DNA from: an uncultured Bacteroidales bacterium
Lineage (GTDB): Bacteria; Bacteroidota; Bacteroidia; Bacteroidales; Paludibacteraceae
Direction of reading: 5' to 3'
NCBI GenBank assembly: GCA_902799705.1
Contig: CADCBP010000005.1
Span: 1-64,000, forward strand
Length of the DNA stretch: 64,000 bases
Shown: piece by piece, positions 1 through 64,000 of the stretch
How the letters are laid out: every line of letters starts with the position of its first letter
How positions within the stretch are numbered: the first letter of the stretch is position 1
The notes under the pieces: generated by a model
Told to the model about the DNA's origin: nothing
What the model saw: only the letters and a program-made list of their open reading frames with translations
Database searches by the model: none
Program-made: the position numbers and the translations under genes

Positions 1-1949
1 CCGCGTGGCACCATCCTTTTCCGCGAAGATTTCGGCGGCAATGACCCGTCTGATCCGATTACCAGCCAAGACCCTTTGACCACGATGAGTTCAAGATATC
101 GGCAAGAATTCAACGTCCTATCATGGGTCTCCAGCGGCAAGTTCGTAGTCGCCAAGCATGGATGGAAGAATAATTGGGAAAGCAGTACTACCGCTAATAT
201 GGATTCTCAGTGGTTCATCCAAGACGACCACACCTATCCTAATGATTACACGCGCGGGTATTTATTAGAGGTAGATGGTATCGGGGGGAATGACGCTTTT
301 TATACCACAACCTTCCCTGTGTGTCATGAGTTAGATCTCTCTTTCTCAGCCTACGTAGCGAATGTGTTGGAACCCGGGCATAATTTTCTCCGTCCCAAAG
401 TGCGTTTTCTTATCCAGGACGAGCGGACAATGGATACTATTTGGGAACAATCTACCGGTAAAATCGAGCCTGCTCCATCTGATTACCGGCAATATGGTGT
501 CCCGACGACGATGTCTGCGCCCTGGCACCTTGTCGGAGCCTCGTTCCATGTGCCGGAAGGAGTGGATGAAATCAGACTTTCTATCTTCAACGACGAGAAT
601 GCATCAGGCGGTAATGATTTCGCCATGGATGATATAGAGATCCGGCTCTGCAAACCGGAAGTGGCTATTCTCTCCGAGCATGAAGTTTGCCTGGATTCAT
701 CGTATGTTTTCGAGACGTCGGTGACGGCAGATGGCGGTTTTAAGGAACCTTATAATTATCTCTGGCAGTATGCCACGGACAGCCTGGAGTTCAACAGTGA
801 CGGATGGACCAATGTGGTCTTGGGCAAAACGCTCGCCTTTGATTCTATCAAACCGGAAAATGAAGGCTGGTACCGGTTCTGCGTCACCTCTGACGGCGTG
901 GATGTAGAGACCGAGCGCTACTGCCGCGCAATGAGCGAACCGTTCCATCTTACTGCCCATCATTGTTGCCCGAAAACAGTCGATGTAAGGACCAATACGA
1001 CTGCGAGGTCAAACGGGGTGTCTATACCCTTCACACGAAGTTGTGTTGCCCCGATTTGCAATACGCTCCTGCAGACACCACCGTCTGCGACACTCTCATG
1101 CCGTTCTTCTGGCACGGCTTGGTCTTCGAAGAGGCGGGTACAAAAGAGGTGATGGAGAAGAGTCCGCGCGGATGCGACAGTATATTGCATATCTATACAC
1201 TCAATACGGAACTGTGTTGCCGGGACATTCAGTACGCGCCGAAAGACACAATCGTGTGTGACACCCTCATGCCATTTCTTTGGAACGGCGTACTTTTTAA
1301 AGAGCCGGCGACACAAGAGGTGATCGAAAAGAGTCCGCGAGGCTGTGACAGTATATTGCATATCTATACGCTCAATACGGAACTGTGTTGTCCCGACCTT
1401 GTGTACGCACCATTAGACACGGTTGTCTGCGACACACTCATGCCATTCACTTGGCGAGGCGTGCTGTTCGGAGAACCCGACACACAGGAGAAAATGGAAA
1501 CAAGTCCGCGAGGATGCGACAGTATTCTCTATATCCTTACCTTGGACACCGTTCATTGCGAGCGTTTATATCCGATTATCGTGAACAAGTACAACTGGCA
1601 GCTGCTTTGCGACAACGTTGTCCTGCGACGGATTTTCCCCGACCGGACACCTACGGCTTTTCAGTGGTATAAAGACGAAAAACCTATTCCAGGAGCCATG
1701 GAAGACGACTACGCCGAGCAGAACATCTTGAACGGCATCTTCCAACTCCGCGTAGTCCTGGACCACGAAGAAATCATTTGGTCCAATATACTGGAAATAT
1801 TCGAATCCATCGAGGAAATTCCGGTTCGGGTACGCATCTATAACAGCCGCGGAGAAGAGATCCCGGAAAGTCAGGTAAGTCACGGATTTTACCTCTATCG
1901 GTTTGAACAAGGTGAACATGTATGGGCCCAAAAACGATTGATACTATGA
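1..1949 (+). CDS. Secreted cysteine-repeat surface protein, 5'-partial and frameshifted
   Basis: The frame is open from base 1, so the N-terminus lies outside the window; the first visible residues include RGTILFREDFGGN, a phrase common in Bacteroidetes surface proteins. Bases 1-970 (frame 1) encode a beta-rich, carbohydrate-binding/MAM-like region ending NDFAMDDIEIRLC. From about 1044 the coding frame is frame 3 and carries three 57-residue repeats (starting 1044, 1215, 1386) with VCDTLMPF and SPRGCDSILHIYTLNT, the cysteine-anchored module seen in T9SS cargo. The two frames join if one C is added to the CCC run at 969-971, giving HCCPENSRCKDQYDC; the gene therefore has a 1-nt deletion, or the assembly an error. 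Left alone, frame 1 ends at 1152 and frame 3 is open 963-1949. The C-terminus (VRIYNSRGEEI, then GFYLYRF) resembles a type A sorting domain. Its stop overlaps the next ATG (ATGA). Confidence 0.75.
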
Positions 1950-2860
1950 AACACGTTAAACTAATTTTGTTATTCTTGCTGGTGTCGCATGCAGCACACG
2001 CGAATCATTTGTTCGAAATAGGTTTTCGAGGGGGCATGGCAGGTTACGACGCCCAATGTCACTATGTTTCTTCTGTTGCGGGGATACATGGCGGAATGGT
2101 GGTGAGTTATGCCTACCATTCCTCCCAGGTGATCGGTTTCCGTGTCGCCGCGACACTGGATCGCGGACAGGCCGGTTTTAACAAACTCGATTATGTCGAT
2201 AGTTACTCGGTGATTGACGTGGAGAACGAGTTGATGCAGGTGGACTATTCCATCGGGCGGCTGGAGGAGAACTACAGCACGTGGGCCTTCGGAATTCCTG
2301 TTCAGTTGGCTATTACCCTAAACCATTTCTACCTGTATGCAGGACCGAAAATCGTTTTTCCTTTCTCCGGAAAGTGGAGTGAAAAGGCAGAAAATGCCGC
2401 GTTGTCGGTGTATTACCCTCAACGGGACAACAGGGTGTATAACTCATACCCTCTTGCAGCCTCGCCCTCTTTCCGCGAATCGCAGGGCGGGGAGTATCAA
2501 TCGCTTCCGAAAGTCCAGTACTGGCTGGCAGCGGAGGTTGGTTATGACATCCCCATTCACACGGGCAGACGAAGCAATTCCTTCCTTTCCATCGGGGTTT
2601 ATTTTGATTATTCGTTCTCTCTGATAGCCGATGTACCGTCAGAGCGGATTTCATTATTAATGCTCTCGGACACGCGGGACGGTTTTCCGCTTCATCGGAT
2701 CTTGACGCCGATAGTTCAGTCACAGCGTCAAGGTAAAAGGCTTGTTTCAGCAAGACGCCCCTTTGATGTTGGTATTAAGCTCTCGTTCCGCATTGCGCCG
2801 TACGACCCGCTCCGCCGAAACAGTCAAAGCTGCCGTTGTTACGGAATATATGACCTTTAA
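1946..2860 (+). CDS. Outer-membrane beta-barrel protein, hypothetical
   Basis: A 304-residue protein with a clear signal peptide (MKHVKLILLFLLVSHAAHA). The mature part alternates short beta strands rich in Tyr, Gly and aromatic residues, including a porin-like FLSIGVYFDYSFSLIADV strand, and resembles the PorT/outer-membrane beta-barrel class common in Bacteroidetes. I do not recognise a specific family. The start at 1946 is chosen because it begins the signal peptide and overlaps the upstream stop as ATGA, which implies translational coupling with the repeat protein before it; an in-frame ATG at 1922 would add eight residues in front of the signal peptide. It may be an anchor or partner for the upstream surface protein; that role is inference from coupling only. 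Confidence 0.7.
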   Translation: MKHVKLILLFLLVSHAAHANHLFEIGFRGGMAGYDAQCHYVSSVAGIHGGMVVSYAYHSSQVIGFRVAATLDRGQAGFNKLDYVDSYSVIDVENELMQVDYSIGRLEENYSTWAFGIPVQLAITLNHFYLYAGPKIVFPFSGKWSEKAENAALSVYYPQRDNRVYNSYPLAASPSFRESQGGEYQSLPKVQYWLAAEVGYDIPIHTGRRSNSFLSIGVYFDYSFSLIADVPSERISLLMLSDTRDGFPLHRILTPIVQSQRQGKRLVSARRPFDVGIKLSFRIAPYDPLRRNSQSCRCYGIYDL

Positions 2861-2882
2861 ATTAGAAATACATGAGTAATAA

Positions 2883-2914
2883 TTTGCATATTTCAAAAAA
2901 AAGTTGTACCTTTG
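2883..2914 (+). promoter_or_regulatory. Bacteroidetes-type promoter (structured leader / orphan gene)
   Basis: TTTG at 2883-2886 and TACCTTTG at 2907-2914 are separated by 20 bp, matching the -33/-7 consensus. The spacer has the A-tract and G(T)TGTA found at the other promoters of the window. Transcription should start near 2918-2921, about 450 nt before the next start codon. Confidence 0.85.
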
Positions 2915-2918
2915 CATC

Positions 2919-3373
2919 GTGATACAATTCAGTGTGCGGAATTTTGTTTGTAATCTATTGATTTTAAGATGATTATGATAGTAAAGACAGTAATAATGTC
3001 TAGGATTATAAGCAAACGCCCCTTGAGCGCATAAGAGATTACCCTGAAAATAGACCGAAAAAAGCGTAAAGATAAGTATAGATAAGTAGTGATGCGTTAA
3101 TTTTAGACAAAAACAGATAAAACCCTTTGAGTGCTTTAGGAGCGTTGCTCCTTGTACAAATTGGTAGTTAAACCTGCTTGTAATCTAACGAGTAAAAGCA
3201 CTCAAAGATATAAACATAAAAAACATTTCAAATCAAATCGCAAAGTCAAATATTCCTTCATAAGATACTATATGTCAATACGATATGCGATTATAAATGC
3301 AAGTTAACGCATCAGTAGTATTTAATAATTAGTAAAGATTAGCCGTAAGACAAGATAAACAACAGATACAGAT
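2919..3373 (+). ncRNA. Candidate structured leader or non-coding RNA
   Basis: About 450 nt of strongly AT-rich sequence lie between a good promoter and the ATG at 3374, without an open reading frame. It contains nested inverted repeats. The outer stem is TGATGCGTTAA at 3090-3100 with TTAACGCATCA at 3304-3314 (11 bp, perfect). The inner stem is CTTTGAGTGCTTT at 3125-3137 with AAAGCACTCAAAG at 3195-3207 (13 bp, perfect). Directly after the inner stem's left arm is a hairpin AGGAGC-GTT-GCTCCT (3138-3152). A smaller hairpin, AGACA with TGTCT, lies around 2985-3001. No match to tmRNA, RNase P, SRP RNA, 6S or a riboswitch that I know was seen. It could be a long 5' UTR, a separate small RNA, or a cis-acting site; RNA folding is inference from the repeats. 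Confidence 0.45.
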
Positions 3374-4075
3374 ATGTCAAGACATCTAAAGACGACCGTG
3401 ATTGAGCGTTTGGCAAATACGATAGCGACGTTTGTATCATTGCCAGCAGGGTCCACGCCTCATGCCCGGGGTGTGAAGTATTTCCGTGCAAACACGGCAA
3501 TAGACATGCTCTGGGGTGCGATGGATTTGGAGCAAGAGGGTCAGAAATATAAGAAGCGTATAGTGGTTCGTCCGGCACGATTTCGGGACGGATTATTTGA
3601 GTTATATACGTATCATTTTCCGAAGAAATGGTCAGAGGCATGTATGGCGAACCGTGAGATGATCAAGGCGGCTCAGCGTCGTGCGCACGCGTTGGAGAAG
3701 GATTACAGTCCGGAGGGATTGGAATGGCGGATTCGGTTCTTTCAGCATTATTTTCGTGTGTTCAAGTGCGGCGGCAAGCCGGAGGAAGGTTTCAAGGCTT
3801 ATTCACGGTTCTATCAATATACGTATGTAGCTATTTATCGGCAGTTAAAAGAGGAGGCACAAAAAGCGAATGAAAAAGAGGTCGAAATAGAGGAAATCAG
3901 CTTCGAACCGATAGATTTTCGTCCCCGTTTGAGGGAGTTCGCAAGTCCTCTTCGGAGAGCGTACAACTATTTAGAAAATCAAGATTTGCAACCGCATGAT
4001 ATTCAAGAAGTTGCAAATCCACCAAAAATTCCTCGTACAACTGCAAAATTTGCACATGTCAAAAAAAAGCAGTAA
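3374..4075 (+). CDS. Orphan basic protein, function unknown
   Basis: A 233-residue soluble protein without signal peptide or membrane segment. It is rich in Lys and Arg (for example KKRIVVRPARF at ~56-66, AQRRAHALEKDY at ~98-109, a VKKKQ tail) and aromatic residues (RFFQHYFRVF, YSRFYQYTYVAIYR), suggesting nucleic-acid contact, but no known motif (HUH, HEPN, PD-(D/E)XK, helix-turn-helix) is evident. I do not recognise the family. It follows the long structured leader and is the only gene on that transcript before the next promoter. That promoter is embedded in its last codons: the TAA stop at 4073-4075 forms the first bases of the next -7 box. Its surroundings are all surface-protein genes, so it looks like a self-contained unit placed among them. 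Confidence 0.65.
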   Translation: MSRHLKTTVIERLANTIATFVSLPAGSTPHARGVKYFRANTAIDMLWGAMDLEQEGQKYKKRIVVRPARFRDGLFELYTYHFPKKWSEACMANREMIKAAQRRAHALEKDYSPEGLEWRIRFFQHYFRVFKCGGKPEEGFKAYSRFYQYTYVAIYRQLKEEAQKANEKEVEIEEISFEPIDFRPRLREFASPLRRAYNYLENQDLQPHDIQEVANPPKIPRTTAKFAHVKKKQ

Positions 4076-4080
4076 TTTTG
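4049..4080 (+). promoter_or_regulatory. Bacteroidetes-type promoter inside the 3' end of the orphan gene
   Basis: TTTG at 4049-4052 and TAATTTTG at 4073-4080 have a 20-bp spacer containing TCAAAAAAAAGCAG. It lies within codons for the orphan protein's C-terminus and should drive the 1082-aa protein gene starting at 4152. Confidence 0.8.
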
Positions 4081-4151
4081 CACTCGAATTTGAAAGGGTA
4101 AAATAGCCCTCGGAAAATTGTACAAGAAAACATCAAAAAATCAGTAGAGAT

Positions 4152-7100
4152 ATGAAGACCTCAAAACACATCGGTTTGCTCATCGCAACAATGGTAGTAT
4201 TAAAGGGAACGTGCGCCTACGCGCAGGAGGATATATCCGATCGTTACGCCTGGCGGCTGGACAGTGTGGTAGGTTCGATGCCTGTTTTCCCTGCGGTGAC
4301 AGACAGCACGCCCGTCAAGCCGGATTGGTATGCGCAATACACGTACGATGCCAACTCCGTGACCGTAGTGTCCAGTCTCCGGGTGTTGTGGCAGGACACG
4401 ATGACCTTTATCTATCCCAGAAAAGACGTCTATACCTGGGCTGTGGACAGCGGTTCGTATCTCAAGGAAGTGTATAATGGCGAATACAAAGGCGGTGAAT
4501 TAGTCGGCAACTTCAACACGTACCCGAACGAGCGCAAACTTGTAATGAAAGACAGCGTGCGTAACGTCTATGACGTGGAAGGAAAGCTTATTCGTCAGAT
4601 ACGCAACTATGACTATATCACTTTCCGTCTCAACACCGTCTATGACGAGCAGACAGGAATGATGACAGGCATGGAATGGACGCCATACAACCGCACCGTC
4701 CGTACAGAGAATGATTCTGTTTCGGTTGACTATACCTATAAATATAACGCGTCTGCACGCAAGTGGGAAACGAAGTCCGAAAGCGTGGTACGCAATTCTT
4801 ACCGCAATCATATTCTGTATATGTCTATCCGTGAATCTAACTACACCTATCATGAGAACGGCGAAATAGCTTCTCTCCATGTGGACATCTCTGAATATAA
4901 CCCAATGGGAATTGATACACTTTGGATAAAAGCCGAAATAAAACGGAATACAGAAGGCAAAAACACCTATGGACGGGAAACGGTAACTACGCGTAAAGAT
5001 CCTGTTGCACGCACTCGGGAGAGTTCTTATACTTACGATGAGCAAGGAAATCTCGTGTTCACCGACAATATCGAGCGACGGATTGACCGTGCTACGAATC
5101 TCTGTATCAGCGAGATTCATTCCGAGCAGTCGGGCAAGGTATGTCTTTCCAAGCAAGAGCGTGAATGGATAATCCGTACCCGTCCTATGATGAGCATAGA
5201 AGGGAAAACTACCTTGCTGACGCTGGAGAACAATTACACCAACGACAGTCTGAAACGACACCATTGTATTCGCTACGATGAGAATTACAACATCGTATTG
5301 GATGTGGATTCGTTTGTCAACTCCAAAGGCATGTGGTGCTACGAGCGCAAGGAATACGATGCGGAGGGAGAGAAGATATACACCGTTTCCAGCCGTGAAG
5401 ACCCGGCTTACGGAGGCTGGACTATTTTTAGCGAAGAGGATCATCGTCCGGCAGAGTATTATAAACTACTATTGGTCAATATACAAGGTTGGAGCGTCAA
5501 TGGGGGAAAATATCATTACGATACTATCCGGGAAACGCATTGGTATTACTCCAATAAATTCGACATGTCCCGCAAACGGGAAAAACTGGATACCAAAAAC
5601 TTCACTTGGAATTTGTTAAACTACAGCCGCGAGGAAACCACATTTAATTCCGACGGAACACCTGCCTCCACCATTGAATATATCAGCAATGATCCGGAAG
5701 GAACCGTTTGGGAAGAAAAATACCTCTATACCTTCACGTATGATGAGGAAATCGGTTTGTACCTGCGTATCAAGACAGCAGAAATGGCGGATAATGGAGA
5801 CGGCACCAAGTCCTGGCAGGCTCTGGCTCAACCTCTACCTGACTGGTATTATAAGTTCGGAGGAGGTAAAGCCGGTATGGAACGTGAATACTATGCCGAG
5901 GTACAAGAAGATATAGAAGGACATCAGGCACATCTGTATTACTATAACTATGTGGACTCTACCGCCTCATGGGAACTGACATATCGGAAAGATGTTACTT
6001 ACTTCCCCGAACCGGATTGCAAGAAAGAAGCATCGAGATATTTCTGGAGAAAGGAAAACTCAAGTATGGTTGTTCCCGGAAATCGGACAGAGGGGCTGGA
6101 ACTCTTCACCGACACCTTCGATATCTTCGATGAATTCGGCACTTTTACAGAGCAGCACGCCTATCATTGGGAAGATTCAACAACACTTATTTGTGACACG
6201 ATCATCCGCAACCAGCCCACCTACGATGTCCTCGGCCGTTTGACGCAGCGCATCGAGTGGTACACATGGAGCAATACAGGCAATATCCCGTATTGGAAAT
6301 ACCGTTACTTCTATCGTCCGGACGACGGTACGCAGTATGATTGCGTTGCTGTTTCGCAATACGGCGGCTCATCTATGGGGTGGACTGATTTCCAATTGAC
6401 GAATGACGGTCTTGGAGATGTCTCTTATGATGAACAGGGACGAGCTGTCGAGCAGATTTACTACCGTCTGGATAACACGGCAACCGCACTCGTACCCAAA
6501 ACAAAACACATCAATCATTACGAAGACGACAATGCCGACTGGTATTTCCGCGAGACCTACAACTGGTCGGATACAAACAATGCATGGGAATTCGCTAATT
6601 CTTCCTATCGCGGTCCGGCTACTTTACCGGTTATTTCTCTCGATGAATCCGGCAATATAGTACACTACGAGTTGCGCAACGAGGCCTACAATCTGACGTA
6701 CGGAGCATCCTTGGAAACGGAGCCTGTGCTCTCACCGGCATCGTTCGGAATTCAGGAAGCGAACCAGCTTCTCTACACCGATTGGCTCAACCCGAATGCA
6801 ATGAAAGCGCGTATCCTGACGGCACACCATCAGTCGGAAAATAAATACGGCATTTTGGATCCTGTGAATGCGCAATACATGGCACGCTACTACTACACCC
6901 AACTGAGTGCAGAAGTTGATACCGTAAAAACGCCGACAGAAGAGAACTTGGAGATTGAACCCGAAGAGAACACCGCTACTTTCACATGGCCGGCTGTCAG
7001 CGGAGGTGCTTCCTACACGCTCATTATCTGGGCAGATGAAGCGCAGACGGAGAAAGTATGTACTCTCCACTTGGCTGCTGACGGAACGCTGATCTCCATT

Positions 7101-7400
7101 GACTTCTCCAAAGCGCCTCGCCGCGCACCTGCCGCCTTATGGAGCGCACCTGTATTGAGTACCACAATAGAAAACCTATTACCTGGTACACAGTATTGGT
7201 ACACCCTTGAAGCCTATGACGATGTGCTGCTGCTCATTGACACCGCCCATGGTTCATTCCGCACAAAAGAAGGTACAGAAGATATCGATTTCATCGGGGA
7301 AAAAGAGAATGTACACAAGTTCCTGAGAGACGGACAGATTTATCTGCTCCGCGGAGGACAGATGTACGATGTACGCGGACAGTTGATAATTGAAAATTGA
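4152..7400 (+). CDS. Large secreted protein with YD-like repeats and Fn3-like domain
   Basis: A 1082-residue exported protein with signal peptide MKTSKHIGLLIATMVVLKGTCAYA followed by Q. Residues ~60-900 are a long series of beta-hairpin units with Tyr/Trp pairs and phrases such as YTYDEQGNLVF and YDEQGRAVEQIYYR, reminiscent of RHS/YD repeats though not a canonical array. Residues ~935-1040 form a fibronectin III-like domain (TATFTWPAVSGGASYTLII) that is homologous to one in the next gene. The C-terminus DGQIYLLRGGQMYDVRGQLI matches a short motif shared with other surface proteins here and probably serves for type IX export or anchoring (inference). The last residues IIEN and the stop come from an AATTGAAAATTGA word repeat that opens the intergenic tract. 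The promoter is at 4049-4080. Confidence 0.75.
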   Translation: MKTSKHIGLLIATMVVLKGTCAYAQEDISDRYAWRLDSVVGSMPVFPAVTDSTPVKPDWYAQYTYDANSVTVVSSLRVLWQDTMTFIYPRKDVYTWAVDSGSYLKEVYNGEYKGGELVGNFNTYPNERKLVMKDSVRNVYDVEGKLIRQIRNYDYITFRLNTVYDEQTGMMTGMEWTPYNRTVRTENDSVSVDYTYKYNASARKWETKSESVVRNSYRNHILYMSIRESNYTYHENGEIASLHVDISEYNPMGIDTLWIKAEIKRNTEGKNTYGRETVTTRKDPVARTRESSYTYDEQGNLVFTDNIERRIDRATNLCISEIHSEQSGKVCLSKQEREWIIRTRPMMSIEGKTTLLTLENNYTNDSLKRHHCIRYDENYNIVLDVDSFVNSKGMWCYERKEYDAEGEKIYTVSSREDPAYGGWTIFSEEDHRPAEYYKLLLVNIQGWSVNGGKYHYDTIRETHWYYSNKFDMSRKREKLDTKNFTWNLLNYSREETTFNSDGTPASTIEYISNDPEGTVWEEKYLYTFTYDEEIGLYLRIKTAEMADNGDGTKSWQALAQPLPDWYYKFGGGKAGMEREYYAEVQEDIEGHQAHLYYYNYVDSTASWELTYRKDVTYFPEPDCKKEASRYFWRKENSSMVVPGNRTEGLELFTDTFDIFDEFGTFTEQHAYHWEDSTTLICDTIIRNQPTYDVLGRLTQRIEWYTWSNTGNIPYWKYRYFYRPDDGTQYDCVAVSQYGGSSMGWTDFQLTNDGLGDVSYDEQGRAVEQIYYRLDNTATALVPKTKHINHYEDDNADWYFRETYNWSDTNNAWEFANSSYRGPATLPVISLDESGNIVHYELRNEAYNLTYGASLETEPVLSPASFGIQEANQLLYTDWLNPNAMKARILTAHHQSENKYGILDPVNAQYMARYYYTQLSAEVDTVKTPTEENLEIEPEENTATFTWPAVSGGASYTLIIWADEAQTEKVCTLHLAADGTLISIDFSKAPRRAPAALWSAPVLSTTIENLLPGTQYWYTLEAYDDVLLLIDTAHGSFRTKEGTEDIDFIGEKENVHKFLRDGQIYLLRGGQMYDVRGQLIIEN

Positions 7401-7498
7401 CAGTTATGGTTCGCGCAATGATGCGCGAAAAATGCACGGAGATTTAATTGATAGTTATGGTTCGCGCAATGATGCGCGAAAAATGCACGGAGATTTAT
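7399..7498. repeat. Tandem 51-bp repeat with palindrome
   Basis: Two near-identical copies (7399-7449 and 7450-7498) of a unit beginning GA(C/T)AGTTATGGTTCGCGC and ending GCACGGAGATTTA. Each holds the hairpin TTCGCGC-AATGAT-GCGCGAA. The first copy overlaps the stop codon of the upstream gene. The same hairpin core occurs again at about 11928-11948. Confidence 0.9.
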
Positions 7499-7527
7499 AT
7501 AAAAAGTTTATATAATTAGATAGTTAT

Positions 7528-9561
7528 ATGAAAACGAAAGTATTTATTATTCTTGTTTGCCTGACGATGATGGCAAGCAACTTGCACGCCACGGTTTATG
7601 AAGGCGTGTGCGGAGAGCATCTGACGTGGAGCTATGACACGGAGACGGCGCACATGACCATTGAGGGCTACGGCGAGTTGAAGAACACAGTCGATAGTCT
7701 CTGGTGGAACAAACAGGTGCTTCAGGCATCGTCATGGGCGACGGATTACAAGACGTACTATCCGTACAACTCCTGCAAGACGATTTCCTTGCCGGAAGGG
7801 TTGACGGGATTCAGCGGCGCCACTTTCCGCGACTGGTGGAACCTGACGGCGTGCGAGATTCCCGAAGGCGTGACGAAGATCCCTGCGAATCTATTTGAGA
7901 AATGCTACAAGCTGAAAGAGGTCAGACTGCCCAACTCTGTGGATACGGTAGGACAATTCGCCTTTGCCAATTGCACGACGATGGTGAAATGCGACTTGGG
8001 AAAGGGCGTCAAATACATCGGCCAGATGGCATTCGAGAACTGCTACGGGCTGAAATCCGTCCGGTGGTCGGACTGTCTGGAGGTGATCGACGGCAGTATA
8101 TTTGACGGAGAACCCAATCACGCTGTATATGACCAGAACAGCGTAGCCACTATTCCACTGCAAGATACGTTGTTCTTCCCAGCGACGTTCCGCTCGAACA
8201 AACAGATCTCGTGGTGTATCCACTACAGTCCTGTTATTGTTTGGAATGCCAAGAACCCGCCGGCTTCTTCGTCTGTGTTCTATAATCTTTACTGCTATTG
8301 GAACGGGGATTTTATCTTCGGTCCGGATGTGGAGTTTGTGCCCGCCAAGCTGTGCCAGCAGGTACGGATGAAGAAAGTGGAACTGCCGGAAGGCTGTCAA
8401 TGGATCGGAGCAGGTGCCTTCTCGGGCAACAACCAACTGGACACGGTAATTCTGCCTTCGACGCTGACGGCAATCCATCAAGAGGCATTCAAGGGTTGCT
8501 CAAAGATCAAACGAATCCGGATACCGGAGAAGGTGAAAGCAATCAATTCTTCCGTTTTCAACGGGTGTACGGCACTCACGCGGGTACATCTGCCTGATGG
8601 CATAACGACCATCGGAGACAATGCTTTCGCAGGATGTCCTAACTTGGATTCCATCGTACTACCGAAAGAACTGACGATGATTGGCGGTAGTGCTTTTTCG
8701 GGGATTAAGTTGCAGGACAGCCTCGTTATTCCCGACAAGGTGATCTCGATCGGCACGAACGCGTTTGAGAACTGGAGCGGGCTGAAGGAGTTGAGTATCG
8801 GCAAAAACGTCGTTCTCATCGGGGATAATGCCTTCAAGGGCGACAGCGCCGTCACGCATATCGCAGTATGGGCAGCCACCCCTCCGAGTGTCTCCGAAGG
8901 GACACTGGCGGATATCCCGGACAGCGCATGGCTCTCCGTCCTTCCCGACAGCCGCAAGTTGTACCGCGAGCACCCCTATTGGGGCAGGTTCCGCATGAGC
9001 GACGTACCCGACTCGGCTATGATACAGAAAACAGTCACTGTCGATCCGGGACAGACAACAGCGAACTTCACCTGGCCGACGGACAGCGCGGCGCACAGTT
9101 ATCAGATAGACATCTATAAGGACGGCGCGGTGTTCTGCAAGTTGACTCTCGGTCCCAAAGGACAGCTTCTCGGAATTGCTTTCTCTATGCCGGGCAGAAA
9201 AGCACCGTCAAGTCAGGCGGAAAGCAGTCTGCCGTTTACGCTGAGTTTCCTGGTCACCGGTCTGGATGAGGCTTCGCGGTATAATTATGTCCTGTCAACA
9301 TTGGACGAGAACATGAAGCCGATACATGTCTATTTCGGTGATTTCGCCACAACCGGTTACCCAGGAGACGATGTGAAAGGCTCCAGTTTCGAAGTAATTC
9401 CGACACCGCCCATCATCCCTTCCAACCCCGAAGCGAAGCCGACAGGCCTTGAAGACACCGATGTTTCCGGTCATTCCGAAACGAAATATCTCCTTAACGG
9501 CCAACTTCTGATTCGCCGCGGAGATAAAGTATTTACGTTAACCGGACAGGAGATCCAATAA
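7528..9561 (+). CDS. BspA-type leucine-rich repeat surface protein
   Basis: A 677-residue secreted protein with signal peptide MKTKVFIILVCLTMMASNLHA. Residues ~70-470 hold about a dozen LRR_5 (BspA/TpLRR) units of ~23 residues, of the form V.LPEGVT.IG..AF.GC..L, for example SIVLPKELTMIGGSAF. Residues ~495-610 are a fibronectin III-like domain (TANFTWPTDSAAHSYQIDIY) paralogous to that of the preceding gene. The end KYLLNGQLLIRRGDKVF then TLTGQEIQ is the shared short C-terminal motif. BspA-like proteins bind host or microbial surface ligands in related genera; the ligand here is unknown. No consensus promoter is visible in the 127 bp upstream, so it may be read through from the gene at 4152. 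A strong terminator follows. Confidence 0.85.
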   Translation: MKTKVFIILVCLTMMASNLHATVYEGVCGEHLTWSYDTETAHMTIEGYGELKNTVDSLWWNKQVLQASSWATDYKTYYPYNSCKTISLPEGLTGFSGATFRDWWNLTACEIPEGVTKIPANLFEKCYKLKEVRLPNSVDTVGQFAFANCTTMVKCDLGKGVKYIGQMAFENCYGLKSVRWSDCLEVIDGSIFDGEPNHAVYDQNSVATIPLQDTLFFPATFRSNKQISWCIHYSPVIVWNAKNPPASSSVFYNLYCYWNGDFIFGPDVEFVPAKLCQQVRMKKVELPEGCQWIGAGAFSGNNQLDTVILPSTLTAIHQEAFKGCSKIKRIRIPEKVKAINSSVFNGCTALTRVHLPDGITTIGDNAFAGCPNLDSIVLPKELTMIGGSAFSGIKLQDSLVIPDKVISIGTNAFENWSGLKELSIGKNVVLIGDNAFKGDSAVTHIAVWAATPPSVSEGTLADIPDSAWLSVLPDSRKLYREHPYWGRFRMSDVPDSAMIQKTVTVDPGQTTANFTWPTDSAAHSYQIDIYKDGAVFCKLTLGPKGQLLGIAFSMPGRKAPSSQAESSLPFTLSFLVTGLDEASRYNYVLSTLDENMKPIHVYFGDFATTGYPGDDVKGSSFEVIPTPPIIPSNPEAKPTGLEDTDVSGHSETKYLLNGQLLIRRGDKVFTLTGQEIQ

Positions 9562-9579
9562 ACATTTATTTCAAAAGGA

Positions 9580-9616
9580 AAGTCCCGCAGATCACTGTAT
9601 TTGCGGGACTTTTTTG
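9580..9616 (+). terminator. Rho-independent terminator
   Basis: AAGTCCCGCA (9580-9589) pairs with TGCGGGACTT (9602-9611) and is followed by a T run. It ends transcription of the leucine-rich repeat gene just before the rfbC promoter. Confidence 0.9.
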
Positions 9617-9634
9617 TATAAAAATATACAAATA

Positions 9635-9666
9635 CTTGCACATATCAAAAAAAAGCAGTATCTTTG
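9635..9666 (+). promoter_or_regulatory. Bacteroidetes-type promoter of rfbC
   Basis: CTTG at 9635-9638 and TATCTTTG at 9659-9666, 20-bp spacer with TCAAAAAAAAGCAG. The ATG of rfbC lies 25 nt after the -7 box. Confidence 0.88.
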
Positions 9667-9690
9667 TCCGCTTTTTTTAATTCATATACT

Positions 9691-10245
9691 ATGAATGTTA
9701 TCAAAACACCTATTGAGGGATTACTGATTTTGGAGCCCCAGGTTTTCCGCGATGCGCGTGGATATTTCGTAGAGACGTACAACGAGCAGCGTTACCGCGA
9801 AGCCGGTATAGAAGCGCATTTTGTTCAGGACAACCAGTCCTGCTCCACGTATGGTGTCGTGCGCGGTTTGCATTTTCAGCGTCCCCCTTACAGTCAAGCG
9901 AAGTTAGTATGCTGCACGGTAGGCCGCGTATTGGATGTTGCCGTGGATTTACGAAAAGGCAGCCCCACTTTCGGACAATGGTACAGCGTGGAGCTGAGCG
10001 AAGAGAACAAACGGCAGTTCTTCATTCCGCGCGGGTTTGCTCACGGGTTCTCGGTGCTGAGCAACCAGGCTATCTTCACGTACAAGTGCGACAATCTCTA
10101 TCATCCGGAAGCGGACGGCGGCATTCTGCTCAACGACCCGGATTTGGCTGTTGATTGGCAGATTCCTGAAGAGTTGCGTATCATTAGTGACAAAGACAAA
10201 AAACACCCGCTTGTGAGAGACTTTGTCTCTCCATTTGAGATTTGA
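9691..10245 (+). CDS. rfbC: dTDP-4-dehydrorhamnose 3,5-epimerase
   Basis: A 184-residue cupin-fold epimerase that converts dTDP-4-dehydro-6-deoxyglucose to dTDP-4-dehydrorhamnose in the cytoplasm. Characteristic sequences are MNVIKTPIEGLLILEPQVF at the N-terminus, RGLHFQRPPYSQAKLVCC carrying the catalytic His, and FIPRGFAHGFSVLS. The ATG at 9691 is preferred to the upstream TTG at 9664, which lies in the -7 box. rfbD follows after 20 bp. The stop codon sits in a repeated ATTTGAGATTTG word that bridges to the rfbD start. rfbB is 45 kb away and rfbA was not found in the window. Confidence 0.95.
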   Translation: MNVIKTPIEGLLILEPQVFRDARGYFVETYNEQRYREAGIEAHFVQDNQSCSTYGVVRGLHFQRPPYSQAKLVCCTVGRVLDVAVDLRKGSPTFGQWYSVELSEENKRQFFIPRGFAHGFSVLSNQAIFTYKCDNLYHPEADGGILLNDPDLAVDWQIPEELRIISDKDKKHPLVRDFVSPFEI

Positions 10246-10265
10246 GATTTGTGATTTGAGATTTT

Positions 10266-11129
10266 ATGAAGATATTAGTAACAGGAAGTAACGGCCAGTT
10301 GGGCAATGAGATGCGCGTGCTGAGTAAAGAGCACACGAAACATACGTATTTCTTCACGGACGTGATCGAGTCGGACAACACCGAAGTGCTGGACATCACC
10401 AACGCGAAGGCGGTTCGTGCTTTCGTTGAGGCTCACGGCATCGACCTGATTGTCAACTGCGCGGCGTACACGAACGTCGATAAGGCGGAAGAAGACGAAG
10501 CGACGGCGATGAAGATCAATGCAGATGCATTAGGCGTATTAGGCAGTCAGGGAGTGAAGGTCATCCATGTGAGCACCGATTATGTTTTCTCGGGTGACGA
10601 ACACGTGCCCTGCCGCGAGACGGACCCTGTAGCCCCGCGCACAGCTTACGGCCGCACCAAGTACGAAGGAGAGAAACGTCTCTTGGCGGCTTGCCCGGAG
10701 GCGGTGATCTTACGCACCGCTTGGCTGTACTCGTCCTTCGGCAATAACTTCGTGAAGACGATGATCAAATTGGGTCGTGAGAAAGAGCAGTTAGGGGTGG
10801 TGTTCGACCAGATCGGCACACCTACCTACGCGGCAGACCTGGCATGGGCCATCTTCACCGTGATCGAGTCGCCTGTATGGTACCCGGGTATCTATCATTT
10901 CACGAACGAGGGTGTGTGCTCATGGTACGATTTCACGATCGCCATTCACCAATTGGCAGGTATCGAGAAATGCAAAGTTTTGCCGATTTTATCGGAAGAA
11001 TATCAGTACAAGACACCCCGTCCGCATTACAGCGTTCTGGACAAGTCGAAGTTCAAGAAGACGTTCGGCGTGGAGATACCGCACTGGATGGCATCGCTGG
11101 AACGATGCATGGTAAAGTTGAAAGAGTGA
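10266..11129 (+). CDS. rfbD: dTDP-4-dehydrorhamnose reductase
   Basis: A 287-residue SDR enzyme that reduces dTDP-4-dehydrorhamnose to dTDP-L-rhamnose with NAD(P)H. It shows the nucleotide-binding ILVTGSNGQLGNEMR, the STDYVFSG segment, and the YGRTKYEGE catalytic Tyr-Lys pair. It is downstream of rfbC in the same direction and shares its promoter. The C-terminus MVKLKE and the stop are part of a GAAAGAGTGAAAGAATG word repeat that also supplies the start of the next gene four bases on. Product probably feeds O-antigen or other surface glycan synthesis. Confidence 0.95.
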   Translation: MKILVTGSNGQLGNEMRVLSKEHTKHTYFFTDVIESDNTEVLDITNAKAVRAFVEAHGIDLIVNCAAYTNVDKAEEDEATAMKINADALGVLGSQGVKVIHVSTDYVFSGDEHVPCRETDPVAPRTAYGRTKYEGEKRLLAACPEAVILRTAWLYSSFGNNFVKTMIKLGREKEQLGVVFDQIGTPTYAADLAWAIFTVIESPVWYPGIYHFTNEGVCSWYDFTIAIHQLAGIEKCKVLPILSEEYQYKTPRPHYSVLDKSKFKKTFGVEIPHWMASLERCMVKLKE

Positions 11130-11133
11130 AAGA

Positions 11134-11850
11134 ATGAAAGAGATTCTGCGATTTTTGAAGGAGTTGTCGGTGAATAACAACCGCGAGTGGTTTACCGAGA
11201 ACAAAGCCTGGTACCAAGAGTGCCATGCTCGTTTCGTGGAATTCAGCGCGGAGTATATCAAGCGTCTGTCTGAGTTGGATCCGAGCTTGGCAGTGTTGCA
11301 GCCTAAAGATTGTATCTGGCGCATCTATCGCGACGTGCGTTTTTCGCATGACAAGCGCCCGTACAAAGAATGGTTCGGTGTCTTTCCGGCGGCCGGCGTA
11401 CCGGGCAAGCCGAAGACATGGGGAAAGAAATCCATGCGCGGCGGTTATTATGTACATATCCAACCCTGTCAGTGCATGTTTGCAGGAGGTATATGGGATC
11501 CGGGCAAAGAACTGTTAGACGCATTGCGGAAGGAGATAGAAGCCAACTACGAGGAGGTGGAAACAATCATGGCCGCGCCGAGTTGGCAGAAGTATTTCGG
11601 TCAGGATTTTGACTATATGTGGGGGGCTTTGAAGAAAGTGCCGGCGGGTTTTGATCCGAACTTCGTGCATGCCGACTGGTTGAAACATAAGACCTATACC
11701 TTCAGTACACCACTGACGGACAAAGAGGTGAGTGCGCCCGATTTCATCGACCAAATCACCGAGATCGCTGCAGCGGGCAAGCCGATGAATGACTTTTTGA
11801 ACTACACATTCGAAGAGTACGGGGAGTTCCCGAGCAGATGCAAAAGATGA
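11134..11850 (+). CDS. DUF2461 family protein
   Basis: A 238-residue cytoplasmic protein of the DUF2461 (TIGR02453) family, recognised from LKELSVNNNREWFTENKAWY at the N-terminus, IWRIYRDVRFSHDKRPYK at ~65-82, and the GGYYVHIQP segment. The biochemical role of the family is unknown. It starts four bases after the rfbD stop, so it belongs to the rfbC-rfbD transcript. The ATG is part of the spacer repeat GTGAAAGAATGAAAGAG, and its stop opens a longer run of the same word. Confidence 0.85.
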   Translation: MKEILRFLKELSVNNNREWFTENKAWYQECHARFVEFSAEYIKRLSELDPSLAVLQPKDCIWRIYRDVRFSHDKRPYKEWFGVFPAAGVPGKPKTWGKKSMRGGYYVHIQPCQCMFAGGIWDPGKELLDALRKEIEANYEEVETIMAAPSWQKYFGQDFDYMWGALKKVPAGFDPNFVHADWLKHKTYTFSTPLTDKEVSAPDFIDQITEIAAAGKPMNDFLNYTFEEYGEFPSRCKR

Positions 11851-11930
11851 AAGAATGAAAGAGTGAAAGAGTGAAAGAATGAAAGAATGAAAGAGTGAAA
11901 GAGTGAAAGAGTGAAAGAGTGAAAGAGTTC
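11848..11930. repeat. Low-complexity spacer of GAAAGA(A/G)T words
   Basis: About eleven near-tandem copies of GAAAGAGT or GAAAGAAT follow the stop of the DUF2461 gene, then the palindrome TTCGCGCAATGATGCGCGA (~11929-11947). No gene or promoter is visible between 11851 and the tRNA at 11967. Confidence 0.9.
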
Positions 11931-11966
11931 GCGCAATGATGCGCGAGAAGAGAAAGACGAAGAAAG

Positions 11967-12038
11967 GACTTGCTAGTTCAATGGATAGAACGGGGCTCTC
12001 CTAAAGCTCAAATCCGAGTTCGATTCTCGGGCGGGTCA
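11967..12038 (+). tRNA. tRNA-Arg (anticodon CCT)
   Basis: Cloverleaf read by hand. Acceptor GACTTGC pairs with GCGGGTC (12031-12037) with G-U pairs. The D stem is GTTC/GAAC, the anticodon stem GGGCT/AGCTC with loop CTCCTAA, and the T stem CCGAG/CTCGG with loop TTCGATT. Discriminator is A and CCA is not encoded. It decodes AGG. No promoter of the usual type lies directly upstream, so it may be processed from the rfbC transcript. Confidence 0.93.
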
Positions 12039-12052
12039 CAAAACATAACAAA

Positions 12053-12150
12053 CTAAAGCTCAAATCCGGGTTCTTAGCCCCACAAGGGGGCACGATTATT
12101 GCCAAAAGGCAATTTTCGATTCCCGGGCGGGTCACAAAACATAACAAACA
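12053..12150 (+). repeat. Duplicated 3' half of tRNA-Arg with hairpin insert
   Basis: CTAAAGCTCAAATCCG at 12053-12068 repeats 12001-12016, and GGGCGGGTCACAAAACATAA (from ~12125) repeats the tRNA 3' end plus its flank. Between them, at the T-loop position, sit about 43 extra bases with two hairpins: GCCCC-ACAA-GGGGGC (~12077-12091) and ATTGCC-AAAA-GGCAAT (~12098-12113). It lacks a 5' half and is not a functional tRNA. Confidence 0.88.
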
Positions 12151-12167
12151 ATAAAAAAACATACGCC

Positions 12168-13763
12168 ATGAAACACTTATGGTTACTTGCATTGGCATTT
12201 TGTTTTCCTCTTGCGCTCATTGCGCAGACAGACACGGTGTGCGTACAGCACGCAGGGTTGCAGCCTGACCGCACAGAGGTGAGAGAACAGCGTTTTGCCG
12301 TGGAGGAGACTCCTGAGATGCCGAAGACGTCGGACAGTCTGGTTCGCGTCGAGACTACAACTATTCATTATTTCACAGACACCCTCACGTGCATTATCTC
12401 GACTCGTGACAGCGTATCCAGGCAGCGTGAGGAGGTGATCAAGACCGATTCGACCGACCGCCGCGGACATTATATCGAGGCGCATGTAGGTTTGGGCTAC
12501 GGTAGTCTGGGTTATGAGTTAAGCGGCCCCGCAAACCATGTGAACGGTTCGTTCAGCGCGTTGCTTCAACTCCAGTACGCTTATTTCTTCCATCCCAATT
12601 TCGGAATAGGCGCCGGTTTATGGTTCACGAACTACACGTCGATGGCGCACATAGGCGGCGATTATGTATGGACACAGTACGCCAACGGCAATCCGTTAGT
12701 GGACAGCGACACCGAGCAGAACTACCATCATACCGCCTCGGTTCACAGATGGCGTGAACGCGAGACGATACACAACTTAGGTATTCCTGTCTCGTTCCAG
12801 TTCCAATACAAAGAAGACGACTGGAAAGGTCGTATCTTCATGGCATTAGGTGTTGCTCCTTCGTTCTCGGTGTCAAAGAAATACCGCGTGCTGGAAGGAG
12901 AGATAGCCCATTCCGCCTACTATCCGGCATGGGATCTGACCTTGGATAACATGCATGAGTTTGTGACGAAAGACTACCGTAACGCCCCGCAGTCAAGGGG
13001 AGAGCTGAGTGTACGTCCGCAAGTAGCCGTATTCGCGGATTTCGGCGGATTGCTTCCGTTGACTCCTCAGATAGACTTGTTTGTAGGCGGTTATTTCAAT
13101 GTGATAGCCAATGACGCGAACAGTTCCGCCCGCCGCGACATCGGATGGCGCGATACGCGATTCGACTTCATGGAAGAGTACGCCGGTGCCTACGCCACCA
13201 CGAATGCCTCTTCATCGCATCCCTACGAGGTGGGTGTCAAGGTGGGTATTCACTGGCATTATATCAAGCCTGACAAGCATGAGACCGTTGATTACTTCGA
13301 CTATTTCACTCGTCAGGACACCACGGTGGAGATGCAGGCACGGCGTGATACGATTGTCACGGATCGTATGGATACGATGGTACGCGCTCAGATAGAGAAA
13401 GTAGCAGAGGCCGTGGAGAAACTCAATAAGATATACTTTGCGCTGGACAGTTACAAACTGACGAACAAGGCTAAGTTCTACCTGTCCTCAATAGTACAAG
13501 TACTGAACGATGTGCCCGACGCCAAGATAGCGATTGACGGTCATGCCTCGGTAGAGGGCGATTCCATCCACAACGAACAATTGTCGTACAACCGCGCACA
13601 ATCGGTATATAAGTATCTTATCCGTCAGGGGTTGAAGTCCGACCGCGTAGTGGTGTTAGGTCACGGTTCGCGTATCCCGAACGAAGAGAAAGACCGGGAA
13701 GAGTTGAAGCGCGACCGGCGTGTAGAAGTGAAAGTTATTCGTAAACAAAATGACATAGAATAA
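12168..13763 (+). CDS. OmpA family outer-membrane protein
   Basis: A 531-residue protein with signal peptide MKHLWLLALAFCFPLALIAQ. Residues ~110-390 form an N-terminal beta-barrel (GHYIEAHVGLGYGSLGYEL, then repeated Tyr/Phe strands). Residues ~425-530 are an OmpA-like peptidoglycan-binding domain: KIYFALDSYKLTNKAKFYL, IDGHASVEGDS, LSYNRAQSVYKYL and the terminal RDRRVEVKV. The ATG at 12168 is chosen since it starts the signal peptide; the longer frame from 12099 runs into the duplicated tRNA. The next gene starts 12 bp on behind GGAGG, so it probably shares a transcript with the 1629-residue protein. Role: tethering the outer membrane to peptidoglycan. Confidence 0.9.
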   Translation: MKHLWLLALAFCFPLALIAQTDTVCVQHAGLQPDRTEVREQRFAVEETPEMPKTSDSLVRVETTTIHYFTDTLTCIISTRDSVSRQREEVIKTDSTDRRGHYIEAHVGLGYGSLGYELSGPANHVNGSFSALLQLQYAYFFHPNFGIGAGLWFTNYTSMAHIGGDYVWTQYANGNPLVDSDTEQNYHHTASVHRWRERETIHNLGIPVSFQFQYKEDDWKGRIFMALGVAPSFSVSKKYRVLEGEIAHSAYYPAWDLTLDNMHEFVTKDYRNAPQSRGELSVRPQVAVFADFGGLLPLTPQIDLFVGGYFNVIANDANSSARRDIGWRDTRFDFMEEYAGAYATTNASSSHPYEVGVKVGIHWHYIKPDKHETVDYFDYFTRQDTTVEMQARRDTIVTDRMDTMVRAQIEKVAEAVEKLNKIYFALDSYKLTNKAKFYLSSIVQVLNDVPDAKIAIDGHASVEGDSIHNEQLSYNRAQSVYKYLIRQGLKSDRVVVLGHGSRIPNEEKDREELKRDRRVEVKVIRKQNDIE

Positions 13764-13775
13764 GGAGGCGAAGAT

Positions 13776-16700
13776 ATGAAAACACGATTATTTGTATTAG
13801 GTCTCTTAATGAGTTTGACGCTAGGTGTCAGCGCGCGTGTGTTCGATGCAGGCGAGCGCTTGTATATCAACATGGAGGCTCTGAGTGTGAAAGATGCCGG
13901 AGGCGATTTGCAATACGGCTGGTATTCCACCACCAACAATTATAACTACGCCTATTTCTTCAAAGGCAGTAAGAATGCCTGGAGCAGCCAGGTGAAGCAA
14001 TACAAGGGAACTGTTTGGTACGTCGAGGCGCCTGCCGGCGATTGGGAGTACGTGGTTCTCACGCGGCATAATTCCGCCAAGCCGAATTGGGACACCAAAA
14101 TCACCCAGACAGGAAACATCTGGTTCTACTACATGGACGGCAGCACGAAGAAGATGCGTGACCAGAACTACATCCAGAATTTCTACTATGGTTCCGAAAA
14201 ACAAGAGGCGAACTGGGAGTACGTAGCTCCGGCTCCTTCGGGCAACCCGTCCACGTGGGAATATGAGGATGAGCAGATCTGTACGGACGCGGCGGGGACT
14301 CAATACATGCTGCAAGCGAAAAACTACGACTATGACAACACGTATGCGCACGCGTGGTTTAAATATGAGAATAATACGTGGACGCGTCTTGACGGAGCGG
14401 AATGGCGCACGAGTGAAGGGGACAAAGTATATGAAGTAACGCTTGGCGGCGTCAATTCGGATGTCTATTATTTCCTGCAAACCAGCCGTCCGTCCATGTG
14501 CCGTTTGCTACGTGTCCGTATTAATCAGGACTGTTCTGAAGGAGCGCCTGGCGCATGTAAAATCACCTCCTTCGTAGCGGTTGCAACCGAAGCCAACGTG
14601 ACAGACAAAAAGACGACCTTGAACGGTGTAGTTGCTTTTGATGACAAGAAGAATGCCGGAAAGTTGCAGATATGGTGTCCCGGTATAGACACCGTGACTA
14701 TTGACAACAACGATATCGAAACTCCGCAGACATTCAAGTTGCACGGATTCGATGCCTCGAGTTCAAAGACCTACACGCTCTATGCGAAGTTCCTGAGCGG
14801 CGAAGGTTGCGACGCCACTTGTAAGGTTACCGTGACTCCCCCTTCGGCGACTCCGACGGAACACACCACAACCGGAACAGCGACTGACGAGCGTTTGGTT
14901 CGTTTCACCGAGGAAGATGTGACTCTTACGCCTGACGAGCAGAGTTCGACTTATTTCATGTGGACCAATACGGCAGATAAAGACACGGTGACTACCGGCG
15001 CGCGCAACCATACCTTCACCGCCCCGGCGGATGAACAGCAAGTGACCTATTATTTCCTTGCGACCAATGACCCGCCTGCACCGGAAGGGAACCTCATCAC
15101 CAATGGTACGTTCGAGGACCCTTCACTGGATAACAAACTGGAGAGTAACTATGATTTCTGGGGACGTGGTCATACAGACTATTACAAGAGCCATAAGAAT
15201 GCTTCGGGCGGTTATGCCATCACGGACAATGCCAATATCTTCTGGCATGAGTTTCAGCACGTGACCGCACACGAAGGCACCTATTTCGGGCTGTTTGATT
15301 CCAAGATCTACGACGGCACGGACCAGGCAGCTTGGATTGCCCGCAGCGGCGACAAGAACCCGAAATTGAAAGTGCAGAAAGGTGTAAGTTATCTCTTCTC
15401 CTTCTGGGTGGCGAACATCAATGCCTATTATCAGATGAACAACGGTGCCCGTCTGCAGTTCCAAATCAGTTACGACGGTGGCAGTACATGGAATAACCTG
15501 GGCAAGGAGATTAACCTGGGCAACTATCTCGACAGCCGCTGGCATGGCATGTCGTCCATTGTCACACCGACCGTGTCCAGTACGAATGTCGTATTACGCG
15601 TCATCAACAATAACCCGAGTGACAAGAATATCGGTAATGACTTTGCGTTGGATGATATCCGCTTTGAGGCCATCACCGCCAATTCGTCCTATATCGCCGG
15701 CTACGAGAGTTTTCCGGTGACCTACCTGAAGTGCGTGATCAACTCCGCTACGTTCGAGCAACGTCAGCCGATAGGTTGCGGCACGACGGTAGCCGATGTG
15801 GACTTCACGGTGAACTTCACCCATCCGCGTGGCGACCTGTATATTTATGAGGGCACTACCCTTCTTGCGCAGATTCCGCACTCCAAGATAGGCGACGAGA
15901 CGACATCTTATACGGGTGTGCTGCCAAACCAACCCGTGGACAACAAGGATCATGAGATCACCGTTTATTTCGATGACGGGCATGTAAAGACCGACGCACC
16001 TAAGACGTATATCTATAATGCGAAAGCCGTGCCGGCTATCAGCGTAGAGAGTCTGAGTTGGGGAACGGTGGCATGCGACGTACCGACCGTCACCTTAACC
16101 GCAGTGATCAACTACACGAACCAGAACGGTACGCTCACAGCCGACGTGGACGGCCACCCGGCAAACACCGCCAGCTATACGATTGAGAGCGATGATGCTT
16201 TGCAAGTCACATTAGTCATCCCGGGCATCGCAGCGGACGGTTTGAACAATCACGTGCTGAATGTGAACTTCGACGGTTCACACGGTTGCTCCATCGTCAA
16301 CTACGCTATCCCTGAGGCTGCACCGGTGATGCCGGCTATCGAGGCGAAGAATTTCCAGTCCAGTGATCCGAGACCGACGTGTGACCTGACGACCACGCTG
16401 AGCTTTGATCTGGACTATACCTATCAGCAAGGCAAACTCACCTATTGGGTAGATGACTTAAGCGCTAAGACAGCGGCCTTCACTCCGCAGGACAAGAACA
16501 AACAGACTCTGACAGGACTGACGTTCGAGGGCATTCCCGCTGACGGTAAGAACAACCACGTGCTGCATGTCTCCTTCGACGGCCCGAACAGTTGCGTCAA
16601 GGACTATGCGTTGCCGGCAGTACCGTTCTCACCGGTGATTGATGCCATGCAGATCATTTCAACGAGTCCGAAAGTGACCAATCCGGCTGTATCCGACACC

Positions 16701-18665
16701 TTGGCATGCAGTACGAGTAGTTACACAGTGGATCTGTCTGTGACACTGCACTTTGATCCGAAAGGATTGAATCAGAATATCCAATTGGATTACAATGACG
16801 GCCAGGCACCACAGACCAAGACGGTTCTTGCTACAGGAAAGACAACAACCGTCACCGGATTAGACTTGTACAATATTGATGACACCACCAGTCTGCATGC
16901 CATTTATGCAGTATTGGTCGGTTCAGTGCCTGCTTGTCAGGAGAGCGTTACTTACCGTGCTCCTATCCATGCACATGTGCATCCGCTGTTTGATGTGACA
17001 GTAAGTCAGACGGCTTGCGATGTGATGAACTATTCACTGAGCGGAACAATTCTTTTTGACAAAGCGGACGATGACTTGGTCGTTTCATTCTTAGACGGCT
17101 CAAAGAGTCAGACCATTACAGTGCCTGTGGGTAGTCATTCGGCTGACTTCTTGTTTAGCGGATTAGACAGCGTGGGTACGGGGATGGAACTGAAGGCATG
17201 GTTCACCGGTAGTGCCACGGCGGCCTGCGAAGTGCTGTCCAAGCCATTTGATTCGCCGGTGATGCCGAAGACGGACACGCTGAATGTTACCTTTGGTCCG
17301 CTGAGCTGCACAGACGTGACAGCGACGCTGAGTTTTGATTTAGACTATACTTATCAGCAAGGCAAACTCACCTACTGGGTAGATGACTTAAGTGCCAAAA
17401 CGGCGACCTTCACTCCGCAGGACAAGAACAAACAGACCTTGACAGGACTGACGTTCGAGGGCATTCCCGCTGACGGTAAGAACAACCACGTGCTGCATGT
17501 CTCCTTCGACGGTCCAAACAGCTGCGTCAAGGACTTTGCATTGCCGGCAGTACCGTTCTCGCCGGTGATTGATGCCGTGAACATTGCTGCCGTGCCGACT
17601 ATCGTGCCGTGCGATGCGAAGGAATACACAATTACGGTGTCGTTCACCTCGCATTATGGACCTGTACCGTCAGACAAGAAAATCGTTCTCACGTATGACT
17701 CCCTTTGCGAGACAAAGACCACGTCACCTATCGCCTTGACGGAGTTCCCTTATAACCTGACCATATATAATATCGCCAATGGAATCCATTCCGTCTTTGT
17801 AGCGTTCGATGATGCACCGGATTGCAAGAAAGAGGCTACCTATATCAGTCCGGCACGCGAGACATGCGTACGAGACAGCGTAACGATTTGCGAGGGCGAG
17901 AGTTATACTTGGCATGAAAAGGAATACAGCGGTCCGGTAGGAGAACACGGCTACAAAGACGGCACCGACTCGCTCTATCTGTTCGTCAAAGAGAAACCAA
18001 CCATCACTACGAGTGCGATCAACATGACGTGCGATGATGTGAAGATCGTCCGTGTTCCGTTCTCGGTTGTGAAAGGTCATCCCGATAACTTCGATGTCGA
18101 GATCTCCGGCAGTCATTATGCGGGTAGTCTGGATATTGTCGGCACAGACACCGCGTTTGCATTCACTCCGACGGCATTGGAGGCAGGAGATTATGCGGCG
18201 CATGTGACGGTAGGCGAGACAGATGTACCTTGTACGTCTGCGGTGGATATCCGGTTCACGCTCGCCCTCTCGGGTCAGATGTACAGCAAATGGACCGATG
18301 TGCTCTTTATCGGCAACAAGGGAGGCCGTTTCACCGCTTACCAGTGGTTTGCTGACGGCGTAGCACTGAGCGGCGAGACTCTGCAGCGTCTCTACGACCC
18401 GAATGGTTTGAGTGGTTCGGCTACCCTGTATCACTGTCGCTTGACGACCAGCGACGGCAAGACGTTGTACACTTGTCCGCAGGCCTTCGATGATGTGACA
18501 CCAAGCCGCACTGTCGATACCACGCCTGACAAGGTGAAAGCTACTACGCTGTACGACACCATGGGGCGTGTCATCAAAGGCACACCGCATAACGGTATCT
18601 ACATTATTGTAGAGGAATTAGAAGACGGCGAGATCCGCTCACGTAAAATATCGGTCTATGAGTAA
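13776..18665 (+). CDS. Giant T9SS-exported surface protein
   Basis: A 1629-residue protein with signal peptide MKTRLFVLGLLMSLTLGVSA, preceded by a GGAGG ribosome site. Residues ~438-631 are a carbohydrate-binding/MAM-like module (NLITNGTFEDPSLDN to NDFALDDIRFE) like that in the gene at the window start. Residues ~760-1360 hold repeated ~100-residue beta modules bounded by cysteines; two of them (~872-955 and ~1181-1267) are almost identical. Residues ~1368-1410 have a SVTICEGESYTWHEKEY cysteine motif. The C-terminus TLYDTMGRVIKGTPHNGIYI to RKISVYE is a type A T9SS sorting domain. Function probably adhesion or glycan binding at the surface (inference). The last 8 bases overlap the next gene. 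Confidence 0.85.
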   Translation: MKTRLFVLGLLMSLTLGVSARVFDAGERLYINMEALSVKDAGGDLQYGWYSTTNNYNYAYFFKGSKNAWSSQVKQYKGTVWYVEAPAGDWEYVVLTRHNSAKPNWDTKITQTGNIWFYYMDGSTKKMRDQNYIQNFYYGSEKQEANWEYVAPAPSGNPSTWEYEDEQICTDAAGTQYMLQAKNYDYDNTYAHAWFKYENNTWTRLDGAEWRTSEGDKVYEVTLGGVNSDVYYFLQTSRPSMCRLLRVRINQDCSEGAPGACKITSFVAVATEANVTDKKTTLNGVVAFDDKKNAGKLQIWCPGIDTVTIDNNDIETPQTFKLHGFDASSSKTYTLYAKFLSGEGCDATCKVTVTPPSATPTEHTTTGTATDERLVRFTEEDVTLTPDEQSSTYFMWTNTADKDTVTTGARNHTFTAPADEQQVTYYFLATNDPPAPEGNLITNGTFEDPSLDNKLESNYDFWGRGHTDYYKSHKNASGGYAITDNANIFWHEFQHVTAHEGTYFGLFDSKIYDGTDQAAWIARSGDKNPKLKVQKGVSYLFSFWVANINAYYQMNNGARLQFQISYDGGSTWNNLGKEINLGNYLDSRWHGMSSIVTPTVSSTNVVLRVINNNPSDKNIGNDFALDDIRFEAITANSSYIAGYESFPVTYLKCVINSATFEQRQPIGCGTTVADVDFTVNFTHPRGDLYIYEGTTLLAQIPHSKIGDETTSYTGVLPNQPVDNKDHEITVYFDDGHVKTDAPKTYIYNAKAVPAISVESLSWGTVACDVPTVTLTAVINYTNQNGTLTADVDGHPANTASYTIESDDALQVTLVIPGIAADGLNNHVLNVNFDGSHGCSIVNYAIPEAAPVMPAIEAKNFQSSDPRPTCDLTTTLSFDLDYTYQQGKLTYWVDDLSAKTAAFTPQDKNKQTLTGLTFEGIPADGKNNHVLHVSFDGPNSCVKDYALPAVPFSPVIDAMQIISTSPKVTNPAVSDTLACSTSSYTVDLSVTLHFDPKGLNQNIQLDYNDGQAPQTKTVLATGKTTTVTGLDLYNIDDTTSLHAIYAVLVGSVPACQESVTYRAPIHAHVHPLFDVTVSQTACDVMNYSLSGTILFDKADDDLVVSFLDGSKSQTITVPVGSHSADFLFSGLDSVGTGMELKAWFTGSATAACEVLSKPFDSPVMPKTDTLNVTFGPLSCTDVTATLSFDLDYTYQQGKLTYWVDDLSAKTATFTPQDKNKQTLTGLTFEGIPADGKNNHVLHVSFDGPNSCVKDFALPAVPFSPVIDAVNIAAVPTIVPCDAKEYTITVSFTSHYGPVPSDKKIVLTYDSLCETKTTSPIALTEFPYNLTIYNIANGIHSVFVAFDDAPDCKKEATYISPARETCVRDSVTICEGESYTWHEKEYSGPVGEHGYKDGTDSLYLFVKEKPTITTSAINMTCDDVKIVRVPFSVVKGHPDNFDVEISGSHYAGSLDIVGTDTAFAFTPTALEAGDYAAHVTVGETDVPCTSAVDIRFTLALSGQMYSKWTDVLFIGNKGGRFTAYQWFADGVALSGETLQRLYDPNGLSGSATLYHCRLTTSDGKTLYTCPQAFDDVTPSRTVDTTPDKVKATTLYDTMGRVIKGTPHNGIYIIVEELEDGEIRSRKISVYE
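16391..17577 (+). repeat. Pair of near-identical ~250-bp internal repeats
   Basis: Bases ~16391-16640 and ~17320-17577, inside the 1629-residue protein gene, are roughly nine-tenths identical. Most differences are at third codon positions and the middle stretch from AACAAACAGAC to the CTCCTTCGACGG region is almost invariant. Unrelated but similar-fold modules separate them. Confidence 0.9.
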
Positions 18666-19071
18666 ACCTATATTACCGGCCTTGGCCGTCGATGCAGCCT
18701 GTAGCGGCAACCCCGGGGTAATGGAATTCCGCGGGGTAATAGCCGATACAGGCACCGAGGTCTTTCACCGCGGACCGTTCGAGCAAGGCACGAATAATAT
18801 CGGCGAGTTTCTGGCATTGGTGTTAGGGTTGGCGTATATCAAGAAGTATAAGCTCAATTGGGTTATCTATACGGACAGCGTCACAGCCTTGGCATGGGTG
18901 CGTGAGAAACGATGCAAGACCAAGATCGAATGGAATGCCAAAAACCAGGATCTTTTCTTCATGGTGCGCAAAGCAGAAATGTGGTTGCACGACAACACCT
19001 GGACCACTCCTATTTACAAATGGGACACGAAAACCTGGGGGGAGATACCTGCGGACTTCGGGAGGAAGTGA
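18658..19071 (+). CDS. RNase H-like protein
   Basis: A 137-residue cytoplasmic protein of the ribonuclease H fold. The acidic residues are visible in order: VDAACSGNPGVMEFRGV (Asp), NNIGEFLALVLGLAY (Glu), and IYTDSVTALAWVR (Asp). It is a short Bacteroidetes form without the basic protrusion of E. coli RNase HI. It would cleave the RNA strand of RNA-DNA hybrids. The ATG lies 8 bases inside the upstream surface-protein gene, so translation may be coupled although the functions are unrelated. Directly after the stop lies a word-hairpin-word repeat. Confidence 0.82.
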   Translation: MSKPILPALAVDAACSGNPGVMEFRGVIADTGTEVFHRGPFEQGTNNIGEFLALVLGLAYIKKYKLNWVIYTDSVTALAWVREKRCKTKIEWNAKNQDLFFMVRKAEMWLHDNTWTTPIYKWDTKTWGEIPADFGRK

Positions 19072-19122
19072 ATGATGGAATGGTGACGCAAACAAAGTTT
19101 GCTAAATGATGAATTGATGGAA
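19067..19122. repeat. Word-hairpin-word repeat after RNase H gene
   Basis: GAATGATGGAATG, hairpin GCAAAC-AAA-GTTTGC (19088-19102), then ATGATGAATTGATGGAATG. The flanking words match, in reverse complement, those around 36735-36818 and inside pepD, while the hairpin arms differ. Confidence 0.8.
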
Positions 19123-19185
19123 TGCAAGAGTGAAAGGGGTTTTTGACAAAGACAGATTGCAAAAATAAGATTTTTTGACGAATTA

Positions 19186-19217
19186 TTTGCATACGTGCGA
19201 AAAAAGCAGTACCTTTG
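19186..19217 (+). promoter_or_regulatory. Bacteroidetes-type promoter of gap
   Basis: TTTG at 19186-19189 and TACCTTTG at 19210-19217, 20-bp spacer with AAAAAAGCAG. The leader to the gap ATG is about 65 nt and AC-rich. Confidence 0.9.
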
Positions 19218-19284
19218 CGCCGCAAAGGTCAAAAGAAAACAAACAAACATACAAACAAATCAATTAATAAATCAATTAACAATT

Positions 19285-20352
19285 ATGACAAAAGTAGCAA
19301 TTAACGGCTTCGGCCGTATTGGTCGTCTGGCTTTCCGTCAGATGTTCGAAGCTGAGGGTTATGAGGTAGTTGCAATCAACGACTTGACCAGCCCGAAGAT
19401 GTTGGCACACCTTCTGAAATATGACACCGCACAAGGTGGTTTCGCAGGCAAGTTCGGTGAGGGCAAGCACACTGTAGCATTCAAGGATGCCGTTCTCGCA
19501 GAGGACGGTAAGACGGTTGTAACTCCGGGTTCGATCACCGTTGACGGCAAGGAGATCACTATCTACGCAAAGCCGAATGCAGCTGAGCTGCCTTGGGGCG
19601 AGCTGGGCATCGACGTAGTACTCGAGTGTACCGGTTTCTATACCTCGAAAGCTAAAGCAGAGGCTCATATCCAGGCCGGCGCAAAGAAAGTTGTTATCTC
19701 TGCTCCTGCAGGAAACGACCTTCCGACCATCGTTTATAACGTAAACCACAAGACCCTGACTCCGGCAGACAAGGTTATCTCCGCAGCTTCTTGTACGACC
19801 AACTGCTTGGCACCGATGGCAGCAGCTCTTCACAAATACGCTCCGATTCAGAGCGGTATCATGAGCACTATCCACGCTTACACGGGTGACCAGATGATTC
19901 TCGACGGTCCGCAACGCAAGGGTGACCTGCGTCGTAGCCGTGCAGGTGCACAGAACATCGTTCCGAACAGCACCGGTGCTGCTAAAGCAATCGGTTTGGT
20001 TATCCCTGAGCTGAACGGCAAGTTGATCGGTAGCGCACAGCGCGTTCCGACTCCGACCGGATCGACTACTATCCTTGTAGCCGTTGTTAAGGGCAAAGAC
20101 ATCACCAAAGAGGGTATCAACGCAGCAATGAAGGCTGCTCAGACCGAGAGTTTCGGTTATACCGAGGACGAGATCGTTTCGAGCGATGTTATCGGTATGC
20201 GCTTCGGTTCGCTCTTCGATGCAACCCAGACCATGGTAGCCAAGATCGACGAGGATACCTATCAGGTACAGGTTGTCAGCTGGTACGACAACGAGAACAG
20301 CTACACCAGCCAGATGGTACGTACGATCAAGTACCTCGCAGAACTCAAGTAA
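19285..20352 (+). CDS. gap: Glyceraldehyde-3-phosphate dehydrogenase, type I
   Basis: A 355-residue cytoplasmic glycolytic enzyme that oxidises glyceraldehyde 3-phosphate to 1,3-bisphosphoglycerate with NAD. It has the Rossmann start [20 protein letters not shown], the active-site [14 protein letters not shown] with catalytic Cys at ~170, the IHAYTGDQ segment, and SWYDNENSY near the end. It is about twenty residues longer than usual owing to an insertion around 60-100 ([16 protein letters not shown]). The ATG at 19285 is preferred; the frame is open from 19195 but that part is the leader. It uses a narrower, more biased codon set than its neighbours, as expected for a highly expressed gene. 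Confidence 0.97.
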
Positions 20353-20368
20353 TACTAGGATACTATAG
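20353..20368. repeat. TACTAGGATACTATAG word, paired with 20850-20865
   Basis: TACTAGGATACTATAG here and TACTAAGATACTATAG at 20850-20865 differ at one base and flank the gap terminator and the small metal-binding protein gene. Related words continue to about 20902 and supply the stop codon of the feoB-like gene. Confidence 0.7.
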
Positions 20369-20383
20369 TTAGAGTTCTAGGCA

Positions 20384-20420
20384 AACAGAAACAGACGTCC
20401 GACGGGCGTCTGTTTCTGTT
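20384..20420. terminator. Bidirectional terminator hairpin
   Basis: AACAGAAACAGACGTCC (20384-20400) pairs almost perfectly with GGGCGTCTGTTTCTGTT (20404-20420), leaving a 3-base loop. It lies between the convergent gap and metal-binding protein genes. There is no clean T run after it, but the stem itself is T-rich at its end. Confidence 0.65.
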
Positions 20421-20453
20421 ATATGCGTATGCGCGTAGGCGTATGCGCGTGTT

Positions 20454-20825
20454 TTAATTAGGAGTGGAGGCTCCGGAGTTGGCGTCCGTCTCTTGAGTCT
20501 TGGCTTTCGTCTCTTGCCCTGCCGGTTCCTTAACCGTGGCGGGTTTGTTTATTTTGTCGAAGGCTTTCAGTAATGTCGGGATGTCCGTTTTGCCGGCATC
20601 GTAGGTGACGGTGACGGTTTTGGTTTTGAGATCACAGACGAGGTCCTTGACACCTTTCTCGAAGGCGATATTCTTCATGATCTTATCGCAACAACCCTGA
20701 CAGTGGAGGTCACATGAGAGGACCACTGTCTGACGGTTAGATTGTTTTGCTGACAGACCGTTCGCTGCGCTCACTGACAGAGCACAGAATACAGAACAGA
20801 TGATAATTAAGAGATATTTTTTCAT
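20454..20825 (-). CDS. Periplasmic heavy-metal-associated (HMA) domain protein
   Basis: A 123-residue exported protein: signal peptide MKKYLLIIICSVFCALSVSA, then a single HMA ferredoxin-like fold with the metal site SCDLHCQGCCDKIMKNI (CxGCC form) and the VKDLVCDLKTKTVTVTYDAG strand. The tail beyond ~100 is a low-complexity, Lys/Thr/Glu-rich stretch. HMA domains bind Cu(I) or similar soft metals; the partner here is unknown. It lies 53 bp downstream of the FeoB-like gene on the same strand with no promoter between, so both may respond to metal supply together (inference). Confidence 0.85.
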   Translation of the reverse strand: MKKYLLIIICSVFCALSVSAANGLSAKQSNRQTVVLSCDLHCQGCCDKIMKNIAFEKGVKDLVCDLKTKTVTVTYDAGKTDIPTLLKAFDKINKPATVKEPAGQETKAKTQETDANSGASTPN

Positions 20826-20878
20826 AATTGTATAATTTTTTTTCTAGAGTACTAAGATACTATAGGGGTCCTATGATA

Positions 20879-22552
20879 CTATGGCACTAGTAGAGATCCT
20901 ATCTGATAAACGAGGAAGGAGACAAGCCAAGCGAGGGCGAGGGAGTGGAAGACGGTGAACCATGCCCATACTTTTCCGGCCTCGCGGCGGAGGGTGGCTA
21001 TCGTCGCTACGCAGGGGAAATAGAGGAGCACGAAGAGCATGAAACAGAAGGCAGTCAGCGGTGTAAAGCCAGCAGCTGAGATGTCTCCTCCATAGAGGAT
21101 AGCGAGCGTAGAGACGATGGCCTCCTTCGCCGGCAGTCCCGTCAGCAGGCAGACGGACATCTTCCAATCGAAGCCAAGCGGCTCCAGGAGCGGCGAGACG
21201 GCCTTGCCGATGGAGGCGAGGTAGGAGTTCTCGAGGTCGTTGAGATTCTGCGAGGGGAAGTATTCGAGTGCCCAGATGATGATCGACGCCCAGAGGATGA
21301 CGGTACATATCTTCTGGAGGTAGTCCGCCACGCGTTCCCATATATGCGCAGCGGTGGCGCGGGCCTTGGGCAGGCGGAACTCCGGCAACTCATTGACGGA
21401 GTCGTCGTCATCCTGCCGGAACCACGGGGTCTTCTTCATCACCACAGCAAAGAGCACGGATAGGCAGATACCTATCGCGTAGAGGGAGATCATGACGAGG
21501 GCTTTATAGTTCGCGAAGAAAGTATCTACAAAAAGCATATATACCGGCAACCTTGCGGAGCAGGACATGAACGGCACCATCAGCATCGTCAGCACACGGT
21601 CCTTAGGGTTCTGGATGTCGCGCGCCGCCATGATCGCCGGCACGTTGCACCCGAAACCCATGAGCATCGGCACGAAGGAACGTCCGTGAAGACCGACGCG
21701 GTGCATAATGGTATCCATGATAAACGCTTCGCGCGCCATGTAGCCCGAGTCCTCCATCAGGGAGATGAAGAAGAAGAGGATGATGATATTCGGCAGGAAG
21801 GCAAGCACGGCTCCTACGCCCTGCAGCACGCCGTCGATGAGCAGACCCGAGAACCAGCCGTCCGCCATGTGCGCATGAGCGAGCTCGCAGAGCGCGTTGA
21901 TGCCGTTCTCTATCCACTCCTGCGGATAAGCGCCAAGGGTGAAGGTGCACCAGAACACGAAATACAGCACTGCCATCATGATCGGGAAGCCGAGCCAAGG
22001 GTTGGTCAGAACCTTGTCGATCTTCTCCAGACGTGTCCGGTGCGGGTCGTTCTTGGCGTGAGTCAGCGTCTGGGTCAAGACACCATGGACGTAGGCGCGG
22101 TAGGCGTCGTCGTCGCCCTGGTCGCGAAGGTGATAGATCGGGTGCGCCGTAGAGAGCGGCTTAGCCGCTGTGTCTTCTATCAACGTCAGGCACTCCTCCA
22201 GACCATAGTTCTTGCGCACCGACACACGGCAGGTGGGTACACCGATGAGTTGCTGCATTTTCGGGATATCCAGCGAGTGGTCGGTTGCCAGCAAGAGGTC
22301 GTAACGGCCGATGGCAAGGACGATCTTCTCATGCTCGTCGATGATATGCGGAGTGAGGAGAAGCGACTCCTCAAGCCTCGTGGAGTCCACCACCTGAAGC
22401 ACCACGTCATATGAATGACCGTGCAGCTCGTCGGGGTTGTGCACCTCCGTGAATTGCAGGTCATGCGTACCTTTGTCCGCCAGACTACGGAGGGCGGACG
22501 TGAGGGCGGATTTGCCGCTCTGAGGCAGTCCTATAACAGCGATTTTGGTCAT
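20879..22552 (-). CDS. feoB: FeoB-like ferrous iron transporter with degenerate G domain
   Basis: A 557-residue inner-membrane protein, shorter than usual FeoB (~700-800). The N-terminal domain keeps the P-loop GLPQSGKSA (8-16) but lacks a recognisable switch region and DxPG motif: the protein runs from the P-loop almost directly to YDVVLQVVDSTRLEESLLLT. The G4 motif NxxD reads GRYD. The transport part is well kept: NPWLGFPIMMAVLYFVFW, Gate motif PMLMGFGCNVPAIMAARDI, PFMSCSARLPVYMLF and GLPAKEAIVSTLAILYGG. It likely imports Fe(II) but GTP binding and hydrolysis are doubtful. No feoA is next to it. The promoter is at 22603-22634. The final residues and stop arise from ACTAG/ATACTATAG words. 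Confidence 0.85.
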   Translation of the reverse strand: MTKIAVIGLPQSGKSALTSALRSLADKGTHDLQFTEVHNPDELHGHSYDVVLQVVDSTRLEESLLLTPHIIDEHEKIVLAIGRYDLLLATDHSLDIPKMQQLIGVPTCRVSVRKNYGLEECLTLIEDTAAKPLSTAHPIYHLRDQGDDDAYRAYVHGVLTQTLTHAKNDPHRTRLEKIDKVLTNPWLGFPIMMAVLYFVFWCTFTLGAYPQEWIENGINALCELAHAHMADGWFSGLLIDGVLQGVGAVLAFLPNIIILFFFISLMEDSGYMAREAFIMDTIMHRVGLHGRSFVPMLMGFGCNVPAIMAARDIQNPKDRVLTMLMVPFMSCSARLPVYMLFVDTFFANYKALVMISLYAIGICLSVLFAVVMKKTPWFRQDDDDSVNELPEFRLPKARATAAHIWERVADYLQKICTVILWASIIIWALEYFPSQNLNDLENSYLASIGKAVSPLLEPLGFDWKMSVCLLTGLPAKEAIVSTLAILYGGDISAAGFTPLTAFCFMLFVLLYFPCVATIATLRREAGKVWAWFTVFHSLALAWLVSFLVYQIGSLLVP

Positions 22553-22590
22553 TCAGTATTCAGTGTTCAGTGTTCAGGATTCAGTTTAAA
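22553..22590. repeat. ATTCAGTGTTCAG word tract upstream of feoB
   Basis: Near-tandem copies of (A/G)TTCAGT(A/G) directly upstream of the feoB ATG, between it and the promoter. Same style as other junction tracts in the window. Confidence 0.75.
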
Positions 22591-22602
22591 AATTTTGCGG
22601 TG

Positions 22603-22634
22603 CAAAATTACTGCTTTTTTGCGACATGTGCAAT
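22603..22634 (-). promoter_or_regulatory. Bacteroidetes-type promoter of feoB-like gene
   Basis: On the minus strand: ATTG (22634-22631) and TAATTTTG (22610-22603), spacer with AAAAAAGCAG. The leader is about 50 nt. No Fur-like palindrome was recognised. Confidence 0.85.
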
Positions 22635-22655
22635 ACCTATTTATGGGGATTTGAT

Positions 22656-24107
22656 TTATAACGAACTGAGTGTTTGGCAGAGCCAGCGGTAACAGCGTTC
22701 AGTAGATGGGATGGAGAGACGTTCCTGCGGGGAGTGAACGCCATACATCTGCGGGCCGATTGATACCATGTCGAGGTACGGGTATTTCTCAAGGAATAAT
22801 CCGCACTCCAGTCCGGCATGAATCGCCAACACTTTGGGTTCCGTTTTGAAGAGGTCTATATATGCTTTCTTCACTACCGTGAGCAGCGGTGAGTTGGGAT
22901 TCGGTGCCCATCCCGGGTACCCATCGCCGTGCGTGACCTCATCGCAGGCGAGTGAGAGGGCTTGCTCCACCGCCCACTTGAGATGATGCTTCGAGGCTTC
23001 TTTCGAGGAACGCTGGGAGGTGTTGACTTCTATATATCCGTCGCGCATTTTGATGGAGGCGAGGTTGGTGGATGTCTCGACGAGTCCTGGCATGTCGTTG
23101 CTCATGGCGATCATACCATGCGGACATTCGCAGAGTGCCATGATGAGGCGATAGGCTTTTTCCGCCGGAATGAACGAGTCCGGCATGTCGCATGTCTCAA
23201 GATCCAGGCGCATGTCTTTTTCGACCTCTCCGAAGACACCTTCCATCTGCGCGACAAAATGGTTCCACTCAATACGAATCTGCTCTTTGTATGCCATTGG
23301 GACAGCGATGACGGCTTCCGCTTCGCGTGCGATGGCATTGCGTAGGTTACCGCCGTTGATAGAGGCGAGTTGCAGCTCCGTCTGCGGCCAGATACGCGCG
23401 AGGAACCATACGAGGATCTGGTTGGCGTTGGCGCGACCTTTGTTGATATCATCGCCGGAGTGACCGCCAAGCAAGCCACCGACTGAAAGTCGGATGGCTA
23501 ATGAGGGAATGATGGAATGAGCCGCTTCGCTTAATGATGGATTGACAGGCTCATAGTGCATTTTGGCGAGGGTGTCGATACCTCCGGCGCAGCCGATGAA
23601 GATCTGGCCGTCGTCTTCGGAGTCGAGATTGATAAGCCGTTTTGATTGCAGCATGCCGTCTTTCAGTTTCATCGCGCCGGTGAGTCCTGTCTCTTCATCG
23701 ACGGTGAAAAGGCATTCGATAGCCGGGTGTTGAAGTTCGGGATCGGTGATAGCAGCCAGCGCCATAGAGATACCTATTCCGTCATCTCCTCCGAGGGTAG
23801 TGCCTTTGGCTTTAAGCCATTCGCCGTCAATATAGGTCTCGATAGGATCTTTGAGGAAGTCATGCTGCACATTGCCGTCTTTCTCCGCCACCATGTCCAT
23901 GTGCGCTTGAAGGATGACACCTTCATGGTCTTCGTATCCCGGTGTGGCAGGAACGCGCATGATGACATTCATGGCCTCGTCCGCCACGCACTCAATATGA
24001 TGGGTTGCCGCGAAATCCTGCAACCATTTACTAATCTGTTCCTCATGCTTAGAGGGTCTCGGTACTTTGCATATCTCAGCAAAGATGTCAAACACTTTTT
24101 GGGTCAT
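22656..24107 (-). CDS. pepD: Aminoacyl-histidine dipeptidase (cytosol non-specific dipeptidase)
   Basis: A 483-residue cytoplasmic M20 zinc peptidase that cleaves Xaa-His and other dipeptides; the length equals E. coli PepD. Metal ligands are visible in VILQAHMDMVAEKD, GTTLGGDDGIGISMA and FTVDEETGLTGAMKL, and the dimer region has GGHSGDDINKGRANANQIL. Residues ~186-202 (PSLSEAAHSIIPSL and neighbours) are encoded by a copy of an intergenic repeat element (23500-23548), placed just before the conserved GLLGGHSG. The start overlaps the MATE gene by 20 bases, so the two form an operon with the promoter at 25500-25530. Confidence 0.95.
   Translation of the reverse strand: MTQKVFDIFAEICKVPRPSKHEEQISKWLQDFAATHHIECVADEAMNVIMRVPATPGYEDHEGVILQAHMDMVAEKDGNVQHDFLKDPIETYIDGEWLKAKGTTLGGDDGIGISMALAAITDPELQHPAIECLFTVDEETGLTGAMKLKDGMLQSKRLINLDSEDDGQIFIGCAGGIDTLAKMHYEPVNPSLSEAAHSIIPSLAIRLSVGGLLGGHSGDDINKGRANANQILVWFLARIWPQTELQLASINGGNLRNAIAREAEAVIAVPMAYKEQIRIEWNHFVAQMEGVFGEVEKDMRLDLETCDMPDSFIPAEKAYRLIMALCECPHGMIAMSNDMPGLVETSTNLASIKMRDGYIEVNTSQRSSKEASKHHLKWAVEQALSLACDEVTHGDGYPGWAPNPNSPLLTVVKKAYIDLFKTEPKVLAIHAGLECGLFLEKYPYLDMVSIGPQMYGVHSPQERLSIPSTERCYRWLCQTLSSL
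23500..23548. repeat. Intergenic repeat element inside the pepD coding sequence
   Basis: The minus-strand reading TCAATCCATCATTAAGCG, then AAGCGGCTCATTCCATCATT, followed by CC matches intergenic 36777-36816 in all but two of ~39 bases. It is translated in frame in pepD. Confidence 0.85.
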
Positions 24108-25491
24108 ATTTCAGTCGTTTTAGTTGTCTATTAAATCGGATATGGAAAAAGACGGCAGGGATGGCGAGGGCGATGATGAACGCCAGCCACATACCTTTGG
24201 CGCCAAGCTCGAAATAAAAGGTGAGCGTCAGGCCCAGCGGCAAAGCAATGCCGATATAAGATACGAGGGCTATACGCATTGGTACACGTACATCCTGTAT
24301 GCCGCGAAGCATCGCCGCACCGATACACTGGAGTCCGTCCGCATATTGGAACAGACCACCGATGAGTAACAGCGTAGAGGCAATTGACATGACCTCCGGG
24401 TCATTGGTGAAGATATACGGGATATAGTGTCGTCCGAATATCATGATTGCTGCTCCGATGGTATTCATCAGCAGGCACAGATGCACGGAGGCATGACTCG
24501 CCATGCGTACCGCCTTCAAATCTCCTTTCCCTAATTGATGCGAGACACGGATGGTAGTAGCCGATCCTATACCCAAGGCGAGCATGAAGGTCAAGTCACA
24601 CATCTGGTTGGCTATGTGATGAGCTGCGAGTGCCTCTTTGCTGATCCATCCGATGATGACGAAGGACGCCGTGAAGAGAAAGGCCTCCGAGAAGGACTGC
24701 AAACCGATAGGCGTACCGATAGCAATCAGGTGCTCCACTTCACGCCGCGTTACCATCCACCGGCGGGCGGTAGTAAGATAACGGCGCCACTCTGTCTTGC
24801 AGATCATCGCCATAAAGAAAAGGACCGGCATGATAAGTCGCGCAATAAGCGTCGCCCACCCGGCGCCTTCTGCACCCATCGGTTGAAAGCCCCAATGGCC
24901 GAAGATAAACACCCAGTTGAGAACAATATTGAGGAGGTTACATCCAACCGTTATCATCATTGCCGCAAAGGTATTCCCGAGTCCCTCCAGAAACTGCCTG
25001 AAAAAGCAGAAAAGGAGGAAGGGAATGATGGAGAGCACTATTAATATATAGTACGGGCGCGCGCACGAGACAACTTCGGGTTCCTGCCCAAACTGGTCCA
25101 AACAGGGAATGCAGGGGGCGAGAAGTAGCAAAGACAAGGTACAAACCAAGGCGGTGAAGAGCAGTCCGTTGACTACATAGGAAGCGATCTGCTCATGCTT
25201 ATGGGCTATTTCTTCGTCCGATGTCCCTTCAGCGAGCAAGCTTTCCAAGCGTCCGTGTACTTGTCCAACGAGCGGCGTGATCCCCATAACCGCGCCCATA
25301 GAGAAGACCATGACGGTAAAGAAAATGGCATTGGAGAAGGAGACGGCCGCCAAGTCCGCTGTACTATAATGTCCCACCATGATGGAATCCGCCAAGCCCA
25401 CCAATGCGGCTCCGAACTGGGTCAGCATGACGGGAAACGCCACCTTTAAGTTGCGTTTATAATATGGCCAATATGCGGAAAACGAGTACAT
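24088..25491 (-). CDS. MATE family efflux transporter
   Basis: A 467-residue inner-membrane protein with about twelve hydrophobic segments, of the multidrug and toxic compound extrusion family (NorM/DinF class). Landmarks are KRNLKVAFPVMLTQFGAALV at the N-terminus, GLADSIMVGHYSTADLAAVS, and the second-half repeat IGTPIGLQSFSEAFLF. It likely exports cationic compounds using a Na+ or H+ gradient. The ATG at 25491 fits the family start; the frame extends to 25563 through the promoter, which cannot be translated. The ATG lies only 9 bases after the -7 box, so the mRNA is nearly leaderless. pepD is downstream and overlaps by 20 bases. Confidence 0.92.
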   Translation of the reverse strand: MYSFSAYWPYYKRNLKVAFPVMLTQFGAALVGLADSIMVGHYSTADLAAVSFSNAIFFTVMVFSMGAVMGITPLVGQVHGRLESLLAEGTSDEEIAHKHEQIASYVVNGLLFTALVCTLSLLLLAPCIPCLDQFGQEPEVVSCARPYYILIVLSIIPFLLFCFFRQFLEGLGNTFAAMMITVGCNLLNIVLNWVFIFGHWGFQPMGAEGAGWATLIARLIMPVLFFMAMICKTEWRRYLTTARRWMVTRREVEHLIAIGTPIGLQSFSEAFLFTASFVIIGWISKEALAAHHIANQMCDLTFMLALGIGSATTIRVSHQLGKGDLKAVRMASHASVHLCLLMNTIGAAIMIFGRHYIPYIFTNDPEVMSIASTLLLIGGLFQYADGLQCIGAAMLRGIQDVRVPMRIALVSYIGIALPLGLTLTFYFELGAKGMWLAFIIALAIPAVFFHIRFNRQLKRLKYDPKSV

Positions 25492-25499
25492 TTCGGGCA

Positions 25500-25530
25500 C
25501 AAAGTTACAACTTTTTTTGCGTATATCAAA
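25500..25530 (-). promoter_or_regulatory. Bacteroidetes-type promoter of MATE-pepD operon
   Basis: Minus strand: TTTG (25530-25527) and TAACTTTG (25507-25500), 19-bp spacer with AAAAAAAGTTG. It overlaps the divergent promoter at 25516-25547; the two -33 boxes lie within each other's spacers. Confidence 0.85.
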
Positions 25531-25547
25531 AACTTTTTGTAATTTTG
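25516..25547 (+). promoter_or_regulatory. Bacteroidetes-type promoter of lipoprotein gene
   Basis: TTTG at 25516-25519 and TAATTTTG at 25540-25547, 20-bp spacer. It overlaps the MATE promoter on the other strand, so RNA polymerase can hardly occupy both at once. Confidence 0.83.
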
Positions 25548-25568
25548 CGGCATAAAACACCAAATACC

Positions 25569-26306
25569 ATGCGAAAAAGTTTCTTTATCTTATTTACAGT
25601 ACTCGCTTTATGTGCTTGCCAGCGCCAGTCGGTACACGTTGCTCATGCCACAACGGAAGCTCTTCCTATAGACGCTTCGTTGGACGCGATACAAGACACC
25701 GATTACTTAGCCCAGCTTGCCCCGTCAAAGGCAGCCTTGGAGCGCGAGATGAATGTACAAATCGGTTATGCGCCGGAACGCTTATGGGTCAATTCTCCCG
25801 AATGCCCGATGCTTAACTGGGCGAGCGATGCCTTATGGGAGGCGGCGAAGAAAGTGTATGACGGGCGCGTCGATATAGCTATCGTTAACATGGGCGGCAT
25901 GCGTTGCGAATGGCCGGCAGGTCCGATTACCAAAGGCAATGTGTTTGAACTCATGCCGTTTGACAACCAGTTAGTTGTACTGACGCTGAAAGGCAGCGAC
26001 GTGATCGAGTTATGCGAGTCCTTCGCCCAATACGGCGGACAGGGCGTGGCGGGTATGCGCGTGAAGACCATCGATGGTAAGTTAGCGGATGTACAGATAG
26101 CAGGCAGGCCTGTTGATCCGTCAGCGCTATACACGGTAGCCACCAGCGACTACTTAGCCGGCGGAACAGACCACATGGATGCACTGACGCATCATGTGGC
26201 GTACTGGAACAGTGAATTGCTGATTCGGGAATTGTATTTAGAGGCTGTTCGTGAGCAGGACACCATCCGCGCCGCAGTGGACGGACGCATGACCATGTTG
26301 CCATAA
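25569..26306 (+). CDS. Lipoprotein with 5'-nucleotidase C-terminal domain
   Basis: A 245-residue lipoprotein: signal MRKSFFILFTVLALCAC with the lipidated Cys in the LCAC or adjacent position, then a 5'-nucleotidase C-terminal domain (IAIVNMGGMRCEWPAGPIT, GNVFELMPFDNQLVVLTLKG, LAGGTDHM). That domain binds the nucleoside in UshA-type enzymes. The metallophosphatase half that performs catalysis is absent; in other Bacteroidales it is often encoded by an adjacent gene, but here the neighbour is an unrelated, convergent gene. It may work with a partner encoded elsewhere. The ATG at 25569 starts the lipoprotein signal. The 3' end overlaps the convergent LD-carboxypeptidase gene by 69 bp. Confidence 0.85.
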   Translation: MRKSFFILFTVLALCACQRQSVHVAHATTEALPIDASLDAIQDTDYLAQLAPSKAALEREMNVQIGYAPERLWVNSPECPMLNWASDALWEAAKKVYDGRVDIAIVNMGGMRCEWPAGPITKGNVFELMPFDNQLVVLTLKGSDVIELCESFAQYGGQGVAGMRVKTIDGKLADVQIAGRPVDPSALYTVATSDYLAGGTDHMDALTHHVAYWNSELLIRELYLEAVREQDTIRAAVDGRMTMLP

Positions 26307-27107
26307 GGGGAGGTTATGCTCCACGTGGCCGAAAGGCGCATCGAAGATAACGGGGTAGTCGTAGTCCGCGACTGCCTCTTTTATTGTCTCATAGACCGAC
26401 TGCTTCATCAACGGATCGTCCTCGCAGTCGGTGAACTGCCCCACGACGAGTCCGCTCAGATGCGCCAGCACGCCACTCATCCGCAGGTTACGCATCATGC
26501 GGTCGATATGATAGTGACGTTCGCTGATGTCTTCAATCAGAAGGACAGGAAACCGGTAACTGAACTTAGCGAGACCCAAAGGTGTGCCCTGAAGGCCATA
26601 CAGGACGGAGAGGTTACCTCCGACAATAGGCGCATACGCCTCACCGAACCGGTTAAGCGGATGATGCGGGAGACGGTATTCGAGTTTGTCACCTGCGAGA
26701 GCCTTGCGGAAGAGTTGTATCTCTTCACTCTCTTCCGGCAGAGTAGCCAAGTGCTTGCACATGACGGCGTGCAGGGAAGGTTGTTGCGCGAGGCCTGCCG
26801 CCTGATGCAAGGCGGTGATGTCACTGAAACCGATAATGGGTTTCGTGATAGGAGGAACGCGGTCGATGATCCGTTGGAGTCCGTAGCCGCCTCGAGCACA
26901 GAGAACCGCATCGACGGATGGGTCCTGAAGTGCGGTGACGATGTCCGAGAGCCGGTCTTCATCCCTTCCCGCGAAGCGTCCCCACGCGTCACGCGCGTGC
27001 GCACCCTCGCTCACTATATATCCCCACGCGCGCAGGCGGGTGACAGCCCCGTCGATATACGAGGGGTCTATCACGCCTGAAGGGGATATAATACGGATAT
27101 GGGTCAT
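26238..27107 (-). CDS. LD-carboxypeptidase (peptidase S66)
   Basis: A 289-residue S66-family serine peptidase that removes the terminal D-Ala from tetrapeptide stems during murein recycling. It begins IRIISPSGVIDPSYIDGA and shows CARGGYGLQRIIDRV, the nucleophile Ser at ~95 in PIIGFSDITAL, the catalytic Glu in LLIEDISERHYHIDRM, and the catalytic His in PFGHVEHNLPL. It lacks a signal peptide, fitting a cytoplasmic recycling role. It starts 3 bp after the stop of the serine palmitoyltransferase-like gene, so the two form an operon. The 3' end overlaps the convergent lipoprotein gene by 69 bp. Confidence 0.92.
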   Translation of the reverse strand: MTHIRIISPSGVIDPSYIDGAVTRLRAWGYIVSEGAHARDAWGRFAGRDEDRLSDIVTALQDPSVDAVLCARGGYGLQRIIDRVPPITKPIIGFSDITALHQAAGLAQQPSLHAVMCKHLATLPEESEEIQLFRKALAGDKLEYRLPHHPLNRFGEAYAPIVGGNLSVLYGLQGTPLGLAKFSYRFPVLLIEDISERHYHIDRMMRNLRMSGVLAHLSGLVVGQFTDCEDDPLMKQSVYETIKEAVADYDYPVIFDAPFGHVEHNLPLWQHGHASVHCGADGVLLTNSL

Positions 27108-27110
27108 GCC

Positions 27111-28295
27111 TTACATCTCCGGTGCTCCCTCACGAAGCACGCGTGCGATGATCTCCACGGCCTCATCGATGACCGGCTCGGTATGGGTAGCCATGAGCGT
27201 AGTACGCAACAGACATTCGCCTTCTACGCATGCCGGCGCCATTACCGGATTCACATAGACGCCCTCATCGAACATCTTCTTGCCGTAGTAAAGGGTGTCA
27301 AGCGTCTTATAGGTGAAGATGGGCACGATAGGCGTCGGCGCCTCGATAATCTTCACGCCGGCCTTGATGAGTTGTTTCTGGAAATACTTCGCGATATTCA
27401 TCAATCGTACCGGCCGCTCTGGGTCCAGGATCAACTGATGCAGCGCCTCAAGTGCTGTAGCAGCCGAACAGGGAGTGATCGATGCGGAGAAGATGAACGG
27501 ACGGCTCACATGGCGCAACCAGTCGGCTACGCGGTGCGAGGTCAGCATACATCCTCCGATAGACGCAAGAGACTTGGAGAAAGTAAGCATGGTGATATCC
27601 ACTTTGTCGGTCAATCCGAAGTGCGCGGCAGTACCGCGACCTCCGGGGCCTAAGACACCGAAACCATGCGCATCATCCACCATTACGCGGGCATTGTATT
27701 TCTCCGCCAACGCGCATATCTGCGGCAGTTTGCAGATGTCACCGCGCATAGAGAACACGCCATCGGTGATAATCAGTTTGCCGGCACTCTCAGGAATAGA
27801 CTTGAGTTGGCGCTCAAGGTCCTCCATGTCCGAGTGACGATAACGGAGCACCTTGGCATAACTCAGACGGCAAGCGTCATAGATGGACGCATGGTTCTCG
27901 CGGTCGTTGAGGATATAATCATCTTTTCCCGCGATGGCAGAGATAATGGCGAGGTTGGTCTGGAAGCCCGTCGAAACGGTCATTGCCTCCTCGTACCCCG
28001 TGAAAGCCGCTATCTCCCGCTCGAGTTGCAAGTGCAGATCCAGCGTTCCGTTGAGGAAACGGCTACCGCTCACACCCGTGCCGTATTTGTCGAGTGCTTC
28101 GTGACCGGCCTTGATGACCGCCTCGTTCTCCGTGAAGCCCAGATAGTTGTTACTTCCGAGCATGATCACGCGGTGGTTCTCCATTTGCACGATGGGCGCC
28201 TGACGGCTCTCCAACTCGTGGAAATAAGGATAGATACCTAATTTGCGAACGTACTTGAGGGTCTCAAAGTGATCGCATTTTTCGAATAAATCCAT
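27111..28295 (-). CDS. spt: Serine palmitoyltransferase-like alpha-oxoamine synthase
   Basis: A 394-residue PLP enzyme that condenses an amino acid with an acyl-CoA. The N-terminus GIYPYFHELESRQAPIVQ, SNNYLGFTENEAVIKAG, the DDAHGFGVLGPGGRGTAAHF stretch and the PLP-lysine segment MLTFSKSLASIGGC agree best with the Bacteroides serine palmitoyltransferase, the first enzyme of sphingolipid synthesis. 8-Amino-7-oxononanoate synthase (BioF) and 2-amino-3-ketobutyrate ligase (Kbl) are close relatives and the main alternatives; no biotin genes are adjacent except the ligase birA 29 kb away. The LD-carboxypeptidase gene follows after 3 bp. Confidence 0.85.
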   Translation of the reverse strand: MDLFEKCDHFETLKYVRKLGIYPYFHELESRQAPIVQMENHRVIMLGSNNYLGFTENEAVIKAGHEALDKYGTGVSGSRFLNGTLDLHLQLEREIAAFTGYEEAMTVSTGFQTNLAIISAIAGKDDYILNDRENHASIYDACRLSYAKVLRYRHSDMEDLERQLKSIPESAGKLIITDGVFSMRGDICKLPQICALAEKYNARVMVDDAHGFGVLGPGGRGTAAHFGLTDKVDITMLTFSKSLASIGGCMLTSHRVADWLRHVSRPFIFSASITPCSAATALEALHQLILDPERPVRLMNIAKYFQKQLIKAGVKIIEAPTPIVPIFTYKTLDTLYYGKKMFDEGVYVNPVMAPACVEGECLLRTTLMATHTEPVIDEAVEIIARVLREGAPEM

Positions 28296-28301
28296 ATATT
28301 T

Positions 28302-28410
28302 ATTTACGATTTGTTCATTTACGATTTACCATTTATTTCGTCATTGTATTTTTTGCCCAATGGCTAAATGAACAAATAAATGACCCAATGGTAAATGAGA
28401 AAATGGTAAA
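28302..28410. repeat. Word tract with inverted repeats between mdh and spt
   Basis: TTTGTTCATTTA (28310-28321) and TAAATGAACAAA (28365-28376) are a perfect 12-bp inverted repeat. ATTTACCATTT and AAATGGTAAAT also occur in opposite orientation. The tract is made of ATTTACGATTT and AAATGGTAAAT words and fills the gene junction. Confidence 0.8.
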
Positions 28411-29352
28411 TTAAAGAACGTTCAGGTCCTTGAGGATCGCAGTAGTCTTACGGACAGCAGCCTCGGACTCATGGAGTTTCGCGCGCTCTTCTTCACTGAT
28501 GTTGAGCTCGAGAATCTTCTCGATACCATTCTTACCGATGATACAGGGCACACCGATGGTGATATCCTTCATACCGTACTCGCCTTCGAGTGCAGCGGAG
28601 CATGGAATCATCTTCTTCTGGTCCTTGATAATCGCCTCGGCTACAGAAGCAGCCGCAGCGCCCGGAGCCATCCATGCGCTCGTACCGAGCAGACCGGTCA
28701 GCGTTGCGCCGCCGACCATGGTCGATTTAACAACATTCTCCAACTCCTCCGGACTCAGGAACTCCGAGACATTGATGCCTTTGTATGTCGTGTAACTGGT
28801 AAGAGGAATCATCGTTGTGTCGCCGTGGCCGCCGATTACGAAACCATCAACATCATTAGCGTTGCACTTCAAAGCCTGGCTCAAGAAGTATTTCAGACGG
28901 GCGCTGTCGAGTGCACCACCCATACCGATGACACGGTTGCGCGGCAACTTGAGCGCGTGAAGCGTCAGATAAGCCATGGTATCCATCGGGTTGGAAACAA
29001 CCACCAGAATAGCATTCGGGCTGTATTTGAGCACCTGGTCACAAACGGACTTCACGATGCCGGCATTCACGCCGATCAGCTCCTCGCGGGTCATACCCGG
29101 TTTACGGGGAAGACCGGAAGTGATGATCACTACATCCGACCCCGCAGTACGGCTGTAATCATTGGTAACACCCTCCACAACAGTGTCGAAGCCCATCAAC
29201 TGGGCCGTTTGCATGATATCCATGGCTTTGCCCTCGGCAAAACCCTCTTTGATGTCAATAAGACATACCTCGTTGGCAACCTCATTGACTGCCAACACAT
29301 TGGCGCACGTAGCTCCTACGTTTCCTGCGCCTACAACTGTAACTTTAGACAT
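28411..29352 (-). CDS. mdh: Malate dehydrogenase
   Basis: A 313-residue cytoplasmic enzyme of the LDH-like malate dehydrogenase type that interconverts malate and oxaloacetate with NAD. Seen are the NAD fold KVTVVGAGNVGATCANVLA, LIDIKEGFAEGKAMDI with the Asp selecting NAD, the mobile-loop LPRKPGMTREELI whose arginines bind substrate, and VIGGHGDTTMIPL with the catalytic His. Ends KTTAILKDLNVL. In anaerobic Bacteroidales it serves the reductive branch to fumarate and succinate. The promoter is at 29429-29460, with a dyad just after it (29402-29421). Confidence 0.97.
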   Translation of the reverse strand: MSKVTVVGAGNVGATCANVLAVNEVANEVCLIDIKEGFAEGKAMDIMQTAQLMGFDTVVEGVTNDYSRTAGSDVVIITSGLPRKPGMTREELIGVNAGIVKSVCDQVLKYSPNAILVVVSNPMDTMAYLTLHALKLPRNRVIGMGGALDSARLKYFLSQALKCNANDVDGFVIGGHGDTTMIPLTSYTTYKGINVSEFLSPEELENVVKSTMVGGATLTGLLGTSAWMAPGAAAASVAEAIIKDQKKMIPCSAALEGEYGMKDITIGVPCIIGKNGIEKILELNISEEERAKLHESEAAVRKTTAILKDLNVL

Positions 29353-29401
29353 AATTGTATAGAATTTTTAGATATTGTTCGTTATGCATTCCTTCACTTA
29401 A

Positions 29402-29421
29402 TTTACTAAAACTTTAGTAAA
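29402..29421. promoter_or_regulatory. Dyad in mdh leader
   Basis: TTTACTAAA and TTTAGTAAA, perfect 9-bp arms with 2 bp between, lie directly downstream of the mdh -7 box where transcription should begin. It may be an operator; no regulator is suggested by the sequence. Confidence 0.4.
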
Positions 29422-29428
29422 AAGCGTG

Positions 29429-29460
29429 CAAAGGTACAAATATTTTTGGATTTATGCAAG
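29429..29460 (-). promoter_or_regulatory. Bacteroidetes-type promoter of mdh
   Basis: Minus strand: CTTG (29460-29457) and TACCTTTG (29436-29429), 20-bp spacer. Leader about 75 nt. Confidence 0.85.
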
Positions 29461-29487
29461 TTTTTTAAGAATAAATGCATTTTTTTC

Positions 29488-29518
29488 TTTGTTTTGTAGA
29501 AAAAAAGTAGTACCTTTG
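29488..29518 (+). promoter_or_regulatory. Bacteroidetes-type promoter of thioredoxin gene
   Basis: TTTG at 29488-29491 and TACCTTTG at 29511-29518, 19-bp spacer with AAAAAAAGTAG. It is divergent from the mdh promoter, with 27 bp between them. Confidence 0.88.
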
Positions 29519-29542
29519 CACACGATTTTAAATTGGCGTAAT

Positions 29543-29995
29543 ATGTTTCATGCGAAAATGACAGCAAAAAGGAGCATTTTGTTAGCGGGTCTTTGGATGC
29601 TTTTGGCAATGCCGTTAATGGCGGATGATGTCGTATATCTGACCACGGAACAATTCCGCGGGCGTATTTTTGACTACAAGACAGAGAAAGACTGGAATTA
29701 CAAGGGTAACAAACCTTGCGTGATTGATTTCTATACGACCTGGTGCGGTCCATGCAAACGCCTGGCGCCAATCATGGAGGAGATGAGTCAGAAATACTGC
29801 GACCAGGTGGTGTTCTACAAAGCCGACACAGAGCGCGAACGCGAGCTGGCATATATTTTCGGCATCAACTCTATTCCGCAAGTACTATATATCCCGATGG
29901 AAGGCAAACCTATGTTGCTCAAAGGACTCTATCCCAAAGAGGATATTATACGCATCATTGATGAGTTTTTGTTGGGTAAGAAAGAGACGAAGTGA
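29543..29995 (+). CDS. Exported thioredoxin-fold protein
   Basis: A 150-residue protein with an N-terminal signal peptide (MTAKRSILLAGLWMLLAMPL then MA) and a thioredoxin fold with active site FYTTWCGPCKRLAP (Cys68, Cys71) and cis-Pro in INSIPQVLYIPM. It probably reduces or isomerises disulfides in the periplasm. The ATG at 29543 follows the -7 box by 25 nt; an ATG at 29558 would give a slightly tighter signal peptide and is possible. The frame is open further upstream but runs through the promoter. The antiporter gene begins at the stop codon. Confidence 0.9.
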   Translation: MFHAKMTAKRSILLAGLWMLLAMPLMADDVVYLTTEQFRGRIFDYKTEKDWNYKGNKPCVIDFYTTWCGPCKRLAPIMEEMSQKYCDQVVFYKADTERERELAYIFGINSIPQVLYIPMEGKPMLLKGLYPKEDIIRIIDEFLLGKKETK

Positions 29996-29997
29996 CG

Positions 29998-31611
29998 ATG
30001 CAAGTAGAACTCGTATTACTCATATTATCATTACTTTTCTTCATTAGTATCTTTGCCGACAAGATCGGCTATCGTTATGGTGTTCCGGCCTTGCTGCTGT
30101 TCCTTATTGTAGGCATGCTTTTCGGCCCGCACGGTATCGGGGGGCTGTTCGGCGACCCGGGCGGCATTGCCATCAAGACGAGCACCGCGGAGGCGCTGAG
30201 TACCTTGGCGATGTGTATCATCCTCTTCTCTGGCGGTATGGACACGAAATTGAGTGATATCAAATCGGTACTCGCGCCAGGTATCACCCTCGCTACGTTG
30301 GGGGTGCTTCTCACTTGTGCCATCACAGGTGTACTTATATATTATATCTTCGGCTGGATACAAGCCGTGACGACACTCTCTATATGGTTCTCGTTGCTGA
30401 TGGCGGCTACGATGTCGAGTACCGACAGCGCGAGTGTCTTCTCTATTTTACGCACCCATGGCATCGGGCTGAAACATGACCTCAGGCCCTTGCTGGAACT
30501 GGAGTCCGGCGCGAACGACCCGATGGCCTATGTGCTGACCACCACCCTCATCGGCATAGTGATTAAATTACAGACCTTCGTGGGGCTGGTGGAGCACGTT
30601 GAAGTATTGCCAATCGTCCAGACGATTGTTATCCAACTCGTGATGGGCACAGTCATCGGATTGGCTTTCGGCCTGGGGCTGGTGGCACTCATGAGACGCG
30701 TGAAGTTAGGCAACGAAGCACTCTACCCCGTGATGGTGCTGACGGCGTGTATCTTCATCTTTTCCATCACTTATTATCTGCAAGGTAACACCTACCTCGC
30801 GGTGTATGTGGGCGGATTGGTGATCGGCAACAACAAGTTCACGCGTAAGCGTCAGACCAAGTCGTTCTTCAACGGTTTGACCTGGCTCAGCCAGCTGATG
30901 ATGTTCCTCATGTTAGGCCTTATGGTGGAGCCGAAGGAGTTATTGGACTACCATGTATGGCTACCCTGCCTGATTATCAGCATTGTGATGATCTTCATCT
31001 CGCGACCGCTGGCCGTATGGCTCTGTATGCTTCCTTTCCCGCAATACCATCAGCGGGACAAGATCCTGCTGAGTTGGGTTGGCCTAAAAGGAGCCGTACC
31101 CATCATCTTTGCGGTGATGTGCAAAGCGAGCGGAGTTCCCTATGCCGACTTGCTCTTTAATGTCGTCTTCCTTTGCACCCTCTTCTCGCTACTCGTACAA
31201 GGTACGACCATCACACTGGTGGCAAAAAAACTGAAGTTAGACACCCCGCCGGAGGAACAGCGCACCTTGGAACATTTCGACATGGACCTGCCGGATGAGA
31301 TCCAGTCTTCGGCCCGCGAAGTAGAGGTGACAGAGAAACTCCTTGACAAAGGTAATACCTTGCGCGACATCTCTATTCCTCCGCACACACTCATCATCAT
31401 GGTGCGACGGGGAGAAGACTTCTTCATTCCTACCGGCACAAGTGTCTTGGAAGTAGGAGACCAACTGCTTGTCATTCGCGACAAGGATGCCGAGGCATCG
31501 TACAAACAAATGACCGACGAGGCGGAAGAAGAGGCATTATGGCGCGCGGAGATGAGGGAGAAAGCACATAAGCGCTGGCTGCGCGCTACGCAATGGATGA
31601 GGAAGAAATGA
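29998..31611 (+). CDS. CPA1-type potassium/proton antiporter
   Basis: A 537-residue inner-membrane transporter of the NhaP2/CvrA class. About twelve membrane segments span residues 1-395 and include GVPALLLFLIVGMLFGPHGI, the ion-binding ATMSSTDSASVFSIL and LELESGANDPMAYVL. A cytoplasmic TrkA-C domain follows at ~410-500 (EVTEKLLDKGNTLRDISI, then GDQLLVIRD). It exchanges K+ or Na+ for H+. ATG 29998 is taken; a GTG at 29992 overlapping the thioredoxin stop is the alternative. It is co-transcribed with the thioredoxin gene and probably the next two genes. Confidence 0.92.
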   Translation: MQVELVLLILSLLFFISIFADKIGYRYGVPALLLFLIVGMLFGPHGIGGLFGDPGGIAIKTSTAEALSTLAMCIILFSGGMDTKLSDIKSVLAPGITLATLGVLLTCAITGVLIYYIFGWIQAVTTLSIWFSLLMAATMSSTDSASVFSILRTHGIGLKHDLRPLLELESGANDPMAYVLTTTLIGIVIKLQTFVGLVEHVEVLPIVQTIVIQLVMGTVIGLAFGLGLVALMRRVKLGNEALYPVMVLTACIFIFSITYYLQGNTYLAVYVGGLVIGNNKFTRKRQTKSFFNGLTWLSQLMMFLMLGLMVEPKELLDYHVWLPCLIISIVMIFISRPLAVWLCMLPFPQYHQRDKILLSWVGLKGAVPIIFAVMCKASGVPYADLLFNVVFLCTLFSLLVQGTTITLVAKKLKLDTPPEEQRTLEHFDMDLPDEIQSSAREVEVTEKLLDKGNTLRDISIPPHTLIIMVRRGEDFFIPTGTSVLEVGDQLLVIRDKDAEASYKQMTDEAEEEALWRAEMREKAHKRWLRATQWMRKK

Positions 31612-31647
31612 GAGGATTGGAGATTGGAAATTTGACATTTGATAAGT

Positions 31648-33192
31648 ATGGCTAAAACAACCGTTTTCTTAACCGGTGCAACCGGAACAATGGGTTACGC
31701 AGGAATGATGGAGATCTTGCGTTACCCGGACATGTACAAACTCCGCATTCTCGCTCGACCGAGCAAGAAGAACAAGGAGTTGCTGAAAGCTATCAGCGAT
31801 CAGTATTCAGCCCTCAGCATTATTTGGGGAGATTTGACCAAGTACGAAGATGTGCTGAAAGGCGTTTCCGGAGCAGACATCGTATTGCACGTAGGAGGAA
31901 TGGTCTCGCCGCAGGCTGACTATCGTCTGAAGGCAACCTTGCGCACAAATATCACGGCCGCAAAGAACATCACCAAAGCGGTGCTGGCGCAACCTGAAGA
32001 CCAACAACCGAAAGTGGTGTATATCGGATCGGTGGCGCAGATGGGTGACCGTCGCGAACCCCTGCACTGGGGCCGCGCGGGAGATCCTATATGCGTGTCT
32101 GCGTATGACCACTACGGTCTGACAAAAGTGCTGGCGGAACGAATCATCACCGACTCAGGTATCAAGACCTGGGCAAGTCTTCGCCAGTCGGGTATCTTGT
32201 ACCCCGCTATCTTGAAGAATTTTGACCCAATCATGTTCCACGTTCCCGTCCGCGGCGTGCTGGAATGGGCGACGGTAGAAGACAGCGGGAGGCTGTTGGA
32301 GCGTGTGTGCCGACCCGACGTACCGGAAGAATTCTGGAAGAACTATTATAATATCGGTTCGGGCAAAGAGTACCGTCTGTCGAACTACGAATTCGAATGC
32401 CTGCTGCTGGAAGCGGTTGGTTGTCCGAAACCCGAGAAGATATTCAACGCCAACTGGTTTACCACCCGTAATTTCCACGGCATGTGGTATATCGATGGGG
32501 ACCGCTTGGAGAACTTGCTGCATTTCCGCGCAAACGTGCCGGTGAAGGAATATTTCGCAAAAATGGCACAGGCGAAGTCCCTGCCGGCGGGCATCAAGTT
32601 CGCTGCCAAGACACATATCGCCAAACTCTTCCCGCATTGTATTAAAGCGGCTATGTGGTTCATGGCTAACAGCAAGGAGCATGGTACTCAATGGTGGATT
32701 AAGAATAATATTGAACCGCGCATACATGCGTATTACGGCAGCCTTGAGGCATACAAAGCTATTCCTGACTGGGAGCATTTCGACGTGAGTCACAACAGCG
32801 AAGAGATGGTCAAACTGGATCACGGCTATGACGAGTCCAAGCCGCTGAGCGAACTCACCCTTCAGGATATGCAAGCCGCAGCCGTTTTCCGCGGCGGCAA
32901 ATGTCTGAGCAAGGAGATGAAAAAAGGCGACTTGGACACCCCGTTGGAATGGGAAGACGCAAACGGAAACACGTTCCAGGCTTCACCGCGTCTGATCTTG
33001 CTCGGCGGCCACTGGAGCCCCTTCGACATGCCTTATCCCTACGCTGACGAACCCAAAGAGAAACAAGTGCCCTGGCATTGGGACCGGGTGGCCAAGCAGA
33101 ACCCGTTCTTCGCACAATTATGGGCACCGCTCCATGATGCCGATGAAGACAATGTCTTCGGTCCTGAAATTTTTGAAGGTTGGGAATCCTAA
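31648..33192 (+). CDS. NAD-dependent epimerase/dehydratase-like SDR protein
   Basis: A 514-residue cytoplasmic protein. Residues 1-330 form an extended SDR domain with cofactor loop TVFLTGATGTMGYAGMMEIL and catalytic YDHYGLTKVLAERI (Tyr-x-x-x-Lys). Residues ~330-514 are an extra C-terminal region with many Trp and His residues (GTQWWIKNNIEPRIHAYYG, LILLGGHWSPFDMPYPY) that I cannot assign. It is much longer than ordinary sugar epimerases (~330), so substrate and reaction are unknown. The start ATG 31648 fits the Rossmann strand. The stop codon forms the first unit of a tandem hairpin array. Confidence 0.8.
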   Translation: MAKTTVFLTGATGTMGYAGMMEILRYPDMYKLRILARPSKKNKELLKAISDQYSALSIIWGDLTKYEDVLKGVSGADIVLHVGGMVSPQADYRLKATLRTNITAAKNITKAVLAQPEDQQPKVVYIGSVAQMGDRREPLHWGRAGDPICVSAYDHYGLTKVLAERIITDSGIKTWASLRQSGILYPAILKNFDPIMFHVPVRGVLEWATVEDSGRLLERVCRPDVPEEFWKNYYNIGSGKEYRLSNYEFECLLLEAVGCPKPEKIFNANWFTTRNFHGMWYIDGDRLENLLHFRANVPVKEYFAKMAQAKSLPAGIKFAAKTHIAKLFPHCIKAAMWFMANSKEHGTQWWIKNNIEPRIHAYYGSLEAYKAIPDWEHFDVSHNSEEMVKLDHGYDESKPLSELTLQDMQAAAVFRGGKCLSKEMKKGDLDTPLEWEDANGNTFQASPRLILLGGHWSPFDMPYPYADEPKEKQVPWHWDRVAKQNPFFAQLWAPLHDADEDNVFGPEIFEGWES

Positions 33193-33257
33193 ACGCTCCG
33201 CAGGAGCACTAAACGCCGTGGGCTCTAAACGCTCCGTAGGAGCACTAAACTACGAAG
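33190..33257. repeat. Four tandem CTAAAC-hairpin units
   Basis: Each unit is (C)TAAAC followed by a mini-hairpin with a 3-base loop: GCTCC-GCA-GGAGC, GCC-GTG-GGC, GCTCC-GTA-GGAGC and TAC-GAA-GTA. The first TAA is the stop codon of the upstream gene. Nothing else lies between that gene and the helicase start at 33265. Confidence 0.88.
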
Positions 33258-33264
33258 TACCAAA

Positions 33265-34530
33265 ATGTATTTTGACGAATTAGCTTTATCAGACGAGGTG
33301 TTGGATGCCTTATGGGACATGCATTTTGATGAATGCACGCCTGTTCAGGCTGAGACGATTCCGGTCATCCTGGACCGGCGCGACGTGATATCATGCGCCC
33401 AGACAGGAACTGGTAAGACGGCGGCGTACATACTACCGCTGCTAACCAATTTGGCTTACGATGACCATGACCCGGACAAACTGAACGCCATCATCATGGC
33501 GCCGACACGCGAACTGGCGCAACAGATTGACCAGCAGATGGAGGGGTTCGGTTTTTATGTGCCCTTCTCGTCCGTGGCTATCTACGGCGGCAAAGACACC
33601 AACGGCTCATGGGGAAACCAAGTAAGCGGCTTGCAGAAAGGTGCCGACATCGTCATTGCCACGCCGGGACGGTTGCTGAGTCAGATGAACATCTACAACG
33701 TCGATTTCTCCGGCGTGAAATACTTCATCTTGGACGAAGCGGATCGCATGCTCGACATGGGATTTTACGAGGACATCATGACCATCGTCAAGCGGTTGCC
33801 GCCGGACAGACAGACCATCATGTTCTCTGCGACCATGCCGCCGAAGATTCGTCAGATGGCGAAAGCCATCATGCATGATCCGGTTGAGGTACAGATTGCC
33901 GTGTCACGTCCGCCGGAGACTATTCATCAGATGTGTGCACGGCTCTTCGAGGCGCAGAAACCCGGATTTATCCAACTGGCGCTGCAAGGCAAGGGACTCA
34001 AGAAAGTCATCATCTTTGCCGGCAAGAAACAACGGGTGAAGGAATTGGCGCGGGCGCTGCGCACGCTGAAGATTGACGCCAGGGCTATGCACAGCGACCT
34101 GGAACAGAACGAACGGGACCAGGTGATGCTCGATTTCCGAAACGGTAAGGTGGATGTGTTGGTGGCGACGGATGTCGTGTCGCGTGGTATTGACGTGACG
34201 GATGTGCCGCTGGTGATCAATTACGACGTACCGCATGATGCGGAAGACTACGTGCATCGTATTGGCCGCACAGCACGCGCAGAGAACAGCGGAGAAGCTA
34301 TCACCCTCGTCTCACCGGACGATGCACGGTATTGGCTGCGCATTGAGCAATTCCTGAAAAAAGAGATAGAGAAAATTCCGCTACCGGAAGCTCTCGGCGA
34401 AGGGCCTACAGATGACGTATACGCCATTCGTTCGGGTAAAGGTTGTTCTGGCGGTTCCCGACGTTTTTCGCGAAACCAAGGGGCACACCCTCGTAAGTCA
34501 CGAGGAGCAAACCGAGGGGTACGTCGGTAA
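33265..34530 (+). CDS. DEAD-box ATP-dependent RNA helicase
   Basis: A 421-residue cytoplasmic RNA helicase of the RhlE/CsdA group. Motifs in order: Q-motif CTPVQAETIPV, I AQTGTGKT (45-52), Ia APTRELAQQ, Ib TPGRLL, II LDEADRMLDMGF (~158), III FSATMP, IV VIIFAGKKQ, V TDVVSRGIDV and VI HRIGRTARAENSGEA. The last ~35 residues (SGGSRRFSRNQGAHPRKSRG) are basic and lie antisense to the convergent methyltransferase gene, with which it overlaps by 125 bp. Likely roles are ribosome assembly or mRNA turnover. Confidence 0.95.
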   Translation: MYFDELALSDEVLDALWDMHFDECTPVQAETIPVILDRRDVISCAQTGTGKTAAYILPLLTNLAYDDHDPDKLNAIIMAPTRELAQQIDQQMEGFGFYVPFSSVAIYGGKDTNGSWGNQVSGLQKGADIVIATPGRLLSQMNIYNVDFSGVKYFILDEADRMLDMGFYEDIMTIVKRLPPDRQTIMFSATMPPKIRQMAKAIMHDPVEVQIAVSRPPETIHQMCARLFEAQKPGFIQLALQGKGLKKVIIFAGKKQRVKELARALRTLKIDARAMHSDLEQNERDQVMLDFRNGKVDVLVATDVVSRGIDVTDVPLVINYDVPHDAEDYVHRIGRTARAENSGEAITLVSPDDARYWLRIEQFLKKEIEKIPLPEALGEGPTDDVYAIRSGKGCSGGSRRFSRNQGAHPRKSRGANRGVRR

Positions 34531-35746
34531 GAGTCAACGCTTCCGTTCGAAGGTACGCCAACGCCTGCTCGCGGGTCAAGGCTACATTGGGGAAGGCTTC
34601 CTTACGGAAGTCTTTCGTCATACTTAGGCTATGCTGCGGAGCAATGCCCTTGCCGCGCTCCTCGCCCAAACCGAAACCCGTAGAGATACAGGTCAGCTGG
34701 GTGGAGAACCAGTCTATGATCTCCTTGTATTTGAGCGGATAAGCGGTCGCAAAGCGGTCAGAGTAACGGATTGCCCAGTTGTCCGGGTGTTGGAGCCACG
34801 AACGCATCACTGGCATATACTCCGGATGAGGCATCGCTGCTTCTTTCTTCGGCGCTTTGATCTTTGCCGGCTGTAGCGGTTCGTCATACTTCCGTAACGC
34901 GCACAAGTAAAATCCCTCACCCTTGACTTTATGCGGATAGAAATGATAACCCATCGTTCCTTCTACGATTCCCCATGACGGGTCGTAGTCGATCGGCAGC
35001 ACCTCCGCACCGAGACTCTCGGCCATCCACTCGACGTTTTTCTCGTTCTCCTCTTCGTTGAACGTGCAGGTGGAATAGAGCATCACGCCGCCCGGCTTGA
35101 GTGCGTCCCATACATCCATGAGAATGGCGCGCTGGCGTTCTGCACACTGGCGGACAGCCTGCAGGCTCCACTCGCTGCGGGACTGTTCGTCCTTGCGGAA
35201 CATACCCTCACCCGAACACGGGGCATCCACCAGAATACAATCGAAGATATGCTTGCAGCGCTCGCCGTATTCGGCGGCGGAGTTATGGGTCACTACAGTG
35301 TTGCCGTTCCCCCATTTCTGGATATTCTCGCTGAGGATGAACACGCGCTGGCGAACCACTTCGTTGCTCAGAAGCAAACCCTCCGGACCGAGATACTCGC
35401 TGATGAGCGTGGACTTGCCGCCCGGAGCCGCACAGAGATCCAGAACAACAGACGAGGGATCAACATATTGCTCGAGAGCTTGCTGGATGAACATCGACGA
35501 TGCTTCCTGCACATAGTAGCAACCGGCATGGAAAAGGGGATCCAGGGTGAACTGCGGACGCTCGCTCAGATAATAGCCGTCGATATGCCACGGCACCTCA
35601 TCCGTGTCGCAATCAAAAGTCAGCACATCCAGTTTGGAGTTGAGGCGTATAGATGTTACGGGCGCCGTCTCCAGCGCCCGTAACAGCAGTTCTGCTTCAT
35701 TGCCCAGCTGCTGTCGCATACTCTCTATGAATTCAACGGGCAGCAT
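34406..35746 (-). CDS. NOL1/NOP2/Sun (RsmF-like) RNA m5C methyltransferase
   Basis: A 446-residue SAM-dependent enzyme that methylates cytosine C5 in rRNA. The SAM site is VVLDLCAAPGGKSTLISEYL; the two catalytic cysteines are in DAPCSGEGMFRK and YSTCTFNEEENE. A C-terminal RsmF/PUA-like region (~310-446) includes TDVPLGLLLVTYEGVPLGFA. ATG 35746 is chosen because AAAGG precedes it; the longer frame to 35767 begins with TTG inside a repeat. The convergent 3' end overlaps the helicase gene by 125 bp. The tRNA-Leu gene lies upstream on the same strand and its promoter may drive both. Confidence 0.9.
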   Translation of the reverse strand: MLPVEFIESMRQQLGNEAELLLRALETAPVTSIRLNSKLDVLTFDCDTDEVPWHIDGYYLSERPQFTLDPLFHAGCYYVQEASSMFIQQALEQYVDPSSVVLDLCAAPGGKSTLISEYLGPEGLLLSNEVVRQRVFILSENIQKWGNGNTVVTHNSAAEYGERCKHIFDCILVDAPCSGEGMFRKDEQSRSEWSLQAVRQCAERQRAILMDVWDALKPGGVMLYSTCTFNEEENEKNVEWMAESLGAEVLPIDYDPSWGIVEGTMGYHFYPHKVKGEGFYLCALRKYDEPLQPAKIKAPKKEAAMPHPEYMPVMRSWLQHPDNWAIRYSDRFATAYPLKYKEIIDWFSTQLTCISTGFGLGEERGKGIAPQHSLSMTKDFRKEAFPNVALTREQALAYLRTEALTLTDVPLGLLLVTYEGVPLGFAKNVGNRQNNLYPNEWRIRHL

Positions 35747-35760
35747 ACACCTTTCACTTT

Positions 35761-35888
35761 TCGCCAATAGCCATTCGCCATTCGCCTTTATGGTACCGCG
35801 AGTGGGACTTTCTACGTAAGTCCTTGCGTGCTACTTGCTCGCCAATAGCCATTCGCCTTTCGCCTTTATAGTACCGCGAGTGGGACTT
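35761..35888. repeat. 50-bp direct repeat containing the tRNA-Leu 3' end
   Basis: 35761-35810 and 35839-35888 match at 48 of 50 bases. Both run from TCGCCAATAGCCATTCGCC to GTACCGCGAGTGGGACTT. The second copy contains the real 3' end of tRNA-Leu; the first is a decoy copy downstream of it, next to the methyltransferase start. Confidence 0.92.
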
Positions 35889-35957
35889 GAACCCACACAG
35901 CCATCACTGGCCAAAGGATTTTAAGTCCTTCGTGTCTACCGATTCCACCATCGCGGC
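35872..35957 (-). tRNA. tRNA-Leu (anticodon TAA)
   Basis: Minus-strand cloverleaf of 86 nt with the long variable arm of class II tRNAs. Acceptor GCCGCGA pairs with TCGCGGT. The anticodon loop is CTTAAAA (anticodon TAA) and the T arm TGGGTTCAAGTCCCA. Discriminator is A and CCA is not encoded. The promoter is at 35981-36012. Confidence 0.95.
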
Positions 35958-35980
35958 ATCATTTCTTATGAATTCGGCTG

Positions 35981-36012
35981 CAAAGGTAATGCTTTTTTTT
36001 GAATTGTGCAAG
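35981..36012 (-). promoter_or_regulatory. Bacteroidetes-type promoter of tRNA-Leu
   Basis: Minus strand: CTTG (36012-36009) and TACCTTTG (35988-35981), 20-bp spacer with TCAAAAAAAAGCAT. The tRNA 5' end lies 24 nt downstream. Confidence 0.88.
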
Positions 36013-36031
36013 ATTTTTAGTAAAAATTTTA

Positions 36032-36166
36032 CTTTTTACATTGCTATTTTATCTACTTTTCTAACTGCCCTTCATTGCACTTCCAACTTGAACTCAGGCT
36101 TTTTACATTGCTATTTTATCTACTTTTCTAACTTGACCTTCATTGCACTTCCAACTTGAACTCAGG
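36032..36166. repeat. Tandem ~67-bp repeat, two copies
   Basis: CTTTTTACATTGCTATTTTA begins at 36032 and 36099, and each copy ends TTGAACTCAGG. The 3' part of the unit (TTCATTGCACTTCCAA) is shared with the larger repeat that follows. No coding potential. Confidence 0.88.
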
Positions 36167-36461
36167 CTTTTTAGCGGACACACATGATTATTTAGTGGGA
36201 CGAACCAATAATTCTATTTTGTTCATTTCAGGTCGATGGTATCGACCGCTTTCAGCGCTATGTTTATCAACAACCTCATTCCCGATGCCATGACCTACTG
36301 ACCTTCATTGCACTTCCAAATTGAACTCAGGCTTTTTAGCGGACACACATGATTATTTAGCAGGACGAACCAATAATTCTATTTTGTTCATTTCAGGTCG
36401 ATGGTATCGACCGCTTTCAGCGCTACGCTTATCAACAACCTCATTCCCGATGCCATGACCT
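36135..36461. repeat. Tandem 165-bp repeat, two copies, with hairpin
   Basis: Copies at ~36135-36295 and ~36300-36461 are nearly identical. Each contains GCGGACACACATGATTATTT and a hairpin GGTCGAT-GGT-ATCGACC, and ends CCCGATGCCATGACC. No open frame is conserved through them. Confidence 0.9.
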
Positions 36462-36493
36462 CTTTCTGTACCGCGGGAGAATTTGAGAGCCTC

Positions 36494-36632
36494 TCCCCCC
36501 CTAAACCCTAAATCCTAAATCCTAAATTTGAAATCCTAAATCCTAAACCATAAACCCTAAATTTGAAATCCTAAATCCTAAACCTGAGTCATCTCAGGAG
36601 CACTTCAGGGGCACTTCAGGGGCACTTCGGAG
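36494..36632. repeat. CCTAAAT heptamer tract, CCTGAG hairpin and 12-bp repeats
   Basis: 36498-36583 is built of C(C/T)CTAAA-type heptamers with a few TTTGAAAT interruptions. It is followed by hairpin CCTGAG-TCAT-CTCAGG (36583-36598) and three GCACTTCAGGGG-type 12-mers to 36632. Nothing else is recognisable from 36633 to 36734. Confidence 0.85.
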
Positions 36633-36734
36633 GCATCCTAGACTTTATTAGTAATTATTGCCTGTAATTTGCTTATATTCAATGATTTACAAACATACTA
36701 ATTTTTCGCAAAATAGCCCCTTTTCGCCATTTCA

Positions 36735-36818
36735 TTTCATCAATCCATCATTGAGCGACGAAGTCGCGCTCATTCCATCAATCCATCATTGAGCGAAGCG
36801 GATCATTCCATCATTCCT
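36735..36818. repeat. Word-hairpin-word repeat, two units
   Basis: ATCAATCCATCATT is followed first by GA-GCGAC-GAA-GTCGC-GCTC (a perfect 5-bp stem), then CATTCCATCAATCCATCATT again, GAGCGAAGCGGA, and TCATTCCATCATTCC. The second unit is nearly identical to the segment inside pepD (23500-23548). Confidence 0.88.
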
Positions 36819-36890
36819 GACACATCCTCCCCTTCAAAAGTGATACAGAATGACTAAAAATGTGTAAAAAATAAATTGTATGCAAATAAA

Positions 36891-36922
36891 TTTGCACATT
36901 TCAGAAAAAAGTAGTATCTTTG
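36891..36922 (+). promoter_or_regulatory. Bacteroidetes-type promoter of flavoprotein gene
   Basis: TTTG at 36891-36894 and TATCTTTG at 36915-36922, 20-bp spacer with AAAAAAGTAG. The ATG follows after 25 nt. Confidence 0.9.
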
Positions 36923-36946
36923 CACCCAATTCGAATATAACAAACC

Positions 36947-37561
36947 ATGAAAGTACTTCTGATTAACGGTTCGCCTCGTCGTGAGGGCAATACTTTTCTC
37001 GCTTTGAGCGAGATTGCGAAGGTTCTGGAGGAAGAAGGAATCGATAGCGACATCGTGGGTGTTGGTACGCACGCGGTGCGAGGATGCATTGCATGCGGCA
37101 CATGCAAGCAGCACGGAGATAACCGGTGTGTCTTTGACGACGATTTATGCAACAAAGTCTCTGCACGCATGGCGGAGAGCGATGCACTGATTGTGGGCTC
37201 ACCGGTCTATTACGGACAACCGAACGGCACAGTACTCTCTCTGCTGCAACGAATGCTCTATTCGGCAGGCAAGTATTTCGAGGGCAAACCGGCCGCAGCG
37301 GTAGCGGTATGCCGCCGAGGTGGAGCCACCGCGGCCTTCCAGACCTTGCAGATGCCGTTCCAGATGATGAACATGCCGATCGTGACATCCCAGTATTGGA
37401 ACATCGTGTATGGCCGGGAAGCAGGTCAGGCTGCACTGGATGCGGAAGGAATGCAGACCATGCGTACCTTGGCGCGCAACATGGCATTCCTGCTGAAAGC
37501 AACGGATGGCAAACAGCGCCCCGAACCCGAACCGCGTCAATGGACTCATTTTGTCAAATAA
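36947..37561 (+). CDS. Flavodoxin-fold NAD(P)H-dependent FMN oxidoreductase
   Basis: A 204-residue cytoplasmic flavoprotein. The FMN phosphate loop is LLINGSPRREGNTFLAL; residues ~44-60 have GCIACGTCKQHGDNRC, the cysteine cluster of the iron-sulfur flavoprotein / NAD(P)H-dependent oxidoreductase group, and GSPVYYGQPNGTVLSLL follows. It may carry a [4Fe-4S] cluster; four cysteines with suitable spacing are present. The substrate is not evident. It is the first gene after the repeat region and has its own promoter; the giant surface protein follows after 54 bp. Confidence 0.88.
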   Translation: MKVLLINGSPRREGNTFLALSEIAKVLEEEGIDSDIVGVGTHAVRGCIACGTCKQHGDNRCVFDDDLCNKVSARMAESDALIVGSPVYYGQPNGTVLSLLQRMLYSAGKYFEGKPAAAVAVCRRGGATAAFQTLQMPFQMMNMPIVTSQYWNIVYGREAGQAALDAEGMQTMRTLARNMAFLLKATDGKQRPEPEPRQWTHFVK

Positions 37562-37615
37562 TTTGATTATCAATATATCATTTGTATAATAACTCTCCTA
37601 AAAACATATCTTATC

Positions 37616-40600
37616 ATGAAAAAAATTTCCCTCTTATTCGCTATTTTTTTCGCTACCACCTTTGCTTGGGGAGCAGACATTTCCGACTTCGCCACGGGTT
37701 TGGAGAATGGAACAACAGGAATCAACAAAGGAGGTTGCGGTTCTATTGCTGTCTCTACTGATGTACCTCGAACGGGAGCACAATGCATTTCTACTATTTA
37801 TACAGGAGGTTCGGGTGATAAATACTGGTATCCGGATGTCACTTTGGCATTGCCTAAGAATTCATATCTGCATTTGATTGCCTATGCGAAATTGGAATCT
37901 ACGGATGAAACATCCGAAAGTTCAAGTACACAGGCCTATGCAGAAGCATATAATACCGGAAATTCTGGGTCTGGTTCAGCAGTAAACCTGACTACCTCAT
38001 GGAAGCGCATAACTGCTTCCAGCAAGGCAGGTTCGGACAAAAGTGCCTCTGCCCGTTTCCATCGTAAGCATACCAATAAGAAAGCGGTGCTGTTTGACGA
38101 TATCGTAGTATACGTCTCCTCCAACTCGTCTGTGGACTTGAAAGCTCCGAATCCTGCGACGTCAGCCTCAGCTTCGGAAACGGAGATTACATGGACACCT
38201 GGAACGGACGACAATACCGGGGTTCAGGCTACATTGATTTGGAAACGCATCGATGGGACCGATCATGATCTGACGCTGAATAATCAAGGTATCTATGCCT
38301 TGGCTCCTACCGAGGGACCGAAAGTAGATCAAAGCGGACATTGGGAATTGGTAAAAGTGTTAGCCGGTGATGCAACCAAATATAGCGCCAGCGGTACATT
38401 TGCCAGCAAAATGGACTACGCAATTGTACACCGCGACTTGGCATACAACTATTCTTTGCCTACCTACGTAATGACGCCGGATATGTCTGTCAAGACACTC
38501 TATTTGAAACCCGGAACAAATTGGAAGAAGAAGGGCGGGTCAGTAAATCCACGTTTTGCGGTGTATTGTTTTGGCGATGGAGAAAAATGGTATGACTTAG
38601 AGGCCGTAGATGCCGGATGCGGTTCGGGTACGGTGTATAAGGCTGAGGTGAGAGCAAATTACACTTCCTTGATTTTCTGCCGCATGGCAGGAGATAAGCC
38701 GGGAAATATCTGGGATAACAAATGGAATCAAACCGGTAACTTGACCATGCCTGCAACAGAAGCGGGTGTTTATGAAGTGCCTGATACTCAATGGGATGGC
38801 GGTACAAATTCCCAATGGAAAACGAAACCGATGAGTATCTGTATATCGGGTACGGACCTTTGCTTTGCAGGAGAACAACTGACTCTGACGGCTACCAGTA
38901 CCGGTGCCACCAGTTACCAGTGGTACAAAGGCGGAACGGCTGAAAGCAATAAGATTCCGGGGGCGACAACTGCCACCTATATCAAATATAACTTTGCTTT
39001 TGAAGACGCTGGTGTTTACTATTGCAAAACGAAAATAGGAGATGGTCCAGAACTGGAAAGTGCTGGACATACCGTAAAGACACTGCGTATATACTTTAAT
39101 AGTGGTCGTGGAGGAGGAGATGAAGGATATCTGGACTTGCGCAATACAGATCCTGCCAACCATAAAGCGACAGGTATGTTTTTCCTTGGCCAAGGATGGA
39201 AATACGCTTTCAGTGTAGCAGATGGCATAGGACATTACTATGGTCAAAATAATGCCGACAATGTATCCGGCTGGATGAATGTCGGAAACTCCACCGGTTG
39301 GGCGATGGATGTGGACGGTATTCAATGCCTTATAAAAGCAGAGAATGGAGCTACCTATATGTTCACCGTGGATTACTCCAATTTTACCGTTCCTGTCGTG
39401 TCTGTGAGCTATCCTCCCGACAATCAATCTGCCGGAATCAAGATCTATTTCGATAACAGCACGCTTAACTGGGAGGAACCGCTATATTACCGTGTCGGAC
39501 GCGGCAAACGTGGTAGTGCTCAAGATCACACACAAGCTGAATTGATATCCAAAGTCCCGGGAACTGCTAATTTATACCAATACTCTACTCCTGCATACAA
39601 CGATTTGGATGCTTGGCATATTGCTAACAACTGCGGCCATACCGGAAATGGTTATTCCATCTATAAAACCAAAACCGGCGATACGTATGCGATTACCAAA
39701 TCTGTTACTTATGAAGGCGGCGCTGCAACGCAAGATTTCACGATTGAACCGACAGGAGCGCATTCGACTGGAGGAGACTCCGATAATAATAATTGCGAGT
39801 TCTATAAATACAATGCGTTGCCCGGCATGAAGACGCAGAATGTAATGATTGATGATCCGGAGAACGGAACTATTACCGTAAGTTACACGGATGTCAATGG
39901 CAATCCGCAGACGTTCTCAAGCGGCGACCGAGACCTGGCGCACACTTGTATCTTGACCATTTCTGCAGAAGCCGCGCCTTGCGGTTATCAATTGGCTTCG
40001 TTGACCGTGAACGGCGCTTCGTTTACCAGCGGCGACACCTATATACTGGATGCACGAACGACAATCGATGCGGAGTTCGAACCTGCCTCATATAGTGTGA
40101 CGCTGCATACCAACGACGGACTTATCTTGACGGGCGATGTGACGGAATATACGTATGGCATCGGAGCAACCTTGCCGGCCAAGATGTCACTGACGGGTAA
40201 GGATTTCATGGGGTGGTATAACAACCCCGGCTGTACGGGTTCTCCTGTGACAGAAATCAGCACGACCGACTGCGGGAATAAAGAATTCTGGGCAAAGTGG
40301 GAGAATGAACGGACCAAAGTGACCTATATCATCGGTTCTTGCCAAGTAACCGGCGGAGAATGGAAACAAGGAGAGGACGGAAGTTACAGCGCATGGTTGT
40401 TCCATGGCGGAGCAACACCCGACAAGAACACCTTAGAAGCCACTGCCGATATCAAAATTCCTTCACTAAATACAACGGACCAGTATTTTACAAGCAAAGA
40501 CGTAACCAAGCTCACTACAAATAGCATGTGGACTACATCGAGTGGTTCCACAAAATCTATCCGCGCTTTCAAAGTAGGAAGCGGCAGCACCATGAAGTTT

Positions 40601-43600
40601 GACTTGAAGGCTTTGGAAGCCAGCAGCATCATGTTCTATGTCTTCCCGAGTAGTAATGAAGCGTATTCGGTGGAAATAACAGTAAATGGTGCGACAACGA
40701 ATTATCCTATTCCGTCTGGCGAGCAATATAAGTTACATCGTTTCGACTACTTTGACGGCCCCTATACCGGAGAATTCTCTATCAAGAGCAAAAGCAAAGA
40801 GAGCCGTGTAGTAGTTGTCGTTGAAGTACCGACCGTGACAATTACCTTTGACAAGAACTCCACCGGAGCTACAGGCACGATGGAACCAGTAGTCATTCCG
40901 AAAGGTACAGAGCACACCCTTCCGTCAAATACTTTTGAGTGGACAAACCATGAGTTCCAATGCTGGACAGAAGGTTCAACAATCGGCCCGGAAATAGCTA
41001 ATGGAGCGAAGTACACAGCAAATACGGATGTGACGCTCTATGCCAAATGGGTGGAACATATTGAGACGACAGTCACGCTGAGCGCTCCGGACGCAGACAA
41101 TGATGACTTCACTAAATCCGTGACCGCCGTTTACACAAAAGATCTGCCGACTATACCGGAGCTGCCAACACGCAAGTGGTTTACTTTCGACGGTTATTTC
41201 GAGAACCCGGATGGCAGTGGTAAACAGTATTATTCATCTACGGGCGAAAGTGTTAATGTATGGGACAAGACAACTTCGACAGCTACTATCTATGCCAAAT
41301 GGACGGAGATTAAGCACACAACAATCACCTTGGTTGCTACCGGTGCGTATAACCATTATACATCCTCTGTCGTTGCTGCGCTTAACCAACCGATGCCTGC
41401 CATCCCGAATCTGCCGCTCAGCACTTCTAAAGTGTTTGCCGGTTACTTTGAGAATTCGGATGGCACCGGCAAACAGTACTACACCGCCTCTGGAACAAGC
41501 GCAAACAAATGGGATAAGGACGTAGCAATCAGCACCCTGTACGCCAAATGGATGGATCAATGCGATATAGCACCGACGCTGACTTCGGCTGCGCCTATTA
41601 TTACTATCTGGAATGGACAAAAAGCGGATGTGACATTAGCCACACTGTCGTGCGCACTGGATACTACAACTCTCAAGTATTCGTTTGTATCCGCCTCGGA
41701 AAATATTGCGGGATGCGAATACAAATATTTCGACTCTCGTCTTCATCTCATAGGTACGCCTACCGGTTATTCGACCGAAACTACTAAAACCATCACTTTA
41801 ACCTTCCAAAACAATTGTGATCCGGCAAGATCCTATAATGTGGAACAAACCATCCGCATCTATCCGACAGGCAAGAAGGCACGACTCGCCTTTATTATTA
41901 CCGGTGAAAAAGGTAAGGAATTCAACAAATACACTGCCGATGACTCTACAAGTTGCGCAGAATTAATAGCTTACCTGAATAAGAAATATGACGTAACATG
42001 CGTGAACGGTTATGCAACAAAAAACACTTCCGAACTTGCTACTTATTATGCCCAATATGATCTGCTTATCGTGACCGACTTCCTTAACACGGGTGAGGGT
42101 TATACGAATGCCATCGGTACGCTTATTGATAAGAAGCCTATACTCAGTTTCGAGGCCTATGTGGCGAACCAATCTAACTGGCATATCGGCTCTAACCCAA
42201 AAGATCCGAAGCCAAAAGTACAAGACATGAAAGTGCTTTGTGCCGGTCACGCTATCTTCGCGGACGCCAAATATGACGATACAGATCCTGATCCGGTTGA
42301 CGTAATCAATGATACGGATACCACCGTACATGTATTGGATGCACTGAGTACGGAAAAGGATGCGAAAGGATTGCAAGGCTTCACTATCAATGAGGCGCCT
42401 GATTTCATCTTCATTGCTACCGTCAAAGACGCCGACAACAAACGAGACTTGATTGTATGCTGCGAGCGACAAGTGGTATTCTCTGCCCGATTGATGCTCT
42501 ACGGTATCAACTTCTACGAAATGGGTAACCTGTCCAAGGCGGGACGCATCATCATCCGTCAGATGGTGGACTACCTGCTGATGACCGATGAGACAAAGAT
42601 TGCCGACTGCTCGCTGGTATTTGACAACGGCGCCGGCAACCCGGATAAGAGTAGTTGCGGCGACAATAAATGGAACAATCCGGCCAACTGGTATCCCGGA
42701 TACAACATCATTCCGACTCCTGTGCATCCGACACGAATCATTGCCGAATGCCGTGTAGATTATGATAAGGCACATGCGGGTAGCGTGAAAGTGAACACAG
42801 GACGTGACGAGCACGGAAATGTCATGAACGGAAAATTGATTATCGAGCCGAATGGCGGATTGACCATCGCCGGTATGGTAGCGACAGTACATGACACCCG
42901 CTACGCTTCGCCTGTCACCATCGCGGCGGAGGACCTGTTAATAAAAGCCAACGATGGGTACAACGGTGCATTCGTCTATGGTAACAAAGAATCGGATGTA
43001 CGCGCTACCGTGCAATACTACAGCCGCGGCTCCAACGCCCAAACACCTCATCCGGTATGGCAATATATGGGTATTCCTTTCCAGTCAGGAAAGACCGCTA
43101 TCCAGATGTACCACTACGCTTGGATGTGCCGCTGGGCAAAGGGCTCGACAGACGGCTTAGGAGGGTTATGGCAATGGGTACAGAATGACGATGTACTACT
43201 TCCGTTTGAAGGATATTGTATCACACAAGAGGCTGCGAAGACCTATGAGTTCGCAGGGAAACTGAATGCGCCTGTAACAACCACGCTGCAGTTGGATAAC
43301 CGCGATGCAGACAGATTCGCTTTTGCGGCAAACAGTTGGACCGCACCGATTAAGATTTCACAGATGAAAGACGAAGATTTCTACCACACGGAGAAATCGA
43401 TTTATATCTACCACACCGGCACGTATGACAATTGGGACACACACAAAGACGAGGTCATCAACACCAAGACCAGTACCTCTCCTGTTTCACCTGGTCAATA
43501 TGCCGTCATTCCTATTCACTCGTCGCCATACATCGGCGTGGACTCAGTCATTCCGGCGATGCAAGGTTTCTTCGTACAGACAACCGCTGCGGATGCTGAG

Positions 43601-44239
43601 CTGAAACTGGTTTATAATCGCGTGGTTTACGATGCTACTTATTTCAAAACCTCGACAAACCCGATGCGCGCACCGCGCATCAGCGACAGACCGGAAGTGA
43701 TGCAACTGATTGTTACTGGAGACTTGTATGGTGACCGCGTACACCTGTTGGCACGCAACGATTTCTCCGATGAATACCAAGACGGTTGGGATGGTCGCAA
43801 GATTGAAGGCGATGAAGGTGCGCCCATGTTAGCCGTAGTGAAGGAGGCAGGAAACATGGCTGTAGCGGCTATCGGGTCTCTGGAAGAGCGCGAACTGAGT
43901 TTCCGCGCGGGTAGTGAGACGGAGTACACGTTCTGCTTCAACTACGAGGGTGAGACCATCTTCCTCTACGACCGCCTGACTGGTGAGGCTACTGAAATCA
44001 AAACAGGTAACACCTACTCGTTCACAGCGGAGAACAAAACACCGGCAAAACGATTCATCATCACCAAGAACCCGCCGCGTGTTCCGACGGATATTGAGAA
44101 CACCACATACGATGCAACGCAATCCGGTGCAGAAAAATGTATCATTGATGGTCAGTTGTATATCATTAAGAACAACCGCTTCTATGATGCGCGCGGCGTG
44201 CGGGTAACATCCTTTAAAAGAAAGGAGGTTGCCCCATGA
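37616..44239 (+). CDS. Giant multidomain surface protein with InlB-type repeats
   Basis: A 2207-residue exported protein with signal peptide MKKISLLFAIFFATTFAWGA. Domains in order: a carbohydrate-binding-like region (~25-180); an Ig-like domain at ~425-490 (TSYQWYKGGTAES, DAGVYYCKTKI); Listeria-Bacteroides/InlB_B repeats at ~820-1310 with KDFMGWYNNPGC, LYAKWVE and similar endings; a Rossmann/ThuA-like domain at ~1418-1640 (ARLAFIITGEKGKEF, YDLLIVTDFL); then a beta-rich region. The end KCIIDGQLYIIKNNRFYDAR is the short C-terminal motif shared with other surface proteins here. Codon use is AT-richer in the first third. Its stop overlaps the start of the next gene (ATGA). Confidence 0.85.
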   Translation: MKKISLLFAIFFATTFAWGADISDFATGLENGTTGINKGGCGSIAVSTDVPRTGAQCISTIYTGGSGDKYWYPDVTLALPKNSYLHLIAYAKLESTDETSESSSTQAYAEAYNTGNSGSGSAVNLTTSWKRITASSKAGSDKSASARFHRKHTNKKAVLFDDIVVYVSSNSSVDLKAPNPATSASASETEITWTPGTDDNTGVQATLIWKRIDGTDHDLTLNNQGIYALAPTEGPKVDQSGHWELVKVLAGDATKYSASGTFASKMDYAIVHRDLAYNYSLPTYVMTPDMSVKTLYLKPGTNWKKKGGSVNPRFAVYCFGDGEKWYDLEAVDAGCGSGTVYKAEVRANYTSLIFCRMAGDKPGNIWDNKWNQTGNLTMPATEAGVYEVPDTQWDGGTNSQWKTKPMSICISGTDLCFAGEQLTLTATSTGATSYQWYKGGTAESNKIPGATTATYIKYNFAFEDAGVYYCKTKIGDGPELESAGHTVKTLRIYFNSGRGGGDEGYLDLRNTDPANHKATGMFFLGQGWKYAFSVADGIGHYYGQNNADNVSGWMNVGNSTGWAMDVDGIQCLIKAENGATYMFTVDYSNFTVPVVSVSYPPDNQSAGIKIYFDNSTLNWEEPLYYRVGRGKRGSAQDHTQAELISKVPGTANLYQYSTPAYNDLDAWHIANNCGHTGNGYSIYKTKTGDTYAITKSVTYEGGAATQDFTIEPTGAHSTGGDSDNNNCEFYKYNALPGMKTQNVMIDDPENGTITVSYTDVNGNPQTFSSGDRDLAHTCILTISAEAAPCGYQLASLTVNGASFTSGDTYILDARTTIDAEFEPASYSVTLHTNDGLILTGDVTEYTYGIGATLPAKMSLTGKDFMGWYNNPGCTGSPVTEISTTDCGNKEFWAKWENERTKVTYIIGSCQVTGGEWKQGEDGSYSAWLFHGGATPDKNTLEATADIKIPSLNTTDQYFTSKDVTKLTTNSMWTTSSGSTKSIRAFKVGSGSTMKFDLKALEASSIMFYVFPSSNEAYSVEITVNGATTNYPIPSGEQYKLHRFDYFDGPYTGEFSIKSKSKESRVVVVVEVPTVTITFDKNSTGATGTMEPVVIPKGTEHTLPSNTFEWTNHEFQCWTEGSTIGPEIANGAKYTANTDVTLYAKWVEHIETTVTLSAPDADNDDFTKSVTAVYTKDLPTIPELPTRKWFTFDGYFENPDGSGKQYYSSTGESVNVWDKTTSTATIYAKWTEIKHTTITLVATGAYNHYTSSVVAALNQPMPAIPNLPLSTSKVFAGYFENSDGTGKQYYTASGTSANKWDKDVAISTLYAKWMDQCDIAPTLTSAAPIITIWNGQKADVTLATLSCALDTTTLKYSFVSASENIAGCEYKYFDSRLHLIGTPTGYSTETTKTITLTFQNNCDPARSYNVEQTIRIYPTGKKARLAFIITGEKGKEFNKYTADDSTSCAELIAYLNKKYDVTCVNGYATKNTSELATYYAQYDLLIVTDFLNTGEGYTNAIGTLIDKKPILSFEAYVANQSNWHIGSNPKDPKPKVQDMKVLCAGHAIFADAKYDDTDPDPVDVINDTDTTVHVLDALSTEKDAKGLQGFTINEAPDFIFIATVKDADNKRDLIVCCERQVVFSARLMLYGINFYEMGNLSKAGRIIIRQMVDYLLMTDETKIADCSLVFDNGAGNPDKSSCGDNKWNNPANWYPGYNIIPTPVHPTRIIAECRVDYDKAHAGSVKVNTGRDEHGNVMNGKLIIEPNGGLTIAGMVATVHDTRYASPVTIAAEDLLIKANDGYNGAFVYGNKESDVRATVQYYSRGSNAQTPHPVWQYMGIPFQSGKTAIQMYHYAWMCRWAKGSTDGLGGLWQWVQNDDVLLPFEGYCITQEAAKTYEFAGKLNAPVTTTLQLDNRDADRFAFAANSWTAPIKISQMKDEDFYHTEKSIYIYHTGTYDNWDTHKDEVINTKTSTSPVSPGQYAVIPIHSSPYIGVDSVIPAMQGFFVQTTAADAELKLVYNRVVYDATYFKTSTNPMRAPRISDRPEVMQLIVTGDLYGDRVHLLARNDFSDEYQDGWDGRKIEGDEGAPMLAVVKEAGNMAVAAIGSLEERELSFRAGSETEYTFCFNYEGETIFLYDRLTGEATEIKTGNTYSFTAENKTPAKRFIITKNPPRVPTDIENTTYDATQSGAEKCIIDGQLYIIKNNRFYDARGVRVTSFKRKEVAP

Positions 44240-44856
44240 AACGCTTCCGTATCCAATTATTGATAGCGCTACTCGTTCTTATATGCGGTACAGCGCTGAT
44301 GGGTGTCATATACATCGTCTTTAACAAACCTGAAGTATATGTCAATCCGGGTGTGGTGGTCTCCAATCCATCTCCTTTGTCCTCTCCCGTGCAACCTCTG
44401 CGCTCAGGAGCCAACTCGTTACTACGGTCACAGTACCCGTATTCATACACGATGGCACCACTGCCGCAGACCAAAGCACCGAAAGCAACGATGCAACCTT
44501 CGCGCGGACTCTATACCACCAGTAGCGCACAGGTGCAAGTCGTTGGTGGCGGTGCAGGCTACGGGATAGCAACCACTTCCGGAGCTTCCACACAACGGGG
44601 AATAAGTTATACCACAACAACGGTGACCTCCTTTGCCACCTTTGCCGCGAATCGACAAATGGCAGCGCCGGAAGCACAACATGCACCGGAAATGGCGGCA
44701 CTCGTCAGTGCGCCACGTCGAGCCCCAGGACCACCGACACCGGGTGAACTGGACCCTGGACATCAATTAGTGGAACATCCGATAGGGTCTCCCTTGGTAC
44801 TTGCTCTGATGGCAATACTCTATGCTATTATAAGAAAAAGAAAAGAAAATGCATAA
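44236..44856 (+). CDS. Small bitopic membrane protein coupled to the giant surface protein
   Basis: A 206-residue protein. An N-terminal hydrophobic segment (IQLLIALLVLICGTALMGVI) acts as signal or anchor. Residues ~35-180 are Pro/Ala/Ser/Thr-rich and probably disordered. The C-terminus is HPIGSPLVLALMAILYAIIR followed by KRKENA: a short Pro-Ile-Gly signature, a hydrophobic helix and a basic tail, laid out like sorting or anchoring tails such as PEP-CTERM. I know of no named family. The ATG overlaps the stop of the 2207-residue protein gene and the stop overlaps the HD gene, so translation of the three is coupled. A role in display or anchoring of the large protein is inference. Confidence 0.6.
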   Translation: MKRFRIQLLIALLVLICGTALMGVIYIVFNKPEVYVNPGVVVSNPSPLSSPVQPLRSGANSLLRSQYPYSYTMAPLPQTKAPKATMQPSRGLYTTSSAQVQVVGGGAGYGIATTSGASTQRGISYTTTTVTSFATFAANRQMAAPEAQHAPEMAALVSAPRRAPGPPTPGELDPGHQLVEHPIGSPLVLALMAILYAIIRKRKENA

Positions 44857-46087
44857 TAAAATTAATAAAAGAAAGATAATCAACGACCCTGTTTTCGGTT
44901 TCTTATCCATACCCAATGATTTGATATACGATGTGCTGCAACATCCATACGTGCAGCGATTGAACCGCATCCGCCAGTTGGGATTATCCTATTTAGTCTA
45001 TCCCGGTGCCATGCACAGCCGTTTCGGGCACTCATTAGGCGCCATGCACCTGATGCACGAAGCCATAGCTTCACTGCGTCTCAAAGAAATAGAAATCACG
45101 GAGCACGAAGAGACCTCTGCGATGATAGCCATCCTGTTGCACGATATCGGACACGGACCCTTCTCGCACGTGTTGGAACATACGCTCGTAGAGGGTGTCA
45201 CGCATGAAGATATCTCCCTCCTCATGATGGAGCGGATCAATATGGACTTGAATGGTCAACTGGACACCGCTATTGCTATCTTCAAAAACGAGTACCCGAA
45301 GCATTTCCTACACCAGTTGATCTCCAGTCAGCTGGACGTGGACCGTATGGATTATCTCTGCCGTGACTCGTTCTTCACGGGCGTGCAGGAAGGACGCGTA
45401 GCGAGTGAACGACTCCTCAAAATGTTGGACGTACGTAATGACCGGTTGGTGGTGCAGGTCAAAGGCATATACTCCGTGGAGAAATTCTTAGTAGCACGCC
45501 GACTGATGTACTGGCAGGTCTATCTGCATAAGACCTCTGTGGCTGCCGAGCAACACTTGATAAAAATTCTCAGCCGTGCTAAAGAATTGGCGAGGGGCGG
45601 TAATGAACTCTTTTGTTCGCCGGCCTTGCGGTATTTCCTTTACCAACCCGTGACATTCGACCTGTTTAGTCCCACGAGCGAGGCGTTGGAGAACTATGCG
45701 TTGCTGGACGATAACGACGTATTGTCTGCTATCAAGGCCTGGATATCCTGTGAAGACAAAGTGCTGGGTGCTTTGAGCGAGAGTTTTATCAATCGCCGCC
45801 TCTTCCGCGGGGAACTGCTTGAGGCCCCGTTGACGGAAGAACAGAAGGCGGAACTGAACAAACAATACGCGGCGCGCTTAGGCATCTCCGAGAAAGAGGC
45901 CTCCTATTGTTGGAGCGAACACATCTCCACCAGCAACACCTATTCGGAGAAAGCCGACACGATTGACATCCTCTATTCCGACGGCACCGTGCGCGACATA
46001 GCAGAGGCAAGTGAAATCTTGGACCTCAAGGCACTGACACACAAACCTATTAAACGATATTTATTCAAATACCGCTTAGATAATTAA
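44849..46087 (+). CDS. HD domain phosphohydrolase
   Basis: A 412-residue cytoplasmic metal-dependent phosphohydrolase of the dGTPase-like HD family. Ligands are visible in YPGAMHSRFGHSLGAMHL (His), AILLHDIGHGPFSHVLEH (HD) and SSQLDVDRMDYLCRDSF (Asp). Homologues act on deoxynucleoside triphosphates or related nucleotides; the substrate is not known here. It starts 8 bases before the end of the small membrane protein gene and leads into lpxD. In Bacteroidetes this gene commonly precedes lpxD, so the position is typical. Confidence 0.92.
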   Translation: MHNKINKRKIINDPVFGFLSIPNDLIYDVLQHPYVQRLNRIRQLGLSYLVYPGAMHSRFGHSLGAMHLMHEAIASLRLKEIEITEHEETSAMIAILLHDIGHGPFSHVLEHTLVEGVTHEDISLLMMERINMDLNGQLDTAIAIFKNEYPKHFLHQLISSQLDVDRMDYLCRDSFFTGVQEGRVASERLLKMLDVRNDRLVVQVKGIYSVEKFLVARRLMYWQVYLHKTSVAAEQHLIKILSRAKELARGGNELFCSPALRYFLYQPVTFDLFSPTSEALENYALLDDNDVLSAIKAWISCEDKVLGALSESFINRRLFRGELLEAPLTEEQKAELNKQYAARLGISEKEASYCWSEHISTSNTYSEKADTIDILYSDGTVRDIAEASEILDLKALTHKPIKRYLFKYRLDN

Positions 46088-46142
46088 TGACTTAACCCGC
46101 CTGGAATCCTTAATTCTTAATTTTTAATTCTTAATTTCTATC
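46088..46142. repeat. TTAATTCTTAATTTTTAATTC word tract before lpxD
   Basis: Near-tandem AATTCTTAA(T) words fill ~46108-46138. The same phrase recurs at 48083-48108 before lpxA. No promoter consensus is present in either. Confidence 0.8.
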
Positions 46143-47183
46143 ATGCAGTTCAGTGCACAACAAATAGCAGCCCTTTTAGGTGGAGCCTTGTACGGCAACG
46201 CGAATGCAATGGTGAGTGATGTCGCACCGATTGAATCGGCGCAGGCACATCATCTGTCTTTCATCACCGATGCCAAATACCTGCCGTTCATCACCACTTC
46301 GAAAGCCGGCGTCATTCTCATCACGCGCAGCGTAGTGGATGGAAAGATCTCCTTCCCCGAAGGAGAGGGAAAAGCCGGCGGAGCCGTCATACTGGTAGAT
46401 AATGCCCGCGGAGCGATGGCGCAGTTGTTACAAATCGTGTTCAAGGCCATGCACCCCGCCAAACACGGAGTGGAACAACCCTGCTTCATCAGCGAAGGAG
46501 TGGACATTCCGGAAGATGCATACATCGGCGCCTTCGTCTATATCGGCAAGAACGTGCGGCTTGGGAAGGGTGTGCAAATCTACCCGAATGCCTACATCGG
46601 CGATGACGTCGTCATTGGTGACAACACCATATTATACGCGGGCGTACGCGTGTATGTTCGTTGCGTGATCGGCGCGGATTGTATCTTGCATGCCGGCGTT
46701 GTAGTCGGTTCGGACGGCTTTGGCTTTGAACCCGATGCACACGGCGTCAATCAGAAGATTCCCCAGATAGGAAACGTCATCATCGAAGACGATGTCGAAA
46801 TAGGTGCCAACACTACCATCGACCGGGCTATGATGGGCTCCACTATCATCCGCCGCAACGTGAAAATCGACAACCTCGTGCAGATAGCGCACAATGTTGA
46901 AGTAGGAGAATCCACGTTCCTCTGCGCGCAAGTAGGTATTGCCGGAAGTACGAAAATCGGCAAGCATTGCATCCTCACGGGGCAGGTAGGTGTTGCCGGA
47001 CACATTGAGATTGCAGACAACTGTATCTTCGGTGCACAATCGGGGATCGCCAATAGTGTACGCAAGTCCGGCATGTACCAGGGATACCCTGCTATCGAGG
47101 CCGGCAACTGGCGGCGCTCTGTAGTAGGATTCAAACAACTGCCGGACATCCTCAAACGTCTTAACGAATTAGAAAAGAAATGA
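46143..47183 (+). CDS. lpxD: UDP-3-O-acylglucosamine N-acyltransferase
   Basis: A 346-residue acyltransferase that adds the second hydroxyacyl chain to UDP-3-O-acylglucosamine in lipid A synthesis. The N-terminal uridine-binding domain (QFSAQQIAALLGGALYGN) is followed by a left-handed beta helix of hexapeptide repeats (IGDDVVIGDNTILYAGV), the GSDGFGFEPD segment and the catalytic His in VQIAHNVEVGE. The stop overlaps the lpxC start by four bases. Part of the HD-lpxD-lpxC-lpxA run. Confidence 0.96.
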   Translation: MQFSAQQIAALLGGALYGNANAMVSDVAPIESAQAHHLSFITDAKYLPFITTSKAGVILITRSVVDGKISFPEGEGKAGGAVILVDNARGAMAQLLQIVFKAMHPAKHGVEQPCFISEGVDIPEDAYIGAFVYIGKNVRLGKGVQIYPNAYIGDDVVIGDNTILYAGVRVYVRCVIGADCILHAGVVVGSDGFGFEPDAHGVNQKIPQIGNVIIEDDVEIGANTTIDRAMMGSTIIRRNVKIDNLVQIAHNVEVGESTFLCAQVGIAGSTKIGKHCILTGQVGVAGHIEIADNCIFGAQSGIANSVRKSGMYQGYPAIEAGNWRRSVVGFKQLPDILKRLNELEKK

Positions 47184-48082
47184 AACAACACACAATAAAA
47201 GCACCTTTTACACTCAGTTCCGTAGGCTTGCATACAGGCTTGCATGTCACAGCCACATTCAATCCGGCGCCGGCGAATACCGGCGTCTGCCTGCGCCGTA
47301 TTGACCTGCCCGGACAGCCATGCCACCAAGCATTGGCTGACTACGTCTCTGGAACGGAACGGGGCACTGTACTCGAACGAGGCAAATGGAAGATTAGTAC
47401 GGTAGAGCATGCCCTGAGTGCATTGTATGCAATGGGCGTAGATAACTGCATCATTGACGTGGACGCACCGGAGATGCCAATCTTGGATGGTAGTGCACGG
47501 TTCTTCGTGCGCGAGATAGAACGTGTCGGACTCGAAGAACAGGAAGCGGAACAACAGGTGTACGTAGTGCGCGAACCTATAGAGTATATTTCCGAGCACG
47601 GACACTCTATGCGCATCGAACCTTCTGACCACTACGAAGTAGAGGTGACGATTGCCTTTCAATCGAACCTGCTACGCGAACAACACGCTACGCTCAACAA
47701 CCTCGCCGACTATCCCAAAGAGGTTGCCGCAGCACGTACCTTCTGCTTTGTGCGAGAGATAGAACCACTGCTCCGTGTCGGACTCATCAAAGGCGGTGAC
47801 CTGAAAAATGCGTTGGTCATCTATGAAACAGAGATGTCACAGGAAGGTATGGATTATTTCTGCGATAAAATGGGCCAACCCCACATGGACGCAAAAAAAC
47901 TCGGCTACCTGTCGCCGCTGAACTACCTCAACGAACCTGCACGGCATAAGTTGTTAGACGTCATCGGTGACCTCTCCTTGCTCGGACTCCGCCTGCAGGG
48001 ACGAGTTGTCGCATACAAACCAGGACACACTTTCAATACACAATGTGTGCGCCGATTAAGAAACCAGATTATTAGTGAATAA
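47180..48082 (+). CDS. lpxC: UDP-3-O-acyl-N-acetylglucosamine deacetylase, stand-alone form
   Basis: A 300-residue zinc amidase performing the committed step of lipid A synthesis. Motifs are FTLSSVGLHTGLHVT, the zinc His in ISTVEHALSALYAMGVDN, LIKGGDLKNALVIY, and ARHKLLDVIGDLSLLG with the second zinc His and the Asp; PGHTFNTQCVRRL carries the catalytic His. In most Bacteroidetes LpxC is fused to FabZ in a ~460-residue protein; here it stops right after the LpxC domain and lpxA follows at 30 bp, with no fabZ in between. Confidence 0.95.
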   Translation: MKQHTIKAPFTLSSVGLHTGLHVTATFNPAPANTGVCLRRIDLPGQPCHQALADYVSGTERGTVLERGKWKISTVEHALSALYAMGVDNCIIDVDAPEMPILDGSARFFVREIERVGLEEQEAEQQVYVVREPIEYISEHGHSMRIEPSDHYEVEVTIAFQSNLLREQHATLNNLADYPKEVAAARTFCFVREIEPLLRVGLIKGGDLKNALVIYETEMSQEGMDYFCDKMGQPHMDAKKLGYLSPLNYLNEPARHKLLDVIGDLSLLGLRLQGRVVAYKPGHTFNTQCVRRLRNQIISE

Positions 48083-48111
48083 AATTCTTAATTCTTAATT
48101 TTTAATTCCGC
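48083..48111. repeat. AATTCTTAAT word tract between lpxC and lpxA
   Basis: AATTCTTAATTCTTAATTTT and following bases repeat the tract before lpxD. It occupies the position where the fabZ part of a fused gene would lie in relatives. Confidence 0.8.
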
Positions 48112-48828
48112 ATGATTAGTCCTTTAGCTTATGTGAGCCCAAAAGCGCAAATCGGAAAAAATGTAACGATTGATGCCTTTGCGTATATTGATGATAATGT
48201 GATTCTTGGCGATAACTGCCATGTGTTCCCGCATGCCGTTATTGGTTGTGTCCCGCAGGACTTGAAGTTCCGCGGAGAAGAGACATGGACGGTTATTGGT
48301 GACAACTGTGTGTTGCGCGAGTTCGTAACCGTTCACCGGGGAACAGCATCCAAAGGAAAGACTGTCATCGGCAGCAACAACCTCATCATGGCCTACTGCC
48401 ACGTAGCGCACGACTGCATCCTGCACGATAACATCATCATGTCCAATGTTACCCAGTTGGCCGGCGAAGTGGAAGTAGATGATTTCGCCATCATAGGCGG
48501 CGGCACGCTGGTGCACCAGTTCACACATATCGCATCGCACGTCATGATACAAGGCGGATCGAAAATCAACAAAGACATACCCCCGTATGCCATCATCGCT
48601 CGCGACCCGATTGCATTCTGCGGCATCAATTCCGTAGGACTTAACCGCCGCGGCTTCACACCCGAACAGATACATACAATACAGGAGGTGTACCGCCTTC
48701 TTTACCAAAATGGTATGAACATCACCCAGGCGCTCGACCATATCGAGGCTACCATGCCTGCCTCCAAAGAAAGAGATACTATCGTACAGTTTGTACGGAA
48801 TTCATCCAGAGGTATTGTGAGAGCATAA
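48112..48828 (+). CDS. lpxA: UDP-N-acetylglucosamine acyltransferase
   Basis: A 238-residue left-handed beta-helix enzyme catalysing the first acylation of UDP-GlcNAc in lipid A synthesis. Visible are hexapeptide repeats (IGKNVTIDAFAYIDDNVILG), REFVTVHRGTASKGKTVIG, the catalytic His in LIMAYCHVAHDCILHDN, and VNRRGF-like GLNRRGFTPEQIHTI. It is about 17-20 residues shorter than usual at the C-terminus. Last of the three lipid A genes; glnS follows after 29 bp. Confidence 0.95.
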   Translation: MISPLAYVSPKAQIGKNVTIDAFAYIDDNVILGDNCHVFPHAVIGCVPQDLKFRGEETWTVIGDNCVLREFVTVHRGTASKGKTVIGSNNLIMAYCHVAHDCILHDNIIMSNVTQLAGEVEVDDFAIIGGGTLVHQFTHIASHVMIQGGSKINKDIPPYAIIARDPIAFCGINSVGLNRRGFTPEQIHTIQEVYRLLYQNGMNITQALDHIEATMPASKERDTIVQFVRNSSRGIVRA

Positions 48829-48857
48829 GAAAAATAAATATCTTATAAACGAAATAT

Positions 48858-50579
48858 ATGGAAGAATTAGAAAGAAGCCTCAATTTTATTGAGCAGATTG
48901 TAGAGAAAGATTTAGCGGAAGGAGTAAATGACGGACGTATTCAGACGCGTTTCCCGCCGGAGCCGAACGGCTACCTGCACATAGGACACGTCAAGGCTAT
49001 CTGCATGGATTTCGGCATTGCCGAGAAATACCATGGTGTTTGTAACCTTCGTTTTGATGACACCAACCCCGTCAAAGAGGACACAGAGTACGTAGAGACG
49101 ATTGAACGCGACATCCGTTGGTTAGGTTTCCAATGGGGACAAATTTTCTATGCATCCGATTATTTCCAGCAGTTATACGACCTCGCTATCCGTTTCATCA
49201 AAGCCGGTAAGGCTTATGTGGACGAACAGACAGCCGAACAAATCGCAGAACAGAAAGGAACGCCAACCGAACCCGGTGTCGCTTCGCCTTACCGCGACCG
49301 TCCGATCGAGGAGAACCTGCGTCTTTTCGAGGCCATGCAACGCGGAGAAATAGAGGAAGGCAAAATGGTGCTGCGCGCAAAAATAGACATGGCAAATCCG
49401 AACATGCATTTCCGTGACCCTATCATGTACCGCATCATCACATCTCACCCGCACCATCGTACGGGGCACACATGGAATGTGTATCCGATGTACGACTTCG
49501 CGCACGGACAGAGCGACTATTTCGAAGGAGTGACGCACTCCATCTGTACGCTGGAGTTCGAGGTACACCGTCCGCTTTACGACTATTTCATCGACCAGTT
49601 CAGCGGACCTAACTTCTGCGGCCTCTCGCCTTACGGACCAAACTACCGACCTAAACAGCGCGAGTTCAACCGCCTGAACATCACCTATACCGTCATGTCC
49701 AAGCGTAAGATGCTCCAACTCGTCAAAGAAGGTCTCGTTGCAGGGTGGGACGACCCGCGTATGCCGACCGTTTGCGGTCTCCGTCGTCGCGGTTATACCC
49801 CGCAAGCAATCCGCACTTTCATGGATAAGATCGGTTACACCAAAGTGGAAGGAATGATTGACCAGGGACTGCTCGAGCACACCATCCGCGAAGACCTCAA
49901 AGAGACCGCACCGCGTGTGTGCGCCATCTTCGATCCTGTCAAACTCGTCATCACCAATTATGAGGGCGAAGGAGAGACTATCATCGCTGAGAATATAGAC
50001 GGACATGACGAACTCGGCACGCGCGAAGTGAAGTTCGGCAAAGAGCTATGGATTGAACGCGGAGATTTCCTGGAAGAAGCAGACAACAAGTTCTTCCGTC
50101 TCAGCCCCGGTGGTCGCGAAGTGCGACTCAAGGCATCCTATATCATCCAAGCTACCGGCTGTGAGAAAGATGCTGCCGGAAAGATCACTACCGTCTATGC
50201 TACCTACGACCCCAACTCGAAGTCGGGCACCGAAGGAGGAAACCGCAAGACGAAAGCCACTATCAACTGGGTGGAATGCAACTCAGCCCTTGATGCCGAA
50301 GTACGTCTTTACGACCGGCTCTTTGCGGTAGAAAACCCCTCTGCCGAAGAAGGTGACTTCCGTGACTTGCTCAATCCAGAGAGTCTCGTGGTGAAAAATA
50401 TCAAGGTGGAAGGTTCGCTGCGCAGCGAACTGCACGCTCCGGTATTGGTGAACGGCATCGAACAAGAAAACCACTACCAACTGCTCAAACAAGGGTACTT
50501 TGTGGTTGATCCGGACACCACGTCCGAGCATCTTGTGCTGAACCGCACCTGTTCGCTGAAAGATAACTATCTTAAGTAA
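48858..50579 (+). CDS. glnS: Glutaminyl-tRNA synthetase
   Basis: A 573-residue class I synthetase that charges tRNA-Gln. The HIGH motif is in PPEPNGYLHIGHVKAICMDF and the KMSKS equivalent is TVMSKRKML; the region YDFAHGQSDYFEGVTHSICT and VTHSICTLEFEVHRPLYDY separate GlnRS from GluRS. The anticodon-binding beta barrels occupy the C-terminal third. Its presence implies direct charging of Gln rather than the amidotransferase route. Same strand as the lpx genes, 29 bp apart, with no promoter seen between. Confidence 0.97.
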   Translation: MEELERSLNFIEQIVEKDLAEGVNDGRIQTRFPPEPNGYLHIGHVKAICMDFGIAEKYHGVCNLRFDDTNPVKEDTEYVETIERDIRWLGFQWGQIFYASDYFQQLYDLAIRFIKAGKAYVDEQTAEQIAEQKGTPTEPGVASPYRDRPIEENLRLFEAMQRGEIEEGKMVLRAKIDMANPNMHFRDPIMYRIITSHPHHRTGHTWNVYPMYDFAHGQSDYFEGVTHSICTLEFEVHRPLYDYFIDQFSGPNFCGLSPYGPNYRPKQREFNRLNITYTVMSKRKMLQLVKEGLVAGWDDPRMPTVCGLRRRGYTPQAIRTFMDKIGYTKVEGMIDQGLLEHTIREDLKETAPRVCAIFDPVKLVITNYEGEGETIIAENIDGHDELGTREVKFGKELWIERGDFLEEADNKFFRLSPGGREVRLKASYIIQATGCEKDAAGKITTVYATYDPNSKSGTEGGNRKTKATINWVECNSALDAEVRLYDRLFAVENPSAEEGDFRDLLNPESLVVKNIKVEGSLRSELHAPVLVNGIEQENHYQLLKQGYFVVDPDTTSEHLVLNRTCSLKDNYLK

Positions 50580-50603
50580 CCGTACCCGCAAGGCTAAGAA
50601 ATA

Positions 50604-51035
50604 ATGGGTCTGAGGACACGTATTTACAACGGCAAGGAACAAATCTTCTGTGAGTGGCGTCACCGATGGGTGCGCCTGACTCCGGAAGAATGGGTGCGAC
50701 AACAATTACTACATCGCTTAGTGGAGATGGACTACCCCGCTCCACTCATCGCCGTGGAGGCTGCTATCTCCATTGGAGAAGCCAAGAAACGATGCGATGC
50801 CGTCGTCTATAATCGTTCCTTGGCGCCACTCATGCTTATCGAATGCAAAGCAGAAACAGTGCCCTTGACACAAAAAACGCTGGATCAAGCGCTTACGTAC
50901 AACCGCTGTCTGAATGTACCTTATTTGATACTTCACAACGGTCCGCAGACTATTTTTGTAACTATACAACCGAATGGAACAAATACTATCTCTCAACGAC
51001 TCCCTCGATACGCCGACCTTTTACGGCGTGAATAA
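50604..51035 (+). CDS. HsdR N-terminal-like nuclease-fold protein
   Basis: A 143-residue cytoplasmic protein matching the type I restriction HsdR N-terminal domain (HSDR_N) that stands alone in many Bacteroidetes. It has a PD-(D/E)XK-like core: the acidic residue in AKKRCDAVVYNR and LMLIECKAETVPLTQ with Glu-x-Lys. No HsdM, HsdS or helicase is nearby, so it is not a restriction system as it stands. Its last 62 bases overlap the phoH gene. Confidence 0.85.
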   Translation: MGLRTRIYNGKEQIFCEWRHRWVRLTPEEWVRQQLLHRLVEMDYPAPLIAVEAAISIGEAKKRCDAVVYNRSLAPLMLIECKAETVPLTQKTLDQALTYNRCLNVPYLILHNGPQTIFVTIQPNGTNTISQRLPRYADLLRRE

Positions 51036-51897
51036 CAAGAATATCCTTTGCCTCAAGGACCAGCACCCCGATGTGCGTGTGGTAGCGCGAGGTTATCAAG
51101 TGAAGGTGACCGGATCAGAGGAAGCGATTACCAATTTTGAGAAATCACTGCAGTTATGCGAGCAGTTCTGTATCCGCAATAACCGCCTTACGGAACAAGA
51201 CATACTCATGCTTCTTCATGGCGACAAACCGCAGGAACAAGCAACCGACAACCTCATCCTGCATGGCGTGAACGGTAAGTCTATCTATGCCCGCTCTACT
51301 AACCAACAGGCTCTCGTCAAAGCATACGAAGAGAATGATTTGCTTTTTGCCGTAGGCCCCGCCGGTAGCGGTAAAACATACACCGCTATAGCTCTCGCCG
51401 TCAGAGCACTAAAAAACAAAGAGGTACGCCGCATCATCCTTTCACGCCCCGCCGTGGAAGCCGGCGAGAAATTGGGCTTCTTACCCGGAGACATGAAGGA
51501 GAAAATCGACCCCTACCTGCAACCTCTGTACGATGCCCTGCAGGACATGATTCCTGCGACAAAACTGACGGAATACATGGAGAAAGGTACGATACAAATC
51601 GCCCCCTTAGCCTTCATGCGAGGACGTACCCTCTCCGACGCTGTTGTCATCTTGGATGAAGCACAGAACACCACCGCTTTGCAGCTCAAGATGTTCCTCA
51701 CCCGTCTCGGATTCGGAAGCAAGATGATTATCACGGGAGATATGACACAGATTGATCTTCCGCCCACTCAAAAGTCGGGCCTGCGGGATGCCATGGACCG
51801 GTTCCGGTATATCAAGGAGATAAGTATTATCGAGTTCAACGAGAAAGATATTGTACGCCACCCTTTGGTAAAACAAATCGTGGCAGCCTATAAATAA
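50974..51897 (+). CDS. phoH: PhoH family ATPase
   Basis: A 307-residue cytoplasmic P-loop protein of the PhoH/PhoL (YbeZ) family, linked to ribosome and RNA metabolism. It has an N-terminal KH-like part (DVRVVARGYQVKVTGSEEA), Walker A AVGPAGSGKTYTA (~130), RPAVEAGEKLGFLPGD, Walker B VVILDEAQNTT and TGDMTQIDLP. The start at 50974 gives the family-typical opening (FYGVNNKNI) and overlaps the HSDR_N gene by 62 bases. The next surface-protein gene begins 8 bp after the stop. Confidence 0.95.
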   Translation: MEQILSLNDSLDTPTFYGVNNKNILCLKDQHPDVRVVARGYQVKVTGSEEAITNFEKSLQLCEQFCIRNNRLTEQDILMLLHGDKPQEQATDNLILHGVNGKSIYARSTNQQALVKAYEENDLLFAVGPAGSGKTYTAIALAVRALKNKEVRRIILSRPAVEAGEKLGFLPGDMKEKIDPYLQPLYDALQDMIPATKLTEYMEKGTIQIAPLAFMRGRTLSDAVVILDEAQNTTALQLKMFLTRLGFGSKMIITGDMTQIDLPPTQKSGLRDAMDRFRYIKEISIIEFNEKDIVRHPLVKQIVAAYK

Positions 51898-51904
51898 CTA
51901 TACC

Positions 51905-53890
51905 ATGAAAAGAATTCTTTTAGCCATTGTATTGGCTTTGGGTGTATGTCCGCTTTTCGCGGGCGTAACCACGTACACCTTTACCTCCCTCAAATGGGCA
52001 TCGAAAGTAGGTGCGACTGTCTGTGACGGTACAACAGACGGATGGATTAGCAATAAAGACGCCACGGAGTACAATGCCGGACGTCTGGATGCACAGGGCA
52101 GACTCTACTCCTGCGGTGTAGGCGTAAAAACAGGAACTTCTGGAGCCGGCGCCACTTCTGTGATTACTTTCGAAGACGTGCGGCGTATCACCTTTAATTT
52201 CTGCCAGAACAGCTCCAAAGGCAGAGGTACTATCTATGTACAGATTGGAGAGAATGAGCCGTTGAGCATCAAGGTCAACAAACCCGCCACCAGCGGAGAA
52301 GGAGTCTATAACCGCGATTCCATCATCAGCCTGGAGACACCGCAAAGCGGAAAGATCAAGTTCTGGGTGGAGTGTACGGAGAATGCCATTTATATCAACA
52401 CCATCTCTATCCGTTCGGCTTCCGGCGGCAGTTCGGTATTCACCATGGATACCTACCAACTCGTCACATCCGTGGATCAGCTGCAAGACTCCGACCAGGT
52501 CATCTTCGGCGTGGCGCAAGACGGAGTGAACTATATCATGGGTTATTACGACGAGTGGGAGTCTGTTAATAACATCCACGCTATCAAGGGACGCTATACT
52601 CCGGATCGCATGATGGTGGATGCGGATGAGCGCGCTATCTACACGTTGCGCATCGCCGAGCTGAAGGGACAGAAGGCGTATATCTTCCAAGATGAGTTGC
52701 GGTACGAAGAAGCTTATCTCGTGGCTTCCGGTGGTCAGACCAAGAATCGTCTGGCTGTTTGGACCGATGTCGTGGACGAAAAAACCTATGGTAACTACGG
52801 TTATTGGGATATCGCCATTGAAGCAGGTGGCAAAGCCGTCATCACAAACAAAGGTAACAGCAAAGCGAAGATTATCCAATACAATGCGCAGAATAATCCT
52901 ACGCTCTTCGCGTGCTATGAGAGCCAGTCGCAAACGCCTGTCTGCCTCTACCGCCGTGTAGAAGCCATGGGCGACGTACCCGCTATTATTGCGCCGTTGG
53001 TGAACTTCGGTACAACGCTTAAGGCAGCTGATGCACGCACAATACAAATCAACGCCAACAAACTGGCGGAAGACATCGTCGTCACACATAGCAACACGCT
53101 CTTCTCGCTTTCATCGGAACTATTGGACCGTGACGGAGACGAACTGACCATCGCCTATTCGAATGTAGCCCCCGGACATTACACCGATACCATCGTCTTC
53201 ACTTCCGGTGAGGTACGCGCCGAGTCGATAGTCCTCTTGCATATAGAGCACACGCTGTCCGTAGAAGAGGCGGTGCGCTCAATTGACAACGCTACCGTGT
53301 ATCTGAAGGATGTTGTGGTAACCAAGAAATACGATAATTATATCTACGTCCGCGATGAGACAGGTAGTATGCTGCTTTTCGATCGTGGAGACGGAGCCAC
53401 AGGAAAACGCTACGGCGCTGATGTAAAAGCAGGCGATCCGCTCTCCGGCGTGACAGGCCGTTTTATCAACTACTACGGTGTGCCGGAGATTGCCCCTACG
53501 GAGCAGTTTAAGATTGGTACAAATACCGAGGTACTGCCCGAACAAGCGGAGGCAATCATCGACTCCGCAGATGTGTGCCGGTACATGGTATTGGATAGTG
53601 CAGTGGTCAATGGCTGGACAGACTTGACATACAAAGGCAAACACTATGCCGTAGAGAATAAATTCCACCTGCCGAATTTCGATAAGGACATCCCTACCCG
53701 CACCTACGTCATCGTCAGCTACGATCATGATGTCGTCACGCTCTATATCATCAAGCAGGAACGCTATTCTTCGGAAGGTATCGAAGATATTGAGAGTGAC
53801 CACAAAGCACGACTCATTCTGCGCGAAGGAGTCGTGATTGTACAAACGGAAGAAGGAAACTATACCTTACAGGGAGAAAAGATACTCTAA
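51905..53890 (+). CDS. Secreted surface protein with OB-fold/DUF5689-like domain
   Basis: A 661-residue exported protein with signal peptide MKRILLAIVLALGVCPLFAG. Residues ~20-180 form a beta-sandwich (ITFNFCQNSSKGRGTIYVQI). Residues ~190-350 are a jelly-roll-like region (DQVIFGVAQDGVNYIMGYYD). Residues ~450-620 look like the OB-fold DUF5689/YhcR-type domain often attached to Bacteroidetes surface nucleases (VYLKDVVVTKKYDNYIYVRD, GVTGRFINYYGVPEI); no nuclease domain is present. The end LILREGVVIV then YTLQGEKIL is a weaker form of the shared C-terminal motif. The last 24 bp overlap the convergent aroB gene. Confidence 0.78.
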   Translation: MKRILLAIVLALGVCPLFAGVTTYTFTSLKWASKVGATVCDGTTDGWISNKDATEYNAGRLDAQGRLYSCGVGVKTGTSGAGATSVITFEDVRRITFNFCQNSSKGRGTIYVQIGENEPLSIKVNKPATSGEGVYNRDSIISLETPQSGKIKFWVECTENAIYINTISIRSASGGSSVFTMDTYQLVTSVDQLQDSDQVIFGVAQDGVNYIMGYYDEWESVNNIHAIKGRYTPDRMMVDADERAIYTLRIAELKGQKAYIFQDELRYEEAYLVASGGQTKNRLAVWTDVVDEKTYGNYGYWDIAIEAGGKAVITNKGNSKAKIIQYNAQNNPTLFACYESQSQTPVCLYRRVEAMGDVPAIIAPLVNFGTTLKAADARTIQINANKLAEDIVVTHSNTLFSLSSELLDRDGDELTIAYSNVAPGHYTDTIVFTSGEVRAESIVLLHIEHTLSVEEAVRSIDNATVYLKDVVVTKKYDNYIYVRDETGSMLLFDRGDGATGKRYGADVKAGDPLSGVTGRFINYYGVPEIAPTEQFKIGTNTEVLPEQAEAIIDSADVCRYMVLDSAVVNGWTDLTYKGKHYAVENKFHLPNFDKDIPTRTYVIVSYDHDVVTLYIIKQERYSSEGIEDIESDHKARLILREGVVIVQTEEGNYTLQGEKIL

Positions 53891-54901
53891 GGCTTCGTGC
53901 GCCTCTTCAGGTGTGATAACCTGATTGATGAGGGGCAAACCAATATCCTGAATGAGCGTGCAGTTAATCTGAGCTGTGCGCTCGTTCTTTTTATCCTGCT
54001 GCATCAATGCCACCAGGGCCTCGCGATCGGAACACTTGCATTGCGGCTTGCCGTAATAATGCAGCATGACTTGCGTCAACTGTTGCAAGGGCTCTTTCGG
54101 ACAACGGAGTTTCACCACGCTCAGATACAACTCCGCTATCATCCCGTACACCACGGCATATCCATGCAAAAGAGGCGGAGAACTGACATCTGACTTCTGA
54201 ATGCTGATTTCTTCCAGAGCATGTCCGAAAGTATGACCGAAATTCAGCACCTTGCGCAAACCTTCCTCTTTAGGGTCCGCCTCCACGATGCGCTTTTTGG
54301 CCGCTACGCACTGTGCTATCAGCGGTTTCAACGCCTCGCTATCCATCTTTTCCAAGTCATACTGCAGCAGTTGGTACCATAGGGCGGATTCGCTCACTAA
54401 TCCCGTCTTAAGCATTTCGCCGAACCCGCTAAGCCATTGGTTGGCTGGCAAACTCTTTAGCCAATCCGGACATATTAGTGTCTCTACCGGTGGATCAAAA
54501 CAACCGATACTATTCTTCAGCCCGCCGTAGTTGATACCGGTCTTTCCGCCTGAAGAAGCGTCAATCATCGCCAGCAAAGTTGTCGGTACATTCAGGTAGT
54601 CCACTCCGCGCTTGTACGTAGCCGCAGCAAAACCGCCTATATCCGTCAACACGCCTCCACCGATACATATCAACAATCCGCGGCGCGTGATGCCATGCGC
54701 AAAGAGAAAGTCCCAAATCCGCTGCACCGTCTCCAATGACTTATCCTCCTCACTCACCGGCATACATAGGACATTCCAACGGCTCTCGACGATTGACTTT
54801 CCCTTACCTGCCACTTCCTCGTCCATCACTACGCATATCTGATCCTGCGCATACTTCGCCGCGATGGTACGCAAAGCACTATGTAACTCTTCGCATATCA
54901 T
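53867..54901 (-). CDS. aroB: 3-Dehydroquinate synthase
   Basis: A 344-residue enzyme of the shikimate pathway that cyclises DAHP to 3-dehydroquinate with NAD and a divalent metal. Motifs are GGGVLTDIGGFAAATYKRG, NVPTTLLAMIDASSGGKTGI, the metal ligands in NFGHTFGHALEE and LLHGYAVVYGM. ATG 54901 gives a full-length start; the extension to 54913 uses a TTG lying in the -7 box. The ATG is only about 10 bases from the -7 box, so the mRNA is nearly leaderless. Convergent overlap of 24 bp with the upstream surface-protein gene. Confidence 0.95.
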   Translation of the reverse strand: MICEELHSALRTIAAKYAQDQICVVMDEEVAGKGKSIVESRWNVLCMPVSEEDKSLETVQRIWDFLFAHGITRRGLLICIGGGVLTDIGGFAAATYKRGVDYLNVPTTLLAMIDASSGGKTGINYGGLKNSIGCFDPPVETLICPDWLKSLPANQWLSGFGEMLKTGLVSESALWYQLLQYDLEKMDSEALKPLIAQCVAAKKRIVEADPKEEGLRKVLNFGHTFGHALEEISIQKSDVSSPPLLHGYAVVYGMIAELYLSVVKLRCPKEPLQQLTQVMLHYYGKPQCKCSDREALVALMQQDKKNERTAQINCTLIQDIGLPLINQVITPEEAHEALEYLFSL

Positions 54902-54910
54902 ATTCGGGTG

Positions 54911-54942
54911 CAAAGGTACTGCAAATTATTTAAATATGCAAA
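54911..54942 (-). promoter_or_regulatory. Bacteroidetes-type promoter of aroB
   Basis: Minus strand: TTTG (54942-54939) and TACCTTTG (54918-54911), 20-bp spacer ending in GCAG. Transcription should start within a few bases of the aroB ATG at 54901. Confidence 0.88.
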
Positions 54943-54956
54943 TTTTGTCTGATTTT

Positions 54957-54988
54957 TTTGCATAGTTCAAAAAAATGTACTATCTTTG
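54957..54988 (+). promoter_or_regulatory. Bacteroidetes-type promoter of AraC-family gene
   Basis: TTTG at 54957-54960 and TATCTTTG at 54981-54988, 20-bp spacer with TCAAAAAAATG. Divergent from the aroB promoter, 14 bp apart, so the AraC protein could affect both. Confidence 0.88.
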
Positions 54989-55014
54989 CAGCCGAATTTG
55001 ATACATTTATTAAG

Positions 55015-55860
55015 ATGAAAGAGAATAATATCCCTATTGTTGACTGCCCTTACGGCGACTACATGATTGGTGATGCCAGCGGCAAACTGATGAATGAGTA
55101 CGGTCGCTATCCATGTAAGATCACATGTGGCGTGTATGCATTGCTCGTTCGCGGAACAGCGCACGCAACCATCAACGTCACCGAATATGATTTCAAGGCG
55201 AACGATGTACTGCTTCTTGAGCCGGGTAGTTTCTTGCTCATCCGTGAGTTCTCGGATGATGCGCTGGTTTACTGGATTGTATTCGGAAGCAAGTTCCTCG
55301 AGAAATATACCATCAACAACCGCATGTCGCTTTCTGCACTTCAATTGCACTCGCCCAAACTGAGTATCAGCGAGAACCATGCCCAAGTGCTATGCTCGAT
55401 GTACGATACGATTGTTGCGGCATTGAATGCCGAGCCCACCATGCTTGACTCCGAGAAGATGGTGCATATATTCAATCTGCTGCAGACAAGTTACACGAAG
55501 TATGCGCATGAGCAAGACGAGTACCTCGTCAAGCCGATGGACCGCAAGACGGAGATTTATCAGGATTACTGCCAACTTGTGCTGCAACATTACCAGGAGT
55601 GGCATCACGTGAGCCAATACGCCGAAGCCATGCGTCTGACCCTCCCTCACCTGTGCTCCACCATCAAATCCGTCGGTGACCGCACGGCCGGAGATATCAT
55701 CATTGAGGCCATCATCACCGACGCCAAGTCGCAATTGAAGATAACGAATCAGCAGATTAAAGAGATTGCGCTAAACTTAGGATTTGATAATGTGGCGTTC
55801 TTCAACCGATTCTTCAAGAGCCATGTAGGTGTGACGCCTAAGGCTTATCGGAACGGATGA
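55015..55860 (+). CDS. AraC family transcriptional regulator
   Basis: A 281-residue DNA-binding protein. Residues ~20-130 resemble an AraC cupin-like sensor (RGTAHATINVTEYDFKANDV, LLLEPGSFLLIREF). Residues ~180-281 are the double helix-turn-helix with LRLTLPHLCSTIKSVGDRTA-like text and the typical second half IKEIALNLGFDNVAFFNRFF then KSHVGVTPKAYR. The effector is unknown. The ATG at 55015 follows the promoter by 27 nt; the longer frame to 54958 crosses the promoter. It is divergent from aroB and convergent with rfbB; neither is an obvious target. Confidence 0.92.
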   Translation: MKENNIPIVDCPYGDYMIGDASGKLMNEYGRYPCKITCGVYALLVRGTAHATINVTEYDFKANDVLLLEPGSFLLIREFSDDALVYWIVFGSKFLEKYTINNRMSLSALQLHSPKLSISENHAQVLCSMYDTIVAALNAEPTMLDSEKMVHIFNLLQTSYTKYAHEQDEYLVKPMDRKTEIYQDYCQLVLQHYQEWHHVSQYAEAMRLTLPHLCSTIKSVGDRTAGDIIIEAIITDAKSQLKITNQQIKEIALNLGFDNVAFFNRFFKSHVGVTPKAYRNG

Positions 55861-55926
55861 GATAGTTGGCGCTGCGAATCGCCTGCCACTTGGGCATTCG
55901 AATACGGATTCGTTTAAGATTCATAC

Positions 55927-57060
55927 TTAACGGTTTTTATACATGTCTTCGTAGTACTTCTCGTACTCGCCGGAAGTGATATTGTCGAGCCATTCCTGGT
56001 TGTCCAAATACCAGCGAACCGTGCGCTCTATACCTTCCTCGAATTGTAGAGAAGGCTCCCAACCGAGTTCGCGTTGTAATTTCGTGGAGTCTATCGCATA
56101 GCGCATGTCATGTCCTGCGCGGTCGGTGACATAGGTAATGAGATCGAGGTCGGCGCCTTCCGGACGACCGAGCAAACGGTCGACGGTTTTGATGACGGTC
56201 TTAATAATGTCAATATTCTTCCACTCGTTGAATCCACCGATGTTGTATGTCTCGGCTACGACACCTTTATGATATATAATATCGATCGCGCGCGCGTGAT
56301 CCTCTACAAACAACCAATCGCGTACGTTCTCGCCCTTGCCATATACCGGAAGGGGTTTGCGATGACGGATATTATTGATAAACAGCGGAATGAGTTTCTC
56401 CGGGAATTGGTAGGGACCATAGTTGTTCGAGCAGTTCGTCACGATGGTCGGCATGCCGTAGGTATCATGGAAGGCACGCACGAAATGATCCGAGGATGCT
56501 TTCGATGCCGAATAGGGCGAATGGGGATTGTACTTCGTCGTCTCATAGAAAAAGTCTTCACCATAAGCAAGATGGTGTTCTCCGGACGAGGCCTTGGTGG
56601 TGAACGGCGGTTCGATACCTTCGGGATGAGTCAGTTGCAACGCTCCGTACACCTCGTCGGTCGAGATGTGATAGAAGCGTTTGCCTTCATACTTCTCCGG
56701 CAGGGACTCCCAGTACAATTTCGCGGCCTGTAAGAGCGAAAGGGTTCCCATCACGTTCGTGCGGGCGAAAGTGAACGGATCTTTGATGGAGCGGTCTACA
56801 TGACTCTCTGCGGCGAGGTGGATTATACCGGTGACATGCTCCTCCTGCATCAAGGCATAGATGGTATCGAAGTCACATATATCCGCGCGCACAAAGCGGT
56901 AGTTCGGCTTGTCTTCGATATCCTTCAGGTTAGCCAGATTACCTGCGTATGTCAACTTATCCAGATTGATGATACGATAGTCCGGATATTTATTCACGAA
57001 TAACCGCACTACATGACTTCCGATAAATCCGGCACCGCCGGTAATGATAATTGTCTGCAT
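55927..57060 (-). CDS. rfbB: dTDP-glucose 4,6-dehydratase
   Basis: A 377-residue extended SDR enzyme that makes dTDP-4-dehydro-6-deoxyglucose, the second step to dTDP-rhamnose. It has ITGGAGFIGSHVVRLFVNKY, IIHLAAESHVDRSI, HISTDEVYGAL, the catalytic SPYSASKASSDHFVRAF, and VTNCSNNYGPYQFPEKLIPL. It is last in the minus-strand cluster behind birA (26 bp). rfbC and rfbD are 45 kb away and no rfbA is in the window, so the rhamnose pathway is dispersed here. Confidence 0.96.
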   Translation of the reverse strand: MQTIIITGGAGFIGSHVVRLFVNKYPDYRIINLDKLTYAGNLANLKDIEDKPNYRFVRADICDFDTIYALMQEEHVTGIIHLAAESHVDRSIKDPFTFARTNVMGTLSLLQAAKLYWESLPEKYEGKRFYHISTDEVYGALQLTHPEGIEPPFTTKASSGEHHLAYGEDFFYETTKYNPHSPYSASKASSDHFVRAFHDTYGMPTIVTNCSNNYGPYQFPEKLIPLFINNIRHRKPLPVYGKGENVRDWLFVEDHARAIDIIYHKGVVAETYNIGGFNEWKNIDIIKTVIKTVDRLLGRPEGADLDLITYVTDRAGHDMRYAIDSTKLQRELGWEPSLQFEEGIERTVRWYLDNQEWLDNITSGEYEKYYEDMYKNR

Positions 57061-57086
57061 ATAGATAGTAAATTTAAAATTACAAA

Positions 57087-57809
57087 TTATAATACGTATC
57101 GTATTTGTTTAAAATGATATATTCGTTCTTTGTTGTTTTCGTCTCTTAACACGATCTCGCCTGTCGGCAAGACATCTTGAATTTGCGCCATGAACGCGCC
57201 TTCTGTTCCTTCGCAGGCATTCATCGTCGGCGCGACACTCACTGCTCGCTCCACGAAAGGCCAGAATCCTTCTTTTCTGTATAGATGGTTTTTATACTCC
57301 TCCCACACATCCTCATGCAACACCTTTTGCACTTCGGCATACAAACCTTGCATCATTTCGTCTATGGCGTACGCTTTGTCCGTGATTTGTTTCAGCGAAA
57401 CAGGATTCGGGGCATCGCTTCTCCATTCCGTCTGGTTCACATTCAGTCCAATCCCCGCAATCGAGTACTTGAGTTCATTCCCTATAATGGCGTTCTCTAT
57501 CAGTATGCCTGCTACCTTTTTATCGCCCCAATAGATATCATTCGGCCATTTGATGGTAAAACCATCGCCTAACAAACGCCGCACGGCGACAGCCACGACC
57601 ACATTGAGTTCAAAGAGGTTTTGTCTCGGCGGCAACAAGATCGAGCATAACAGATTCTTCCCTTCTTCGCTCTCCCATCCGTTCCCCGTCTGCCCGCGCC
57701 CTGCTGTTTGATAGCCGGCATACAGTAAGTGTTCGTTCTCCGGCCATTCGCCTCTCGCCAGCAGTTCCTTTAGCAGGGTATTCGTACTATCCGTCCTTTC
57801 AACTTTCAC
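57087..57809 (-). CDS. birA: Biotin--[acetyl-CoA-carboxylase] ligase
   Basis: A 240-residue monofunctional biotin protein ligase that attaches biotin to carboxylase subunits. It shows the biotinyl-AMP loop AGYQTAGRGQTGNGWESEEG, FTIKWPNDIYWGDKKVAGIL and GIGLNVNQTEWRS. The DNA-binding helix-turn-helix of E. coli BirA is absent, so it should not act as a repressor. The N-terminus MKVERTDSTNTLLKEL follows a tract of TTTCAC/GTGAAAG words at the junction with dacB (39 bp). Confidence 0.94.
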   Translation of the reverse strand: MKVERTDSTNTLLKELLARGEWPENEHLLYAGYQTAGRGQTGNGWESEEGKNLLCSILLPPRQNLFELNVVVAVAVRRLLGDGFTIKWPNDIYWGDKKVAGILIENAIIGNELKYSIAGIGLNVNQTEWRSDAPNPVSLKQITDKAYAIDEMMQGLYAEVQKVLHEDVWEEYKNHLYRKEGFWPFVERAVSVAPTMNACEGTEGAFMAQIQDVLPTGEIVLRDENNKERIYHFKQIRYVL

Positions 57810-57848
57810 TTTTCACCTCTCGCCTTTCGCCCATAACCCTTAGTCCCC

Positions 57849-59231
57849 TCACCTTTCACTCTTCACCAAATCCAACAGGTATTGTTGTATCACCGTCTGT
57901 ATGTTCTTCGCCTTTCCGGGTGCCGAATTGATGAGAATAGCAAAGACCCATGTATCTCCATTCGGCATGTCTATGTACCCTGCGAAATTCTTCGTGCCGG
58001 CAATCGTTCCGCTTTTGGCATGGATACGCCCTTCGAGTTCTGTCTTCGGACAAAGACTCTTGAGTGTACCGCTTTGTCCGCTCACCGGCAGCGAGGCCAT
58101 CCATGCATCGACATTTTGACTGCGGAGCATTACTGTCAGCAGTTGTACGAACGTCTGGGCACTCACCGCATCTTGCGGAGCCAGACCGCAACCATCTTTG
58201 ATGATCGCATTCTGAATGGTTACACCGCGGCGGCGCCAGTAGTCACGCAGCAAATCCTGACTGTGGTGAATCGTGCCCGGCAAAGTATAGCGTGTTCCGA
58301 GGAAACGGAACAGCGACTCTGCATACAGGTTATTACTATTCACATTCGTCTCTTTGATAATCTCCGAGAGCGGTTCCGAATAATGGACATACAATTCTGT
58401 CCGCGGTGGCGTCAACGGGTTATAATCGGCTTCGAAAGTAGCATCGCGTTTAACCGTCACTCCCGCTTCGCGCAGACGTGCCGTGAAATGACGCGCCAGA
58501 AGCAGTCCGGGGTTAGGCAGGTCTCCTTTGACGCCGAAGGTGCCTAAGTTGGACGGCACCGCGCCGGTCAGGTATCGCTCGTGGCTGTAAGGAAGACCAC
58601 TCACAAACGCACCGTCGTATGTGATTTTATCACAACGGATTCGATTGATGAAGACGATATCCTCTACGTCCGGTTCTGTTTTTATCACTCTCGCGACACT
58701 GCCGGGTTCACCGCTCTGCAGCACGATGTTCATCGTGTTGCCGTAGTAATTGAGACCAAAGATACCCGGGGCATAATAGTTCCCTGCATCTTCGCAGAGC
58801 CAGTTGGGGTTTTGCGCATCTCCGTCGAGTATCGTCATGTCGGCTATTACGGCGCCGTCAATCTTTCTGATTCCGGCTTTCTGCACCGCTTTCACCCATT
58901 GCTCCAGAAAAGCCGTTCTGCCTTTCCATCCCAACGAGGGGTCACAGTTGCCACGGATATACAGATTGCCGCGGAGCACGCCGTTCTCTATCGTACCGGT
59001 GTACTCCAATACGGTTGGAAACCGGTAGCCGGGACCCAACACCTCCAGCGCGGCACCGGTCGTCAGCAGTTTCATCACCGACGCCGGCGGCACCACTTTG
59101 TCTGCGCGGTAACTGTCGATTACCTCGCCCGTATTCAGGTTCTGCACCAACACGGACATATTCGCCTGTCCGGTTAACGGATGGCTCGTCAGAAAGTTAA
59201 TCGATAATATAAGCGAAAGAAGGATTTTCAC
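57849..59231 (-). CDS. dacB: D-alanyl-D-alanine carboxypeptidase/endopeptidase (PBP4 class)
   Basis: A 460-residue periplasmic S13 peptidase acting on murein cross-bridges. It starts with a signal peptide (MKILLSLILSINFLTSHPL). The penicillin-binding motifs are SVMK in VPPASVMKLLTTGAALEV, SNN in NVNSNNLYAESLFR, and KSG in GRIHAKSGTIAGTKNFAGY. The usual large insertion between the first two motifs is present. The C-terminus LVKSER and stop derive from GAGTGAAAGGTGA, part of the junction word tract. Located in the minus cluster between the NfnAB fusion and birA. Confidence 0.93.
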   Translation of the reverse strand: MKILLSLILSINFLTSHPLTGQANMSVLVQNLNTGEVIDSYRADKVVPPASVMKLLTTGAALEVLGPGYRFPTVLEYTGTIENGVLRGNLYIRGNCDPSLGWKGRTAFLEQWVKAVQKAGIRKIDGAVIADMTILDGDAQNPNWLCEDAGNYYAPGIFGLNYYGNTMNIVLQSGEPGSVARVIKTEPDVEDIVFINRIRCDKITYDGAFVSGLPYSHERYLTGAVPSNLGTFGVKGDLPNPGLLLARHFTARLREAGVTVKRDATFEADYNPLTPPRTELYVHYSEPLSEIIKETNVNSNNLYAESLFRFLGTRYTLPGTIHHSQDLLRDYWRRRGVTIQNAIIKDGCGLAPQDAVSAQTFVQLLTVMLRSQNVDAWMASLPVSGQSGTLKSLCPKTELEGRIHAKSGTIAGTKNFAGYIDMPNGDTWVFAILINSAPGKAKNIQTVIQQYLLDLVKSER

Positions 59232-59284
59232 TTTTCAACTAATTATCAACTATACAACTATACGACTTCTCTAAACAATAAACT

Positions 59285-61603
59285 CTAAACTTTCTCCAAG
59301 TATTCATGCATAGCCGCAGCAGCTTTGCGTCCGTCACTCATCGCAAGGATAACAGTTGCACCTCCGCGAACGATATCGCCTCCGGCGAAGATGGTCGGGA
59401 TAGCAGACTGCATGCCTTCGTTCACTACGATGGTGCCTTTCTTGCTGATCTCCAGTCCTTCGACACTGGACGGTATCAACGGGTTCGGACTCACGCCTAC
59501 GGCTACAATCACGAGGTCCACTGGAAGGGTGACAGTCTTTCCTTCTACGGGAACCGGACTGCGGCGACCGCTCTCGTCGGGTTCGCCGAGTTCCATGACT
59601 TGAAGTACGGCTTCTTTCACACGACCATTCTCATCGGCATGGTACTCAATCGGGTTATGCAGAGTCATGAATTCGATACCTTCCTGCTTGGCATGATGCA
59701 CTTCTTCGATACGCGCCGGCATCTCGTCTTCCGAACGACGATAGATGATCATCGCGTGCTCTGCACCCAGACGCTTCGCAGTTCGGACAGCATCCATCGC
59801 AGTGTTACCGCCGCCGATGACGGCTACGTTCTTGCCGTATAACAATGGGGTGTCAGTCGCAGGGTTGGAAGCATCCATGAGGTTGACGCGCGTCAGGTAT
59901 TCGTTGCAACTCATCACGCCGTTCAGGTTCTCGCCCGGTATATTCATGAAGCGCGGCAGACCTGCACCCGACCCCACGAAGATGCCCTTGAAACCTTGCT
60001 CCTCAAGTTCTTTGACCGAGATGGTCTTTCCTATGATTGTGTCGGTATGGAACTGCACACCGAGCGCACGCAAGCCGTCTATCTCCGTGTCCACGATGGC
60101 GTTCGGCAGACGGAACTCCGGGATGCCGTATTTGAGAACACCGCCTATCTCATGCAGCGCCTCGAACACATGTACCTCATAGCCGTATTTGGCGGCATCT
60201 CCGGCAAAGGTAAGGCCGGCAGGACCGGAACCCACGACGGCGATTTTAGCTCCCTTCCCTTCAGGGGAGGGTTGGGAAGAGGCCGGTTGACTATTCGCAT
60301 AGTCCGCGCAGAAACGCTCGAGATAGCCGATGGCCACAGCTGGATGACCCATCTTAAGATGGATACATTGCGACTCACATTGCTTCTCTTGCGGACAAAC
60401 GCGGCCGCAGACTGCGGGGAGAGACGAACTCTCTTTGATGACTGCCGCAGCTCCGAGCACGTCGCCCGTCTCCAGTTTCTTGATGAAGCCCGGGATGTTG
60501 ATGTTCACCGGACAGCCCTGTACGCAGGTCGGATTCTTGCAGTTGAGGCAGCGGTGGCTCTCCATGATCGCTTGGTCAAAAGTGAGCCCTTGGTTCACTT
60601 CTTCGTGCAGCGATTTGACGCGCACCTCGGGACGCAGTTCGGGCATCTTGACGCGCTCTATGGCTGCGCGGTCTTTCGGGGTTCCGGCGAAGGGTTCCAC
60701 CGGCCTTACCTCGGTCTTACATTGGCTTTGACCGTCGCTTGACCGTCGTTCGACCGTCGTTCTTGACCCGTCTTTGGATGCTTTGAATTGCTCCAGTGCC
60801 TCCGCCTCTTCCGCCTTGTATGATTTCATTCGGCTCAGCATCTCGTCCCAATCGACTGCATGTGCATCGAACTCAGGTCCATCGACGCAGACGAATTTCG
60901 TTTTGCCGCCTACCGTCACACGGCACGCGCCGCACATTCCCGTACCATCGACCATGATCGTGTTCAGCGAAGCCTCTGTCGGGATATTGTATTTGGCGGT
61001 GGTCAATGCCACGAACTTCATCATGATGGCAGGACCGATAGTGATACATTTATCCACTTGCTCGCGGTTGATCACTTCTTCGACGCCGACAGTCACGACG
61101 CCTTGTTTGCCCATCGAGCCGTCGTCCGTCATGACGATCACTTCGTCGGACCATTGTGCCAACTCATCCTTTAGGATGATCAGGTCTTTGTTACGTGCCG
61201 CCAGCACAGTGATGACTTTGTTGCCGGCTTTCTTCAGAGCCTCAGCGATAGGCAGCATAGGAGCGGCTCCAACACCACCGCACGCACACACGACCGTCCC
61301 GTACTTCTCGATACGAGTGGCGCGTCCTAAAGGACCTACGATGTCATGCAGACATTCGCCCGGCTCCATCGCCAGTAATTTATGGGTGGACACACCGATA
61401 CGTTGCACCACCAGCGTGATGGTACCGCGTTCGATATCCGCCGCCGAAATGGTCAACGGGACACGTTCCGACTGCGCATCAACACGGATTATCACAAAAT
61501 GACCGGCTCTGCGGCTACGCGCAATGAGCGGAGCTTCCACGACGAGCTCCGCTACATTGTCCGAGAAAAATCTTTTTGAGAGTATCTTATTCTTATCTTT
61601 CAT
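59285..61603 (-). CDS. NfnAB-type fusion: NADH-dependent ferredoxin:NADP+ oxidoreductase / GltD-like
   Basis: A 772-residue flavoprotein fusing two subunits. Residues ~1-275 are the NfnA/PyrK-like FNR half, with FAD and NAD sites (VVCACGGVGAAPMLPIAEAL) and a [2Fe-2S] cluster (DGTGMCGACRVTVGG to CVDGPEFDAH). Residues ~320-772 are the NfnB/GltD half, with two [4Fe-4S] clusters (CLNCKNPTCVQGCPVNINIP; VCGRVCPQEKQCESQCI), an FAD fold (IAVVGSGPAGLTFAGDAAKY) and a NADP fold (VAVIGGGNTAMDAVRTAKRL). It may bifurcate electrons between NADH, NADPH and ferredoxin, or act in sulfide/glutamate metabolism. The two linkers (~277-292 and ~430-446) are encoded by repeat elements. Confidence 0.88.
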   Translation of the reverse strand: MKDKNKILSKRFFSDNVAELVVEAPLIARSRRAGHFVIIRVDAQSERVPLTISAADIERGTITLVVQRIGVSTHKLLAMEPGECLHDIVGPLGRATRIEKYGTVVCACGGVGAAPMLPIAEALKKAGNKVITVLAARNKDLIILKDELAQWSDEVIVMTDDGSMGKQGVVTVGVEEVINREQVDKCITIGPAIMMKFVALTTAKYNIPTEASLNTIMVDGTGMCGACRVTVGGKTKFVCVDGPEFDAHAVDWDEMLSRMKSYKAEEAEALEQFKASKDGSRTTVERRSSDGQSQCKTEVRPVEPFAGTPKDRAAIERVKMPELRPEVRVKSLHEEVNQGLTFDQAIMESHRCLNCKNPTCVQGCPVNINIPGFIKKLETGDVLGAAAVIKESSSLPAVCGRVCPQEKQCESQCIHLKMGHPAVAIGYLERFCADYANSQPASSQPSPEGKGAKIAVVGSGPAGLTFAGDAAKYGYEVHVFEALHEIGGVLKYGIPEFRLPNAIVDTEIDGLRALGVQFHTDTIIGKTISVKELEEQGFKGIFVGSGAGLPRFMNIPGENLNGVMSCNEYLTRVNLMDASNPATDTPLLYGKNVAVIGGGNTAMDAVRTAKRLGAEHAMIIYRRSEDEMPARIEEVHHAKQEGIEFMTLHNPIEYHADENGRVKEAVLQVMELGEPDESGRRSPVPVEGKTVTLPVDLVIVAVGVSPNPLIPSSVEGLEISKKGTIVVNEGMQSAIPTIFAGGDIVRGGATVILAMSDGRKAAAAMHEYLEKV
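60252..60271. repeat. Palindromic element in NfnAB linker
   Basis: CCCTTCCC-TTCA-GGGGAGGG, an 8-bp stem with one G-T pair, lies in frame and encodes part of SQPSPEGKGA, a Pro/Ser/Gly linker just before the FAD fold of the GltD-like half. Confidence 0.75.
60728..60770. repeat. Tandem 11-bp repeat in NfnAB linker
   Basis: GACCGTCG recurs at 60730, 60741 and 60752 (period 11). It encodes the RTTVERRSSDGQSQ linker between the two fused subunits. Confidence 0.85.
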
Positions 61604-61624
61604 GCGAAAGAACGATTATTACAT

Positions 61625-62503
61625 TTAGAAATGTTTTGTTTCTTTACCTACAATAGAGGAAAGGAGGTTATTAGCCAGACGGGAAGCGCCGAAACGGAAG
61701 GATTCGTTGTTGAGCCATTCTTCGCCGAGGATCTCCTTAACCAGCGTGAAATGCTGCACTGCCTCATCGGTGGTCGATACACCGCCTGCAGGTTTATATC
61801 CCATCTTGATGCCCGTCTTCTCGCGCCAAGCCTTGATAGCGTGACACATGACGAAAGTAGCCTCCGGCGTAGCGTTGACGCTGATCTTTCCGGTAGAGGT
61901 TTTGATGAAGTCGCAACCTGCTGCCATCGAGAGGATGGAGGCTTTCCAGATGTTCTCTGCCGTCTTGAGCAGACCTGTCTCGAGAATCACTTTGAGGTGT
62001 TTGTCGCCACACACGGCTTTGAGTTCGCTGATCTCATCGAAACATTCCTGATAGTTGCCCTCCAGGAACTTGCCGACAGAAAGAACGATATCTATCTCCG
62101 TTGCGCCGGCTTTGATGGCCATAGCGGTCTCTGCCACCTTGACCTCCAGGAATGTCTGCGAAGCAGGGAAACCGCCGCTCACGCAGGCGATATTGAATTT
62201 CGGGTCTTTAAGTGCTTTGCGCACGAACTCCGCCATAGCGGGATAAACGCAGATGGCTGCTACATTGGGCACGCCCGGGAACTTCTGTTCGAAAGTATTG
62301 ACTGCGTTGGCCATGAACTCTACTTTTGCGATCGTATCGTCTGCGCTCAGAGTCGTGTAGTCAATCTGGTGGAGGCATTCTTTCCATACCTCTACGTTAT
62401 TATTCTCGGCAAAATGTTTTGCTTCGATGTCAGCCACTTGAGCTTTTACTTGCTCATCGGTAAACGGGCAGGGATACTGCGCAAATAATTCTTCAAAATT
62501 CAT
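61625..62503 (-). CDS. deoC: Deoxyribose-phosphate aldolase
   Basis: A 292-residue class I aldolase that splits 2-deoxyribose 5-phosphate to glyceraldehyde 3-phosphate and acetaldehyde. Motifs are VAAICVYPAMAEFVRKAL, VSGGFPASQTFLEVK, EIDIVLSVGKFLEGNY and the Schiff-base lysine in CDFIKTSTGKISVNATPEA; GIKMGYKPAGGVSTTDEAV supplies the second active-site Lys. It belongs to the longer (E. coli-like) group. It lies 19 bp after psd and 21 bp before the NfnAB gene in the minus-strand cluster. Confidence 0.95.
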   Translation of the reverse strand: MNFEELFAQYPCPFTDEQVKAQVADIEAKHFAENNNVEVWKECLHQIDYTTLSADDTIAKVEFMANAVNTFEQKFPGVPNVAAICVYPAMAEFVRKALKDPKFNIACVSGGFPASQTFLEVKVAETAMAIKAGATEIDIVLSVGKFLEGNYQECFDEISELKAVCGDKHLKVILETGLLKTAENIWKASILSMAAGCDFIKTSTGKISVNATPEATFVMCHAIKAWREKTGIKMGYKPAGGVSTTDEAVQHFTLVKEILGEEWLNNESFRFGASRLANNLLSSIVGKETKHF

Positions 62504-62522
62504 ACTTTTGGTATTTTAATGG

Positions 62523-63224
62523 TTAAACTTCTTCGTTGGTGTTAATGGTCGGATCATCCTGGAGGCGTCCGATGACGGTTTCGTTACCGCGCACGGCTTC
62601 ACCTACCGTAACGAACATCTCCGTATTGAGCGGCAGGTACATGTCCACGCGCGAGCCGAGTTTGATAAACCCGAGATGCGTGTTTCGGTGCGCCTGATGA
62701 CCGGGTTTGGCGTATGTCACGATACGACGCGCCATAGCGCCGGCAACCTGACGAACAGCTATCTGCACTTTAGACGGCGTCTCGATGACTACAAGCGAGC
62801 GCTCGTTCTCCGTGCTGGACTTGGGAAGCCACGCGCCTTTGTGATGACCTTTCTGATGCTCGCTTACCAGCACCGTTCCTTCAATCGGATACCAGTTGGC
62901 ATGCACGTTGAAGGGCGACATGAAGATGGACACTTGCAGTTTTTTCTCATGGAAATACTCATTCTCCTCCGTGGGCTCGACCACGACAACGCGTCCGTCC
63001 GCGGGCGCGATAATAAAATCAGGGTCATCTATCTCCAGCACACGCACAGGGTTGCGGAAAAAATAGGTGACGAACACCAGCAGAATGGCCGTCAGAATCA
63101 AGGTCACTGCAAATACCCAGTGGGGCTGGACAAACAGATAAATAGGTACGTTGATAATAAACAGGAGCAACACTGTACCCACAATCAAGCCGCGTCCTTC
63201 TTTGTGTATTCTTGGTCTTTTCAT
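62523..63224 (-). CDS. psd: Phosphatidylserine decarboxylase proenzyme (PSD-A/PSD-related)
   Basis: A 233-residue membrane-associated proenzyme that makes phosphatidylethanolamine. Two N-terminal hydrophobic segments (LIVGTVLLLFIINVPIYLFV; VFAVTLILTAILLVFVTYFF) precede the catalytic part (FIIAPADGRVVVVEPTEE, VSIFMSPFNVHANWYPIEG). The self-cleavage site is the Gly-Ser in GFIKLGSRVDMYLPL, where Ser becomes the pyruvoyl group. This is the short Bacteroidetes form. The junction with the upstream SRPBCC gene is a GAAAGAATGAAAGAATG word tract. Confidence 0.93.
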   Translation of the reverse strand: MKRPRIHKEGRGLIVGTVLLLFIINVPIYLFVQPHWVFAVTLILTAILLVFVTYFFRNPVRVLEIDDPDFIIAPADGRVVVVEPTEENEYFHEKKLQVSIFMSPFNVHANWYPIEGTVLVSEHQKGHHKGAWLPKSSTENERSLVVIETPSKVQIAVRQVAGAMARRIVTYAKPGHQAHRNTHLGFIKLGSRVDMYLPLNTEMFVTVGEAVRGNETVIGRLQDDPTINTNEEV

Positions 63225-63227
63225 ATT

Positions 63228-63264
63228 CGTTTTAATTCTTTCACTCTTTCATTCTTTCATTCTT
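63228..63264. repeat. GAAAGAATG word tract between SRPBCC and psd genes
   Basis: On the minus strand GAAAGAATGAAAGAATGAAA follows the SRPBCC stop (TGA) and continues GAGTGAAAGAATTAAAACG to the psd start. The same word run occurs at rfbD/DUF2461 and after DUF2461. Confidence 0.85.
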
Positions 63265-63699
63265 TCAACTCCCCCACTGACTATACGGAAACTGCGCCAG
63301 CATTTCTGCCGCCTGGTCCAGTCCCTGCTGCAACTTCTTGTCCACCATCATCTTGAACATAAAGGGGATATCCGCCTTCACGGTCAACTTGATACGCGTG
63401 TCCGTCGGACTCACTTCTTTCAACTGAATCCAGAAGTTTGCATCCATCGGTATCCCTTCCGCACCGAACTTCACCGTATCGTTCTCAATGCGGTCCACAA
63501 TGGCGATGGTGATCTTCTGCGCCAATCCGTCCACTTTCATGCGCACCCGGTCGGCACTCACTTCCATTTCCTGCACTTTGTCCTGTGGGATGAACTCCCG
63601 TACACGCTCCAAGTTCTCCATGTTACTGAGCACACGGTATATCTGCGCTGCCGAACAGGGAGCGGAGGTGATTTTACTCTCGTATTTACTTTCTGACAT
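63265..63699 (-). CDS. SRPBCC (START/polyketide cyclase-like) family protein
   Basis: A 144-residue soluble protein with the SRPBCC helix-grip fold: KYESKITSAPCSAAQIYRVL, then alternating strands (EMEVSADRVRMKVDG, DTRIKLTVKADIPFMFKMMV) and a long C-terminal helix (DKKLQQGLDQAAEMLAQF). Such proteins bind hydrophobic ligands; the ligand is unknown. ATG 63699 is chosen; the frame to 63714 begins with TTG. It heads the seven-gene minus-strand cluster, and being next to psd may act on lipids (inference only). Confidence 0.85.
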   Translation of the reverse strand: MSESKYESKITSAPCSAAQIYRVLSNMENLERVREFIPQDKVQEMEVSADRVRMKVDGLAQKITIAIVDRIENDTVKFGAEGIPMDANFWIQLKEVSPTDTRIKLTVKADIPFMFKMMVDKKLQQGLDQAAEMLAQFPYSQWGS

Positions 63700-63723
63700 A
63701 AGTTTTGTTATCAATCAAGCGTG

Positions 63724-63755
63724 CAAAGGTACAACATTTTTTTGATATATGCAAA
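63724..63755 (-). promoter_or_regulatory. Bacteroidetes-type promoter of the SRPBCC-psd-deoC-nfn-dacB-birA-rfbB cluster
   Basis: Minus strand: TTTG (63755-63752) and TACCTTTG (63731-63724), 20-bp spacer with TCAAAAAAATGTTG. It is the only consensus promoter seen for the seven close-spaced genes down to 55927. Confidence 0.88.
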
Positions 63756-63782
63756 TTTTCAATTTTCAATTTTCAATTTTTA
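63750..63782. repeat. TTTTCAAT word tract
   Basis: Near-tandem copies of ATTTTCA(A)T overlap both the -33 box of the SRPBCC promoter and the 3' end of the upstream gene, supplying its last codons and stop. Confidence 0.85.
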
Positions 63783-64000
63783 ATTGATTTTGCAGCCTTT
63801 TCTCATATTTCTGCTTTTCGAGGGAAGTACGTGCAATGCGTTTCTCGCATTCTTTGATGTCGCGAATGGTAACCTGCAGATGCTCCGCCCGCTCTACCAT
63901 TTCTCTATCCCTTCCCTTTATGGAATGGTCGGGATAGGCTTGTCGCTTCCCCTCTTTATACACTAACAAATCCCGTCCGTCATCCCGTACCAAGATGCGC
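63766..64000 (-). CDS. Unidentified protein, C-terminal part (continues beyond window)
   Basis: The frame is open to the window edge, giving the last 77 residues of a minus-strand protein: RILVRDDGRDLLVYKEGKRQ, then a charged, helix-prone stretch (MVERAEHLQVTIRDIKECEK, RIARTSLEKQKYEKRLQNQL) that could form a coiled coil. I do not recognise the family. The C-terminus KIEN and the stop are read from the TTTTCAAT word tract. The true start lies upstream of base 64000 on the complementary strand. Confidence 0.6.
   Translation of the reverse strand, partial: RILVRDDGRDLLVYKEGKRQAYPDHSIKGRDREMVERAEHLQVTIRDIKECEKRIARTSLEKQKYEKRLQNQLKIEN

Follow-up and report, generated by a model that had tools for sequence, protein, structure and literature searches.

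Small repeats shared between intergenic DNA and open reading frames occupy variable slots in PepD and other enzymes of a genus of gut Bacteroidales

The window, by which we mean the whole 64,000-nucleotide stretch of DNA analyzed here (positions 1-64000 of contig C5 in G000, a genome assembly of 2.33 Mb in 45 contigs), carries on its minus strand a gene for a PepD-type dipeptidase whose frame is open over 483 codons and whose product matches the beta-Ala-His dipeptidase profile TIGR01893 at 527 bits against a cut-off of 344. Most of a 15-residue segment of this enzyme, in a beta-hairpin turn, is encoded by a 39-bp repeat that recurs between genes in the same window. The features concerned are as follows.

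22656-24107, minus strand: pepD, encoding the 483-aa PepD-type dipeptidase that hosts the insert (open reading frame and profile match)
23499-23543, minus strand: insert NPSLSEAAHSIIPSL in slot 1, encoding residues 189-203 and predicted to lie between strands 177-184 and 202-210
23506-23544, minus strand: 39-bp repeat copy within pepD, matching 36779-36817 without a gap
36779-36817, plus strand: intergenic copy of the pepD repeat, 37/39 identical (ungapped match)
36741-36778, plus strand: related unit adjoining the intergenic copy, whose hairpin, GAGCGACGAAGTCGCGCTC, differs (DNA fold z -1.3) and is set between similar CCATCA-type flanks
23475-23498, minus strand: coding palindrome GCCATCCGACTTTCAGTCGGTGGC (AIRLSVGG), lying directly 3' of the insert and folding as a DNA hairpin at -8.6 kcal/mol (z -6.3)
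23034-23045, minus strand: PepD slot 2 (RDGY), short in G000, but filled by longer segments, many of them repeat-like, in 32/62 related PepDs
19073-19124, minus strand: another intergenic relative, a hairpin-like AGCAAACTTTGTTTGC flanked by two copies of CATTCCATCA

The original prediction held that an intergenic repeat is translated in frame inside pepD, and both the repeat match and the frame are real. The pepD 39-mer (minus strand, 23544-23506) and the plus-strand copy agree at 37 of 39 positions, BLAST aligns them over 40 bp with 2 mismatches (E = 1.2e-13), and the best 39-mer match in 30 Markov-1 simulated windows reached only 26/39. A 19-mer core, allowing up to 3 mismatches, occurs three times in the window, the pepD copy included, against 0.03 expected; this expectation and the 39-mer simulations rule out a chance origin of the match. 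Two positional details needed correction: the intergenic copy, placed at 36777-36816, was off by 1-2 bases, and the segment, said to stand immediately before GGHSG, does lie on its upstream side, but ten residues (AIRLSVGGLL) intervene between residues 189-203 and GGHSG at 214-218. An AlphaFold model of moderate confidence (mean pLDDT 74.6, with 55 for the block of residues 191-200) predicts that slot 1 separates strands 177-184 and 202-210, as slot 2 does strands 343-355 and 358-367; the turn region of the PDB homologue 3mru is eight residues shorter.

Other repeats are visible in the window. Positions 36499-36817 form one intergenic region in which several unrelated repeat families stand in series, namely a 7-bp AAACCCT array, an 11-bp AAGTGCTCCTG array and then the pepD-type element. 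At gathering scores, Rfam reports two tRNAs for the window, and beside the tRNA at 11967-12038 an 8-bp AAAGAGTG/AAAGAATG array begins at 11847; the same octamers form the top-scoring array of the G000 sample (L120:18232). At 60728-60762, within a minus-strand CDS (59285-61603), an 11-bp array is read in frame as RTTVERRSSDGQ.

A PepD-type match was present in 61/61 genomes searched, many of which have a second paralogue about 45% identical, and 80 loci were retained for comparison. The sampled genomes are assemblies named as uncultured Bacteroidales, Bacteroidia or Paludibacteraceae, and their hosts, where stated, are mostly ruminants, with pig and horse also represented. Across 110 PepD rows with a readable slot, varied peptides stand ahead of A-I-R-L-S-V. 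A tree of 95 distinct proteins, built with the slot excluded and after removal of 14 duplicate rows and a second instance of the window, contains a clade of 62 rows (SH-aLRT 100), none of which has the ...DLF or ...KWF type typical of most distant rows and all of which hold some variable peptide in slot 1; repeat-like inserts also occur in a few rows outside this clade (L094, L028, L103 and L112). PepD slot 1 segments are 33-90 bp long. The segment of the window itself is present in 3/95 distinct rows (L006, which is the window, L038 and L039). Its nearest relatives, L036 and L037 (94% and 93% identical to the window PepD in residues), have KSQISNLKSQI in its place, while L038 and L039, which are less close (91% and 88%), carry its insert identical or with a single base different. 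As had been anticipated, then, the segment is absent or different in close relatives; a native origin is rejected, and by comparison of the PepD sequences the segment is non-native.

Slot 1 contents fall, in the 62 clade PepDs, into 20 classes defined by DNA motif through regular expressions, with mixed inserts such as L045 given one label; these include an AAAGG class of 12 members, an AAATC class of 10, a 16-bp SEAV unit in 7 and the SEAA element in 3. Fitting the classes to the PepD tree takes no fewer than 41 changes, and when the labels were shuffled 200 times the mean was 45.8 and the lowest value 41; slot 1 content is therefore nearly independent of descent. Slot 2, which follows LASIKM or LASVKM, holds four residues (RDGY, KEGY or similar) in 30/62 rows and 8-33 residues in 32/62, some of its fillings being the 16-bp unit, some CCCTCCCTT-type hairpins and some heptamers. 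The palindrome ATCGACCATGCATGGTCGAT or a near variant fills slot 2 in seven rows, with a degraded form in an eighth (L083), and in L090 both of its arms are changed with pairing kept.

The element of the pepD finding is the AGCGAAGCGG element, whose 26-bp SEAA core we searched for with up to 2 mismatches; the shared core is 26-40 bp long. It is present in 24/121 sampled genus genomes, against 0 for a reversed-pattern control. Contexts were drawn from 30 loci for 40 listed matches, leaving out those near locus ends. Among the copies thus retrieved there are 31 distinct contexts, and in 23 of these the core lies within a sense-strand frame of at least 120 codons reading S-x-S-E-A-A-H-S; in three more the only long open frame is a different sense frame, and five lack one. 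At least two sense frames are free of stops across the core in all 31, and the element is nonetheless read predominantly in a single frame and on a single strand: one frame is used in 23 of the 26 contexts with a long sense frame, and the other three (L220, L227 and L236) were judged intergenic because the likely genes there are on the opposite strand. This preference may reflect purging of the other frames or copying among coding sites.

Grouped by flanking peptides, the retrieved copies form 15 clusters, or about 15 gene sites, two of which may be one site, and one of these two combines a coding site and short frames that lie at an intergenic site. Ten hosts were compared with Pfam, and the matches comprise MlaD, a pyridine nucleotide-disulfide oxidoreductase (Lpd-like), a nucleotidyl transferase, glycosyl hydrolase 9, TPR, a BT4734-like protein and chorismate synthase; of the remainder, two have a sub-cut-off helix-hairpin-helix match only and one has no match. 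In the MCE/MlaD-like gene, compared by eye, G000 has QITNDKSPMI where L222 has SEAAHSNI. At two intergenic sites (L226 and L220) the SEAA element appears to provide the start codon of the next gene. No DNA fold beyond that of shuffled sequence was found for SEAA copies (z 0.3 and 0.9) or for one piece of the 16-bp unit (z 0.4). The search for the core in other genomes, proposed as a check, thus finds it dispersed in coding and intergenic positions, and the view that the repeats are mobile or copied is supported by the recurrence of one core at about 15 gene sites and by inserts that do not track the PepD tree. A single copy inside an enzyme was correctly recognized, but the scope was underestimated: there are many families of repeats, they affect several genes, and replacement recurs. 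The observation is genuine and reaches further than was first stated.

Repeats of the slots belong to a pool that extends across the genus. In a search space consisting of the window and the 80 loci (115 kb intergenic and 786 kb of CDS, the latter called with a custom hexamer gene finder), the 64 queries of repeat type matched 77 intergenic and 67 CDS places, against one match for the 20 queries of native type; the two types were separated by a regular expression that placed the repeat-like L094 (KGERLMVKGEELF), source of that one match, among the native queries and L026, L027 and L115 among the repeat-type ones. Fourteen of the 67 CDS matches lie less than 60 bases from predicted gene starts, possibly in mis-started genes, and without them 43/53 CDS matches are oriented as in pepD. 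When inserts were scored against the flanks of other species (ten of the 110 PepD rows, which the expression failed to capture, were excluded), 53/57 clade inserts had a best match above 15.5, the top value among the 18 native-type segments, most of them shorter; four (L043, L048, L057 and L058) had no match above this level. An insert's own flanks were the best match in 0/57 clade rows and among the first two in 6. Because they ranked first in none, an insert cannot be shown to come from its own genome, and an own-genome source for each insert is not supported. The 16-bp unit (up to 2 mismatches) occurs in 53/121 genus genomes with up to 43 copies, against a control of 0, and the strings at its variable position include hairpins changed on both arms together (GCGAAGC 14, GCCCGAAGGGC 4, GGCGAAGCC 2, GTGAAAC 2 and GTCCGGAGGAC 1); the expression for the unit hits 155 places and 113 strings, many of them without a hairpin and probably due to chance.

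PepD is not the only protein concerned. In-frame arrays occur in G000 in proteins that NCBIfam names above cut-off as MurG, LigA, SecA, IspH, DapA and Dpp5, and a DapB-like protein (104 bits against a cut-off of 122) has in-frame arrays of units 14 and 16. Comparison of array-bearing G000 proteins across the genus extended to PepD, LigA and the gene families that neighbor pepD. Compared with the E. coli enzyme (structure 2owo), the LigA of G000 gains 12 residues from its array. At this slot 1, G003, G021 and G022 have SDLGKKGFE, G000, G002 and G004 have DKGQRTKDKGQN, G015 has QRDNVQGTKG, G006 has AVTGYGLRVTGN and G007 has VESQKSKVESG; the slot is short in most of the less similar LigAs of the genus, and the G022 enzyme, 93% identical to that of G000, has the short form SDLGKKGFET. 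A second LigA slot, ahead of the zinc cysteines, also varies between species. MurG aligned with the PDB shows no net insertion, only an array-like linker. Nine of 14 families with at least 6 members beside pepD have a length-variable site by our criterion; among them are, by our own reading of their names, MATE-like, FeoB-like and peptidase-like families with repeat-like inserts in some species, and a MATE-type insert in L065 consists of CACAATT-like arrays around two hairpins. No length-variable site was found in the other five of these 14 neighbor families, among them GAPDH-like and MDH-like proteins.

A system of this kind raises the question of what might move the repeats. REP and BIME elements are short extragenic hairpins with compensating stems, served by RAYT transposases that are thought to move REPs as single-stranded DNA, and the genus likewise has short hairpins with compensating stems together with RAYT-like genes. 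In G000 the best Y1_Tnp match scores 21.8 bits against a cut-off of 23, and six such ORFs constitute, on reading, a RAYT-like family of about 330-390 aa, with an MPDHVHF-type HUH motif, Y-x-x-x-N-P and some 130 residues beyond the Y1 part that have no Pfam or NCBIfam match.

G000, contig C3, 33782-34771 (locus L254/L260): RAYT-like gene; others lie on contigs C17, C1, C27 and C12

Profile matches of a RAYT-like protein to transposases in the PDB reach E 0.009. In another member (L256, 427-1584, minus strand) the peptide SLNDERKVN occurs twice, mid-protein and near the C-terminus. If RAYT-like HUH enzymes moved hairpin-bearing elements as single-stranded DNA, with the heptamer arrays as a by-product, their distribution would fit, since the family is present in 26/37 genus genomes (G000 and 25 others, with up to ten matches each) and only weakly in 3/24 genomes of other families, and repeated hairpins stand near some copies (L272, L269, L268 and L278). 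Those hairpins, however, are not the coding elements. They belong in part to a REP-like family, GCCGGATnnnATCCGGC, whose stems covary and which often precedes ACAATAAA-like sequence; this family is found at L258/L272 (G030, in tandem behind a RAYT-like gene), L268 and L269, and in G000 at L139, L129 and L134, and is intergenic in 17/19 cases; REPs too are extragenic, whereas 23/31 SEAA contexts are coding. Hairpin enrichment was not found beside 23 RAYT-like genes (1.9 per kb against an intergenic 1.54), in a count where 5/28 loci yielded no gene, among them L267 with its visible hairpins. Five of the proteins score 24-43 bits against NCBIfam NF047646 (E 3e-5 to 3e-11), below its cut-off of 80, and no RAYT-like match was found in G004 (96% complete) or G036 (73% complete), yet these have a LigA and a PepD insert, respectively. 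We regard this explanation as unlikely and the RAYT-like family as a candidate mobilizer, no more. A genus-wide cassette system, in which an expanded RAYT-like HUH family with an extra C-terminal domain would move short repeats into, and swap them between, fixed loops of core enzymes, is conceivable and, in our judgment, doubtful. A reverse transcriptase was considered as mobilizer and set aside, with none found in G000 and RVT_1 in 21/61 genomes.

Alternatively, the slot contents could have been born in place, with indel-tolerant turns gaining 7-, 8- and 11-bp arrays by slippage, mutational bias producing the intergenic look-alikes, and no copying at all. The genus does favor these units: in samples of 400 kb each, arrays of units 7/8/11 number 30/12/12 in G000, 29/5/7 in 19 other genus genomes and 4/1/1 in 13 other families, where they are scarce, and Markov-1 simulations produce none, although G008 and G029 have none in 20 kb each. 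Within 464 kb of G000, arrays inside and outside predicted genes number 14 vs 21 for unit 7, 2 vs 12 for unit 8 and 2 vs 12 for unit 11, some of the genic ones being at gene ends or within short predicted genes. The LigA slot 1 inserts, moreover, are simple heptamers, and for simple 7-bp arrays arising in place slippage may be enough. What birth in place leaves unexplained is the presence of complex elements in unrelated genes: the SEAA core at about 15 sites, the 16-bp unit in 53/121 genomes, the palindrome ATCGACCATGCATGGTCGAT (up to 1 mismatch) in 21/121 genus genomes against a control of 0, and the arrayed double hairpin of the L065 insert. That complex elements were copied as DNA, rather than born in parallel, is well supported, and we find birth in place quite unlikely as a general account.

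Ordinary recombination of pepD alleles between species, after the repeats had entered once, long ago, would explain why less close PepDs can carry one and the same insert, and why inserts separate from the tails that follow them. L051 and L096 have an insert in common and 10-codon tails only 0.43 identical, while L039 and L082 have a tail in common (0.97) and not the insert; the tail in this way behaves as a separate module. It is a coding palindrome: the best hairpin stem in 59 distinct PepD tails averages 5.8 vs 3.3 in synonymous recodings (41% of individual tails at p <0.05), where 12 control pepD segments (25 rows) give 3.4-4.1 vs 2.8-4.0 recoded. Close pairs, however, are highly identical right up to the slot edge with unrelated inserts: slot contents differ between close relatives with similar flanks, as in L006/L036, where each of twelve 10-codon flank blocks is 0.80-1.0 identical, and the blocks adjoining the slot are 0.8-0.97 identical in L006/L036, L009/L052 and L039/L082. 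In L006, L038 and L039, with their common insert, flank blocks span 0.60-1.0, and those of L006/L038 (0.70-1.0) show that pairs with a common insert are not uniformly more diverged beside the slot. LigA and further genes vary in like manner, and the repeats occur between genes too, which makes allele recombination very unlikely as the explanation; replacement of short tracts would produce the patterns seen at the slot border and in the tail. Scarcely likely at all is that the peptides are selected, the loops being adaptive variable regions and the one-frame rule the mark of a useful peptide, for although 23/26 SEAA contexts use one frame where others are open in the core and all 62 clade rows have a variable slot 1 peptide, a single enzyme holds twenty unrelated classes and slot 2 is short in 30/62.

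In-frame repeat elements are best known from Rickettsia, and we found no description of in-frame intergenic repeats in Bacteroidales in the open-access literature. Rickettsia palindromic elements (RPEs) had been named as an analogue, aptly in that there are dispersed intergenic and in-frame copies here too, with a conserved peptide in one frame for SEAA. A review describes RPEs as dispersed repeats, intergenic and in frame in unrelated genes, with several families per genome and a conserved peptide (PMC10969869). The genus repeats are likewise both intergenic and in frame within unrelated genes, and the SEAA core keeps a conserved peptide in one frame (23/26, the other 3 judged intergenic). 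With regard to a palindromic fold, z is -6.3 for the PepD tail and 0.3 and 0.9 for the SEAA copies; the hosts are Bacteroidales, and one slot is filled by different families across species. RPEs measure about 150 bp, whereas the elements of the genus span about 25-110 bp and in many cases are tandem arrays with units of 7, 8 or 11 bp; because of this difference in size we do not class the latter as RPEs. From their shared features, pepD-type elements appear to work like RPEs.

Two further systems offer partial likenesses. TAACTGA heptamers are 7-bp direct repeats of Beggiatoaceae, Cyanobacteria and some Bacteroidetes, placed between genes and in some reading frames, their usual place being upstream of start codons and, within proteins, close to the ends, with other heptamers beside them in some Bacteroidetes and two sets in Paludibacter propionicigenes (PMC4679880). 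Both systems thus have 7-bp direct repeats that are intergenic and in some cases coding, but that system has one heptamer, whereas the genus has many, inside core enzymes and differing at fixed slots. Nematomorpha mitochondria have inverted repeats of up to 284 bp within conserved coding sequence (PMC6649704); an inverted repeat is kept in conserved coding sequence in the PepD tail as well, although those palindromes are mitochondrial and far longer.

We consider it likely that the phenomenon is an RPE-like one, in which minisatellite and hairpin repeats are dispersed into genes and swapped in short tracts at permissive loops. The genomes of the genus would hold a pool of small repeats, made up of 7-, 8- and 11-bp arrays, the 16-bp unit with its variable mini-hairpin, the AGCGAAGCGG element and palindromes, which would be copied into both intergenic DNA and genes. 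Genic copies would survive where their length is a multiple of three, the frame stays open and the protein loop is permissive; the pepD slot would be such a place, a beta-hairpin turn tolerating very different in-frame peptides. Once a slot holds a repeat, its content would be replaced within and between species by short tracts, for which we estimate a length of 50-110 bp, and slippage would reshape what is there. The repeats themselves are dispersed, and those within genes stand in frame; we infer that the insert peptides are tolerated rather than useful.

Gut Bacteroidales thus show in-frame repeats in LigA, MurG, SecA, IspH and PepD. Slot segments are unreliable for typing or annotation in the genus. 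Were the cassette system true, the proteome of the genus would be continually edited with interchangeable repeat peptides. Dozens of sequenced species with different PepD slot contents amount to a natural insertion scan of a core enzyme, one that reveals loops tolerating almost any sequence, and the system makes both the spread of short repeats and the neutrality of insertions testable.
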